A stretch of 49,274 nt of DNA from Candidatus Hydrogenedentota bacterium. Its GTDB lineage: Bacteria; Hydrogenedentota; Hydrogenedentia; Hydrogenedentales; JAEUWI01. This document shows, one piece after another, positions 1 through 49,274 of this stretch. Under the pieces are notes generated by a model. The model saw nothing but the letters and a program-made list of their open reading frames with translations, was not told where the DNA came from and did not search any database. Position 1 is the first letter of the stretch, and every line of letters starts with the position of its first letter. Made by a program: the position numbers and the translations under genes. The stretch covers positions 1 to 49,274 of the forward strand of contig JAEUWI010000018.1 in the NCBI GenBank assembly GCA_016791475.1, in the 5' to 3' direction.

Positions 1-74
1 TCGCCTTCGCCTTCGCCTTCGCCTTCGCCTTCGCCTTCGCCCTCGCCTTCGCCTTCGCCTTCGCCTTCGCCTTC
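1..74. repeat. Hexanucleotide tandem repeat encoding Glu-Gly
   Basis: About twelve copies of the 6-bp unit TCGCCT run from position 1 to 74, with one T-to-C change near position 41 that is silent. On the minus strand each unit encodes Glu-Gly, giving an acidic low-complexity tail on the M64 peptidase. The array continues to the window edge, so its full length is unknown. Such arrays can change length by slippage. Confidence 0.9.
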
Positions 75-1706
75 ACCGCCTGCAACGACGAAGACGGGCA
101 CATCGGTCTGCCACACGCGCTCTCTGAAAAAGATCACATCCCGTACATCATCCGAACCATGGGTAACGAACACCCTGATGGAATGGACCGCTTTCTCTCC
201 GCTTTCTTTGGTGCTCGCGGGATAGACTCGGAGGGTATCGGCAGTCTGATCGGGAACGCCGACGTTGTCGATGAACCACTCAAAGCGTATATTGGGCAGA
301 TTCAGCGCGCTCACGCGCAGTTCGAGTCCCTCCTCGGTTACAGTCACGGTGCCGGGTGTCGGGCTTGCCGTATCCACGAGATTTACGAGACTCATGATGT
401 CGTCAATATGCGCTTCTTTGCATATGCGGCAGAACTGCTGGCCCAGGCTGCGCATGGCACAGTTGCGCTCCGGCCTGAAAATCCCGCTTGTGAGGTAGCG
501 GGCTCCTTCGAAGGCGCCTACAACACCCTCGTAGGTAAAGGTATCCGGTGTCGGCAGGGGCGTGCTTTCGTCTATCCACTTGTTCCACTTGATGTTATCG
601 AAATCGGAATCAAAATCCACATTTCGCTCGGAGTCGCCCGCCGGATAACCGGGGTACGGTGAGTCATACTCGTCGGCGAGTCCCGGAAAGGTGTGGCCGA
701 ATTCGTGGATGCTGACCTCGCTTGCGAACTCGTTCACGGACGCCACGGGGATGGAACCTCCGCCGCCGCCATACTTGGTGGAATTGACAATGAGGAAGAC
801 ATAATCCCACACGCCGGGCCCTACAAGATCGTCGGCGGCGTCGAAGGCGCGCATCTGCCCGGTGCCATCCGCATAAAGCAGGCGCTCGATACTGCTTGTC
901 CAGAAGGCGGTATTGAAGTAGGTATCCCGCTGGGTTCCGTTCTCACCGTCCTCGTTGTCCGCGCCCTGGTCATTGCTCTCCACGTCGACGCGATAGACGT
1001 TGGTAACGTTGAAGTAGACATCCCAGGGAGATGCGGCGGCGAATGCATCCAGGAGGTTGCTGGTATGGACCGCAAAGTCGCCATCGCTCAGGTTCTGAGC
1101 GGTATAGCCGTCGCCGAGCACGACCATGACAAATCGATTGGCGTCGTCGCCGGTGTCGCGCACCTTGGTGGCGCTTTGCGGCCCGGCGGTCTTGGTTGTC
1201 GCGGGAACCAGCTCCTCGATGGGCATGCTGTCGACACCGACGCTGGCTGCGAGTTTGATAGCTGCCGGCACGCTTTTCCCGCGGGCCGGCGCGGCTTGGC
1301 GCATGCGCAGGGCCGCCGGCAAGGTCTTAAAGGCGGGCCCTGGGACGCGGATGACCGCGACGCCCGTTTCGGGGATCATGGGGATGCAGGGCTCGGCATC
1401 CTGGGGAACGACGCGCTGCCCGAGGGGAATCTCCACCGGAGCGGTGTGGAGCACTTTCCGATCGGCGTCGAGCCATTCGAGGTCGCAGTCGATGGTCCCG
1501 GGCGCGCCCGCGAGGCCGGGGGTGCGCACTTCCTTGGCCATTTCGGGAATCTCAGCGGCCTTGACAACGCGCCAGCCGGCTTCATCATAGGAAAGGGTAA
1601 TCTGCCAGTATGGGTCGCTCTCCGCGCCCCGCGCGACGCCCGCCCAAAGCAAGAGCGGGAGGAGCAGGGCCCCCGACAACACAATTCTCGCACTCCGTTT
1701 CAGCAT
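1..1706 (-). CDS. Secreted M64-family (IgA peptidase-like) metallopeptidase, 3' end outside window
   Basis: The frame is open from an ATG at 1706 to the window edge (568 codons), so the C-terminus is missing. Residues 1-28 form a signal peptide with a basic start, a Leu-rich core and an Ala-rich cleavage region. Residues 334-347 read HEFGHTFPGLADEY, the HExxH zinc motif with the downstream Leu-x-Asp-Glu-Tyr typical of peptidase family M64 (IgA peptidase/BF3526 type). About 200 residues before the motif hold an N-terminal domain. After the catalytic region comes a beta-rich segment, then a Glu-Gly repeat tail from about residue 545. The start is supported by a GAGGGG stretch just upstream. The likely role is extracellular proteolysis; the substrate is unknown. 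The family call is firm because of the long exact motif. Whether the tail leads to a cell-surface anchor cannot be seen here. Confidence 0.85.
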   Translation of the reverse strand, partial: MLKRSARIVLSGALLLPLLLWAGVARGAESDPYWQITLSYDEAGWRVVKAAEIPEMAKEVRTPGLAGAPGTIDCDLEWLDADRKVLHTAPVEIPLGQRVVPQDAEPCIPMIPETGVAVIRVPGPAFKTLPAALRMRQAAPARGKSVPAAIKLAASVGVDSMPIEELVPATTKTAGPQSATKVRDTGDDANRFVMVVLGDGYTAQNLSDGDFAVHTSNLLDAFAAASPWDVYFNVTNVYRVDVESNDQGADNEDGENGTQRDTYFNTAFWTSSIERLLYADGTGQMRAFDAADDLVGPGVWDYVFLIVNSTKYGGGGGSIPVASVNEFASEVSIHEFGHTFPGLADEYDSPYPGYPAGDSERNVDFDSDFDNIKWNKWIDESTPLPTPDTFTYEGVVGAFEGARYLTSGIFRPERNCAMRSLGQQFCRICKEAHIDDIMSLVNLVDTASPTPGTVTVTEEGLELRVSALNLPNIRFEWFIDNVGVPDQTADTLRVYPASTKESGEKAVHSIRVFVTHGSDDVRDVIFFRERVWQTDVPVFVVAGGEGEGEGEGEGEGEGEGEGEGEGEG

Positions 1707-1902
1707 TTCGTATCCCCTCATGCCCGGTTGTGTCCTGACAGATTTCGGACCGGGGTTTGCCGGCCATTTCCCAATCGATCCACTGCGCGCGAAAGTCGAG
1801 TCCCCGGATCAGGGCCCGTGCCGCTTCGAAGAAGTATAGCAGTTCGCATGCGAACCCGAAAGTACTTGTCGGTCTGCCCGGAGGCGAATCGGAATTACCT
1901 GC

Positions 1903-3564
1903 TCAAAGGGGCATGATTTCTCCCGCGCCAGCGCAGGCGCGGTTCTCCACGACCGCCCCATCGCGCTGAACGTTAACGCGCGACACGGTCATTGCGGCCA
2001 AATGGGCGTAGTTCTCGCCCGCCATCTCGGCCCCTACGGCGGCGGCGACGTCCCGCGCATCCTCCGCGCGGCAGAGGGCGAGGACGGTGCCGGCGATACC
2101 GGCTCCCGTGAGGGATGCGCCAAGTGCGCCATGCCTCAGGGCTGCGTCCACGAGCGTGTCGAGGGCGGCGCTGCTCGCGCCATAGACGCCGGGACACTCC
2201 TCGACAGGCAGGACGCGTTCGGCACATTCCAGTAGCCAGGCGTCGTCGGAGCGCTGCTGTATGGCGTTGCCAGCGCGGTCGATGCGGCGATCACCTTCGT
2301 GGCCGATGGTCATGAGGCGACCGGCGCGCCCGTAGTCGCCCGACTCCAGGGCGGCGGCAAAATGCCGGGCGCGTTCGCTCTCGGCAATGCCAAAGAGCAG
2401 CGGGCCGCGCAGACCGATCTCCCGGGGCTGCATATTGGAGGGCACATCGCCGAAGTAGCGCTGGTATTCACGGTCGAGTTCGGGCAGCACATAGCGGTCA
2501 CGAAGATCGGCGAGAGAGATGTACTCCGGTATCTTGCGCAGCACGGCGTAGAGCGCGGGGTGGCCGCCGAGGGCCTCGGGGGTGATGTTGGAGAGGCGTC
2601 CGCAGGCGGCGACGGTTTCGTCCGGGTATCCGGCTTCGCGCAGGGCCTGCTGGAAGATTTCCATGGCCATGGAGTAGGCGAAGCGATTGAGGGTGTAGGC
2701 GACCTTTTCCGCGCCGCTGATGCTGCGCTTTGTAAAACTGTTGATCACGAGAACGCGCAGGGTCTCCGGCAGGGCAATGGTACGGGCGCCGGCGGTTCCG
2801 AAGTCCTTCGGGTAAAGGGAGGCGTGGACGATGACGCCGGGCCTACCCAGAATGATGGCGGCCTGATCGCAGGTGCCGCATCGGGACCCGGTGTACCACT
2901 CCGCGTCCTGCGCGGCGAGGATGAGGGCGTCGTCGTCGAGTTGGATTTCATTCCATCCGAACCAGGCGTGGAGCAGGGCGATGCACAAGGCGGCGGAGGA
3001 ACTGAGGGCCGCGCCCTGGGGCAGATTGCTGTCCACGACCATCCGCAGTCCGCCGATATCGCTTTCGGGCGCAGCATGGCGCGCGCGGAGCCAGGCGCCT
3101 TCCACGTAGTTGCGCCAGTGACCGGGGACGGCGGCGATCCGCGCGGCCACATCGGCCGATGCGATGAATTCGGGCCAATCGCGACCTTCGGGTCCGGGTA
3201 GCGCATCAAGGCCGATATGGAGGGGCGTGAAGGTTTCGCTGGTATTCACCACGTGGGTGAAGCCCTCGGGCGAGGGCGCGGCTACGACAATCACCTCGCG
3301 CTGGTGAGTCATGAGGTTGAGCCAGCCGCCGTGGGTGTCCACGTGCATGCCCCGCAGGTTGATGCGACCCGGCGCGCGAAAAATGCGGACGGGTTCATCG
3401 CCAAAAGTCTCCAGATAGCGGTTCAGGACCGCACACAGGCGTTGACGTCGCTCTTCGATGAGCGCCGGGTCTCTGTAGATTTCGGTGAGTCGGGGCCGGT
3501 CGATCCCATCGGTTGCGCCGAGGGCGGCGAGCCAGGCGGAGGCGCGGGGCGCGTCAGTCGTCAT
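1903..3564 (-). CDS. Galactokinase-like GHMP family kinase, unusually long
   Basis: A 553-residue GHMP-superfamily kinase. The N-terminal sugar-kinase signature is at about residues 64-80 (APGRINLRGMHVDTHGG), the ATP-binding GHMP loop at 181-192 (LPQGAALSSSAA), the catalytic Asp in CDQ at 232-234 and the glycine-rich third motif near 500 (GASLTGAGIAG). True galactokinases are usually about 390 residues and carry Gly-Glu-His-x-Asp in the signature; here the Glu is Met, so galactose as substrate is doubtful. The catalytic Asp is kept, so I expect an active small-molecule kinase. The start overlaps the VWA gene by 11 bp, which makes it the last gene of the exbBD operon. A role coupled to the exported TPR/VWA proteins is not obvious. 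The superfamily is certain, the substrate unknown. Confidence 0.8.
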   Translation of the reverse strand: MTTDAPRASAWLAALGATDGIDRPRLTEIYRDPALIEERRQRLCAVLNRYLETFGDEPVRIFRAPGRINLRGMHVDTHGGWLNLMTHQREVIVVAAPSPEGFTHVVNTSETFTPLHIGLDALPGPEGRDWPEFIASADVAARIAAVPGHWRNYVEGAWLRARHAAPESDIGGLRMVVDSNLPQGAALSSSAALCIALLHAWFGWNEIQLDDDALILAAQDAEWYTGSRCGTCDQAAIILGRPGVIVHASLYPKDFGTAGARTIALPETLRVLVINSFTKRSISGAEKVAYTLNRFAYSMAMEIFQQALREAGYPDETVAACGRLSNITPEALGGHPALYAVLRKIPEYISLADLRDRYVLPELDREYQRYFGDVPSNMQPREIGLRGPLLFGIAESERARHFAAALESGDYGRAGRLMTIGHEGDRRIDRAGNAIQQRSDDAWLLECAERVLPVEECPGVYGASSAALDTLVDAALRHGALGASLTGAGIAGTVLALCRAEDARDVAAAVGAEMAGENYAHLAAMTVSRVNVQRDGAVVENRACAGAGEIMPL

Positions 3565-5308
3565 AGCTGGTGCGAACCCCGTAATCGGTGCGCAGTTGCT
3601 TCAGTTCACCGAGGAGCGCGGGGCTTTCCCCTTCGCGCGAAATCCGCCCGATGATGTGGTAGGCCTTCTGGAAGGCCCAGTTCCGGGCGATATCCCGTGT
3701 TCCCTCTTCGGCCTCGTCGAAATTGGTGCGAAAGATAATCTCTTTCTTCTCCGAGCCCGCCTTGCCCGCGAGTCGCAGGGCGAATGTCCGGCTGGATTCG
3801 GGATTGAATCGCCCGTAGAGCGCCACCGCCTGGCCCTGGAAGAAATCGGGCATGGACTGTGGATACACCTTTCCGGTGTCGATGCGCCCAAAATCCGCGC
3901 TCAAATCGACCAGGATGGGGTCGCGCAATGTGAGAAAGAACTGGGGCAGTCCTTTCTCGATGTCTTCAATGTCCGATGTGACCTGAGCCGCGCCCTTGTT
4001 GCGGTAGGCAAGCAAATCCAGCAGATAGCGGTTGACGGTCTTGCCGCCGCCGAAGGCGTAGACGCCGTTACCCTGGCTGTTGTCCGAGGTCAGACTATTG
4101 ATGATGGCGCGGCTGTCCTGAAGGCCGGCGGTGGGGCGTCCGTCGCTCACGACGACCACGACGCCGGGGTTGCCTTCGCGCCGCGGCTGCTGGACCATGG
4201 GCTGGAGGGCCTTGAAGACGTCGGTCTGTCCGGACGACGCGAGATTGTCGATAAACTTGCCCGCGGCCTGAAGATTCTCCCTGGTGGCGGGCACGGCGGC
4301 GGGCTGGAAGTACTGGGGCGCGTCGCGAAACACCACGAGATTAAAGCGGTCCTCGGGTTTGAGTTGCTTGAGTGCGGTGCGGAGCCCCTTCACGGTAATA
4401 TTGAGTTTGTGCTGGGGAATGCTGCTGGAGGCATCCACCACAAAGGACACATCCTTGGGCAGCACGGGGATCGACTCGCCTTTCCTGGGTGTGATCCGAA
4501 GCTCGAAATAGCCTTCCGGATCGCCGGGATTGCGCCAGGTGCGCAATTTCATATCGAGGAGTCCATCGAGGAAGTCGTAGTTCCGTTCCTCTTTGGCCGA
4601 AGCCATGGCCTGGCGCACGGGTTCCCGCAGAGGCTCCGCCTCGGGCTCCAGGGTGGGCATGGTGGTGGGCAGTTCGAGCTGCACCGGGGGCTGACTCAGA
4701 TCGGGTCCGCCACCGGAACTCCCCGCGCCCGACAACGCGGCGGGCCCCTGGGCCAATAGGCTGGGCAGCCCCGAGGGCGGGAGGGTCAATGCGGGCCCCT
4801 CCCCCGCATCTTCGGCAGGCTTCAAGTCGGGAAAGGCCTCAACGCCGGGAAGCGCCGTCGTGCCGGGTCGCACGAGGCGGCGGGGCACTTCGAGATCGCG
4901 CCGTGCGGCCTCGCGGGTAATTTCGAGGACCTTGGCCTCCAGACGGTGGAGGGAGTCGTCCATGGGCGCGGGCGCGGGCGGGAGGGCGTCGCTGGCGACG
5001 CGCCGGGCAAAATCCGGAATCTCCACCTCGGGCTTGTCAAAGGCGGTGTTGTCCGCGGGGATTTCGTCCATTTTGAGCAGATCGCGCACCGAACCGGGGC
5101 GGGCACTGAAGGCCTGGCGATCGGCCTGGGTATCGGGCTGGAACAGGGTGGCCGGATCGCGCAGATAGACGTTGAGCCGGGCGAGCATTTTTTCGGGACG
5201 GGCGCCGGCCTGGAGCATGCGGATACTCGGCGCCGCGAAGAGAAGGGCGGCGTAGAACGCCGCGGCCATCGCCACGCTGAGGCCGAAAAGCACACGCCGG
5301 CTCAGCAT
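3554..5308 (-). CDS. Membrane-anchored von Willebrand factor A domain protein
   Basis: A 584-residue protein. Residues about 5-27 form one hydrophobic segment, a signal anchor or uncleaved signal. A long linker rich in Pro and charged residues follows. A VWA domain starts near residue 285 with FVVDASSSIPQ, the metal-ion-dependent adhesion site Asp-x-Ser-x-Ser, followed by VVVVVSDGRPTAG further on. The ATG at 5308 shares one base with the TGA of the TPR gene (TGATG), so translation is coupled; the GTG at 5311 is a less likely start. VWA domains bind partner proteins through a metal ion. Together with ExbB, ExbD and a TPR protein in one operon, it probably belongs to an envelope complex. No enzymatic motif is seen, and the exact role is unknown. 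Confidence 0.8.
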   Translation of the reverse strand: MLSRRVLFGLSVAMAAAFYAALLFAAPSIRMLQAGARPEKMLARLNVYLRDPATLFQPDTQADRQAFSARPGSVRDLLKMDEIPADNTAFDKPEVEIPDFARRVASDALPPAPAPMDDSLHRLEAKVLEITREAARRDLEVPRRLVRPGTTALPGVEAFPDLKPAEDAGEGPALTLPPSGLPSLLAQGPAALSGAGSSGGGPDLSQPPVQLELPTTMPTLEPEAEPLREPVRQAMASAKEERNYDFLDGLLDMKLRTWRNPGDPEGYFELRITPRKGESIPVLPKDVSFVVDASSSIPQHKLNITVKGLRTALKQLKPEDRFNLVVFRDAPQYFQPAAVPATRENLQAAGKFIDNLASSGQTDVFKALQPMVQQPRREGNPGVVVVVSDGRPTAGLQDSRAIINSLTSDNSQGNGVYAFGGGKTVNRYLLDLLAYRNKGAAQVTSDIEDIEKGLPQFFLTLRDPILVDLSADFGRIDTGKVYPQSMPDFFQGQAVALYGRFNPESSRTFALRLAGKAGSEKKEIIFRTNFDEAEEGTRDIARNWAFQKAYHIIGRISREGESPALLGELKQLRTDYGVRTSYDD

Positions 5309-7653
5309 CACGCGCTCCCGAGGGCCTTGAGGGCCTCCCCGGCTTTCTGCGTAAAGGCGCTCTCGGGAAAGTCCTCCACGAGTTCCGCATAGGCCTTGCG
5401 CGCTTTCTCCGCCTGGCCCGCCTTCTCATAGCACTGGCCCGCGCGCCACAGCGCCTCGGGCGACATCTCCTCGTGCAGAAACAGGATGGCGACGCCCATG
5501 AAACTGCGGGCGGCCTTCTCCCAGTCTTCCTGCTTCTCGTGGAGCGCGCCGAGTTGGAATCGTGCGCGCGCCGCGATATCGCCGCTGTTGGAGTTGGCGG
5601 CGGCCTCGTACCATTCAAAGGCTTTTTCCAGCTCGCCTTTCGCCTCGTAGATCTTGGCCATGTGCCAGCGCGCCTCGGTGGAGATCGCGGTGGTGGTGGA
5701 GCCTTCCGCGACGGCCTGGTATTGTTCCAGCGCCTTCTCCTGATCGCCAGCCTGTTCGCTGCACTCGGCGATCTTCAGCCGCACCTGATCGGCATAGGGA
5801 TAGGCGGGCACCGCTTTCAACAGCGCTTCGAAGGCCCGGGCGGCCTCTTTCCATTTCTTGTTGTCGAAGAACCACTGGCCGGTCCAGTTGTAGGTCTCTT
5901 CATTGAGGCCCGCGCCTTCACGCTCCTCCATGATTTTCAGGAAGAGATCGGCGGCCTCGTCGTAGTCCTTGTGCTCGTAGCGGGCCAGGGCCATGCCGAG
6001 GAGGGCCTTGCCCGCGTAGGGTCCTTCGGGTGCGGCGTCGATAAGGGCCTGGTAGAGTTCCACGGCCTTCACGGCTTCTTTCGCCACTTTCAGGGTATGC
6101 TCCGCCACGCGAAAAAGGGCCTCTTCACGGTGCGCGGTCTGGGGATACTTCTCGAGGAGGGTGGCGAAGGTGGCGATACCGCCGTCGAAGTCTTTCAGAT
6201 TGTTTTTGGTAAGCGCGAGGCGATAAAGGGCCTGTTCTTCGACCAGGGGCTGGGGCGTACCTTCGAGGATACGGGCATAGTGGCCGGCGGCCACATCGAA
6301 AGCGCCCGATGCGAAGCGGGCGTCGCCCGCGCGAAGCAGGGCCTGGCCCAGCAGCGGGTGCTCAGGAAACTGGGCGGCGAACTGTTCGTAGGTCTGGGCC
6401 GCTTCGCCGGACATGGCAAGCTGCTCCAGGCACTCGGCCGACTTGAAGAGGGCTTCGGCGCCAAACTCGCTCTGGGGATATTGCTCGGCCACGAGGCGAA
6501 ACTCCTGGTGGGCCGCCTCAAGATTGCCCTGGACCACCAGAATGGTGCCCAGCAGAAAGGCGCCCTCGCCGCTGAGGTCGGAATTCTTGTAGTCCTGGAG
6601 AAACTGCGTGACCAGCGTCTGGGCGCGGGCGGTGTCCCCCTTCTGAAACTGGATCCAGGCCATCTTGTAGAGGGCGCGGCCCGCGAAGTCGGTGTCGGGG
6701 AATTCCTCCCGTATTTTCGTGAAGGCTTCCATGGCGCGGTCGTTCTCGCCCTCGCGCTGGAGGCAGTTGGCGCGCACGTAATCCAGTTCCACCCTGTGCT
6801 TCGACTCGGGAAAGCGCTCCAGGTGCTGCTTGATCAGGGTCAGGGCATCGGGACATTTGCCCTCGTGGTAGAGTGCCCAGATGTGGCCCACCTCCGCCCG
6901 CTCCCTGAAGGGCGAATCGGGGAAGTCTTTCTGAAGTTGCTCATAGGCCCCGAGGGCGGCGCTGTACCACCCGATTTGATCGTAGGTCTGGGCGGCGCGA
7001 TAGCGGCTTTCCATGCGCAGGGTTTCATCGGCCTTCGAGCCCGCGACGGCGGAGTAGTGGATGGCGGCGTTCTCGAAGTCCTTCTGGGCCGTGTAGGCAT
7101 AGGCCAATTGAAACTCGGCGTAGGGCGCCATGACATGCCCGGGAAGGTCCTCGATCAACTGGTTGAACTGGGCGATGGCTTCCGCGACTTTGCCGCCGTC
7201 AAAAAACGCTTTGCCTAGAAAATACTGGGCGCGGCCGCGGGGCTCGTCCTGGCCGTCCATGGCGAGGGGTCCGAGGGCCTCAATGGCGCGGGTGTAGTCC
7301 TTCATGAAATAGTAGACCTCACCCCGACTGAGGCGGGCCCGTTCCTTGAATGGGGAATCGCCGGGCAGGGCCTGCAGGGCGTCGAAGGCCTCCAAGGCCC
7401 GAGCATGGTCGCCGGCGGCGTAGGCCGATTCGCCGAGGCGATACCAGACTTCCGGGGGCGCGGCTTTCCCGTCAAGCGCTTTGAGGTAAGCCTCGTACTC
7501 CTCGGCGGCCTCGCTGAAGAAGCCGCGGACGAAAAGTCCATTGGCAAAATCGAGCTTCGACTGGAGGGGATCGTTCGCTTCCTGAGCGTAGCGCGGCGCG
7601 CTGCACACCATCAGCCCGCAGAACACCAGGGCGGATACAATCCGGCGGCCCAT
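5308..7653 (-). CDS. Exported tetratricopeptide-repeat protein
   Basis: 781 residues from the ATG at 7653, which begins MGRRIVSALVFCGLMVCSAP, a short signal peptide. An upstream start at 7677 would overlap exbD by 23 bp and put extra charged residues before the signal, so I prefer 7653, one base after the exbD stop. Nearly the whole mature protein is TPR units of about 34-37 residues. They show the A-x-x-x-F/Y pattern and resemble the YbgF/BamD type that sits in the periplasm next to Tol/Exb complexes. It probably acts as a periplasmic scaffold linking the ExbBD motor to envelope partners such as the VWA protein. No catalytic motif is visible. The fold is certain; the partner assignment rests on gene order. 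Confidence 0.82.
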   Translation of the reverse strand: MGRRIVSALVFCGLMVCSAPRYAQEANDPLQSKLDFANGLFVRGFFSEAAEEYEAYLKALDGKAAPPEVWYRLGESAYAAGDHARALEAFDALQALPGDSPFKERARLSRGEVYYFMKDYTRAIEALGPLAMDGQDEPRGRAQYFLGKAFFDGGKVAEAIAQFNQLIEDLPGHVMAPYAEFQLAYAYTAQKDFENAAIHYSAVAGSKADETLRMESRYRAAQTYDQIGWYSAALGAYEQLQKDFPDSPFRERAEVGHIWALYHEGKCPDALTLIKQHLERFPESKHRVELDYVRANCLQREGENDRAMEAFTKIREEFPDTDFAGRALYKMAWIQFQKGDTARAQTLVTQFLQDYKNSDLSGEGAFLLGTILVVQGNLEAAHQEFRLVAEQYPQSEFGAEALFKSAECLEQLAMSGEAAQTYEQFAAQFPEHPLLGQALLRAGDARFASGAFDVAAGHYARILEGTPQPLVEEQALYRLALTKNNLKDFDGGIATFATLLEKYPQTAHREEALFRVAEHTLKVAKEAVKAVELYQALIDAAPEGPYAGKALLGMALARYEHKDYDEAADLFLKIMEEREGAGLNEETYNWTGQWFFDNKKWKEAARAFEALLKAVPAYPYADQVRLKIAECSEQAGDQEKALEQYQAVAEGSTTTAISTEARWHMAKIYEAKGELEKAFEWYEAAANSNSGDIAARARFQLGALHEKQEDWEKAARSFMGVAILFLHEEMSPEALWRAGQCYEKAGQAEKARKAYAELVEDFPESAFTQKAGEALKALGSA

Positions 7654-7654
7654 C

Positions 7655-8107
7655 TCAGCCCGCTCCGTCCGGCGCACCCGCGGACGAGGGAGGACCCGGC
7701 GTTTCGATCGCCGCGAAGGACACGTTCTGTATGTCCGCTTTGCGGCAGCAATCGAGCACTTCGATGGCGCGGCCGAGTACGGCGGACTGGTCGCCCCGGA
7801 TGATCACGGCGCCACCGGGAAAGAGTTCGGCCACCTGGTGGAGCAACTCCTGAAGTTCCGGGATGGTCTGCTCCTGGTTGTTGACGACGATCGCGCCATC
7901 CGCACGGAGATTGATGAAGATTTCCCCGCGATTGCGTTCCGATTGCACGGCCGAGTCGGCGGTGGGCAGGGTGATGTCGACTTCGCTCTCCAGGGCGCCG
8001 TAGACCGAAGTGACCATGAAGAAGATCAGAATGAGGAATACGATATCGATCAGGGGCGCGAGCTGAATGGCGTCGGGCTGTTCGGGGACGTTCTGGCCGA
8101 ATCTCAT
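7655..8107 (-). CDS. exbD: ExbD/TolR-family proton-channel subunit
   Basis: 150 residues. A single N-terminal membrane helix (residues about 18-38) contains LAPLIDIVFLILIFFMVTS; its Asp is the conserved proton-carrying residue of ExbD/TolR. A periplasmic domain with the usual beta-alpha pattern follows, including INLRADGAIVVNN and VIIRGDQSA. The start overlaps the exbB stop by 4 bp (ATGA), the normal arrangement for motor pairs. With ExbB it should convert the proton gradient into mechanical work in the envelope. No TonB or TolA is encoded in the window, so which energised partner it serves is unknown. ExbD and TolR cannot be separated with certainty from this sequence. Confidence 0.9.
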   Translation of the reverse strand: MRFGQNVPEQPDAIQLAPLIDIVFLILIFFMVTSVYGALESEVDITLPTADSAVQSERNRGEIFINLRADGAIVVNNQEQTIPELQELLHQVAELFPGGAVIIRGDQSAVLGRAIEVLDCCRKADIQNVSFAAIETPGPPSSAGAPDGAG

Positions 8108-8919
8108 GACTCGTTCTCCTTTACGATGAGCTCCACGAACTCGCTGGCGTGGGCCTCGACGGCGGAGATGATTTTCAGCACGCGGCCCCGTAGAACAAAG
8201 TACACGGCCAGGGACGGGATCGCCACGAGGAGTCCGCCGGCGGTGGTGATCATGGCGAGAGACACGCTATACGCCAAGGTGAGGGACTTCACCTGGGCGT
8301 CCTGGAGGGCGATGGCGCCGAAGGCCTGCATCATGCCCCAGACCGTGCCGAGCAGTCCCAGCAGGGGCGTGAGGGAAGCGATGTTGTTGAGATAGGAGAT
8401 TTTCTGCCAGAGGGCGGTGGCCCCGCGTTCGCCCTCGCTCTCCATGGCCTCCTGGATGACGAAGCGCTCATGGCCGGACATCTTCAGGCCGGCGCGCAGC
8501 ACGACGGCGAGGTATTCATCCCGCTCCTGGCTCATCTGGTAGGCCCCCCGTAGATCGCCGGCATGGAGCATGCCGTGGGCGCGCTTCACCAGGGTCCTGG
8601 GGGCCTCGCGTCCGGGCGTCAAGGTGAGGAGGTAGTACACCGACAGCACGAAGGCTATGAAGCCGAGGCCCATGATCACCCACAGAATGAAGCCCCCCTG
8701 CTCGATCATCATCATGAGGGTGAGCTGGCCCGCGGCCTCCGGGGTGGCGGTATCCACCACGGTGACGGCGGCGTTGTCCATGGAGACGGGCTCCAGAGGT
8801 GCGGCCTCCACCGGTGCGGGCGCCGTGGGGACGTTTTCAGGTGTGGCGTTTTCCTGGGCCACCGCGCCCGAAACCCACAGGGCCAGCGCGATCAGGAACC
8901 AAGCTGAGGCGATTCGCAT
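8104..8919 (-). CDS. exbB: MotA/TolQ/ExbB-family proton-channel protein with N-terminal signal
   Basis: 271 residues from the ATG at 8919, which has GGAG seven bases upstream and starts a signal peptide (MRIASAWFLIALALWVSGAV). A longer frame to 8976 has no ribosome site. After a Pro/Ala-rich linker come three membrane helices: about 75-98 (GGFILWVIMGLGFIAFVLSV), then a pair near the C-terminus starting LLGLLGTVWGMM and ending GGLLVAIPSLAVYFVL. The Gly-rich LLGLLGTVWGM segment is typical of MotA/TolQ/ExbB. The signal peptide plus linker marks the extended ExbB type seen in many Gram-negative phyla. It heads the operon exbB-exbD-TPR-VWA-kinase and forms the inner-membrane pentamer around ExbD. 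Confidence 0.88.
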   Translation of the reverse strand: MRIASAWFLIALALWVSGAVAQENATPENVPTAPAPVEAAPLEPVSMDNAAVTVVDTATPEAAGQLTLMMMIEQGGFILWVIMGLGFIAFVLSVYYLLTLTPGREAPRTLVKRAHGMLHAGDLRGAYQMSQERDEYLAVVLRAGLKMSGHERFVIQEAMESEGERGATALWQKISYLNNIASLTPLLGLLGTVWGMMQAFGAIALQDAQVKSLTLAYSVSLAMITTAGGLLVAIPSLAVYFVLRGRVLKIISAVEAHASEFVELIVKENES

Positions 8920-9002
8920 CGAAAAACTCCATGAAATTCGGGAAAAATGGCCAACACGGCAGCAAGAGGGAGGCACCGCCGCTGGACTCGGGCCATGGGG
9001 GT

Positions 9003-9032
9003 ATAATACCCGCGCATCCGTAAAGGTTGCAA
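9003..9032 (-). promoter_or_regulatory. Probable sigma-70 promoter of the exbB operon
   Basis: Read on the minus strand, TTGCAA (9032-9027) and TATTAT (9008-9003) are separated by 18 bp, and transcription would start roughly 70 bp before the exbB ATG. The -10 lies inside an odd-centred inverted repeat, GGGTAT-A-ATACCC at 8999-9011, which could be a regulator site. No expression evidence is available; the call rests on the match and position. Confidence 0.5.
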
Positions 9033-9462
9033 TGATATAGGGTTGGGGACGGGATGGATGGGCTGCTCATCCGGCGAGTGGCGCGCTTGATTTCCAGGAG
9101 TGGCCCGTTCACGTAAAGCCAACGCTCATATCAGGCGCCCGATCTTTCCCTTCGACTGCCGGGCTGTGTTAAAATGATGAAAGCGCCCAAACAGATCCCT
9201 GCTGGCGCGCGGGGATGTCTGGGGGCTCAAGTCCTGGTGGGAATAAAACGTAAGTCCGTGCTGTTTCTAGCGTTGTGAGCCTGCGGAGCAACAGGTCGGC
9301 GCCCGTGACCGGCACGAAGCCCGCCCTTATCACCGTACCCATTACCACACGTGTGATCGCGCTTCTTTCGTTCATGACTTTGACGGGGGAGCGGAGTGCC
9401 CTGCGCACCGCACCAAAACGAGGCCCTGGTGCCCTTCGACTGCACAACAGGAGATTTTTCAT
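9033..9462. other. Divergent intergenic region upstream of sufB
   Basis: This stretch separates the exbB operon promoter from sufB and contains no convincing reading frame. A TAAAAT box near 9170 could be a -10 element but lacks a good -35. A 10-bp perfect palindrome CACACGTGTG lies at 9346-9355, about 110 bp before sufB. The sufB ribosome site AGGAGA sits eight bases before the ATG. I see no IscR-type operator and no clear riboswitch. Confidence 0.4.
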
Positions 9463-10959
9463 ATGGCTTCCCCTACCGGAAAGCTTGAAACCGCCGAATA
9501 CACCGGCACGCGCGTGGAGCAGAGCAACAAACGCGCGGCAGAGGCCGCCCAGCGCGAGTATAAGTACGGCTGGACCTCCGACATTGAATCCGAGACGATC
9601 CCCGTCGGCTTGAACGAGGACGTAATCCGTCTTATATCGGCGAAGAAAAATGAGCCCGACTGGATGCTGGAATGGCGCTTGAAGTCCTACCAGGCGTGGC
9701 TGCGCTTTGATGAAGAGCCCTCCTGGGCCAAGGTGAAGTACGCCAAGCCCGATTTCCAGGCCATCAGCTACTATTCGGCGCCGAAGGAGAAGAAGAAACT
9801 CAACAGCCTTGACGAGGTTGACCCCGAGATTCTGGCGACCTTCGACAAGCTGGGGATCCCCCTGCAGGAACAGAAGCGCCTGAGCGGCGTGGCCGTGGAC
9901 GCGGTTTTCGACAGTGTGTCCGTCGTAACGACCCATAAAGACATCCTGGCGAAGCGCGGCATCATCTTTTGCAGCATTTCCGAAGCCCTGCGTGATCACC
10001 CCGAACTGGTGAAGAAATACATTGGCTCCGTGGTGCCCCAGAGCGACAATTTCTACGCGGCGCTGAACTCCGCTGTCTTCAGCGATGGATCTTTCGTCTA
10101 TATCCCGAAGAACACCAAGTGCCCGATGGACTTGTCCACTTATTTCCGGATCAACCAGGAAAACACGGGCCAGTTCGAGCGCACGCTCATCATTGCGGAC
10201 GAAGGCAGCACGGTGAACTACCTCGAAGGCTGCACGGCGCCCCAGCGCGACGAGAATCAGCTTCACGCCGCCGTGGTGGAGATCGTGGCGCTGCCCGGCG
10301 CGACCGTCCGTTATTCTACGGTGCAGAACTGGTTCGCCGGCGACGCCGAGGGCAAAGGCGGCATCTACAACTTTGTGACCAAGCGCGGCCGTTGCGAAGA
10401 CAACGCGCGCATTTCCTGGACCCAGGTGGAGACGGGCTCCGCCATCACCTGGAAATACCCGAGCTGCATCCTGAAGGGCGACAACTCCGTCGGCGAATTC
10501 TACTCCGTGGCGCTGACCAACAACTTTCAGCAGGCCGACACGGGCACGAAGATGATTCACCTCGGCAAGAACACGAAGAGCACCATCATCTCCAAAACCA
10601 TTTCCGCGGGCAAGAGCGACAACAGCTATCGCGGGCTGGTGCAGGTGATGCCGAAGGCGGTCAACAGCCGCAGTTATACCCAGTGCGACTCGCTGCTGAT
10701 CGGTAATGAGTGCGGCGCCCACACCTTCCCTTACATCAGCGTGCGGAACAAGTCCGCCTCCGTGGAGCACGAAGCTTCCACATCCAAGATCAGTGAAGAC
10801 CAATTGTTTTATTGTCAATCCCGGGGTATCGGCCCGGAAGACGCCATCTCCATGGTGGTCAATGGATTCTGCAAGGAGGTCTTCGACCACCTGCCGATGG
10901 AATTTGCCGTGGAAGCGTCGAACCTGCTGAGCCTGAGCCTCGAAGGGAGTGTTGGATAA
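9463..10959 (+). CDS. sufB: Fe-S cluster assembly scaffold SufB
   Basis: 498 residues, the family length. The core right-handed beta-helix of SufB/SufD is present, with the diagnostic segments [39 protein letters not shown] and [13 protein letters not shown]. The Cys in TQCDSLL matches the essential cluster/persulfide Cys of SufB, and VEHEAS carries the His-Glu pair used at the SufB-SufD interface. SufB, SufC and SufD form the cytosolic SufBC2D scaffold that builds Fe-S clusters. The gene starts at an ATG with AGGAGA at ideal spacing and is the first gene of sufBCDSU. Gene order differs from Bacillus (sufCDSUB) and from E. coli (sufABCDSE). Identification is firm. Confidence 0.97.
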
Positions 10960-10960
10960 C

Positions 10961-11722
10961 ATGCTTGAAGTAAAGAATCTGAAAGCGTCTGTTGACGGAA
11001 AAGAAATCCTCAAGGGCATCGACATCACCGTTAATCCCGGTGAAGTGCACGCCATCATGGGACCCAACGGCTCGGGCAAGAGCACCTTTGCCCAGATTCT
11101 CGCGGGCCATGAAGCCTATGAAGTGGATGAAGAAAGCAGCGTGAACTTCCTGGGCCAGGACCTGCTGGAGATGCCGGCCGAAGAGCGCGCGCGCCTGGGC
11201 ATGTTCCTCGCCTTTCAGTATCCCGTGGAAATCCCCGGCATCACGAACAGCTATTTCCTGCGCGCGGCCGTGAACGAAATCCGCGTCAGCCGCGGCCTCG
11301 AAGAGCTTGACGCGATGGATTTCGCGGCCCTGCTCAAGGAAAAGATGGAGTTGATCAACGTCGACCCCAGCTTCGCGGAACGCTTTGTGAACTTCGGCTT
11401 CTCCGGCGGCGAAAAGAAGCGCAACGAGATTCTCCAGCTCGCCATCATGGAGCCGCGCCTGGCGATTCTGGACGAAACGGACTCCGGCCTGGACATCGAC
11501 GCGCTTCGAATCGTTTCCGAGGGCGTGAACAAGCTGCGCACGCCCACGCGCTCCTTCATCGTGGTCACCCACTACCAGCGCCTGCTCGATCATATCGTTC
11601 CCGACTTCGTGCACGTGCTCTATAAGGGCCGCATTGTGAAATCCGGCGGCAAGGAGCTCGCGCTGGATCTGGAAGAAAAGGGCTACGACTGGCTTCGCGA
11701 AGAAGAAGAGGCCGCGGTCTAA
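10961..11722 (+). CDS. sufC: Fe-S assembly ATPase SufC
   Basis: 253 residues from the ATG at 10961, two bases after the sufB stop; the N-terminus MLEVKNLKASVDGKEIL is typical of SufC. A start four codons earlier inside sufB is less likely. It is an ABC-type ATPase: Walker A GPNGSGKST (34-42), ABC signature FSGGEKKR, Walker B LAILDETDSGLD and a switch His in VVTHYQRLL. SufC dimerises on SufB and SufD and its ATP cycle reshapes the scaffold so that clusters can form. The FSGGEKKRNEI form of the signature separates SufC from transport ATPases. Confidence 0.97.
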   Translation: MLEVKNLKASVDGKEILKGIDITVNPGEVHAIMGPNGSGKSTFAQILAGHEAYEVDEESSVNFLGQDLLEMPAEERARLGMFLAFQYPVEIPGITNSYFLRAAVNEIRVSRGLEELDAMDFAALLKEKMELINVDPSFAERFVNFGFSGGEKKRNEILQLAIMEPRLAILDETDSGLDIDALRIVSEGVNKLRTPTRSFIVVTHYQRLLDHIVPDFVHVLYKGRIVKSGGKELALDLEEKGYDWLREEEEAAV

Positions 11723-11743
11723 GCGGGCCCCACGGAGCACACG

Positions 11744-13048
11744 ATGTCTGAAGCCACCCTCACCCCACACGATCAGTACCTCGCCGATCTGACCCGCGAG
11801 CCGGTCAATGGACAGCCCGACTGGTTCGGGCTTATCCGCGAGACGGGCCGCGCCGCGTTCGAAGCGAGCGCCTTCCCCCATGTCAAGCTGGAGGAATGGC
11901 GGCACACGAATATCGCCGCGATTTCCAACAACCACTTTCCCATCGTCGCCACACCCGGCGCGGTGGACGCCGCGCAATTGGAAGGCCTTTCGCTGGCACA
12001 GCACGGCTATCACGAAGTGGTCTTCGTCGATGGCTACTATTCCGAGGCGCTTTCGACCCTCGGGACATTGCCCGACGGCGTGCTGCTCGGCAGCCTCTAT
12101 GCGAACCTGGGTTCGGACGTGGCCCGCGCGCACCTGAACCAGCACGCGCAGAATCGCAGCGCCTATACCGCGCTCAACACGGCGAACGTGAAGGATGGCG
12201 CGCTGGTCTACCTGCCGCGCAAGACCGTGCTGGACGTACCCGTTCACCTGCTCTTCATCAGCACCGCGTCGGTACAGCAGGCGGCGCATCTGCGCAACGT
12301 GATCGCGCTGGACGAGAGCAGCGAAGCCACCGTCATCGCGACCTATGCGAGCGTCGGCTCGGCGAGCTACCTCAACAACATCGTTGAGGAAATCGCTCTC
12401 GGTCCGAATTCGGGATTGAAGTACTACAAGGCCGTCCAGGAAGGCGCGGCGGGCAATCATCTGTCCACCACCGAATTCCACCAGGACCGCGACAGCCGCC
12501 TCTTCTCCCTCGTGGTGAGCCAGGAGGGCAAGATCACCCGGAACCAGCAGTGTATTCGCCTCGCGGGTCCCGGCGCGGAATGCGCATTGCACGGCTTGTA
12601 TATGAACGACGGCGAGCGCCTCATCGACAACGCGCTCCACATCCACCACGCGGTGCCGAACTGCAACAGCCGCATTGCCTATAAGGGCATTCTGGACGGC
12701 AACAGCAAGTCGGTCTTCACCGGCAAAGTGAATGTGGATCAGGTCGCGCAAAAGACGGACTCCGACCAGTTGAGCAACAACCTGCTTCTTTCGGACAGCG
12801 CCACCATCGACACGAAGCCCCAGCTCGAAATTTACGCCGATGACGTGAAGTGTACTCATGGTGCGACCGTGGGCGCCCACCCGGACCCGATCATATTCTA
12901 CTTCCGCAGCCGCGGCATCGACGAAGCCACGGCGCGGGGCATGTTGACCTACGGTTTCGCCGACGAGATCGTGGCCGAGATTGGCCCCGAGGCGTTCCGT
13001 GATCGCCTGCAGCACTACATCTTCAAGAAGTACAGCCCCCAACAGTAG
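11744..13048 (+). CDS. sufD: Fe-S assembly scaffold subunit SufD
   Basis: 434 residues, with GGAG six bases before the ATG. The N-terminal helical region has the family feature KLEEWRHTNIAAI. The C-terminal beta-helix includes KTDSDQLSNNLLLSDSA and CTHGATVGAHPDPIIFYFRSRGID, where the His of THGA is the interface residue paired with SufB. The end (LTYGFADEIVAEI) matches SufB/SufD C-termini. It partners SufB and SufC in the cytosolic scaffold. It lies 21 bp after sufC in the same operon. Identification is firm even though SufD diverges quickly. Confidence 0.95.
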   Translation: MSEATLTPHDQYLADLTREPVNGQPDWFGLIRETGRAAFEASAFPHVKLEEWRHTNIAAISNNHFPIVATPGAVDAAQLEGLSLAQHGYHEVVFVDGYYSEALSTLGTLPDGVLLGSLYANLGSDVARAHLNQHAQNRSAYTALNTANVKDGALVYLPRKTVLDVPVHLLFISTASVQQAAHLRNVIALDESSEATVIATYASVGSASYLNNIVEEIALGPNSGLKYYKAVQEGAAGNHLSTTEFHQDRDSRLFSLVVSQEGKITRNQQCIRLAGPGAECALHGLYMNDGERLIDNALHIHHAVPNCNSRIAYKGILDGNSKSVFTGKVNVDQVAQKTDSDQLSNNLLLSDSATIDTKPQLEIYADDVKCTHGATVGAHPDPIIFYFRSRGIDEATARGMLTYGFADEIVAEIGPEAFRDRLQHYIFKKYSPQQ

Positions 13049-13056
13049 GTAGTACC

Positions 13057-14328
13057 ATGACCTCCCCCGCAGCTAGCATCACCACCGACCGCCTCGACGA
13101 ACTGGCCCGCGCCATAGATATCGAGCGGATCCGCGCCGACTTCCCGATTCTCGGGCTCGTGCAGCGGGGCAGGCCCCTCGTGTATCTGGACAACGCGGCA
13201 ACCTCGCAGACGCCGCGTTCGGTGGTGGAGTCGATTTCGGACTACTACTACACGAAGAACGCCAATGTGCATCGGGGCGTACACCACCTGAGTCAGGTGG
13301 CCACGGACGCCTACGAGCAGGCGCGCAAGAAAATCGCGAAGTTCATCGGCAGCCATGTTTCCTGCGAGATTGTGTTTACCCGCGGCACGACGGAAGCCAT
13401 CAACATCGTGGCCCAGACCTATGGCCGAAAGCACATCGGCCAGGGCGATGAGATCCTCATCACCCATATGGAGCACCACTCCAACATCGTGCCGTGGCAG
13501 ATGCTCTGCCAGGAGACGGGCGCGGTGCTCAAAGTCGTTCCGATAAACGATGCGGGCGAGCTGATCATGGAAGAGTTCGACGCGCTGTTGAATGAGCGCA
13601 CGAAGCTCGTTTCCGTGGTGCACGTTTCCAACGCGCTCGGCACCATCAATCCCATCGAGGAAATCATCGCGAAAGCCCACGCGATTGGCGTCCCGGTGCT
13701 CCTCGACGGCGCCCAGAGCACTCCCCATATGGCCATCGACGTTTCGAAACTGGACGTGGACTTCTTCGCCTGCTCCGCCCACAAGATGTATGGCCCCACG
13801 GGCATGGGCGTTCTTTACGCCAAGGCGAAGCATCTGGAGTCCATGCCCCCCTGGCAGGGTGGCGGCGACATGATCCTGTCGGTCACCTTCGAGAAAACGA
13901 CCTACAACCACCTGCCCTACAAGTTCGAAGCGGGGACACCCCACATCGAAGGCGTGATCGCCATGGGTGCGGCGGTGGACTATATCAACGGCATCGGGAT
14001 CGACAAGATTGCCGAGTATGAGGCCGCGCTGCTCGACTACGGCACCCAGGCTCTGGCGCAGGTGGATGGGGTCCATATCATCGGGACGGCGGCCCGGAAG
14101 GCGGGCGTGCTCTCCTTCACCATGGACTGCGCCCACCCCCACGATATCGGACAGATACTGGACGACAACGCGGTCGCCATCCGCGCCGGGCACCATTGCG
14201 CGCAACCCGTGATGCAGCGCTATGGCGTGGCCGCCACGGCGCGCGCGTCTTTTGCCGTGTACAATACGCGCGAAGAAATCGACGCCCTCGTGAATGCCCT
14301 CAACGAAGTGAAGAAAGTATTTGGCTGA
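13057..14328 (+). CDS. sufS: Cysteine desulfurase SufS
   Basis: 423 residues, class V aminotransferase fold. The PLP-binding Lys is K243 in SAHKMYGPTG and the persulfide-forming Cys is C381 in RAGHHCAQP, both in the context typical of group II desulfurases (SufS). Other family segments are YLDNAATSQTP, ANVHRGVHHLS and THMEHHSNIVPWQ. The enzyme removes sulfur from cysteine to give alanine and an enzyme-bound persulfide. With SufU next door, sulfur transfer probably follows the SufS-SufU route known from Firmicutes and Actinobacteria; no SufE is seen. The gene starts 9 bp after sufD. Confidence 0.97.
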   Translation: MTSPAASITTDRLDELARAIDIERIRADFPILGLVQRGRPLVYLDNAATSQTPRSVVESISDYYYTKNANVHRGVHHLSQVATDAYEQARKKIAKFIGSHVSCEIVFTRGTTEAINIVAQTYGRKHIGQGDEILITHMEHHSNIVPWQMLCQETGAVLKVVPINDAGELIMEEFDALLNERTKLVSVVHVSNALGTINPIEEIIAKAHAIGVPVLLDGAQSTPHMAIDVSKLDVDFFACSAHKMYGPTGMGVLYAKAKHLESMPPWQGGGDMILSVTFEKTTYNHLPYKFEAGTPHIEGVIAMGAAVDYINGIGIDKIAEYEAALLDYGTQALAQVDGVHIIGTAARKAGVLSFTMDCAHPHDIGQILDDNAVAIRAGHHCAQPVMQRYGVAATARASFAVYNTREEIDALVNALNEVKKVFG

Positions 14329-14786
14329 TGTCCGAGTCCCGCGCCCTGTATGAGCAGGTGATCCTGGATCACAACAGGAACCCGAGAAACTTCAAGAAGC
14401 TGCCCGACGCCGACAAGAGTGTCGAGGGCTTCAACCCCCTGTGCGGTGATCACTTCACGGTGCATATCAAACTCGATGGCGAGGTTATTCAGGAGATTTC
14501 CTTCGAGGGTTCCGGCTGCGCCATTTCCAAGTCCTCCGCTTCCGTCATGACCACCGTGCTCAAGGGCAAGACCCGGGCCGAGGCGGAAGAGCTTTTCCAC
14601 CGCTTCCACACCATGATTACGAGCCGTCCCGACGCCCCGCTGGACGAAGCATCGCTGGGCAAGCTCCAGGTATTCGCCGGCGTGCGGGAGTTTCCCGTGC
14701 GCATCAAATGCGCCACCCTGGCGTGGCACGCGGTGCACTCCGCGATCGAGGGCGATGCCGCCCCCGTGACCACCGAGGAAACCTGA
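14328..14786 (+). CDS. sufU: Sulfur-transfer protein SufU (IscU-like)
   Basis: 152 residues from the ATG at 14328, which shares one base with the sufS stop (TGATG), so translation is coupled. The ligand set of zinc SufU is present: C39 and D41 (NPLCGDHF), C64 (GSGCAIS) and C128 (IKCATLAWH). An insertion of about 18 residues between the second and third Cys blocks, beginning near FHTMITSRPDAP, is the usual SufU feature that sets it apart from IscU. It accepts persulfide from SufS and delivers it to SufBC2D. A longer in-frame start within sufS is rejected because it would run deep into that gene. Confidence 0.93.
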   Translation: MSESRALYEQVILDHNRNPRNFKKLPDADKSVEGFNPLCGDHFTVHIKLDGEVIQEISFEGSGCAISKSSASVMTTVLKGKTRAEAEELFHRFHTMITSRPDAPLDEASLGKLQVFAGVREFPVRIKCATLAWHAVHSAIEGDAAPVTTEET

Positions 14787-15054
14787 GCCGGCACCACCCC
14801 GGAATTGCTCCGTGACCACCGAAAAATCGCATTTGCGCACGGGGCGGCGAGGAATAAAAGCGCGCCCTGTTTGTAGTGTAATCAGGCCCTGTGATACCAT
14901 TCGCAGTTAAATTATCACCCTTACGCCGCCAGGCCCGTTCCCTACCTCCTTGCGGGGGAAGGTGTAACCGCCCGCGCGGCACAATTGAAGCGGAGCCGTG
15001 GCCCGAAAGTGGGCCCATCTGGTTGAACGCCCGAGGCGAGGAAATTACGCCACC

Positions 15055-16128
15055 ATGACCAACGCGAACGCCCTTGAATACAGCACATCGCTCGACGAGC
15101 TCCGCCAGCAGCTTCATGCAAAGCTGCACATGGTCATGCCCGAATTCGAGATCGACCTCAAGGCCGAAATCGCCCACCAGATCAATCTCCTCAAGAAAGA
15201 GATGAACGCGGTTATCCTCGGGCACAATTACATGGAGCCCGCCCTCTATCACTCCGTGCCGGATTTCGTGGGCGATTCCCTCCAGCTTTCGGCCATCTCC
15301 GCGAAAACCGATGCCGATATTATCATGTTCTGCGGGGTTTGGTTCATGGGTGAGACCGCCAAAGTGCTGAACCCCGGCAAGACCGTGCTCGTGCCCTCCA
15401 ACAAGGCCGGCTGCTCCCTGGCCTCCGGCATTAAAGCCAGCGACGTTCGCGCGCTCAAGCTTAAGTACCCCGGCGCGCCCGTCGTGAGCTATGTCAATAC
15501 TTACGCAGACGTGAAGGCCGAGTCGGACTATTGCTGCACCTCCGGCAACGCCGGCCAGGTGCTCAAGCACCTGCTGGCGCTGGGCCACAAGCGCGTCATC
15601 TTCCTGCCCGACGAATACCTCGCGCGCAACTCGGCGGCCGAAGTCGGCATGGCCTATGCCCCGGCGCTCAACGACGCATTGGTCGCCCAGATCGACGCCG
15701 ATACGCCCGCCGTCCTCGGTTGGGATGTGCGCTGCGAAGTCCACGAGCTCTTCACCATCCAGGATGTGGAAAACATCCGCCGCCAGTTTCCCCAGGCGGT
15801 CATCCTCGCCCACCCCGAGTGCAGTCCCGAAGTCATCGCCAAGGCGGATATTGCGGGCAGCACCAAAGTCATGGTGGACTACGTCGAGAAAGTCGACGCC
15901 CCCCAATACGCCCTCCTCACCGAGTGCAGCATGGGCGACAACATGGCCGGCCAGTTCCCCCACCGCGAAATGATTCGGAGTTGCAACCTCCGCTGCAAGC
16001 ACATGAACCAGATCAGCCTCGAAGACACCTTGGAAGCCCTCCAGAAGATCCAGTACAAGGTGGAGCTCGACGACGCCATCATCGAAGCGGCCCGGAAGCC
16101 CATCGATCGAATGCTGGAGATTCGGTAG
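15055..16128 (+). CDS. nadA: Quinolinate synthase NadA
   Basis: 357 residues from the ATG at 15055; a GTG at 14998 would add 19 residues unlike the family. NadA condenses iminoaspartate and dihydroxyacetone phosphate to quinolinate for NAD synthesis and needs a [4Fe-4S] cluster. Cluster Cys candidates are C120 (NKAGCSLA), C227 (DVRCEVHE) and C310 or C314 (RSCNLRCKHMNQ). Substrate-site segments ILGHNYMEP, VSYVNTYADVKAESDYCCTS and LAHPECSPEV are intact. It follows sufU by 268 bp, so it probably has its own promoter; a weak candidate (TTGTAG, then GATACC) lies near 14870-14900. NadB and NadC are not in the window. The position next to suf fits its need for a cluster. Confidence 0.96.
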   Translation: MTNANALEYSTSLDELRQQLHAKLHMVMPEFEIDLKAEIAHQINLLKKEMNAVILGHNYMEPALYHSVPDFVGDSLQLSAISAKTDADIIMFCGVWFMGETAKVLNPGKTVLVPSNKAGCSLASGIKASDVRALKLKYPGAPVVSYVNTYADVKAESDYCCTSGNAGQVLKHLLALGHKRVIFLPDEYLARNSAAEVGMAYAPALNDALVAQIDADTPAVLGWDVRCEVHELFTIQDVENIRRQFPQAVILAHPECSPEVIAKADIAGSTKVMVDYVEKVDAPQYALLTECSMGDNMAGQFPHREMIRSCNLRCKHMNQISLEDTLEALQKIQYKVELDDAIIEAARKPIDRMLEIR

Positions 16129-16155
16129 TCGTTAGCGAGTTTCTTTATGAAATCA

Positions 16156-16192
16156 CGCACCCCGGAACACCGTCCGGGGTGCGATTTCTTTT
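16156..16192 (+). terminator. Rho-independent terminator after nadA
   Basis: An 11-bp perfect stem (16156-16166 with 16173-16183), loop ACACCG, followed by ATTTCTTTT. It begins 28 bp after the nadA stop and ends that transcript before the toxin-antitoxin region. Confidence 0.88.
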
Positions 16193-16199
16193 GGTCGCG

Positions 16200-16251
16200 T
16201 TGATATCGCTCGAGATTGTGATACAATTCCAAATATAGCAAATATATTTGG
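16200..16251 (+). promoter_or_regulatory. Promoter and palindromic operator of the first VapBC module
   Basis: TTGATA at 16200-16205 and TACAAT at 16222-16227, 16 bp apart, form a plausible promoter. Directly downstream is a perfect 9-bp inverted repeat, CCAAATATA and TATATTTGG (16229-16237 and 16243-16251), with a 5-bp spacer. It covers the expected transcription start and the ribosome site GGAG (16250-16253). Type II antitoxins normally repress their own promoter through such a palindrome, so autoregulation by VapB/VapC is likely. Confidence 0.6.
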
Positions 16252-16262
16252 AGATTTGACCT

Positions 16263-16484
16263 ATGCCGCAAGTTCATTGCTACCTGAACGAAACCCTGGC
16301 GAAACGCCTTCAGGAAAAGGCGGAGCATCAACATATTTCGGTCTCGAAGTACATTGCGAGCCTGATCGAGAAGGATGTCGGCAACCAATGGCCGGAAGGC
16401 TTTTTCGAACTCGCGGGCTCGTGGGAAGGTGAATTTGAGCTTCCCGCGCAGGGCGAGTTTGAAGTTCGAGAAAGCTTTGATTGA
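16263..16484 (+). CDS. vapB: VapB-type antitoxin, ribbon-helix-helix
   Basis: 73 residues. Residues 3-37 fit a ribbon-helix-helix DNA-binding fold: a short strand (VHCYLNE), helix A (TLAKRLQEKAEHQ), then helix B after ISVSKYIASLIEK. Residues 41-73 are a flexible tail with NQWPEGFFELAGSW and PAQGEFEVRESFD, the kind of Trp/Phe-rich stretch that wraps round a PIN toxin. The stop shares one base with the toxin start (TGATG). The nearly identical tail pattern recurs in the second antitoxin of this region. It should neutralise the adjacent PIN toxin and repress the operon. Confidence 0.85.
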   Translation: MPQVHCYLNETLAKRLQEKAEHQHISVSKYIASLIEKDVGNQWPEGFFELAGSWEGEFELPAQGEFEVRESFD

Positions 16485-16882
16485 TGTATCTCCTCGACTC
16501 AAACGTGTGTGTTCAGTACCTCAAGAATGCCCATCCCGGCATCGTGTCGCGGATACGGCACGCCGAGCCCGGTGAACTCGTCCTGTGTAGCGTTGTGAAG
16601 TCGGAATTGCTCTATGGTGCCCGCCACAGCCGGATGGTGCAGCGGAATCTAACGACATTGCGCGACTTTTTTCAGCCCTTTCAAAGCCTTCCCTTCGATG
16701 ATCGTTGCGCGGAGGAAGCGGCCCAGATCCGCGCCGATCTGGCTGTCCAAGGCAAGCCCATCGGGCCCCACGACATCCTCATCGCCGCCACGGCCCGGGC
16801 GCACGATGCGGTGCTGGTGACGCACAACTTTGGCGAGTTCGCGCGGGTTACGGGGCTGCGCCTGGAAGATTGGGAGGTTTAG
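16484..16882 (+). CDS. vapC: VapC-type PIN-domain ribonuclease toxin
   Basis: 132 residues, the family length. The PIN acidic site is complete: D5 (YLLDSNVC), E41 (KSELLYGARHSR) and D97 (GPHDILIAA), with the late segment LVTHNFGEFARVTGL and the closing EDW. VapC toxins are Mg-dependent RNases that cleave tRNA or rRNA when free of antitoxin; the target here is unknown. The translation start at 16484 is coupled to the antitoxin. The toxin of the second module is a same-length paralogue, and the 3' halves of the two genes are much more alike at the DNA level than the 5' halves. Confidence 0.93.
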   Translation: MYLLDSNVCVQYLKNAHPGIVSRIRHAEPGELVLCSVVKSELLYGARHSRMVQRNLTTLRDFFQPFQSLPFDDRCAEEAAQIRADLAVQGKPIGPHDILIAATARAHDAVLVTHNFGEFARVTGLRLEDWEV

Positions 16883-16980
16883 CTGGCGAGTATCGGTTGC
16901 GTCAGTCGCCCATTTCGCCCCCTTGCATTTGGAGCGAAGATCTGCAATCCTGCTGACAAGTCATCACGGAAGTATATCCC

Positions 16981-17385
16981 ATGACAACGCGAACCATAGA
17001 CATTCCCGAAGAGTTGGCGCGCTTCATTCACGATAGCGTGGCGGCGGGCCGCTACCCCGACGAAAACGAAGTCGTCCGGGCGGCGTTGCATCTTCTGGAG
17101 CGCGAAGAGGAGGAATACCGCGAAAACCTCGTAGAACTGCGGGCGGAAGTCCAGAAGGGGATCGACGCCATTGAAGCGGGCGACTATATTGAGTTGGAAA
17201 GCCGGGAGGATAGCCCGGCACTCGGTGACGAAGTTTCGCGCCGGGGTACGGAACAGCTTGATCGGGAGAAGGCCAGCAATCAGTGGCCTGATGGCTATTT
17301 CGAAACCGTTTTCGGCGGATGGCAAGGGGACCCACTTGTACGGCCTGAGCAGGGCGAGTTTGAGCAGCGCGAGTCCTTCGATTGA
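16981..17385 (+). CDS. Chimeric antitoxin: ParD-like N-terminus with VapB-type tail
   Basis: 134 residues. Residues 1 to about 93 align without gaps to the ParD antitoxin encoded at 34981-35298 in this window, including AGRYPDENEVVRAAL (ribbon-helix-helix) and the ParE-binding-type helix ELRAEVQKGIDAIEAGDYIE. Residues 100-134 match the tail of the upstream VapB (NQWPDGYFE, then QGEFEQRESFD). The following gene is a PIN toxin, not ParE, so the tail should be the working toxin-binding part. The N-terminus sets the operator and may still recognise ParE-type toxins. The stop overlaps the toxin start by one base. No strong promoter is visible in the 98-bp gap upstream, so it may also be read from the first module. 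Confidence 0.85.
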   Translation: MTTRTIDIPEELARFIHDSVAAGRYPDENEVVRAALHLLEREEEEYRENLVELRAEVQKGIDAIEAGDYIELESREDSPALGDEVSRRGTEQLDREKASNQWPDGYFETVFGGWQGDPLVRPEQGEFEQRESFD

Positions 17386-17783
17386 TGTTTGTCCTCGATT
17401 CAAATGTGTGTATCCGACTCTTGAATCAAACCCATGAGGGAATTGCCGAGCGGTTTCACCGCTACCCGCCAAACGAGATCGCTCTTTGCAGCGTCGTCAA
17501 GGCAGAATTGCTCTACGGAGCGAGGCGAAGCCGAAAAGTTGAAGAAAATCTCCGCGTGTTGAGGGTTTTCTTTGCACCGCTCGCCAGCCTCTCCTTCGAC
17601 GACCGCTGCGCGGACGAAGCGGCCCAGATCCGCGCCGACCTGGCGGCGCAGGGCAAGCCTATCGGGCCACACGATATCCTCATCGCCGCAATGGCCCGCG
17701 CGCACGATGCGGTGCTGGTGACGCACAACATGAGCGAGTTTGCGCGGGTTACGGGACTGCGCTTGGACGATTGGGAAAGTTGA
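17385..17783 (+). CDS. vapC: Second VapC-type PIN-domain toxin (paralogue)
   Basis: 132 residues, the same length as the toxin encoded 900 bp upstream and alignable without gaps. The catalytic acids are again D5 (FVLDSNVC), E41 (KAELLYGARRSR) and D97 (GPHDILIAA). The ATG is embedded in the antitoxin stop (TGATG). The closest DNA similarity to the first toxin gene is at about 17600-17777, including a 30-bp exact match at 17700-17729 with 16799-16828. It is expected to be an RNase restrained by the chimeric antitoxin. Whether the two VapC proteins share target or antitoxin is unknown. Confidence 0.93.
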   Translation: MFVLDSNVCIRLLNQTHEGIAERFHRYPPNEIALCSVVKAELLYGARRSRKVEENLRVLRVFFAPLASLSFDDRCADEAAQIRADLAAQGKPIGPHDILIAAMARAHDAVLVTHNMSEFARVTGLRLDDWES

Positions 17784-18074
17784 GGTGGACACTGGCGGGA
17801 CCGGGGTTCTCTAAGATTGGAAGATGGCCGTGCCTGGTCGCAGGGACAATTGGGACGGCAGGTAGTGCGCATGTGTAGTCCCTGAAAGTCACGACGACGC
17901 AAATGGCCCGCATTCCCCACGGCTCAATTGACCTGCGACGCCAGCCATTGGAATAGTCGTCGTCCCGCGACGGCATCCCTCGGCGATGACATCGTCAACG
18001 TCCCAGGGCCTATGCTCGTATATTTAGAGTTAATCGGATTGCAACGCCTCCCTCGAATAACCGGAGCCAACACC

Positions 18075-19013
18075 ATGGCGCGCACGAAGACCTGCCTTGT
18101 TCTCCTGGCATTGCTCTTTATTCCCGCTCAGGCAACCCTCGGCATGTCAATCATCAACGACGTAATTCGCGACAAGAACTACGTCGAGTGGCCCCGTCTG
18201 GTGGAGGTGCTTAGAGGCCCCGGACAGTTTCGTTCTTATACGGGCGCGGGCAACGAGATCTTTTTTTATCGCGGCACTACGGCACAGCTCAATGAAGTCT
18301 TGCAGAAGTTTGCCGCCGTTGATATCCCCGTTCACGACGTCATCCTGCTTCCCGGTCCGGCCAGGACCAAAACTTTCGGCTTCAACGAACTTTCCTTTGG
18401 CTGGCGCTTGGATCTCCTTCGCGAAGGTCCCCCCTCCGCCACTGAAAGCGAAGCCACGCGCGGCGTAAAGCCTGTGTATCCGACCCTCACGGTTTACATT
18501 GGCGACGGCAAACCCGTCGAACCCATGGAGATCTCCATTTTCCGTGAAGTCGGCGATGGGCTCCTGGACCCGAAAGATAATTTTGGCCAGATTCACCTGG
18601 ATGAACTCGTCATTCCCGATGGCGTGACCGTCCTGCAGCGGAAGGAAGTCCGAGAACGCTGCTACAGGAACTTGGAAACCGCCCCCTATTATTTCGCTGC
18701 TCAAAAGCTCGCTGCGTTTGACTATGACTTCAGCGAAAGCGGTTCGCGCGTGCTCGATGCGATGAGCGACGGGACGCCCATTAGTAGTTCAGCGTACTAC
18801 CACATCCTGGTGAGCTTCGGGCAGCCAGTTCGACCATTCCTCTTGAAGGAGCTTGAACGTAGAGACCTGGACAACCGCGTGCGCGACGATCTCAAGGAAA
18901 TCGTCCAAAAGTTAGAGGGTATTCAACCCGACGCCGAATTGACGGAGCGGCGTTCAAAGGTTAGCGACGAGATAGCAGCGTTTGTAGCCAAACACCGGCA
19001 GAATCTGGATTAG
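18075..19013 (+). CDS. Secreted protein of unknown function
   Basis: 312 residues from the ATG at 18075, which has GGAG eight bases upstream and begins a clear signal peptide (MARTKTCLVLLALLFIPAQA). Longer in-frame starts up to 17928 precede the signal and lack a ribosome site. I do not recognise the family. The mature protein has mixed alpha/beta character, including PVHDVILLPGPA, a segment that reads like a short strand-rich domain (TLTVYIGDGKPVEPMEISIF) and a C-terminal helical region with many charged residues. No catalytic motif, membrane segment or lipobox is visible. The 291 bp before it hold no other gene; TATATTTAGAG near 18018 is AT-rich but not a clear promoter. Confidence 0.7.
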   Translation: MARTKTCLVLLALLFIPAQATLGMSIINDVIRDKNYVEWPRLVEVLRGPGQFRSYTGAGNEIFFYRGTTAQLNEVLQKFAAVDIPVHDVILLPGPARTKTFGFNELSFGWRLDLLREGPPSATESEATRGVKPVYPTLTVYIGDGKPVEPMEISIFREVGDGLLDPKDNFGQIHLDELVIPDGVTVLQRKEVRERCYRNLETAPYYFAAQKLAAFDYDFSESGSRVLDAMSDGTPISSSAYYHILVSFGQPVRPFLLKELERRDLDNRVRDDLKEIVQKLEGIQPDAELTERRSKVSDEIAAFVAKHRQNLD

Positions 19014-19161
19014 ACATACCGAAAGCACAGCGGCAGCTTTTGCGAGGCAGGATAACGGCACTGGAGACGCGATGCGCTTCCAGGAATGACGCAAAGCAGG
19101 GCGATTCACCCGGGGCGAAGGATGCCATGTGGATTCGAGGGACCGAATACGCAGTCAGGTA

Positions 19162-20508
19162 TTACCGCGCGCACAATCCATTCAAATACGCCTCCAGCCG
19201 CGTATACCCGCCCTCTCCTACTTCATTCCGATCTTCCGGATTCCCAGGGTCCAAACCATGCGCGCGCTCCCAGGCGTCGGCCATGCCGTCGCGGTCCTTA
19301 TCTTCCGGCGCTGTTCCGCCCTTCAGCTCCGGCCAGCCACCGACTTCCTTCTGCGAGTTGATCAGCTTTCCTTTTCCATTGCGGAGATCGGCGATGAAGC
19401 GCTGGTCCACAGCATCGCGGGCTTGGGACGCCCCGGCGCGGTCGAGAACGATGGCGCAGGCTTCTTCGGCGGATTGTGTTTTTGGGGTGTTTTCACCGAG
19501 GTCGTAGGGCTGATCCACACTCCAATCCTCTACCGTGCCCGCGTATTTGTAGCCCGAGTCCGGCTTTAGCCACGATTTCATGTCCACGGCGCTGTAGTTG
19601 TCCTTCGTCCAGCCCTTGTTGCCCTCAAACACGTTGCCACCCATCCAGCCTTTTGCCTTGTCCGGCAAGCTGGCTTTCATCGCCACGGGCTGTCGCCCTG
19701 GGTCGGTTTCGGGGCCGGGCTTGAAGTAGTTATTGACCAGATTCACCTGGTTGTCGCAAACGTTGGCTGCGCCGCTCCAGTTGAAGATGACGTTATTCCG
19801 GAAGTCGATGATCCATTGGGGATCTTTCACCGAACCGCCGATGGTGGGATGTCGGTCGCGGCTGGAAGCAAAAATATTGTGGTGGATTGTGCCATCGCCC
19901 AGCGGGCCGCGAAAGGAGGCGCACATGGCATGCCCCCCCTCGGGGTGAATGCTCTCGTGGAGGGCCTCGCTGAAAATGGACCACTGGATCGTGTAGTCCT
20001 TGCATCCGCGTGTGTCGCAGTTGCCGTCCACGCCCCAGCTCATGGACATGTGGTCGAGTATGAAATTCTCGCAGCGATCCACGGTCAAAGCATCCGGCGC
20101 TTCGTCGCCCTTCTTGTTCTGATCGCCGAGGCGCAGGCGGATGAAGCGAACGATGAAATCGGAAGCGTCGCGCAGGTGAAGGTTGTAGTCGCGAATCGTA
20201 ATGCCCTCGCCCGGCGCAGTCTGGCCCGCGATGGTCAGCCCCTTCCCTTCAATGCGAAGGATAGACTTCAGCGCGATAGTGCCGGACACCTCGAAGACAA
20301 TGGTGCGCGGCCCCGAGGCCGTTTCGATGCCTTCGCGCAACGAACCCGGTCCACTGTCGCCAAGCTGGGTGACGTGGTAGACATCGCCCCCGCGCCCGCC
20401 CTTCGCAAATCGGCCATAGCCCTCCGCGCCGGGGAAGGCCAGTTGCTGCCCTTCGGCCTGGACCAGGAAGCATGCTGTGACTGCGATCAGCGCCATTTTG
20501 CGTATCAT
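19162..20508 (-). CDS. Secreted pectate lyase-like polysaccharide lyase
   Basis: 448 residues. A signal peptide (residues 1-21, ending QAEGQ) is followed by AFPGAEGYGRFAKGGRGGDV, the usual start of family PL1-like pectate lyases of Bacteroidetes and Planctomycetes type. The right-handed beta-helix runs to about residue 340, with LILDHMSMSWG-like (FILDHMSMSWGVD), TIHHNIFASSRDRHP and IFNWSGAANVCDNQVN segments. The C-terminus (about 405-448) has a Ca-binding type acidic loop, DKDRDGMADAWER, then GGYTRLEAYLN, as often seen in these lyases. It should cleave polygalacturonate-type polymers outside the cytoplasm by beta-elimination. The gene is divergent from the plus-strand secreted protein at 20730. 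Confidence 0.9.
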   Translation of the reverse strand: MIRKMALIAVTACFLVQAEGQQLAFPGAEGYGRFAKGGRGGDVYHVTQLGDSGPGSLREGIETASGPRTIVFEVSGTIALKSILRIEGKGLTIAGQTAPGEGITIRDYNLHLRDASDFIVRFIRLRLGDQNKKGDEAPDALTVDRCENFILDHMSMSWGVDGNCDTRGCKDYTIQWSIFSEALHESIHPEGGHAMCASFRGPLGDGTIHHNIFASSRDRHPTIGGSVKDPQWIIDFRNNVIFNWSGAANVCDNQVNLVNNYFKPGPETDPGRQPVAMKASLPDKAKGWMGGNVFEGNKGWTKDNYSAVDMKSWLKPDSGYKYAGTVEDWSVDQPYDLGENTPKTQSAEEACAIVLDRAGASQARDAVDQRFIADLRNGKGKLINSQKEVGGWPELKGGTAPEDKDRDGMADAWERAHGLDPGNPEDRNEVGEGGYTRLEAYLNGLCAR

Positions 20509-20602
20509 GTTGTGTCTCCGGTTCCTTGACCCGATTCCCGGTTGAGGAAATAAATAGAAACGCCGCAGCAGGCGGCAACGCTAGAGCCCATTGCGCGGTT
20601 AG

Positions 20603-20624
20603 ACCCGACAGATTACAGTCGGGT
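20603..20624. other. Small perfect hairpin in divergent intergenic region
   Basis: ACCCGAC and GTCGGGT form a 7-bp stem with an 8-base loop, between the divergent pectate lyase and the 719-residue secreted protein. It has no U-tract on either strand, so it is more likely an operator or leader structure than a terminator. The rest of the 221-bp region shows TACAAT and GATAAT boxes near 20680-20693 without a good -35. Confidence 0.3.
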
Positions 20625-20729
20625 GCCATGATTCTGTGGTGGCTATCTCGCGATTATCTCCGGGCGTCCGTTTCGCCGTACAATGGATAATGCTGTTTCG
20701 CCGCCACCGAATCAACCAGAGAGGCTGAC

Positions 20730-22889
20730 ATGTTTCTGCGCACCACGCTGACTATTGCTGCAATTTGCCTGTTCGTTGCGACCGTCCCACCATCGGCCCG
20801 GGCTCAGATGCCCCTGGGCGAACCGGGCCTCTCTGCCGCCTATCACATCGGTGACCACCGAAAAGATGCCACTTCGGTGGTTGAGCATTTCGTCGTGACG
20901 TTGGGCCCCACCGACGCATGGAAGGGGGCGGAAGGGCAATGGCTCCAGTTGGAAGCCACAAAGAAGAATGGAGACCGGTTTTCGGTCTGGGCGCTGTGCC
21001 AGGGTCCCCCGACCAATTCACAGTACACCGTCTTCCGCTATCTCCTGCAGGAAGGAACGTCTGTTCCGGTCGAGTACCGTCACGCCGTGACTGAATTTGC
21101 CGTACTCCCCACGAACGGAGCACGGTCATTTCTCTTTCCGCTTGCCGCGCCCGATGTGGAGGCGGCGTGGCCCCTGCCAGCGGCGGTAACCTACCTGGGC
21201 CATCGATATGATCGTTCCGACGTCACGAATGGCCAGTTGCAACTGCCCGCAGAGCCCGTTGTTCGCCACCTCCGGCCCGACGTGCTCACGGGCGTTCCGC
21301 ACAACACGCGCCAGGTGGATGAGACACGCCGCCACGATGGCTCGGATTACGAGTACGTCCCGCTGACCGAGGACGACTTCAAGACCATGATGGACGCGGG
21401 TCTCAACTGCTTCAGCGCGGACGCGGCGCAGGCGGAGTGGTTTGACAACGCCGGGGTATTCTATTGGGGCGGCGGCTCCGAAATGCCCTACCCTGAATGC
21501 CTCTACCGCCCGCTCTACATTGGACCAGCATTGTTCCTGGACGAGCCCTCCGTCCATGTGCGCGATTACGTCCTGCGGCCGCGCTTCAAGGAGGACGAGT
21601 CCCTGCGCCGGACCGTCACACCCCAGCTCGCCATGGCGGAGCTGGAAAAGCTGTACGCGGAAACCATCGCGAACGGCGCGCCGACACAATTCGTGAAGAG
21701 CCTGGCGGGCCGCCCTGATGTCGACCTCGGCACGATGAGTTTTGTCCAGCCGAACATCTACAGTTGGGAGACGATGGTAAGCTCCGCAGCCTACGAGTTG
21801 CTCTTTCATCCCGAAACACCCGACGCCATCGTCTTCGAACCACCGGGCCGACTGGGAACGCGCCGTACGCTGCCTGAGATGAACATGAGCTTCGGCTGCC
21901 AGATCCCGGTGACCGGCAGCGACCATTTCATCGATATCATCATCGGCTTCGTGCGGGGCGCGGCCCGCGTGAGCGGCAAGCAATGGGGCATCAGCACCTA
22001 CGGCGGCGTGGACCGGACGGAATCCGCCGCCTTCATTTCCCGCGCCTACGAATGCGGCGCCACGCGGTTTTTCTACTGGGACAGCGCGATGACGGCCTGC
22101 GTGCCCTTCACCGAAGTGCTCGACCGCACCCGGCACCTCTCCGCCCTGGCAAAGGACTACCCGGATCGCGATCTGCCCCGTCTGCTCCGCGCCGCCGAGG
22201 TGGCCATCCTGCTGCCGCCCGGCTACAGCCTCGGCCATGTCCACATGGGCAAGGGGCCACTGTGGGGCTTGCCCGAACTTAACCTGGAGCGCGTCAATCG
22301 CGTAGGCAAGACCTACAGGACGGTCATGGGCAATTCCTTCACGGAAATCGAGCGCTGTATCCGCCAGGGCGTGGCCTTTGATCTGTTGTGGGATCTGCCA
22401 CAGGTAAAGATCGAGGAGCAGGGTTATCGCGAAATCGTGCGCGTCCTGGAAGACGGCAAAGTCGAAGTCATGACCGGCGGCCAGACAACGATTCAGGATG
22501 GACCGCGAATCCCGGACAGGCCCGCTGGAGATGCGCCACAACTGGAAGTCACACTTGCTGCGACGAGCGATGCCGCGCCATGCTCCATCGCGGTGTCGGC
22601 GAAGGTACGGGAAGGCAGCGCACCGGTCTATTATGCCCCCCTGCCCGACAATAACGGCGTCCACCAGAAGCTGCAAGTGCTCTGGGAAGTCTACGGTCCG
22701 AATAAGGAAGACTATGCATTTCGCGGACCGGAGATCGACTTTGCGCCAGCCGCGATTGAGGGCAGCGGCGAGTTCAAGGCCGAGGCGACTCTGCATTTCA
22801 CACAGCCGGGCAAGTATCGCCTGCGGGCTGTAACCACCGACCTTGCGGGGCGCTCTACGGTTGTTTGGAGGGAACTCGAGATACGCTGA
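20730..22889 (+). CDS. Large secreted protein, possible glycoside hydrolase-like TIM barrel
   Basis: 719 residues with a signal peptide cleaved near ARAQ (residues 22-26) and a GAGAGG ribosome site. I do not recognise a named family. The order suggests an N-terminal beta domain (to about 160), a central region with barrel-like segments such as DDFKTMMDAGLNCFSAD, GKQWGISTYGGVD and ECGATRFFYWDS, and a C-terminal beta-sandwich (about 610-719) resembling a carbohydrate-binding or Ig-like domain, ending in GKYRLRAVTTDLAGR. This pattern resembles secreted glycoside hydrolases of families such as GH42 and related clans, but I cannot point to the acid pair. Neighbouring a pectate lyase supports a role in polysaccharide use. 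Treat the function as unassigned. Confidence 0.65.
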   Translation: MFLRTTLTIAAICLFVATVPPSARAQMPLGEPGLSAAYHIGDHRKDATSVVEHFVVTLGPTDAWKGAEGQWLQLEATKKNGDRFSVWALCQGPPTNSQYTVFRYLLQEGTSVPVEYRHAVTEFAVLPTNGARSFLFPLAAPDVEAAWPLPAAVTYLGHRYDRSDVTNGQLQLPAEPVVRHLRPDVLTGVPHNTRQVDETRRHDGSDYEYVPLTEDDFKTMMDAGLNCFSADAAQAEWFDNAGVFYWGGGSEMPYPECLYRPLYIGPALFLDEPSVHVRDYVLRPRFKEDESLRRTVTPQLAMAELEKLYAETIANGAPTQFVKSLAGRPDVDLGTMSFVQPNIYSWETMVSSAAYELLFHPETPDAIVFEPPGRLGTRRTLPEMNMSFGCQIPVTGSDHFIDIIIGFVRGAARVSGKQWGISTYGGVDRTESAAFISRAYECGATRFFYWDSAMTACVPFTEVLDRTRHLSALAKDYPDRDLPRLLRAAEVAILLPPGYSLGHVHMGKGPLWGLPELNLERVNRVGKTYRTVMGNSFTEIERCIRQGVAFDLLWDLPQVKIEEQGYREIVRVLEDGKVEVMTGGQTTIQDGPRIPDRPAGDAPQLEVTLAATSDAAPCSIAVSAKVREGSAPVYYAPLPDNNGVHQKLQVLWEVYGPNKEDYAFRGPEIDFAPAAIEGSGEFKAEATLHFTQPGKYRLRAVTTDLAGRSTVVWRELEIR

Positions 22890-22928
22890 GTTGAGTGTCC
22901 TTATCGATGTTTTCAGGCACCAGAAATA

Positions 22929-22970
22929 GGTCGGCCTGCGATGGCAAACCAAGTGCCACGCAGGCCGACC
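22929..22970. terminator. Large hairpin terminator between convergent genes
   Basis: A 12-bp perfect stem (22929-22940 with 22959-22970) carries a nested 5-bp stem (TGGCA/TGCCA) with a one-base bulge. The plus-strand tail is TCGTGTTTATT and the minus-strand tail is TATTT. It lies 40 bp after the plus-strand gene and 38 bp after the carB stop, so it probably ends both transcripts. Confidence 0.75.
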
Positions 22971-23007
22971 TCGTGTTTATTCGGATAGTGCACCCAAGTC
23001 GGGAATA

Positions 23008-26247
<3,240 letters not shown>

Positions 26248-26327
26248 GGCACACCTGGACTACGTCGTAAAATTTTCGATCAAAATCAGCGTTGAGCTTG
26301 CAATACACCCGGACCGCGCCCGGTATC

Positions 26328-26795
26328 TCAGTAAGTTATGTCGAGCACCTTCAGCACGAGATCGCCCGCGGGCACCGTGGCCACGGCCTCTTCACCAACC
26401 GCCTTCCCCAGAATGGCGCGACCGACGGGGGAGGCGGTCGAGATCCGGCCGTTCGCCATATCCGCCTCCACGGGGCTCACGAGCTGGTAGGAAATCTCTT
26501 TTTTGGTCTTCGTGTTCAGCACCCGGACCGTCGCGCCCATATAGGCCCGGCTGGTGTCAATGTCCTGCTCCTCCAGCACTTCGGCGCGGGCGATCTTGTC
26601 TTCCACATCCTTGATTTTGGCGTGGAGCATGGCCTGCTCCTCCTTGGCGGAGTGGTATTCGGCGTTTTCCTTCAAGTCCCCCAGCGAACGCGCGTGCTCG
26701 ATGGCATTGGCCACCGTCATGCGGCGCGTGTTCATCTCCTTCAGTTCCTGTTTCAGCTTTTCCAGACCATCTCTGGAAACGTACAGTTTTTCCAT
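26328..26795 (-). CDS. greA: Transcription elongation factor GreA
   Basis: 155 residues from the ATG at 26795; a much longer open frame upstream is antisense to guaB and is rejected. The N-terminal antiparallel coiled coil (about 1-75) contains GLEKLKQELKEMN and ARSLGDLKENAEYHSAKEEQ, whose Asp-x-x-Glu-Asn-x-Glu-Tyr tip is the GreA signature that enters the RNA polymerase channel. The C-terminal domain has the FKBP-like end ATVPAGDLVLKVLDI. GreA rescues backtracked polymerase by stimulating transcript cleavage. The gene has its own promoter at 26902-26930 and probably continues into carB. Confidence 0.96.
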   Translation of the reverse strand: MEKLYVSRDGLEKLKQELKEMNTRRMTVANAIEHARSLGDLKENAEYHSAKEEQAMLHAKIKDVEDKIARAEVLEEQDIDTSRAYMGATVRVLNTKTKKEISYQLVSPVEADMANGRISTASPVGRAILGKAVGEEAVATVPAGDLVLKVLDITY

Positions 26796-26901
26796 TGTGA
26801 ATCTATCCGAGGGTTTTGCTTGGCTTCGTGCAAGGCGGCAAACGCGCGGCCCGGGCGCGGGCAGCCAGGGCCCGGGCAACTGCATCCATGTAAACCGGTG
26901 A

Positions 26902-26930
26902 AGTATATCAGAATAGCGTCGGGCCTTTAA
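26902..26930 (-). promoter_or_regulatory. Probable promoter of greA
   Basis: On the minus strand, TTAAAG (26930-26925), 17 bp, then TATACT (26907-26902) preceded by TGA, an extended -10. Transcription would start about 100 bp before the greA ATG. That leader contains a GC-rich self-complementary stretch (GCCCGGG and CCCGGGC, about 26849-26876), which could attenuate or stabilise the message. Confidence 0.55.
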
Positions 26931-26940
26931 ACCGGGTGGG

Positions 26941-26988
26941 GGCCGAACCTCGGCCGGGCGCTCCCGGCGCCACGGCGGTCCCGCCGTG
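26941..26988. other. Three tandem GC-rich hairpins between greA and guaB promoters
   Basis: Three small inverted repeats lie end to end: GGCCGA/TCGGCC (26941-26955), GGCGC/GCGCC (26957-26971) and CACGGCGG/CCGCCGTG (26971-26988). They sit between two divergent promoters, with no U-tract. They could be regulator sites or a REP-like element; nothing further can be shown. The 321-bp region between the two start codons holds no other gene. Confidence 0.45.
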
Positions 26989-27017
26989 CACCCGAAGTCC
27001 CGCGAAACTCCCGAAAT

Positions 27018-27046
27018 TTGAACGGGCAACTCAGAATACCTATAAT
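27018..27046 (+). promoter_or_regulatory. Strong sigma-70 promoter of guaBA
   Basis: TTGAAC at 27018-27023 and a consensus TATAAT at 27041-27046, exactly 17 bp apart, give a near-ideal promoter with a leader of about 64 bases before guaB. This is the best vegetative promoter match in the window and also indicates that the organism uses the standard sigma-70 consensus. Confidence 0.8.
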
Positions 27047-27116
27047 ATTGCACCCGGAGCACCCATTGGCTTCGGGCTGGGGCATGACGGCATGCAACAA
27101 CCCCCTGGAAGTCACC

Positions 27117-28589
27117 ATGAGCAACCATCCTCGTATATCCAAAGGCCTTTCCTTCGACGATGTTCTCCTGCGGCCGGCCCGCTCCAATGTCCTTCCACGC
27201 GACGTCAAGCTTCAGACCCGGCTCACGCGCAAGATTTCGCTCAATATTCCCCTCATGTCCGCCGCGATGGACACCGTCACCGAGGCGCGCCTGGCCATCG
27301 CCATCGCCCAGGAAGGCGGAATAGGGATTATCCACAAGAATCTCAGCATAGACGATCACGCCGAGGAAGTGGACAAGGTCAAGCGATCGCAGTCGGGCAC
27401 CATTACCGATCCCTTCACCCTGAAGCCCGATGACAAGCTCCAGGACGCCGAGAATCTCATGGCGCGCTACCACATCTCCGGCGTGCCCATCACGGACGGT
27501 TTCGGCCACCTGGTGGGTATCCTGACCAACCGCGATCTCCGCTTCGAGCAGGATTATTCCCGGCCCATTTCGAGTTCCATGACGCCCAAGGACAAGCTGG
27601 TAACCCTGGCGCCCGGCGCAAGCCATGAAGAGGCGATTCAGCTTCTCCACAAGCACCGTATCGAGAAGCTGCCCATCGTGGACGCCGACGGCAAGCTCAA
27701 GGGCCTCCTGACCATCAAGGACATCAAGAAGGCCAAGGACTTCCCGAACCGCTGCACCGACGCCGTTGGCCGCCTCCGCGTGGGCGCGGCGCTGGGCGTG
27801 GGCCCCGGCGAGAAAGATCGCGCCCAGGCCCTGATCGACGTGGGGGTGGACGTGCTGGTCATCGACAGTGCCCATGGCCATTCCGAAATGGTGTTGAAGA
27901 CCGTCAGCATGATGAAGAACACCTTTCCCGACACCGATTTCATCGCGGGCAATATCGTTACGGCGGAAGCCGCCCGCGATCTCATCTCCGCGGGCGCCGA
28001 CGCCGTTAAAGTGGGTGTGGGCCCCGGCTCCATCTGCACCACCCGCGTCGTCGCGGGGGTGGGCGTGCCCCAGCTCACGGCCATCATGGATGTGGCCGAT
28101 GTCTGTCGCGAAGCGGGCATACCGGTGATTGCCGACGGCGGCATCAAGTACAGTGGCGACATCGCCAAGGCCATCGCCGGCGGTGCCGACACCGCCATGA
28201 TTGGCGGGCTCTTCGCGGGCACCGAGGAAAGTCCCGGGGAAACGCTGCTTTTCGAGGGCCGCACCTTCAAGGTGGTACGCGGCATGGGTTCGATCAAGGC
28301 CATGCAGAAAGGCAGCAAGACCCGCTACATGCAGTTTGACGCCGAGCCCCAGAAGCTTGTGCCCGAGGGCATCGAAGCCCGCGTCCCCTATCGCGGCGCC
28401 TTGGCCGACTACGTGCACCAGCTCGTCGGTGGCCTCCGCGCCTCCATGGGTTACTGCGGCTGCGTCGATATCGCCGCCATGCAGACCAACACCACCTTTA
28501 TCGAAATCACCTCGGCGGGCCTGCGCGAAAGCCACCCCCACGACGTCACGATCACGGAAGACGCCCCCAACTATCAGGTCTCCCGCTGA
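27117..28589 (+). CDS. guaB: IMP dehydrogenase
   Basis: 490 residues from the ATG at 27117; an upstream in-frame start at 27018 lies inside the -35 element and is rejected. Segments in order: the TIM-barrel start [14 protein letters not shown] and [10 protein letters not shown], two CBS domains (about 95-215), then the second half of the barrel with [12 protein letters not shown], the catalytic Cys in [26 protein letters not shown] and the flap with [12 protein letters not shown]. It oxidises IMP to XMP with NAD, the committed step to GMP. guaA follows by 34 bp in the same operon. Length and motifs are normal. Confidence 0.98.
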
Positions 28590-28623
28590 TCGGCGCGCGA
28601 ATGCGCCGGATAAGGAATTAGCC

Positions 28624-30171
28624 ATGCAGGGAATCGGAAAGCCCATCGTCGTGCTCGACTTTGGCGCGCAGTACAGCAAACTCATCGCGCGGCGCGTCCG
28701 CGAGGCCAACGTTTACAGCCTGATCATGCCCTTCAACATGCCGCTGGCCGATATCAAGGCTGCGGATCCCGCCGGCATCATCTTCAGCGGCGGTCCCGCC
28801 AGCGTCCACGCCCCCGGCGCGCCCAAGCCCGACCCCGGTGTGTTCGATCTCGGTGTACCCATCCTGGGCATTTGCTATGGCGTGCAGTTACTCGCCGATA
28901 TGCTCGGCGGCAAAGTGGAGCGGGCCAACGAACGTGAATACGGCATCGCCCACCTGAACCACGACGACGCCACGGGCTTCCTGGCCAATATCAATAACCA
29001 TACCCAGGTGTGGATGAGCCACGGGGACAAGATCACCCAGTTGCCGGATTCCTTCAAGACGATTGGCCGCACCGAGAATTCACCCTATGCCGCCATCGCC
29101 GATGTGGAGAACAAGCGCTACGGCGTCCAGTTCCACCCGGAGGTCGTGCACACGCCCCAGGGCGCCCAGATGCTCTCGAACTTCGTGCACAACATCTGCG
29201 GATGCGGCGCAAGCTGGGATATGGGCTCATTCGTCGATCTCGCACTCGAGCAAATCCGCGAGCAGGTCGGCGATCGCAAGGTTCTCTGCGGCCTCAGCGG
29301 CGGTGTGGACTCGAGCGTGGCCGCCGCCCTCATTCACAAGGCCATCGGCGACAACCTCACTTGTGTCTTTGTAAACAACGGTCTCCTCCGCAAGGGCGAG
29401 GCCGAGATGGTGCAGCACGTTTTCCGCGATAACTTCCACATCAATCTGGTCTACGCGGACGCGTCGGATCGCTTCATCGACGCCCTCGCCGGCATCGAGG
29501 ATCCCGAGCGCAAACGCAAGATCATCGGCAACCTGTTCGTGGAAGTATTCGAGGAAGAGGCCACGCGGGCGGGGCACATGGACTTCCTCGCCCAGGGGAC
29601 ACTCTACCCCGACGTGATTGAGTCCGTCTCCGCGACCGGTGGCCCCTCCGTCACCATCAAGAGCCACCATAACGTGGGCGGTCTCCCCGAAAAGATGAAC
29701 ATGCAGCTCCTCGAGCCCCTGCGCGAACTCTTTAAGGACGAAGTGCGCGAACTGGGCCGTGAGTTGGGCCTCCCCGAAGAAATTGTCGGTCGACATCCCT
29801 TCCCCGGCCCCGGCCTGGGGGTGCGCTGCATCGGCGCCATCACCCGCGAGCGCCTTGCCACACTCCGCGAGGCCGACGCCATCTTTATCGACGAAATCCG
29901 CAAGGCGGGGATTTACGACGCCATCTGGCAAGCTCTGGTGTGCCTGCTGCCCGTCCGCAGCGTGGGCGTGCAGGGCGACGAACGCACCTATGAAGAAGTG
30001 TGCAGCCTTCGCGCTGTCACCTCGGAAGACGCCATGACCGCCGACTGGTTCCGCTTTCCCCCCGAAGTGCTCCAGCGCGCCAGCAATCGGATCTGCAACG
30101 AGGTGAAGCACATCAATCGCGTGCTCTACGATGTGACCTCCAAGCCCCCGGGCACGATCGAGTGGGAATAG
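28624..30171 (+). CDS. guaA: GMP synthase (glutamine-hydrolysing)
   Basis: 515 residues from the ATG at 28624, with AAGGA at good spacing. The N-terminal class I glutamine amidotransferase domain has the nucleophile C84 ([10 protein letters not shown]) and the His-Glu of QFHPEVVHT. The ATP-pyrophosphatase domain begins with the PP-loop [11 protein letters not shown] at about residue 220. The C-terminal dimerisation domain shows [25 protein letters not shown] and the end KPPGTIEWE. It aminates XMP to GMP using glutamine. One long single chain, as in most bacteria. It completes the guaBA pathway unit. Confidence 0.98.
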
Positions 30172-30229
30172 TACAAACGTTGACCAGGTAGTCGAAATGG
30201 GTCTTTGGGGTCCTGTGAAAAACTGGCGC

Positions 30230-30259
30230 CATACGACCCATACGACCCATACGACCCAT
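30230..30259. repeat. 9-bp tandem repeat, 3.3 copies
   Basis: CATACGACC repeats three times plus CAT, ending 11 bp before the sulfatase-like gene start. The same unit (as its complement) forms the longer array at 40956-41054. A TGAAAAA followed by TGG flanks both arrays on the side away from the downstream gene. Confidence 0.85.
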
Positions 30260-30270
30260 TGGTGTGTGCC

Positions 30271-31536
30271 ATGAACCTCATAGTACTTCCCCTGCTGCTC
30301 AGCAGCCTCGCGGCCCCCAATGTGGTCCTGATCACCGTGGACACGCTCCGCGCCGATCACCTCGGTGCCTACGGTTTCGAGCGCAACACAACGCCCAACC
30401 TGGATCGTCTCGCGGCGAAGTCCCTCCTCTTTGAAGACATGCTCTGCGAACAGCCCCAGACTGGGCCATCCCTCATCGCCATGCACGCCTCCCGCCTGCC
30501 CCGCGTCACGGGCGCGATTCGCAACGGGGTTCCCATGCCCGACGGTACGCCCACGACCGCCATGATCTTCGCCACGGCGGGCTATGAGACGGCCGCGATT
30601 GTCAGCAATTGGAATCTCAAGCCCAAGCTGTCCAATCTGCAACAGGGCTTCGCGCACTACGACGCCGATTTCGGCACGGGTCGCTTTGGCAAGGAGCGCC
30701 ACGAAATGACGGCGGATGTCGTCACCAACCGGGCCTTGGCCTGGCTGGCCGCACGGGATTCCGCCAGGCCGATGTTTTTCTGGGTCCACTACATGGATCC
30801 ACATGCGCCTTATCTAAGCAAGCGTGGCTTCGCCGATCAGCTCGGCCAAAACGACGGGAAGAAACGCGTCGATCCGCCGGAGGAGCGCTATCAGACCGAA
30901 GTGGCCTTTGTAGACCAGCAGATCCAGCGTCTCCTCGATGCCCTGCCAAAGGAGGATACCTACATCGTCTTTACGGCGGACCACGGCGAGGGACTGGGGG
31001 AGCACGGAGAATGGGGTCACTCGCGGTATCTCTACCAGACCACGATGCACGTTCCCCTCCTTATTCACGGACCCGGCATCGAGGCGGGTCGCAGCAAGGC
31101 CCCCGTTCGCGGTGTCGATATCGCCCCCACCCTCCTCAATTTCGCAGGCATAGCGCCGCCCGCCAGCATGATAGGCGTGGACCTGCGTCGGCATCCGCCC
31201 GAAAGCGATACGCCGCGAATTGTTGAAACGTATGGCGGTGAGGTTCCGAGGGACGAAAAGGTACGCGAAACCCTCGCCACGCGCCCGCCCCAACGCCAAA
31301 GCATCATCCTGAGCGGCTGGAAGCTCATCGCCAATGGAGATGGCCAAATCGAGCTGTACAACCTCGCGGAGGATCCCGGGGAAGAGCGCAACCTTGCAGC
31401 CGACTTCCCCGAAAAGCGCGACGCCCTGCTCCAGCAACTCAACGCCTGGCACGAGCAGACGCCCCGCAACCAGTCCACCGCGAAGGACCTTTCCGAGGCG
31501 GATTTGCAGCGGCTGGAAGCCAATGGTTACCTCTGA
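30271..31536 (+). CDS. Sulfatase-like hydrolase (alkaline phosphatase superfamily) lacking the FGly motif
   Basis: 421 residues from the ATG at 30271; a longer frame would read through the 9-bp satellite and is rejected. A short hydrophobic N-terminus (residues 2-14) looks like a weak signal peptide. Metal-site segments are present: VVLITVDTLRADHLGAYG, FTADHGEGLGEHGEWGHSR and HVPLLIHGPG. The usual sulfatase Cys/Ser-x-Pro-x-Arg is absent; the matching place reads QPQTGPSLIAM, with Thr at the nucleophile position. It is therefore probably a phosphoesterase- or transferase-type member or an FGly-independent hydrolase. The C-terminus (ELYNLAEDPGEERNLA) is typical of sulfatases. Substrate unknown. 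It follows guaA by about 100 bp. Confidence 0.82.
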   Translation: MNLIVLPLLLSSLAAPNVVLITVDTLRADHLGAYGFERNTTPNLDRLAAKSLLFEDMLCEQPQTGPSLIAMHASRLPRVTGAIRNGVPMPDGTPTTAMIFATAGYETAAIVSNWNLKPKLSNLQQGFAHYDADFGTGRFGKERHEMTADVVTNRALAWLAARDSARPMFFWVHYMDPHAPYLSKRGFADQLGQNDGKKRVDPPEERYQTEVAFVDQQIQRLLDALPKEDTYIVFTADHGEGLGEHGEWGHSRYLYQTTMHVPLLIHGPGIEAGRSKAPVRGVDIAPTLLNFAGIAPPASMIGVDLRRHPPESDTPRIVETYGGEVPRDEKVRETLATRPPQRQSIILSGWKLIANGDGQIELYNLAEDPGEERNLAADFPEKRDALLQQLNAWHEQTPRNQSTAKDLSEADLQRLEANGYL

Positions 31537-31548
31537 CAACGCCAGGGC

Positions 31549-31589
31549 TTGCGCAATGGGGGAATAAGATATATAATATATACATCTTA
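31549..31589 (+). promoter_or_regulatory. Promoter with NsrR-like operator before truncated haemoglobin
   Basis: TTGCGC (31549-31554), 17 bp, TATAAT (31572-31577). The -10 lies inside a near-palindrome at 31566-31588 that starts AAGAT, ends ACATCTT and has the 11-1-11 layout of the NsrR nitric-oxide repressor site. It matches 18 of the 22 defined positions of the AAGATGYATTT-N-AAATRCATCTT consensus as I remember it. This predicts repression relieved by nitric oxide. Confidence 0.6.
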
Positions 31590-31605
31590 AATGGAGCCGG
31601 AATCT

Positions 31606-32043
31606 ATGACCCCATTGCAGGACAGCGCCCAACCCGCCCGCCGCGATATCGAGTCGCCGGAAGACATTATCCATATCGTGGACTCCTTTTACGCGATAGC
31701 GATCACCGATTCCATCATTGGCCACTTCTTCACGGAAGTGATCCAGATTAATCTCGAGGAGCACCTGCCCCGGCTCTACCGGTTCTGGTGCGCCATCATC
31801 CTGGGAATGCCGAGTTATCGGGAAAACGCCTTCATGCCCCATATCCTGCTGCACCAGAAGAGCCCGATGGAGCCCCACCACTTCGAACGGTGGCTCGCGC
31901 TGTTTTCAGGCACGATCGACAGCCGCTTCGAGGGTCCCAGGGCCTCGCTCGCCAAGAAACGGGCCGAGGACATTGCAACGGCCATGGCGGCCAAGCTCGC
32001 CCACCTCGACAGCGCCGCCGCCGTCTCCACCCAGTCGAATTAG
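31606..32043 (+). CDS. Group III truncated haemoglobin
   Basis: 145 residues from the ATG at 31606, which has GGAG nine bases upstream. An ATG at 31591 is only a few bases from the predicted transcription start and is rejected. The trHb group III pattern is clear: DSFYAIAITDSIIGHFF (with Tyr29 at the B10-type position), LPRLYRFWCAIILGMPSY, then the proximal His in EPHHFERWLALF (H92), and FEGPRASLAKKRAEDIA. Such globins bind oxygen or nitric oxide and often protect against nitrosative stress. The promoter carries an NsrR-like palindrome, which supports that role. It is flanked by unrelated enzymes and appears to be a single-gene unit. Confidence 0.93.
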   Translation: MTPLQDSAQPARRDIESPEDIIHIVDSFYAIAITDSIIGHFFTEVIQINLEEHLPRLYRFWCAIILGMPSYRENAFMPHILLHQKSPMEPHHFERWLALFSGTIDSRFEGPRASLAKKRAEDIATAMAAKLAHLDSAAAVSTQSN

Positions 32044-32142
32044 GGACCGGCCCCGCGCCTTGAAAAGTCCCCGTGGGACCGCTACACTGCCCTTCAGACC
32101 ACCCACCCCTTTTGACAACCGGGAACCTGTGAGGCCGAACCC

Positions 32143-33441
32143 ATGACCGCGAAGAAAACGATTTCACGCCGCCACTTTCTCAAAGGCGCGGCGGCAGCCA
32201 CCGCCGCCCCCCTCTTCCTCCCCGCCTGTACCACCACGGGACGGGGACGACCCGGGGCCAATGACAAGATCAATGTCGTCGCCGTGGGCGTGGGCTGGCA
32301 GGGCACGAGCAACATGGAAGGCTTTCTGGGCAACAACAATTGCCGCGTGATTGCCGTCTGCGATGTGGACCGGCAGCACCTCCTTGCCGCGCAGAACATG
32401 GTGAACACGGCCTACGGCAGCCAGGACTGCAAGGCGTACAAGAATTTTGAAGAGCTCTACGAGCAAGAGGATATAGACGCCGTCAGTATCGCGCTGCCGG
32501 ATCACTGGCACGCCATCCCCGCCATCGCCGCGGCGAAGAAGGGCTTCGACATCTATGGAGAGAAGCCCCTCTCCCACACCTGGGCCGAAGGCCGCGCCAT
32601 GGTGGACGCCGTCGAGAAGAACAACTGCATCTGGCAGACCGGAAGCTGGCAGCGCTCCGTGGAGAACTTCCGCCACGCCTGCGAACTCGTGCGCAACGGC
32701 TACATCGGCAAGGTGACCCGCGTCGAAGTGGGCCTCTACGACGGTTACACCGATTACGCCAAGACGGGCGACCAGACCGCCTTTGTCCAGCCGCCCGACT
32801 ACTTCGACTACGACCGCTGGCTCGGGCCGGCGCAGGTCGCGCCCTATTGCCCTGCACGCACCCACAAAAACTGGCGGTGGATCATGGCCTACGGCGGCGG
32901 GCGGATCATGGACTGGTGCGGACATCACGTGGACATCGCCCATTGGGGCATGAACTGCGATCACACCGGCCCCATCAGTGTCGAGGGCACGGGCATCATC
33001 CCCGACAAGAAGAGCCTGTGGAACGCGCCGACGGAGTACGACTGCACCGCGATCTACGCCAACGGCGTGGAAATGAACATCAGCAGCAAACACCCCGGCG
33101 GCACAAAGTGGATCGGTGACAACGGCTGGATCTTCGTCACCCGCGGCGAGACCACCGCCAGCAATCCCGCCCTGGTCGATCAGAAAATCGGCGACAACGA
33201 AGTCCACCTCTACGAAAGCCGAAACCACATCGCCAACTTCCTCGACTGCATCCGCACGCGGCAGGAGACCATCACCCCGGCCGAAACCGCCCACCGATCC
33301 GCCACCGTCGGCCACCTGTGCAACGTGGCTATCTACAGCGGCCGAAAGATCCAGTGGAACCCGGATACGGAGCGGATCATCGGCGATGCCGATGCGAGCA
33401 AAATGCTGTATCCGGAGTATCGGAAGCCCTGGGTGTTGTAG
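32143..33441 (+). CDS. Tat-exported Gfo/Idh/MocA-family oxidoreductase
   Basis: 432 residues. The N-terminus carries a twin-arginine signal (SRRHFLKGAAAATAAP) ending in a lipobox-like FLPAC, so it may be a Tat-exported lipoprotein. The Rossmann domain starts INVVAVGVGWQGTSN, with VIAVCDVD next. EKPLSHTWAEGRAMVDA holds the family Glu-Lys-Pro motif. The C-terminal domain has YGGGRIMDWCGHHVDIAHWG, typical of the exported Planctomycetes-type members. NAD(P)-dependent oxidation or reduction of a sugar is expected, and the folded, cofactor-loaded protein explains the Tat route. The exact substrate is unknown. A hairpin follows at 33466. Confidence 0.92.
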   Translation: MTAKKTISRRHFLKGAAAATAAPLFLPACTTTGRGRPGANDKINVVAVGVGWQGTSNMEGFLGNNNCRVIAVCDVDRQHLLAAQNMVNTAYGSQDCKAYKNFEELYEQEDIDAVSIALPDHWHAIPAIAAAKKGFDIYGEKPLSHTWAEGRAMVDAVEKNNCIWQTGSWQRSVENFRHACELVRNGYIGKVTRVEVGLYDGYTDYAKTGDQTAFVQPPDYFDYDRWLGPAQVAPYCPARTHKNWRWIMAYGGGRIMDWCGHHVDIAHWGMNCDHTGPISVEGTGIIPDKKSLWNAPTEYDCTAIYANGVEMNISSKHPGGTKWIGDNGWIFVTRGETTASNPALVDQKIGDNEVHLYESRNHIANFLDCIRTRQETITPAETAHRSATVGHLCNVAIYSGRKIQWNPDTERIIGDADASKMLYPEYRKPWVL

Positions 33442-33465
33442 GGGGCATACCTCGAACTAAATTCA

Positions 33466-33497
33466 GCCTGTCGGCAACGTCCCCGTCGCCGACAGGC
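33466..33497 (+). terminator. Possible terminator after the oxidoreductase
   Basis: A 10-bp perfect stem (33466-33475 with 33488-33497) with a 12-base loop, 25 bp after the stop. The tail AGATTAAAAC is not U-rich, so it may be a weak or Rho-assisted terminator. Confidence 0.45.
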
Positions 33498-33555
33498 AGA
33501 TTAAAACTAACACGAGTGAGCTATTCGTCGATAAAAATGTTTGTGGGGCATCCTT

Positions 33556-34575
33556 ATGACAGAACGTACTCTGACGACGGAAGTTCAAGTTCTAAGTGCT
33601 GGCGGCTCCCGAGCCCCCGGCGCAGCCATGCTGGAGCTTCGCGGCAACGCACTCGTGGTCCACTATGCCCGAAAATATCGACTGGTCACTTGTTGCTTTT
33701 CCATGACGGGGGCCACCCGGGAGCTTCGCCCTTCTTACCACTTTCAGATGTTGTGGTACGGACTCACTGCGGCGCTATTCACTCTCGTCTCCTTCGGCCC
33801 TCTGTCCGCCCGTTTCGGGTTGGACATCGGTTCCCCCGCACTACTTTTTCTGATCGAGTTCTCCACGGTTGCCACTGGACTATGGTGCCTGGTTCACTGC
33901 TTCCCAACCTCAGCCATTGAGTTCCGATTCAACACCGAAGACGGCGTCTTCAGCTTGACTATCAAAGACGACCGAGCACAGAACCCTTCACTGGCGTCCA
34001 TAACTGAACACTTCCGTCCTTTCGAACTACAATACCACCAGTACGAATTTGGCTCCTCGGTTCACTTTTTTTCAGAACGTGGCTATTCCGTGCCATTCTC
34101 GCAACAATTTGATCAGGTGCTCGGCTACTTGTTGATGCTTCTCAGCCCCTTGGTTCCTGTTATGCAGGGATTATTCATCCAACACCGTGCCCCAAAACTC
34201 GCCATCTTCTGTTTTTGTTTCGCCCCGGTTTTCGCGATCGGCATGTTCAATCTCATCCGAAGGCCCCGAGTTGATTCAAAGCCTCAACCATGTCCAAATG
34301 AGCTCCGCACCAATCGGAAAGCACTGAGACTACTCGCCCATGGAGATACCGTCACCGCAATCAACACCCTTGTTGCCTTTCTTCATGAAAGCTCTGATGC
34401 CACTCACGCGCGCAAGCTCCTGGCGCAGATCTATGTCATCCATGCAGATAACGACGACGCCCTGGCCCTGTTTCAGCCACTCCCCGACTCAGCTCCCGAC
34501 ACGATGGCGGAATTCGTCGAAAAGCTCGAGTGCTTCAAATCGATGACCAAGGCGGAGATGTCTACAATCAATTGA
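33556..34575 (+). CDS. Membrane protein of unknown function with four predicted helices
   Basis: 339 residues from the ATG at 33556; a TTG five codons earlier is possible. Predicted membrane segments: about 57-77 (WYGLTAALFTLVSFGPL), 85-110 (SPALLFLIEFSTVATGLWCL), 190-210 (VLGYLLMLLSPLVPVMQGLF) and 217-238 (LAIFCFCFAPVFAIGMF). Between helices 2 and 3 lies a strand-rich soluble segment. The C-terminus (about 255-339) looks helical and TPR-like, with RKALRLLAHGDTVTAINTL and ARKLLAQIYVIHADNDDALAL. Base composition is visibly lower in GC than the flanking genes, which may indicate acquisition. I do not recognise the family and see no catalytic motif. It ends 35 bp before the convergent parE. Confidence 0.68.
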   Translation: MTERTLTTEVQVLSAGGSRAPGAAMLELRGNALVVHYARKYRLVTCCFSMTGATRELRPSYHFQMLWYGLTAALFTLVSFGPLSARFGLDIGSPALLFLIEFSTVATGLWCLVHCFPTSAIEFRFNTEDGVFSLTIKDDRAQNPSLASITEHFRPFELQYHQYEFGSSVHFFSERGYSVPFSQQFDQVLGYLLMLLSPLVPVMQGLFIQHRAPKLAIFCFCFAPVFAIGMFNLIRRPRVDSKPQPCPNELRTNRKALRLLAHGDTVTAINTLVAFLHESSDATHARKLLAQIYVIHADNDDALALFQPLPDSAPDTMAEFVEKLECFKSMTKAEMSTIN

Positions 34576-34610
34576 ACTTCACTGCTTGCTTCAACTCACC
34601 GGATATCCCC

Positions 34611-35003
34611 TTATTCCGCCTCATCGTGCCCGAAGGCCTCCGGCCCATCACGATGCTCCGGTGGGATATGCCGTTCCATGACCATGGAGTCATGCAACAC
34701 TCGGCTGACGCCAATGCCATGCTCCATGAGCTCCACGTATATGACAACGTGCGGGGAACTCTTCACGCCGGAACCGCTACGGTTCCGACTTAACTCTACC
34801 CGGTAGCTGCGAAAGCCGTCACCCAAGTCAGGGCGTGCCTTGCTGTAAGGACGGTTCGGATCCTCTTCAATATCCGCGAAGGCCTGCCCAAGAAGCACTT
34901 CGTATCGTTCCGCCTGACGCGCGCCGAAGAACGCCACGGTATACTGGCGGATATCGGCCAGATCCTCCAGCGCCGCGTCACTAAACCTGAGGCGCTTGGA
35001 CAT
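34611..35003 (-). CDS. parE: ParE/RelE-superfamily toxin
   Basis: 130 residues from the ATG at 35003, overlapping the antitoxin gene by 23 bp. The N-terminus KRLRFSDAALEDLADIRQYT is the ParE helical hairpin, and the end of the fold has PHVVIYVELMEHGIGVSRVLHD followed by a Met-rich closing helix. ParE toxins inhibit DNA gyrase. The protein is about 30 residues longer than classical ParE, with a C-terminal stretch (HIPPEHRDGPEAFGHDEAE) that carries no known motif. It pairs with the ParD encoded immediately upstream on the same strand. Confidence 0.88.
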   Translation of the reverse strand: MSKRLRFSDAALEDLADIRQYTVAFFGARQAERYEVLLGQAFADIEEDPNRPYSKARPDLGDGFRSYRVELSRNRSGSGVKSSPHVVIYVELMEHGIGVSRVLHDSMVMERHIPPEHRDGPEAFGHDEAE

Positions 35004-35298
35004 CGAGCGCCGCCCCAACCGCTCTGGCCGCTACGCGGCGCTTTACCTCGTCGAAGACTAAACTCATCTCCTCGGGCCGATTAATCTCCACATATCGCCC
35101 GGCCTCCAGATCATCCATCCCCTTCTTCACCTCCGCCCGGAGACGTTCCAGTGCAAGGCGCTCTTCCTCCTCCCGCTGCTCCAAGAGACGCAACCCAGCC
35201 TCGACGACCTCGTTCGCGTCTTTATAGCGTCCTTCCGACACACATCGGCGCACGAACTCGGAATCGTGCTCAGATAATTCTAGTTGTTGCGTTGCCAC
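34981..35298 (-). CDS. parD: ParD-type antitoxin
   Basis: 105 residues starting at a GTG (35298) with AGGAG nine bases upstream; no in-frame ATG fits as well. The N-terminal ribbon-helix-helix has LSEHDSEFVRRCVSEGRY and NEVVEAGLRLLEQ. The toxin-binding part is ERLRAEVKKGMDDLEAGRYV. It neutralises ParE and represses the operon. The first 93 or so residues match the chimeric antitoxin at 16981-17385 without gaps. The C-terminus (about 90-105) is unlike that protein and has no VapB-type tail. Confidence 0.9.
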   Translation of the reverse strand: MATQQLELSEHDSEFVRRCVSEGRYKDANEVVEAGLRLLEQREEEERLALERLRAEVKKGMDDLEAGRYVEINRPEEMSLVFDEVKRRVAARAVGAALDVQAPQV

Positions 35299-35398
35299 GG
35301 CTGCTCGCTCCTATAGTTCTTACCCCGCGTATTTCAGCATCCCACAGTGGTTCGACGTCTGTCAATAGCTTCCAGCAAACTGAACCAACATTGCCCGC

Positions 35399-35547
35399 CA
35401 ACGTGGGTTGGGCTTCCAGCCTGACCTGGAATCTACTGCGAACGAGAGCGCCTTTCGCCTATCTTTTTTGCCCAGGGTCGCAAGTAGCAGGTAGCTCAAA
35501 TGGTACGCGGCAATGGTGAGGTCAGGCTGGAAGCCCAACCCACGTTG
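35399..35547. repeat. Element bounded by 29-bp perfect inverted repeats
   Basis: Positions 35399-35427 and 35519-35547 are perfect reverse complements, enclosing 91 bp with no reading frame. Each arm contains its own dyad GGCTTCCAGCC. No target-site duplication is visible at the edges. It could be a MITE-like remnant or a REP-like palindrome unit. It lies in the 405-bp gap between parD and the dimethylformamidase-like gene, which otherwise holds no gene. Confidence 0.85.
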
Positions 35548-35703
35548 ACGCGCCCCTTAGTTTCCTGTCAACTCCACGTCGCATCAGATTGGCGGTCATT
35601 GTCAGCCGCCGCAACGTCCCAATCCCCATTCGCTTTTTCCACCTCATAAACGTTAGAGTCGTGGCATGATTTTGTCACCCCAACGCCCATGCGAGACTCG
35701 ACC

Positions 35704-37230
35704 ATGAAATTCACCCGATTCCACTTTCTCTCTTCCCTGGCGGGATTCGCCTTTTCCCCCCTGCTGCCCCGGGTGGCCGCGGGCGCGGCCCCAGGCAAGA
35801 GCGAGGCCCCGAACTTGATAGAGACCGAGAACGCCCTGCCCGGTGCGACGGACTGGCAGCTCACGCGCGTGCGCGCGGATGACGGCGGCTTCCGTTCGCC
35901 CTGGATTGAAGGGTATTGCTCCAAGCAGAGCCTGGAAGCAGGCGACACCCTCGACATCATGGTCTCCACCAATCCCCCCCAGCCTTTCAAACTTGAGATC
36001 TTCCGCACGGGCTACTACGGCGGTCGGGGCGCACGGCTTGTTAAGGAATTGGGGCCCTTTGAGGGCGTCTTGCAGCCGGACCCCGTAAAGGGCGAAAAGA
36101 ATCTCCACGAGTGCCAGTGGACCAGCACCACGCAATTGACCATTCCCCAGGACTGGCTCAGCGGCGTCTACCTGGGCCGCCTCACCACCTTGCCCGGCAG
36201 CGATGACCTGCCCTACTGGCAGAGTTATGTCGTCTTCATCGTGCGGGACAATCGCCCTGCGGATATTCTCTTTCAGGTTTCCGACAACACCTGGCAGGCT
36301 TACAACCGCTGGCCGAGCAACTACTCCATCTACACCCACCCCAAGGGGGGACAGGGTCCCTGGGCCGACGTGAGCTTTGACCGGCCCTACGGCCGCGAAT
36401 CCCAGTTCAACGCCATCGTGAACGATCCCCTGACGATGGGTTCGGGCGAGTACCTTCCCTTTGAGTTTCCCCTGGCCTACTGGCTGGAACAGCAGGGTTA
36501 CGACGTTGCCTATTGCTCGAACAGCGACATGCTCACGCCCGATCGGGGTCTGAAGTGCAAGTCCTTCCTCAGCGTGGGCCACGACGAATACTGGGACATC
36601 CGCCAGTTCAACAGCGTGGTGAAGATGCGCGATGAGGGCGTGAATCTCCTCTTTCTCTCGGGCAATGCCGTCTGCTGGGTAACACCCTTTCGCGACAGCG
36701 GCGACGGACGACCCAACCGCATCATCTTCCGCGGGGGGCCCTATGGCGGGGAAAACTATTACGCCACCGGACGCCAGCGCGACCACGGCCCCTTCCCCGA
36801 GCACGGTCCCGACGAGGGCCTGCTTATGGGCGCCCGCAATGTGGAGCCGGTCAACGGCGGCGGCGACTGGATCATCGAAAAGCCGGAACACTGGATTTTT
36901 GAAGGCACCGGCGTGAAGAAGGGCGACCGCATCCCCGGCCTCATCGGGTGGGAATACCACGGCATGCCCGCCGACATTCCCGGATTGGAAGTCGTCGCGG
37001 GTGGCACGGCTTTTGTCAGCGGCGAAACGCCCCAGCAGTGGGCCGCCACCATCTACCCCGGCCCCCGAGACAACTACGTGTTCAACGCCTCCACGATCTT
37101 CTGGTCGCAGGCCCTCAGCTCGCCCCCCGGACACACCCTGCCCTGGTCGCACTGGAGCAGGCCCCATGGCCCGGACGAGCGCGTGCAGCGGATCATGGAA
37201 AATCTGTTGAAGCGTGCAATCAAAGGCTGA
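35704..37230 (+). CDS. Exported N,N-dimethylformamidase beta-subunit-like protein
   Basis: 508 residues from the ATG at 35704. A signal peptide (about 1-27, MKFTRFHFLSSLAGFAFSPL) is present without a twin-Arg pair. The N-terminal beta domain has IEGYCSKQSLEAGDTLDIMV and LEIFRTGYYGGRGARLV, typical of this family. The larger domain includes ADILFQVSDNTWQAYNRW, YDVAYCSNSDML and FLSVGHDEYWDIRQFNSVV, where Asp-Glu-Tyr-Trp is the conserved core. The family is named after bacterial dimethylformamidase, but most members, including exported ones, are uncharacterised. I would not infer DMF degradation. No partner small subunit is seen nearby. Confidence 0.85.
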   Translation: MKFTRFHFLSSLAGFAFSPLLPRVAAGAAPGKSEAPNLIETENALPGATDWQLTRVRADDGGFRSPWIEGYCSKQSLEAGDTLDIMVSTNPPQPFKLEIFRTGYYGGRGARLVKELGPFEGVLQPDPVKGEKNLHECQWTSTTQLTIPQDWLSGVYLGRLTTLPGSDDLPYWQSYVVFIVRDNRPADILFQVSDNTWQAYNRWPSNYSIYTHPKGGQGPWADVSFDRPYGRESQFNAIVNDPLTMGSGEYLPFEFPLAYWLEQQGYDVAYCSNSDMLTPDRGLKCKSFLSVGHDEYWDIRQFNSVVKMRDEGVNLLFLSGNAVCWVTPFRDSGDGRPNRIIFRGGPYGGENYYATGRQRDHGPFPEHGPDEGLLMGARNVEPVNGGGDWIIEKPEHWIFEGTGVKKGDRIPGLIGWEYHGMPADIPGLEVVAGGTAFVSGETPQQWAATIYPGPRDNYVFNASTIFWSQALSSPPGHTLPWSHWSRPHGPDERVQRIMENLLKRAIKG

Positions 37231-37388
37231 TAGCGGCGTAACCCGATTGAGTTCATTCCGGGTGCCACCTTCAAGCAGAGGAGCGAAGCGGGGGCGCTTG
37301 TGGGTGAAGCGGCCCCGATTTGAAGTGAAAAATCCGCATTGTCGATGCCGATCATAGGGTTGATTCGTCCGAATCATCAACCAAGGAA

Positions 37389-38117
37389 TTGCCCCTGAGC
37401 CTGCCCATACTCATACTTCTACTCACCGACACCGCCCTTGCGATAGTCGGTGAAGTACTCCGGCGGCGTCTTGAGGGCCGCATGCGCCGGGGTTTTGCCA
37501 CGGGCCTTCTCGTGGTTGGCCTCGCCCTGTTGATTCATGTCCTCGGCGCGGCGCCCCTCGCCATCTCCGCGCGCGGGGACCTCATGGCCACGAGCAGTTT
37601 CCTCAACATCAACTTTGTGCTCGGTTTTATCCCCGCCATCATCTATGCGCGCTTTTTTCTTGAAGCGGCGTCCACAGGCGGCGTGGAGGCCATCTTCGGC
37701 CTGGACACGGGCGCCTCCGTCGACACCGACTTCAGCAAGGCCAAGGCGCTGGAGCGCGGCGGCGACGTGGATGGCGCGATTACCCAATACCGTCGCTATT
37801 TCAACGAAGCGCCAACGATCCCCCATGCCCTCTTTGAAATCGGCCGGCTCCAGACCAGGGAGCAGCGCTACTACGACGCCGCCGACACCTACCGCGAGAT
37901 CAGCGGGAAATTCGGCAAGGACGACGCCGTCTGGGCCCGCGCGTCCTTTCATCTGGCCGAGTTACTCGAAGTGAATCTGGGTGATCAGAAGGCGGGCCAC
38001 AACCTCCTGCGCCAGATCCTCAAGCGCGCCCCGAAAACGCGCCACGCCCAGTTCGCCCGCGAACGCCTGCTGCCGAAGGAAGAACAGCCGGATCATTTCT
38101 ACCGCCACGGGAAATAG
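37389..38117 (+). CDS. Membrane protein with C-terminal TPR-like domain, non-ATG start
   Basis: About 240 residues. No ATG is available after the in-frame stop at 37326; the candidates are TTG at 37389 and CTG at 37395, and the SD-like AAGGA (37383-37387) is best spaced for the CTG. Three membrane segments: about 4-22 (PILILLLTDTALAIVGEVL), 35-57 (GFATGLLVVGLALLIHVLGA) and 73-95 (FLNINFVLGFIPAIIYARFF). Residues 115-235 are helical repeats of TPR type (GDVDGAITQYRRYFNEAPT). A small hairpin (37358-37382) ends right at the ribosome site. Family unrecognised; a scaffold role in the membrane is likely. Confidence 0.7.
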   Translation: MPLSLPILILLLTDTALAIVGEVLRRRLEGRMRRGFATGLLVVGLALLIHVLGAAPLAISARGDLMATSSFLNINFVLGFIPAIIYARFFLEAASTGGVEAIFGLDTGASVDTDFSKAKALERGGDVDGAITQYRRYFNEAPTIPHALFEIGRLQTREQRYYDAADTYREISGKFGKDDAVWARASFHLAELLEVNLGDQKAGHNLLRQILKRAPKTRHAQFARERLLPKEEQPDHFYRHGK

Positions 38118-38138
38118 CTGTCTCGCGCGGGCCCTGAA

Positions 38139-38774
38139 TCAAAGACGGGGATAGATGTTTTCCCTCGTCGGCGGGTCCCCTTCCCACATCTCAAATAGCG
38201 AGCGAACACGCTCGGAAAGTTCAGGTCCCGTGATGTGACCACCGACCTCACGGGCGAGTGGAAAGTCGACAACCGCGATGATACGCAATGCGCCATAAAG
38301 CTGGCTCTGGCCCCGACGGTTACGGCGACCGCCGGACAGAGGCGAAAGACAAGCCGATAGAAAAGCCTGGAACACTCGGGCAAAGATTGCTCGTGGCGCG
38401 GCCACAACGGCCCCCATCATCAACTCCAACGCATCGGCGCGGCGTACGGGACTGGGCTCTGTCGCGATGATACTCAGAAGACGTTCGACTTCGGCGGCGG
38501 TGTGCTCGGCTTGTCCAGACTCCACCAGTGCGCGAAGCGGCCACGCGGAGACGGAGACAATCCGGTTGGGCTCCTCATGGGAAAGCGCAACATTAAATGC
38601 CTCACGCAGCGCTGAATCTTTCTCGCTCTGGTCTTCCGTGCTTTTCGCCAGGTATGCGAGCGCTTGACACCGGTACCATGGCGTTTCTATTGTCCGCGCC
38701 AAATCCATTGCCGCGGCCCAGTCCCGCTTCCTAAGGACTTCAACTTCGCTTCGCTTCTGTACGTCGCTGTTCAC
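38139..38774 (-). CDS. Helical-repeat protein of unknown function
   Basis: About 211 residues from a GTG at 38774 with AAGGAG nine bases upstream; a start at 38837 would lie inside the leuCD terminator and is rejected. The protein is almost all helical, with repeats such as DLARTIETPWYRCQALAYLA and AWPLRALVESGQ, resembling HEAT- or TPR-type units. No signal peptide, membrane segment or catalytic motif is seen. It lies just after the leuD terminator with no space for a normal promoter, so expression may depend on read-through. Function unknown; I judge it real because the ribosome site and frame agree. Confidence 0.6.
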   Translation of the reverse strand: MNSDVQKRSEVEVLRKRDWAAAMDLARTIETPWYRCQALAYLAKSTEDQSEKDSALREAFNVALSHEEPNRIVSVSAWPLRALVESGQAEHTAAEVERLLSIIATEPSPVRRADALELMMGAVVAAPRAIFARVFQAFLSACLSPLSGGRRNRRGQSQLYGALRIIAVVDFPLAREVGGHITGPELSERVRSLFEMWEGDPPTRENIYPRL

Positions 38775-38804
38775 TCGGGCGTACTCCTTCGCGAACGAGG
38801 ATAC

Positions 38805-38848
38805 AAAAAAAGCGAGGCCCTGTGCCAAAGCCGACACAGGACCTCGCT
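38805..38848 (-). terminator. Rho-independent terminator of leuCD
   Basis: On the minus strand, a stem of two perfect blocks (AGCGAGG/CCTCGCT and CCTGTG/CACAGG, with one mismatch) and a 10-base loop is followed by seven U residues (38811-38805). It starts 19 bp after the leuD stop. Confidence 0.92.
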
Positions 38849-38866
38849 ACTGAATTACCAGAAAAA

Positions 38867-39463
38867 TTATGCGATTCCGCGCTTCTTCTCATAGGCGCTG
38901 ATGGCCTCATCGTGCAACAGCGTGAGGCCGATCTGGTCCCAGCCGTTGAGCAAGCGCTCCTTCAGAAAGGCGTTCAACTCAAAGCTCAGTTTCTCGCCAT
39001 TGGGCTTCGTGATGGTCTGGCTCGGCAGATCGATTTCGAGGCTGTAGCCATCCAGCGCGCGGACTTCGGGGAAGAGGCCATCGACCACGTCCGTCGGGAG
39101 CACGATGGGCAACATGCCATTGTTGAAGCAGTTGTTGTAGAAGATGTCGGCGAAGGACGGCGCGATGATACAACGGATGCCGTAGTTGTCGAGGGCCCAG
39201 GGTGCGTGTTCGCGCGAGGAGCCGCAGCCGAAGTTGTCCTTGGTCAGGAGGATGCTCGCCCCGGTGTAGCGCGGTGCGTTCATCTCAAACTCGGGATTCG
39301 GCGTGGTGCCGTCCGCAAGATAGCGCCAGTCGTAGAACAACATGCTCTCGTAGCCGCTGCGCTCGATGCGCTTGAGGAACTGCTTGGGAATGATCTGGTC
39401 GGTATCCACGTTGAGCGCTTCCAAGGGCGCCACGACACCTTTCAAGGTAACGAATTTCTGCAT
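38867..39463 (-). CDS. leuD: 3-isopropylmalate dehydratase small subunit
   Basis: 198 residues, family length. [17 protein letters not shown] and [20 protein letters not shown] are the LeuD signatures; the latter is the swivelling-domain active-site loop. [15 protein letters not shown] follows in the usual place. With LeuC it forms the isomerase that converts 2-isopropylmalate to 3-isopropylmalate in leucine synthesis. The ATG has GGAG eight bases upstream, 29 bp after leuC. A proper terminator ends the operon. Confidence 0.97.
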
Positions 39464-39492
39464 GATTCAAACTCCAGCGGACTGGTCCGCGC

Positions 39493-40899
39493 TCAGTTAA
39501 ACTTCCATTCGCGAATGTCGACAAAGTGCCCTTCAATCGCCGCCGCAACCGCCATCGCCGGACTGACCAGGTGGGTACGTCCGCCCTTGCCCTGTCGGCC
39601 TTCGAAATTCCGGTTGGACGTGGACGCGCAGCGATCGCCCGGCTGCAATATGTCGTCGTTCATCGCGAGGCACATCGAGCAGCCCGGCTCGCGCCACTCA
39701 AAGCCCGCTTCCTTGAAGATCTTGTCAAGCCCTTCCGCTTCGGCGGCCTTCTTCACTTCATAGGAGCCCGGCACCACGAGGGCCTGGTCGATGCTGGGGT
39801 TGACCTTATAACCCTTTACCACAGTCGCAGCGGCGCGGAGATCTTCCAAACGTCCGTTCGTGCAGGAGCCGAGGAACATCTTGTTGATTTTGATCTGGGT
39901 CAGGGGCACGCCCTCGCCGAGGTCCATGTATTTGAGCGCGCTCGCAGCGGCGAGGCGTTCATTGCCTTCCAGCTCCGAAAGCACCGGGGTCTTCGCGCTC
40001 ACGCCACTAACCATGCCGGGCGAGGTACCCCAGGTAACCTGCGGCTCGATATCCGCCGCGTTGAGCTCGACCACCACGTCGTAGGTGCAGCCTTCATCGG
40101 AAGCCCAGCTCCGCCACTCCGTCACCATGTCGTCCCAGTTGCGGTCCGTCGGGATGTAGGGACGGCCCTTGAGGTAAGCCACCGTCTTCTCGTCGGGCGA
40201 GATCAGGCCCGCGCGCGCGCCGGCCTCGATACTCATGTTGCACACCGTCATGCGGCCTTCCATGCTCAACGCGCGGATGGCGTCGCCGGTGTATTCGATG
40301 ACGTAGCCCGTGCCGCCCGCCGTGCCGATCTTGCCGATGACCGCGAGGGTGATGTCTTTCGCCGTCACACCCACCGGAAGCACTCCGCTGACACGCACTT
40401 CCATGGTCTTCGACTTCTTCTGCAACAAGGTCTGCGTGGCAAGGACATGCTCCACTTCTGAAGTGCCGATGCCGTGGGCCAACGCGCCGAAGGCGCCGTG
40501 GGTCGAGGTGTGGGAGTCGCCGCACACAATGGTCATGCCCGGCTGGGTGAGACCCTGCTCCGGCCCGATGACGTGGACGATGCCGTTGCGGCGATCATGC
40601 ATGTCGAAGCACACGATGCCCGTCTCCGCACAGTTCGCCTTTAAGGTTTCCACCTGCTGCTTGGAGAGCGGATCCGCAATCGGGATCGAGCGATCCGTTG
40701 TGGGGATGTTGTGGTCCATCGTGGCAAAAGTCAGCCCGGGCCGGCGCACGGTGCGCCCGTTCAAGCGCAGGCCCTCGAAGGCCTGGGGGGAAGTGACCTC
40801 GTGCACGTAGTGCCGGTCGATGTACAAGATGGTGTCCTGGCCTTCCGGCTCCGCCACCACGTGGGCATCCCAAATTTTTTCGTAGATATTCCTGGCCAT
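39493..40899 (-). CDS. leuC: 3-isopropylmalate dehydratase large subunit
   Basis: 468 residues. Aconitase-fold segments: [10 protein letters not shown], the [20 protein letters not shown] stretch, and the [4Fe-4S] ligand Cys in FLGSCTNGR and [31 protein letters not shown], near the C-terminus, is the substrate loop. It isomerises isopropylmalate together with LeuD and depends on a cluster made by the suf system. The 209-bp region upstream is mostly a 9-bp satellite; the ribosome site GAGG is ten bases before the ATG. leuA and leuB are not in the window. Confidence 0.98.
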
Positions 40900-40955
40900 T
40901 GTTTTCTTACCTCGCGTCGCTTGTGTTTTGTGGTCGCCCGCGGCGACTTAGTGAT

Positions 40956-41054
40956 TTATGGGTCTTATGGGTCTTATGGGTCTTATGGGTCTTATGGGTC
41001 TTATGGGTCTTATGGGTCTTATGGATCGTATGGATCGTATGGGTCGTATGGGTC
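40956..41054. repeat. 9-bp satellite array, 11 copies
   Basis: Eleven exact-length units: seven TTATGGGTC, then one TTATGGATC, one GTATGGATC and two GTATGGGTC at the tag side. The last two are the complement-strand form of the unit at 30230-30259. The array fills much of the space between tag and leuC, upstream of leuC. Its period is too short and it has no spacers, so it is not a CRISPR. Confidence 0.95.
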
Positions 41055-41108
41055 GTCCCGTTTGTCCCATAGGACCCATTTTTCACTGAAGCACGCGCTC
41101 CCTGGTGG

Positions 41109-41687
41109 CTAGCGCTTTGGTCCGGTCAATTCTCGATAACGAAAGCAATCCTTCGTGTGGTCATTTACCATCCCCACCGCCTGCATGAAGGCGTAGCAGA
41201 TCGTCGTGCCAATGAAGCGAAAACCGCGTCGCTTCAGGTCCTTGCTCATGGCATCGGACACCGGCGAACTCGCGGGCAGGTCCTTCAGGGAATTCCACTG
41301 GTTCACAATGGGCTTACCCTGCACAAATTGCCAGATGTACTTGTCAAAGCTGCCAAATTCCTTCTGGACTTTCAGGAATGCCCGGGCGTTGGTCACCGTG
41401 GAGGAAATTTTCAACTTGTTCCGCACGATTTCCGCGTTGCCGCGCAGCACCTGCTCCTCCTTCTCCGTAAACTTCGCAATCTTCGCCACGTCCCAGTCGG
41501 CAAAAGCCTTTCGATAGCCCTCCCGTTTCTTCAGGATCGTGCTCCAGCTCAAACCCGCCTGCGCGCCTTCCAGCGTGAGAAATTCAAACAGTACCCGGTC
41601 GTCGTGCACCGGAACGCCCCACTCCGTGTCGTGGTAGAGAACGTCCAGCTCGCCCTTGGCCCATCCGCAGCGTGTTTTCTCAGCCAT
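41109..41687 (-). CDS. tag: DNA-3-methyladenine glycosylase I
   Basis: 192 residues. The zinc-snap ligands of Tag are present: the N-terminal Cys of RCGWAKG, the His of LYHDTEWGVPVHDD, and the C-terminal NDHTKDCFR (His and Cys). The helical core includes FEFLTLEGAQAGLSWSTIL, where the Glu-Gly-Ala-Gln stretch lines the base pocket. It removes 3-methyladenine from alkylated DNA. It starts 15 bp after the GGDEF-RHH gene on the same strand with a good AAGGAAGAG site, so both genes form one operon. Confidence 0.96.
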   Translation of the reverse strand: MAEKTRCGWAKGELDVLYHDTEWGVPVHDDRVLFEFLTLEGAQAGLSWSTILKKREGYRKAFADWDVAKIAKFTEKEEQVLRGNAEIVRNKLKISSTVTNARAFLKVQKEFGSFDKYIWQFVQGKPIVNQWNSLKDLPASSPVSDAMSKDLKRRGFRFIGTTICYAFMQAVGMVNDHTKDCFRYRELTGPKR

Positions 41688-41701
41688 CGTCTCTTCCTTG
41701 T

Positions 41702-42352
41702 CTATGCGTTATATTTCCGCAGCAAATCGTTCAGCGCTTCGCGCAGCAACAGCGCCTCGCCGATCTTCTCCCGCTCCGCCAGCCGACGCAGGCCGAGCAA
41801 CTGGCCCTGCATGTAATGGCTCGTCTTCGTCACCATCTTCTCCTCCCGCGCCAGACAGATCCGATCGCGACCGCCCACTTTTGCGCGGTAGAGCGCCTCG
41901 TTGGCCTTGTGCACCACGTCCTGCGCCTTCACGCCATCATCCGAATAGGCCGCCAGGCCCATACTGATGCTCACCGGCACCACCTGACCCGAGGCAAGGG
42001 TCCTCTCGCCCGCATAGCCACTGCGAAAGGCTTCCATGCGCAAAAAGGCCTGCTCCTTCTCCACCCCAGGCAGCATCACCGCCAGCGCGTCGCCGCCAAA
42101 ACGATAAAGTGCCTCTTCGCCCGCCAGACAAGCCGTGAGCGCCGCCACCAGATCACAGAGTACACCATCGCCGGTTTCCCGGCCATGGACCTCGTTGATG
42201 GCGCCAAAGAGATCAATATCCACCACGGCCAGCGAAATCACGGCGGGCTGTTTTGATTTTCTGCCGATCCGCGCCGCGAAATCCGCCTCGAAGACGGAGC
42301 GCCCCGGCAGGCCGGTAAGGGCATCGCGGGCGGCGGCGGCATTTGAAGGCAT
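41702..42352 (-). CDS. Degenerate GGDEF domain fused to ribbon-helix-helix DNA-binding domain
   Basis: 216 residues. Residues 8-168 are a GGDEF domain: RDALTGLPGRSVFEADF, VVDIDLFGAINEVHGRETGD and SISMGLAAY. The active loop reads GGDAL (86-90) instead of GGDEF, so the catalytic acid is replaced by Ala, and there is no RxxD inhibitory site upstream. Cyclase activity is therefore unlikely. Residues 172-214 (KTSHYMQGQLLGLRRLAERE, then a turn and LLREALNDLLRKY) match a ribbon-helix-helix DNA-binding domain. I infer a nucleotide-responsive transcription factor. The operator-like array at 42364-42413 lies 12 bp before the start, and tag follows in the same operon. The ribosome site AGGAG is six bases from the ATG. 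Confidence 0.85.
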   Translation of the reverse strand: MPSNAAAARDALTGLPGRSVFEADFAARIGRKSKQPAVISLAVVDIDLFGAINEVHGRETGDGVLCDLVAALTACLAGEEALYRFGGDALAVMLPGVEKEQAFLRMEAFRSGYAGERTLASGQVVPVSISMGLAAYSDDGVKAQDVVHKANEALYRAKVGGRDRICLAREEKMVTKTSHYMQGQLLGLRRLAEREKIGEALLLREALNDLLRKYNA

Positions 42353-42363
42353 CGGAAGCTCCT

Positions 42364-42413
42364 ATACATCGATCTCAATACATAGGATTTCCTATGTATG
42401 TTATCATATGTAT
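42364..42413. promoter_or_regulatory. Nested symmetric operator: four ATACAT/ATGTAT boxes
   Basis: Boxes start at 42364 and 42378 (ATACAT) and at 42394 and 42408 (ATGTAT), 14, 16 and 14 bp apart, all symmetric about 42388.5. The inner pair is extended to a perfect 9-bp inverted repeat, ATACATAGG/CCTATGTAT, with a 4-bp spacer. It sits directly upstream of the GGDEF-RHH gene and suits a dimer-of-dimers repressor. Confidence 0.7.
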
Positions 42414-42456
42414 ACCACGAACCCAGTCCAGATGCAAGCGCAAAATGGAAAAGGCC

Positions 42457-42485
42457 GTGAAACAGTGCTTAAGGGCACGTTTCAC
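42457..42485 (-). terminator. Terminator of the SnoaL-like gene
   Basis: GTGAAAC-A-GTGC pairs with GCAC-GTTTCAC (one bulged A, 6-base loop). On the minus strand it is followed by CCTTTTCCATTTTG, a T-rich tail. It lies about 28 bp after the stop at 42514. Confidence 0.7.
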
Positions 42486-42513
42486 AGCCTCAAAATACGA
42501 ATACTACTAGTAA

Positions 42514-42984
42514 TCAATCCGTGCCCGTACGGGCCAGCCGATCCAGCTTCAAACAGCGCGCGAGCGTCAACATGTCGGAAAGCTGCCAGATTTCGACGAT
42601 CTTTCCATCCTGGACACGACAGAAGGCCACGCCGCTGACCGAGAACTCCTCCGACGGCAAGTCGAACAGCTCGCGCAGGCGACGCGCCTCGCTGTTTCCG
42701 CAATCCCCCCCGCGTACCGTCCACCGCGCCGCCACGCGTTCGCCCTCTTCAATGATCTCATCCACCTGAAACACCATATCCGGAAAGGTGGACTTATAGA
42801 TCAGACTCTGGTCTCGAAGTGACGCGCAATCGAGTCGCTTTGCGAGTCCATAGGCATTTTCCCCCGCGTCAGGCCCGGCGGCCAGACAATCCGGCGCGTA
42901 CAACTCCCGGAATACCTCTTCCCCCTGACCAACCAGATACTCTTCTATTGCCCGTTGAATGACCTGCTTGTTTTGACCGCGCAT
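42514..42984 (-). CDS. SnoaL-like polyketide cyclase/ester cyclase family protein
   Basis: 156 residues from the ATG at 42984, with GGGAGG seven bases upstream; the upstream ATG at 42999 lies next to that ribosome site. The NTF2-like alpha+beta cone is recognisable: an N-terminal helix pair (VIQRAIEEYLVGQGEEVFRE), FPDMVFQVDEIIEEGERVAA and the strand end SGVAFCRVQDGKIVEIWQL. SnoaL-like proteins include small-molecule cyclases, but most bacterial members are uncharacterised; no specific substrate can be named. It has its own promoter (43084-43112) and terminator, so it is a single-gene unit. Confidence 0.82.
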   Translation of the reverse strand: MRGQNKQVIQRAIEEYLVGQGEEVFRELYAPDCLAAGPDAGENAYGLAKRLDCASLRDQSLIYKSTFPDMVFQVDEIIEEGERVAARWTVRGGDCGNSEARRLRELFDLPSEEFSVSGVAFCRVQDGKIVEIWQLSDMLTLARCLKLDRLARTGTD

Positions 42985-43083
42985 GATGGTGCCTCCCATT
43001 TGGTTGCATGCGTCTCCCCGGATGCGCCCACCAGGCCAAACTGCCGCCCGTAACTTCCCTCACGCAATCCGTGCTCTTCCAAA

Positions 43084-43112
43084 AGTATACTTCTTTTGAC
43101 TTCCGGGCACAA
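43084..43112 (-). promoter_or_regulatory. Probable promoter of the SnoaL-like gene
   Basis: Minus strand TTGTGC (43112-43107), 17 bp, TATACT (43089-43084). The -10 lies within the palindrome AAGTATACTT, flanked by CAAAAG and CTTTTG, so a regulator may bind here. The leader would be about 90 bases. Confidence 0.55.
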
Positions 43113-43132
43113 CCGGGAAAAAGACGAAGCTG

Positions 43133-44071
43133 TCAACCCTTCGCGGTCTTCATCCGGCTCCGGTAGTAATCCAGAATCACGGCCAGTACGATCACCACGC
43201 CCGTCACCATGCGCTTGACGGGATCTTCCACTGCAATCTGGGTCAGTCCGCTCTCAAGCACCGCGATGATCGCCACGCCGAAGAAACTGCACACCGCCGA
43301 GCCGCGGCCTCCGAGGAGGCTCGTTCCGCCGATCACCGCGGCGGCGATCGCCTGGAGCTCATAACCCGTGCCCATGTTGGGATCCGCGCTGGAGAGGCGT
43401 GCACACAGGATTACCGAAGCCAACGCCGCCAGGAAGCCGCTCGCCCCAAACACGAGGACCTTCATCTTGTTTGTGTTCAATCCCGACAGGCGCGCCACCT
43501 CTTCATTCGCGCCGAGGGCGAACAGGCCGCGTCCCCACACCGTATGGGAGAGAAAGACCTGGGCGCCAACCAGCACGCCGAGCGCCATGAAGAGCATGAA
43601 GGAAAGCCCAAAGACATTGAAATCGAGCAGACCGTCGACCTGCTGTCCGATATAGAGCGTCTGCTGGTCGGTGAGCTGATAGGCCGCGCCCCGCGCCAGC
43701 TCCATCATGCCCAGGGTCACGATGAACGACGGCAGGCGCCAGCGTACCGACACCAATCCATTGACAAGGCCGCAGGCCGTGCCGGCCGCGAGTGTGAGGG
43801 GCACGGCCACGAAGAGCGGAAGCCCCCAGTTCACCAGCGCCACCCCCAGCACCGCGCCAGACAGCGCGAGCACGGCGCCGACCGACAAATCGATGCCGCC
43901 GATGATCAAGACAAAGGTCATGCCGATGGCGATGAGCAGGGCCTCGGGGATCTGATTCGCCAGCACGATGAAATTGCCTGACGAAAGGAAATGCTCCGAC
44001 TTCACGCCAAAAATGGCGATCAGCACACCCAGCACCGCCGCCAGGCCCAGATAGTTCAGGAAATGTCGCAA
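43133..44071 (-). CDS. Ribose-type ABC transporter permease
   Basis: 312 residues with about eight to ten membrane segments. The family block LIIGGIDLSVGAVLALSG and the later FALGANEEVARLSGLNTNKMK, the coupling loop that contacts the ATPase, are clear, as is GGTSLLGGRGS. This is the RbsC/BPD_transp_2 class of sugar-uptake permeases. It follows the binding-protein gene by 13 bp. No RbsA-type ATPase lies in the operon or window, so the partner must be encoded elsewhere or this is a remnant. Substrate is likely a pentose, hexose or autoinducer-type sugar. Confidence 0.9.
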   Translation of the reverse strand: MRHFLNYLGLAAVLGVLIAIFGVKSEHFLSSGNFIVLANQIPEALLIAIGMTFVLIIGGIDLSVGAVLALSGAVLGVALVNWGLPLFVAVPLTLAAGTACGLVNGLVSVRWRLPSFIVTLGMMELARGAAYQLTDQQTLYIGQQVDGLLDFNVFGLSFMLFMALGVLVGAQVFLSHTVWGRGLFALGANEEVARLSGLNTNKMKVLVFGASGFLAALASVILCARLSSADPNMGTGYELQAIAAAVIGGTSLLGGRGSAVCSFFGVAIIAVLESGLTQIAVEDPVKRMVTGVVIVLAVILDYYRSRMKTAKG

Positions 44072-44084
44072 GGATAGCCGCCCC

Positions 44085-45053
44085 TCAAGGAACCGTGGTA
44101 ATCAGATCAACGGGCGTCTCGCGATCAGCCGGCGCCGCTTTGGTCGCAATCATCTCCAGGGCATACTCGATACCAAAGACGGCAAGTTTGTCCCCGTGTT
44201 GATCGGCGGTCGCAAGCAACGCACCTTCCTTGATGAGGTCCTGCGCCGCGGAAATGTTGTCAAAGCCCACCACCTTGACGGCCTCCAGCTTGCCCGCCGA
44301 GCGCAGCGCGGACACGGCGCCCAGCGCCATGCTGTCGTTTGCACAGAGGATCGCCTTGAGATCCGGATGCTCCGTCACCATCGCCGAGACCACTTGATTC
44401 GCCTGGGCCATCTCCCAGTTCGCCGTCTGGCTGGTGGCGATGACCATGCCCGCCGCATTCATGGCGTCTTCAAAACCGAGTTTCCGCTGGATCGCATTGA
44501 ACGCCGACGGCACGCCCTCGATGATGGCCACTTTGTCACCCGACAGCAGCTTGCCCGCAAGATACTCGCCGACTTTTTTCGCACCCGCGCGGTTGTCCGG
44601 CCCGACGAACGGCACTGCCATGCCCTTGTCTTTCAGCACATCCGCGTCGAGTTTGTTGTCAATGTTTACGACCACAATCCCAGCATCCTGGGCCCGCTTG
44701 CACGCCGCCACCAGCGCCTTGGAATCCGCCGGGGCCACCACGATGGCATCCACACCCCGCGCCACCATCTGTTCCACCAGTTGCACCTGGCGGTTCACGT
44801 CGAGCTCGTCTTTGATGCCCTCGGTGATCAGATCATACTTCGCGGCATTCTCCGTCTGGTGGGCCTTGGCGCCGTCTTCCATGGTCTTGAAGAACTCGTT
44901 CGCCAGCGACTTCATCACCAGTGCGATAACGGGCTTGTCAGGGGCGGCACCCCCCCCGGGCGCCGCCGCTTCCGGCGTACCTTCACCACTGCCACCACAC
45001 CCGGCTACAAAAAACGCCGACAAAATCAGCGCAAGACTCAAATAGCTCTTCAT
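44085..45053 (-). CDS. Sugar-binding lipoprotein of ribose-type ABC transporter
   Basis: 322 residues. A lipoprotein signal ends in VAGC (Cys19), followed by a Gly/Ser/Pro-rich linker. The two-domain periplasmic-binding fold (Peripla_BP_4) shows PVIALVMKSLANEFFKTMEDGA, VDAIVVAPADSKALVAAC, AGIVVVNIDNKLD and LKAILCANDSMALGAVSAL. It delivers a sugar to the adjacent permease from a membrane-tethered position. A strong ribosome site AAGGAG precedes the ATG. Which sugar it binds cannot be told from these motifs. Confidence 0.93.
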   Translation of the reverse strand: MKSYLSLALILSAFFVAGCGGSGEGTPEAAAPGGGAAPDKPVIALVMKSLANEFFKTMEDGAKAHQTENAAKYDLITEGIKDELDVNRQVQLVEQMVARGVDAIVVAPADSKALVAACKRAQDAGIVVVNIDNKLDADVLKDKGMAVPFVGPDNRAGAKKVGEYLAGKLLSGDKVAIIEGVPSAFNAIQRKLGFEDAMNAAGMVIATSQTANWEMAQANQVVSAMVTEHPDLKAILCANDSMALGAVSALRSAGKLEAVKVVGFDNISAAQDLIKEGALLATADQHGDKLAVFGIEYALEMIATKAAPADRETPVDLITTVP

Positions 45054-45156
45054 CGTGCTCTCTCCTTCGTATCAACGGCAGCATGCCGATGGAACTGACA
45101 TGGTAGCGGGAATCGGGGGGCGCTATCAATGGAAGAGCAGCCCGCGCTTGAGACGA

Positions 45157-46497
45157 CTACTTCAGATCCACCTGCGTATAGGAAAGCACCTCGCCGGACT
45201 TCGCATGACCAAAAATGTCGATGGTATTCGACGGCAAGGTCCCGCCGCGAACGCCCGCGAGGAAGAATGACCCGAAGGGCGTGCCCAGCGGGATCTTGAC
45301 CCTCGACTCCGGCGCGGGTGTCGGATAGATGGGCATCAGGTAATTACCCGTGTCGCCACCGGCGATGTAGGCCACGGCATACAACCGGCCATCCGCCGCT
45401 TCGTGAAAGCGCGCATGGCCGCCGTCCAATGTGTCCGAGCCCTGCACGAGCGTATGGCGCGCCACTATGGCGCCATCCTTCACGATCGCCAGCTTCAGCG
45501 AGTTGTAAAGTGTCTTATCCGGGAAGAACTTGTCCCGCATCAAAGCACTGGACACTTCCCGTTCGCTATAGAGGATGTAGGCGCTGCCGTCCGGCGCGAT
45601 CCAGAGATCGTGGTTGCTGATGTGACCCGCCGTGGCGTCCACATTGGCAATTTCAAGGGGCGTGGAAAAGGGCGCGCTCGTCAGGTCCGGCGACGTCGTG
45701 TAATAGAGGATTCGAAAGACATAGTCCCACTTCTGTTTCGTTTGCTCGAACTTGTAGTTGCGCCACTCCTCCACCGGCTCCACAATATCCCCGATGGCCA
45801 TCACATGCCCAGCGGTGCCCTTGACCGCCACTTGTGGATAACACGAGCGAATGGGGAACGTAATCCCGCCATTCGCCAGGGTCTTTCCCGCAGTGTCCAT
45901 CAGTGCCCAGTGTTCTATGCTCGTGTTCGCGTCGATATTCAGCAGGAGCAGCCGGTTGCCGGGGCCGTCCACGCCGTACCCGCGATACGAGTGATCGGTG
46001 AAATAAGGCTTCTCGATGTCCCACACCGGCAGGACCTTGGCCGGCGCGGCCGCCAGATCGTCCAGCGAAAAGTGAAGCAGGTGCGGCTCGCAATCGAGAT
46101 ACTGAGCCCCGGCCGGGTGCAGCGAATCATTCACCGAAATAAAGAGACCCCGATCCGCCGTGATCCCGATGGGACAGGGCTCGCGCTGGCGATACCCCTG
46201 CGCTTCCGCAAATACCTTCCACGCGCCGTTGTCACGCTCCAGCAGTTTCCAGCGCGTGTTGCACAGGAGCGGGACGCCTTCGCCGGTCTCCATCTGGCTC
46301 ACAATGACGCGCGCGCCATCGCGCACGATGGAAGTGCATCCGAAACTCCACAAAGGCCCGGAGCCGTTACCCGGCGAGACGAGGGTGTAGACATCTTCCT
46401 CCGCAACAACCGTGGGCGTCGGTAGAGTGGTCTGGGCGTGGGCGGCGGCGCAGAAGAACGCGCACGCGAAGAATCGGGCGAGTGAGGTGGTGGTCAT
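45157..46497 (-). CDS. Secreted BNR/beta-propeller-like protein of unknown function
   Basis: 446 residues from the ATG at 46497, which starts a signal peptide (MTTTSLARFFACAFFCAAAH, then AQ). Longer in-frame starts upstream lack it. The mature protein is beta-rich with repeated short blade-like units such as DGARVIVSQMETGEG, ITADRGLFISVNDSLHPAG, GPGNRLLLLNIDANT and ISNHDLWIAPDGSAYILYSE, reminiscent of BNR_4-type propellers. No enzyme motif is certain. The N-terminal WSFGCTSIVRDG could be the first blade. A role in polysaccharide recognition or hydrolysis is plausible given the neighbouring sulfatase, but this is inference. Confidence 0.68.
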   Translation of the reverse strand: MTTTSLARFFACAFFCAAAHAQTTLPTPTVVAEEDVYTLVSPGNGSGPLWSFGCTSIVRDGARVIVSQMETGEGVPLLCNTRWKLLERDNGAWKVFAEAQGYRQREPCPIGITADRGLFISVNDSLHPAGAQYLDCEPHLLHFSLDDLAAAPAKVLPVWDIEKPYFTDHSYRGYGVDGPGNRLLLLNIDANTSIEHWALMDTAGKTLANGGITFPIRSCYPQVAVKGTAGHVMAIGDIVEPVEEWRNYKFEQTKQKWDYVFRILYYTTSPDLTSAPFSTPLEIANVDATAGHISNHDLWIAPDGSAYILYSEREVSSALMRDKFFPDKTLYNSLKLAIVKDGAIVARHTLVQGSDTLDGGHARFHEAADGRLYAVAYIAGGDTGNYLMPIYPTPAPESRVKIPLGTPFGSFFLAGVRGGTLPSNTIDIFGHAKSGEVLSYTQVDLK

Positions 46498-46661
46498 GGT
46501 GTACTTCCGGAGGGTAGGTTGTTTGTTGCCTTCATGGTATGCCGGAATATTCGAAAATTCAAGGAAAGCAACGGACCCATTGGGCCGCACGTCATTTGCG
46601 CCCGCAGGTCGCACCGGAGCATACTTCTCCCTCGGGATCTGAACGCAAAAGGTCGCGAATA

Positions 46662-47774
46662 ATGCTCATCAAGTCAACGCTCCTCTTCCTGCTGGTGGTC
46701 CATGGTCTTATTCATCTCCTTGGATTCGCCAAGGCCCTCAATCCCGCCGCCCTGTCCGCCATCACCCGTTCCATATCGCCCTTTGAGGGCGCGCTTTGGC
46801 TGGCTTGCGCATTGCTCCTGCTTGCCACGGCCCTGCTCCACGGACGCTTCGAAGCGTGGTGGATCGTGGGACTCGCGGGCATCCTCCTCTCGCAAGGGCT
46901 GCTCTTTCGCCACTGGAATGACGCGCGCTTCGGCACCGTACTCAATGCGATACTACTTCTGGCCGTCGCCCTGGGATATGCGCGATGGGCCTTCGAGCGG
47001 GAAGTTCGGCTTTCGGTAGCGTCGATACAGACCAGCGCGGCCTCCCCCGGAAGCATCGTCGATGAGGCCCGTCTGGCGCCCCTGCCGACACCCGTTCAGC
47101 GGTGGCTCCGCCGGGCGTCGGTCCTCGAAAAGCCCATTGTCGCGAACGCCCATCTGCGCCAGGAGGGCCGGATGCGCACCGCCCCCGATGGCGCCTGGAT
47201 GCCCGTGCGGGCAGAGCAGTGGATCGCCGTCTCGTCGCCGGCCTTTGTCTGGTCCGCCCGGATGTACCCCGTGCCCGGACTCCACATCGCGGGGCGCGAC
47301 ACGCTGCGCGAGGGCCGGGGCCGCATGCTGATCAAGGTTCTCTCCAGTTACACCATCGCCGACGCGGCGGGCCCGGAAATCGATCAGGGCGCCCTTGTGC
47401 GCTTCCTGGCCGAAATTGTCTGGATGCCCTCCGCGGCCCTAACCGACGCGATTCGCTGGTCGCCCATCGATGAAAATCGAGCAACCGCCACCCTGGTCCA
47501 GGGCGATACCTCCGTTTCCGCCACCTTCGAGTTCAGCCCGGAGGGCGATCCTCGCTTCATCCGCGCCAACCGCTACTTCACCCGGGAGCAGGGAGCCACG
47601 CTGGAGAAGTGGCGGATTGGCATCGATCAAGATAGCTTCCAACTGATTGACGGTCTGCGCATTCCGATGAAATCCACCGTAACCTGGGAACTGGCGGAGG
47701 GGGATTTCGAATGGTTTCAGGTGGAGATTAACGACCTCGCATTCGACCCCGCCGGTATCGCTGCGGAATCTTGA
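46662..47774 (+). CDS. DUF6544-like membrane protein
   Basis: 370 residues from the ATG at 46662; earlier in-frame starts precede the membrane segments and have no clear ribosome site. Three or four N-terminal helices: about 4-23 (STLLFLLVVHGLIHLLGFAK), 39-58 (GALWLACALLLLATALLH), 64-80 (WWIVGLAGILLSQGLLF) and 87-103. The C-terminal domain has LAPLPTPVQRWLRRASVLEK, EGRMRTAPDGAWMPVRAEQW and the closing KSTVTWELAEGDFEWFQVEI, the pattern I associate with DUF6544. Function unknown; a lipid or envelope role is a guess. It is divergent from the BNR-like gene. Confidence 0.75.
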   Translation: MLIKSTLLFLLVVHGLIHLLGFAKALNPAALSAITRSISPFEGALWLACALLLLATALLHGRFEAWWIVGLAGILLSQGLLFRHWNDARFGTVLNAILLLAVALGYARWAFEREVRLSVASIQTSAASPGSIVDEARLAPLPTPVQRWLRRASVLEKPIVANAHLRQEGRMRTAPDGAWMPVRAEQWIAVSSPAFVWSARMYPVPGLHIAGRDTLREGRGRMLIKVLSSYTIADAAGPEIDQGALVRFLAEIVWMPSAALTDAIRWSPIDENRATATLVQGDTSVSATFEFSPEGDPRFIRANRYFTREQGATLEKWRIGIDQDSFQLIDGLRIPMKSTVTWELAEGDFEWFQVEINDLAFDPAGIAAES

Positions 47775-47875
47775 CTCCCGCCGGCCACCCGCCTAAGCTA
47801 TGAAGCTCGGAATTGATCGCGGCAGCCCACCTGTGCAGCGTAAACCCGGCGCCTCACTCTGAAAGACCTGTTTTG

Positions 47876-49274
47876 ATGAACCGCAACCTCACCTTGCTAC
47901 TGTTCATTGCCGCCCTGGCGGTCTCCCGCGCGCAAGCGGCGCCGAATGTGTTGTTCATCATCTCCGATGACCTCACCGCCGAGGCCCTCTCGTGCTATGG
48001 CAATGTTCAGTCTCGTACCCCGGGGATCGACCGTCTCGCCAGCCAGGGTATTCGCTTTACGCGCGCCTACACCCAGTATCCCCTGTGCGGGCCTTCTCGG
48101 GCGTCCCTGATGTCCGGCATGTACCCCGCCGCAATCGGGGTCATGGACAATCAGGAAGCGGACAATTTCTCCACAAACCTTGGCGCCCGCCCGTCCCTGG
48201 CGCAGCACTTCAAGGACAGCGGTTATTACACAGCCCGTGCCAGCAAGATCTACCACATGAGAATACCAGGCGATATCACCGCGGGCGTCGACGGTCCCGA
48301 TCACCTCGCGTCGTGGAGCGAACGCTTCAACTTCCCCGCGCCCGAATGGCACAGCAGCGGCACGAAGGAACACCTGAGCAATGAACAGCTCAATCTCGAC
48401 CCTTCGCAACACTACGCCGGCGGCTTCGGCGGCGCGTTCTATGTCGTAAAAACAGACACCGACGGTGCCGAGCAACCCGATGTGCAGGCCGCCCGCAAAG
48501 CCATTGAAATCATGACCGCCCATCGTGACAGGCCCTTCTTCCTCGCTGTGGGCCTTGTGCGTCCCCACGTTCCCCTGGTCGCTCCGGCGGCCTGGCATGA
48601 CCGCTACCCCGCGGCTGCCATGACCTTGCCGCCGCAGGTCGCCGATGACGAGGCCGACATGCCGAAGCACGCCCGCACGAAAACCAGCGCTTCGACCGGC
48701 CTCGATTCTGCGGAGAAAAAACAGAAAGTCCTGAGCGCCTACTACGCTTCCGTGGCCTTTATGGATGCCCAGGTGGGCCGGCTGCTCGACGCGCTGGACG
48801 AGCTGGGCCTGCGCGACAACACTATCGTGGTCTTTACGAGCGATCACGGCTACCACCTGGGCGAGCACGAACAATGGCAGAAGATGAGCCTCCACGAGGA
48901 ATCGGCCCGCATCCCCTTGATCATTTCAGCACCGGGCAAAGCCCCCGCCACCTCCCGGAGCCTCGCCCAGATGATCGATCTTTACCCGACCCTCTCGGAG
49001 CTCGCCGGTCTGTCTGTTCCGGCCCACGCGCAGGGCAAGAGCCTCGCCGGCCTGTTGGACAATCCCGCCGTTGAAGTTCACGATGCCGTGTACTCCTGCG
49101 TCAGGGAAGACCACCTTCTCACCACGAGCCGCTGGTCCTACGCGCGTTATCGCGATGGCGGTGAAGAGTTGTATGATCACGATAAAGATCCCCGGCAGTT
49201 TTTCAATCTCGCCGCTGAACCCGCCTATGCCAGTGTTCTGGGCGAAATGAGGCTGAAGCTTGATGCGAAGCTCG
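47876..49274 (+). CDS. Iduronate-2-sulfatase-like secreted sulfatase, 3' end outside window
   Basis: 466 complete codons from the ATG at 47876 to the window edge; the missing end should be short. A signal peptide (residues 2-21, ending SRAQA) is followed by PNVLFIISDDLTAEALSCYG. The sulfatase signature is intact, LCGPSRASLMSG, with the Cys that is converted to formylglycine. Metal-site and family features are FLAVGLVRPHVPLVAPAAW and FTSDHGYHLGEHEQWQKMSLHE, as in iduronate-2-sulfatase-type members (S1_7-like). It should remove sulfate from a sulfated sugar outside the cytoplasm. Unlike the gene at 30271, its nucleophile motif is complete. The maturase that makes FGly is not in the window. Confidence 0.93.
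   Translation, partial: MNRNLTLLLFIAALAVSRAQAAPNVLFIISDDLTAEALSCYGNVQSRTPGIDRLASQGIRFTRAYTQYPLCGPSRASLMSGMYPAAIGVMDNQEADNFSTNLGARPSLAQHFKDSGYYTARASKIYHMRIPGDITAGVDGPDHLASWSERFNFPAPEWHSSGTKEHLSNEQLNLDPSQHYAGGFGGAFYVVKTDTDGAEQPDVQAARKAIEIMTAHRDRPFFLAVGLVRPHVPLVAPAAWHDRYPAAAMTLPPQVADDEADMPKHARTKTSASTGLDSAEKKQKVLSAYYASVAFMDAQVGRLLDALDELGLRDNTIVVFTSDHGYHLGEHEQWQKMSLHEESARIPLIISAPGKAPATSRSLAQMIDLYPTLSELAGLSVPAHAQGKSLAGLLDNPAVEVHDAVYSCVREDHLLTTSRWSYARYRDGGEELYDHDKDPRQFFNLAAEPAYASVLGEMRLKLDAKL

Follow-up and report, generated by a model that had tools for sequence, protein, structure and literature searches.

The 49,274-nucleotide stretch of Candidatus Hydrogenedentota DNA analysed here (contig JAEUWI010000018.1; hereafter the window) encodes a protein in which a degenerate GGDEF domain is joined to a C-terminal ribbon-helix-helix (RHH) domain. 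Its gene heads a unit that runs operator, fusion gene, tag, leuC and leuD, with a terminator-like hairpin at both ends (Table 1). On balance, we favour the reading that this protein is a one-component autorepressor of the leuCD operon whose degenerate GGDEF domain senses a guanine nucleotide, more probably GTP or (p)ppGpp than c-di-GMP. The C-terminal RHH would dimerise and bind a TACATA-N8-TATGTA operator overlapping or adjoining the sigma-70 promoter of the fusion gene's operon, and when bound would repress its own gene, leuCD and, in some species, tag as well. The GGDEF domain at the N terminus would no longer make c-di-GMP but would keep its guanine-nucleotide pocket, where GTP or (p)ppGpp would alter the dimer and hence DNA binding, with the result that leucine synthesis would be matched to the guanine-nucleotide or starvation state. 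The fusion, the conserved palindrome, the operon synteny and the conservation of the pocket are visible at the level of sequence, which also supports the DNA target and the operon well, while DNA binding, repression, the identity of the ligand and the sign of the response are what we infer. More tentatively, this may be the first GGDEF domain found as the input module of a repressor that binds DNA, a switch leading directly from GTP or (p)ppGpp to transcription and controlling leucine biosynthesis.

Table 1. Features of the GGDEF-RHH locus (window coordinates).
Feature	Position	Strand	Remarks
Terminator-like hairpin of upstream gene	42451..42491	-	z -6.5, T-rich tail
Promoter-like site TGGACT-16-TATGAT adjoining operator	42403..42430	-	weak consensus match, 9/12
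Operator palindrome TACATAGGATTTCCTATGTA, TACATA-N8-TATGTA	42379..42398	.	predicted; sole genome copy
GGDEF-RHH fusion gene	41702..42352	-	216 aa; ATG start, AGGAG upstream
GGDEF domain, residues 7-164	41861..42334	-	Pfam PF00990, E 7e-29; Foldseek top hit PleD, TMq 0.70
Degenerate signature GGDAL, residues 86-90	42083..42097	-	fourth residue Ala in 23/23 Hydrogenedentota members
RHH DNA-binding domain, residues 169-216	41705..41848	-	Pfam profiles, AlphaFold, Foldseek
tag, DNA-3-methyladenine glycosylase I	41109..41687	-	starts 14 bp past fusion gene
leuC, 3-isopropylmalate dehydratase large subunit	39493..40899	-	TIGR00170, 760 bits, above cut-off; synteny
leuD, 3-isopropylmalate dehydratase small subunit	38867..39463	-	TIGR00171, 272 bits, above cut-off
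Terminator-like hairpin and T tract past leuD	38811..38848	-	17 pairs

The fusion protein and its distribution

An earlier note on this DNA had described the open reading frame as a GGDEF domain with a GGDAL loop and no RxxD inhibitory site, joined to a C-terminal RHH segment, and our analysis confirms this architecture. The inhibitory (I-site) positions are occupied by A77 and E80, the AlphaFold model is confident over the GGDEF part, and the protein matched no Pfam models besides those of the GGDEF and RHH types. Weak matches to RHH_3 (PF12651) and Antitox_RHH cover residues 188-215; the RHH_3 score of 17.4 bits for the whole protein rises to 21.0 for the isolated tail, just missing the curated cut-off of 21.6. 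RHH_3 is matched by all 28 aligned family members (best E 7e-7), and the curated cut-offs are passed by tails of relatives, Fervidicella among them (RHH_3 33.0 vs 21.6; RHH_1 22.3 vs 20.5). Structure prediction, which the earlier note had proposed as a check, bore out the RHH fold in part, and the outcome that the note had named as refuting, a confident model lacking this fold, did not arise. Two helices (182-194 and 199-215) form a helix-turn-helix after the GGDEF domain, while the segment expected to supply the DNA-contacting strand (about 173-180) is unstructured in the AlphaFold monomer (pLDDT <50 at 173-178), which would fit a ribbon that needs the dimer to form. In a Foldseek search with the isolated tail, the hits ranked at or near the top included CdbA, VapB, CopG, ORF56, MazE-mt10 and Arc, each of them a weak match with an E value of at least 1. 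As for a type II antitoxin, no small toxin gene lies adjacent, the neighbours being tag, leuC and leuD. A mobile-element origin was considered and set aside, the RHH tail having no match in plasmid or phage collections.

Full-length relatives were gathered by a scan of the whole collection and by genome searches. The RHH-tail profile matches 26 of the 68 Hydrogenedentota genomes, at a single place in each except G048 (two contigs), and every match on a sufficiently long contig belongs to a GGDEF fusion; a stand-alone RHH of the same type was not found in these 68 genomes. Within the class of Fervidicella, 11 of 391 sampled genomes gave matches, with the same fusion in Fervidicella and eight others; one member from a Defluviitaleaceae metagenome-assembled genome (MAG; L024:5001-6149) carries an extra C-terminal response-regulator receiver domain. 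Three MAG records labelled Chitinophagaceae, Nitrospiraceae and Rhodothermaeota (L009, L015 and L021) are Hydrogenedentota by sequence, being identical or nearly identical to genomes G001, G054 and G032, and the family's apparent presence in those groups was accordingly rejected. Comparison of the window gene with the relative L035 gave dN 0.03 and dS 0.80 for the RHH part, and dN 0.22 and dS 1.23 for the whole gene. The low dN relative to dS indicates purifying selection on both domains, strongest on the RHH, and mean column identity is 87% in the RHH vs 56% in the GGDEF domain. Since the fusion occurs in more than a third of the Hydrogenedentota genomes searched and in scattered Clostridia, and is under purifying selection, chance or an assembly error, the latter named in the earlier note as a refuting outcome, can be ruled out.

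A predicted operator in the fusion gene's promoter

The operon promoter contains a palindrome with the core ACATAGGA-AA-TCCTATGT inside TACATA-N8-TATGTA. With at most two mismatches it is present in 22 of 28 family promoters (exactly in 13), against a mean of 1.07 and a maximum of 6 for shuffled sequences. The exact palindrome occurs once in each of five genomes, the window's own and those of four closely related bacteria bearing the gene (G000, G001, G002, G003 and G005), always at the fusion gene; single-mismatch copies occur at a few scattered extra places, overall not above a reversed-pattern control. A search for a wide regulon gave none, no second exact copy being present in any of these five genomes. 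The conserved half TTGACATATGTAT is present once in Fervidicella (2.9 Mb) and once in a Defluviitaleaceae genome, in both cases at the gene. More distant genomes of the order also have a few exact palindromes away from the gene, and several of these fall within mechanically called open reading frames. A divergent clostridial member (L166) has a very long perfect palindrome, GATGTATATATATGTTAACATATATATACATC, upstream.

Judged by consensus matches only, a promoter-like site overlaps or adjoins the palindrome in most members. Many have a TTGACA-like hexamer within the palindrome and a -10-like hexamer 17-18 bp further on, while in the window's clade the palindrome follows a -10-like TATACA or TATGAT. 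This arrangement looks like that of a repressor site. Because a conserved operator lies in the fusion gene's own promoter, DNA binding is the likely output of the protein, and the position of that operator suggests repression, although the site could serve activation instead.

The leuCD operon

Because a terminator-like hairpin ends the gene upstream, the fusion gene's promoter appears to be isolated from it, and between the two flanking hairpins there is only one weak terminator-like site, within tag. All 25 testable fusion-bearing Hydrogenedentota genomes, which span several families, have leuC downstream of the fusion gene and on its strand; the 26th (G040), whose contig ends just past the gene, was left out of this count. 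The fusion gene and leuC are separated by as little as a few tens of bases or as much as about 3 kb, leuD follows leuC wherever the contig reaches, and tag intervenes in six of the loci examined. In genomes without the fusion, among those whose upstream stretch was read, the palindrome was not found before leuC. Neither the leuCD operon nor the uniqueness of the operator in each genome featured in the earlier note.

Several other features of the neighbourhood were recorded. One genome without the fusion (G017, L140) has a tag-like open reading frame directly before leuC, suggesting that the tag-leuC pair is independent of the fusion. The gap between tag and leuC in the window (40956-41054) holds 11 tandem copies of the 9-bp repeat TTATGGGTC. 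Upstream (43133-45053) lie a sugar ABC transporter permease and binding protein, in a synteny kept in G001 and G002. RNA control of the leu genes was considered and rejected, no Rfam match occurring within 38500-43200.

None of the clostridial loci with sequence long enough to tell has leuC next to the fusion gene. The leucine link thus belongs to a single phylum, and what is conserved throughout may be no more than autoregulation; by eye, a dapB-like gene was seen near the fusion gene in three of the clostridial loci (L172, L174 and L176). The strongest rival to our reading starts here. It holds that the protein is an autogenous repressor resembling PutA in which a ligand plays no part: the RHH would set only the protein's own level, the GGDEF domain would have a separate function (buffering of nucleotides, binding of a partner or residual enzyme activity), and leuCD would merely be carried along. 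Both the lack of leuC beside the clostridial copies and an operator unique to the gene's own promoter in both phyla fit this account. We nonetheless consider it unlikely, as chance carriage sits poorly with an unbroken leuC linkage across several families, and most members have no visible partner domain.

The GGDEF active site and nucleotide pocket

None of the 23 Hydrogenedentota members has the active diguanylate cyclase signature GG[DE]EF with its catalytic Glu, all reading GGDA; the Glu is present in all 12 aligned control GGDEF proteins (7 from the window's genome). The FK lysine has become Gly or Ala in the same 23, while nearly all the controls keep both residues, and the RxxD I-site is absent from all 36 members aligned. 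Clostridial members have Glu at the fourth motif place in 9 of 13 cases, several retaining the DEF motif, with the first glycine and the lysine mostly changed. In PleD, residues D327, N335, D344, E370, K442 and R446 contact metal, guanine and phosphates (PMC7288161). Their equivalents (D45, N53, D62, D88, K158 and R162 in the window protein) are 91-100% conserved among the 23 Hydrogenedentota members, far higher than the 56% averaged over the domain (permutation p 1e-4). As far as the alignment tells, the pattern is that of a domain that has kept its nucleotide and lost its chemistry and product-inhibition site. With Ala at the fourth place, the FK lysine changed, RxxD gone and the pocket kept, the Hydrogenedentota domain has probably lost catalysis, although the conserved pocket could serve catalysis with an altered chemistry.

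Retention of the GTP-site residues and loss of the I-site favour GTP-like ligands over c-di-GMP, and we regard GTP or (p)ppGpp as the more likely effector. Structures of PleD have been solved with c-di-GMP plus ppGpp or pppGpp (9g85, 9g86), which, together with the suitability of (p)ppGpp for an amino-acid operon, makes it a reasonable second candidate. The earlier note's interpretation is supported in part: the GGDEF active site is degenerate and, given the operator, DNA binding is the likely output. Its hypothesis that GTP or c-di-GMP could switch that binding is refined here in favour of a GTP-like ligand.

A receptor for c-di-GMP, bound either by the GGDEF domain or by the RHH as in CdbA, with DNA binding switched accordingly, strikes us as improbable. 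Reception of c-di-GMP by degenerate GGDEF domains is well known (PMC12564702), CdbA is an RHH protein that binds this nucleotide (PMC7156744), and the window's genome encodes a dozen other GGDEF proteins, those aligned mostly having canonical motifs; but the I-site is missing family-wide, and PdeB, which has also lost its I-site, binds GTP and not c-di-GMP (PMC9061725). An active or altered cyclase, with the RHH giving autoregulation or DNA tethering, would explain the intact metal and GTP residues and the DEF kept in several clostridial members, but we find it highly doubtful given the uniform loss of the fourth-place Glu and the FK lysine in Hydrogenedentota, both of which the controls nearly all keep. 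Least credible is a dead, ligand-free GGDEF dimerisation scaffold, which would suit the fast divergence of this domain relative to the RHH but not the selective conservation of its nucleotide-contacting side chains.

Comparison with known systems

Few bacterial signalling domains are as common as GGDEF domains, which have been described as enzymes, as c-di-GMP receptors and as GTP-sensing partners of EAL domains. If the guanine-nucleotide-responsive autorepressor proposed here is real, a GGDEF domain directly controlling a DNA-binding domain would let a single protein carry a guanine-nucleotide signal to a promoter. The system is also unusually testable, having one operator per genome, one operon and one small soluble protein. 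Of the 15 papers mentioning both terms among 5.39 million open ones, none appears to report a GGDEF-RHH fusion, and within that literature the combination of this fusion, a unique operator and a leuCD operon appears undescribed, its parts being already known.

Ligand-controlled RHH repressors of the NikR and MetJ type, in which an RHH dimer sits on a palindrome at its own or a pathway promoter under an allosteric effector, offer the same operator logic; here a GGDEF domain would be the sensor, and the RHH lies at the C terminus. PutA, an autogenous repressor, likewise fuses an RHH to another functional domain, but its RHH is N-terminal, and it is an enzyme with an unrelated substrate. The proposed logic also resembles that of CodY, a global regulator that controls branched-chain amino acid synthesis in response to guanine nucleotides. 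CodY, however, consists of a GAF domain and a winged helix-turn-helix, neither of which is among the Pfam matches of the window protein, and the system here comprises one operon. CdbA of Myxococcus xanthus resembles the present family, as read here, in linking an RHH to a guanine second messenger, but lacks a GGDEF domain, uses its RHH to bind c-di-GMP and occupies many genomic sites (PMC7156744), compared with one predicted site per genome here. The closest parallels for the sensor are CC3396, whose inactive GGDEF domain senses GTP without catalysis (PMC7288161), and PdeB, whose GTP-binding GGDEF domain, like those of the present family, has no I-site (PMC9061725). Both are cyclase-inactive GGDEF domains with a GTP pocket, as we propose for the GGDEF-RHH proteins, but their output is an EAL phosphodiesterase rather than DNA.
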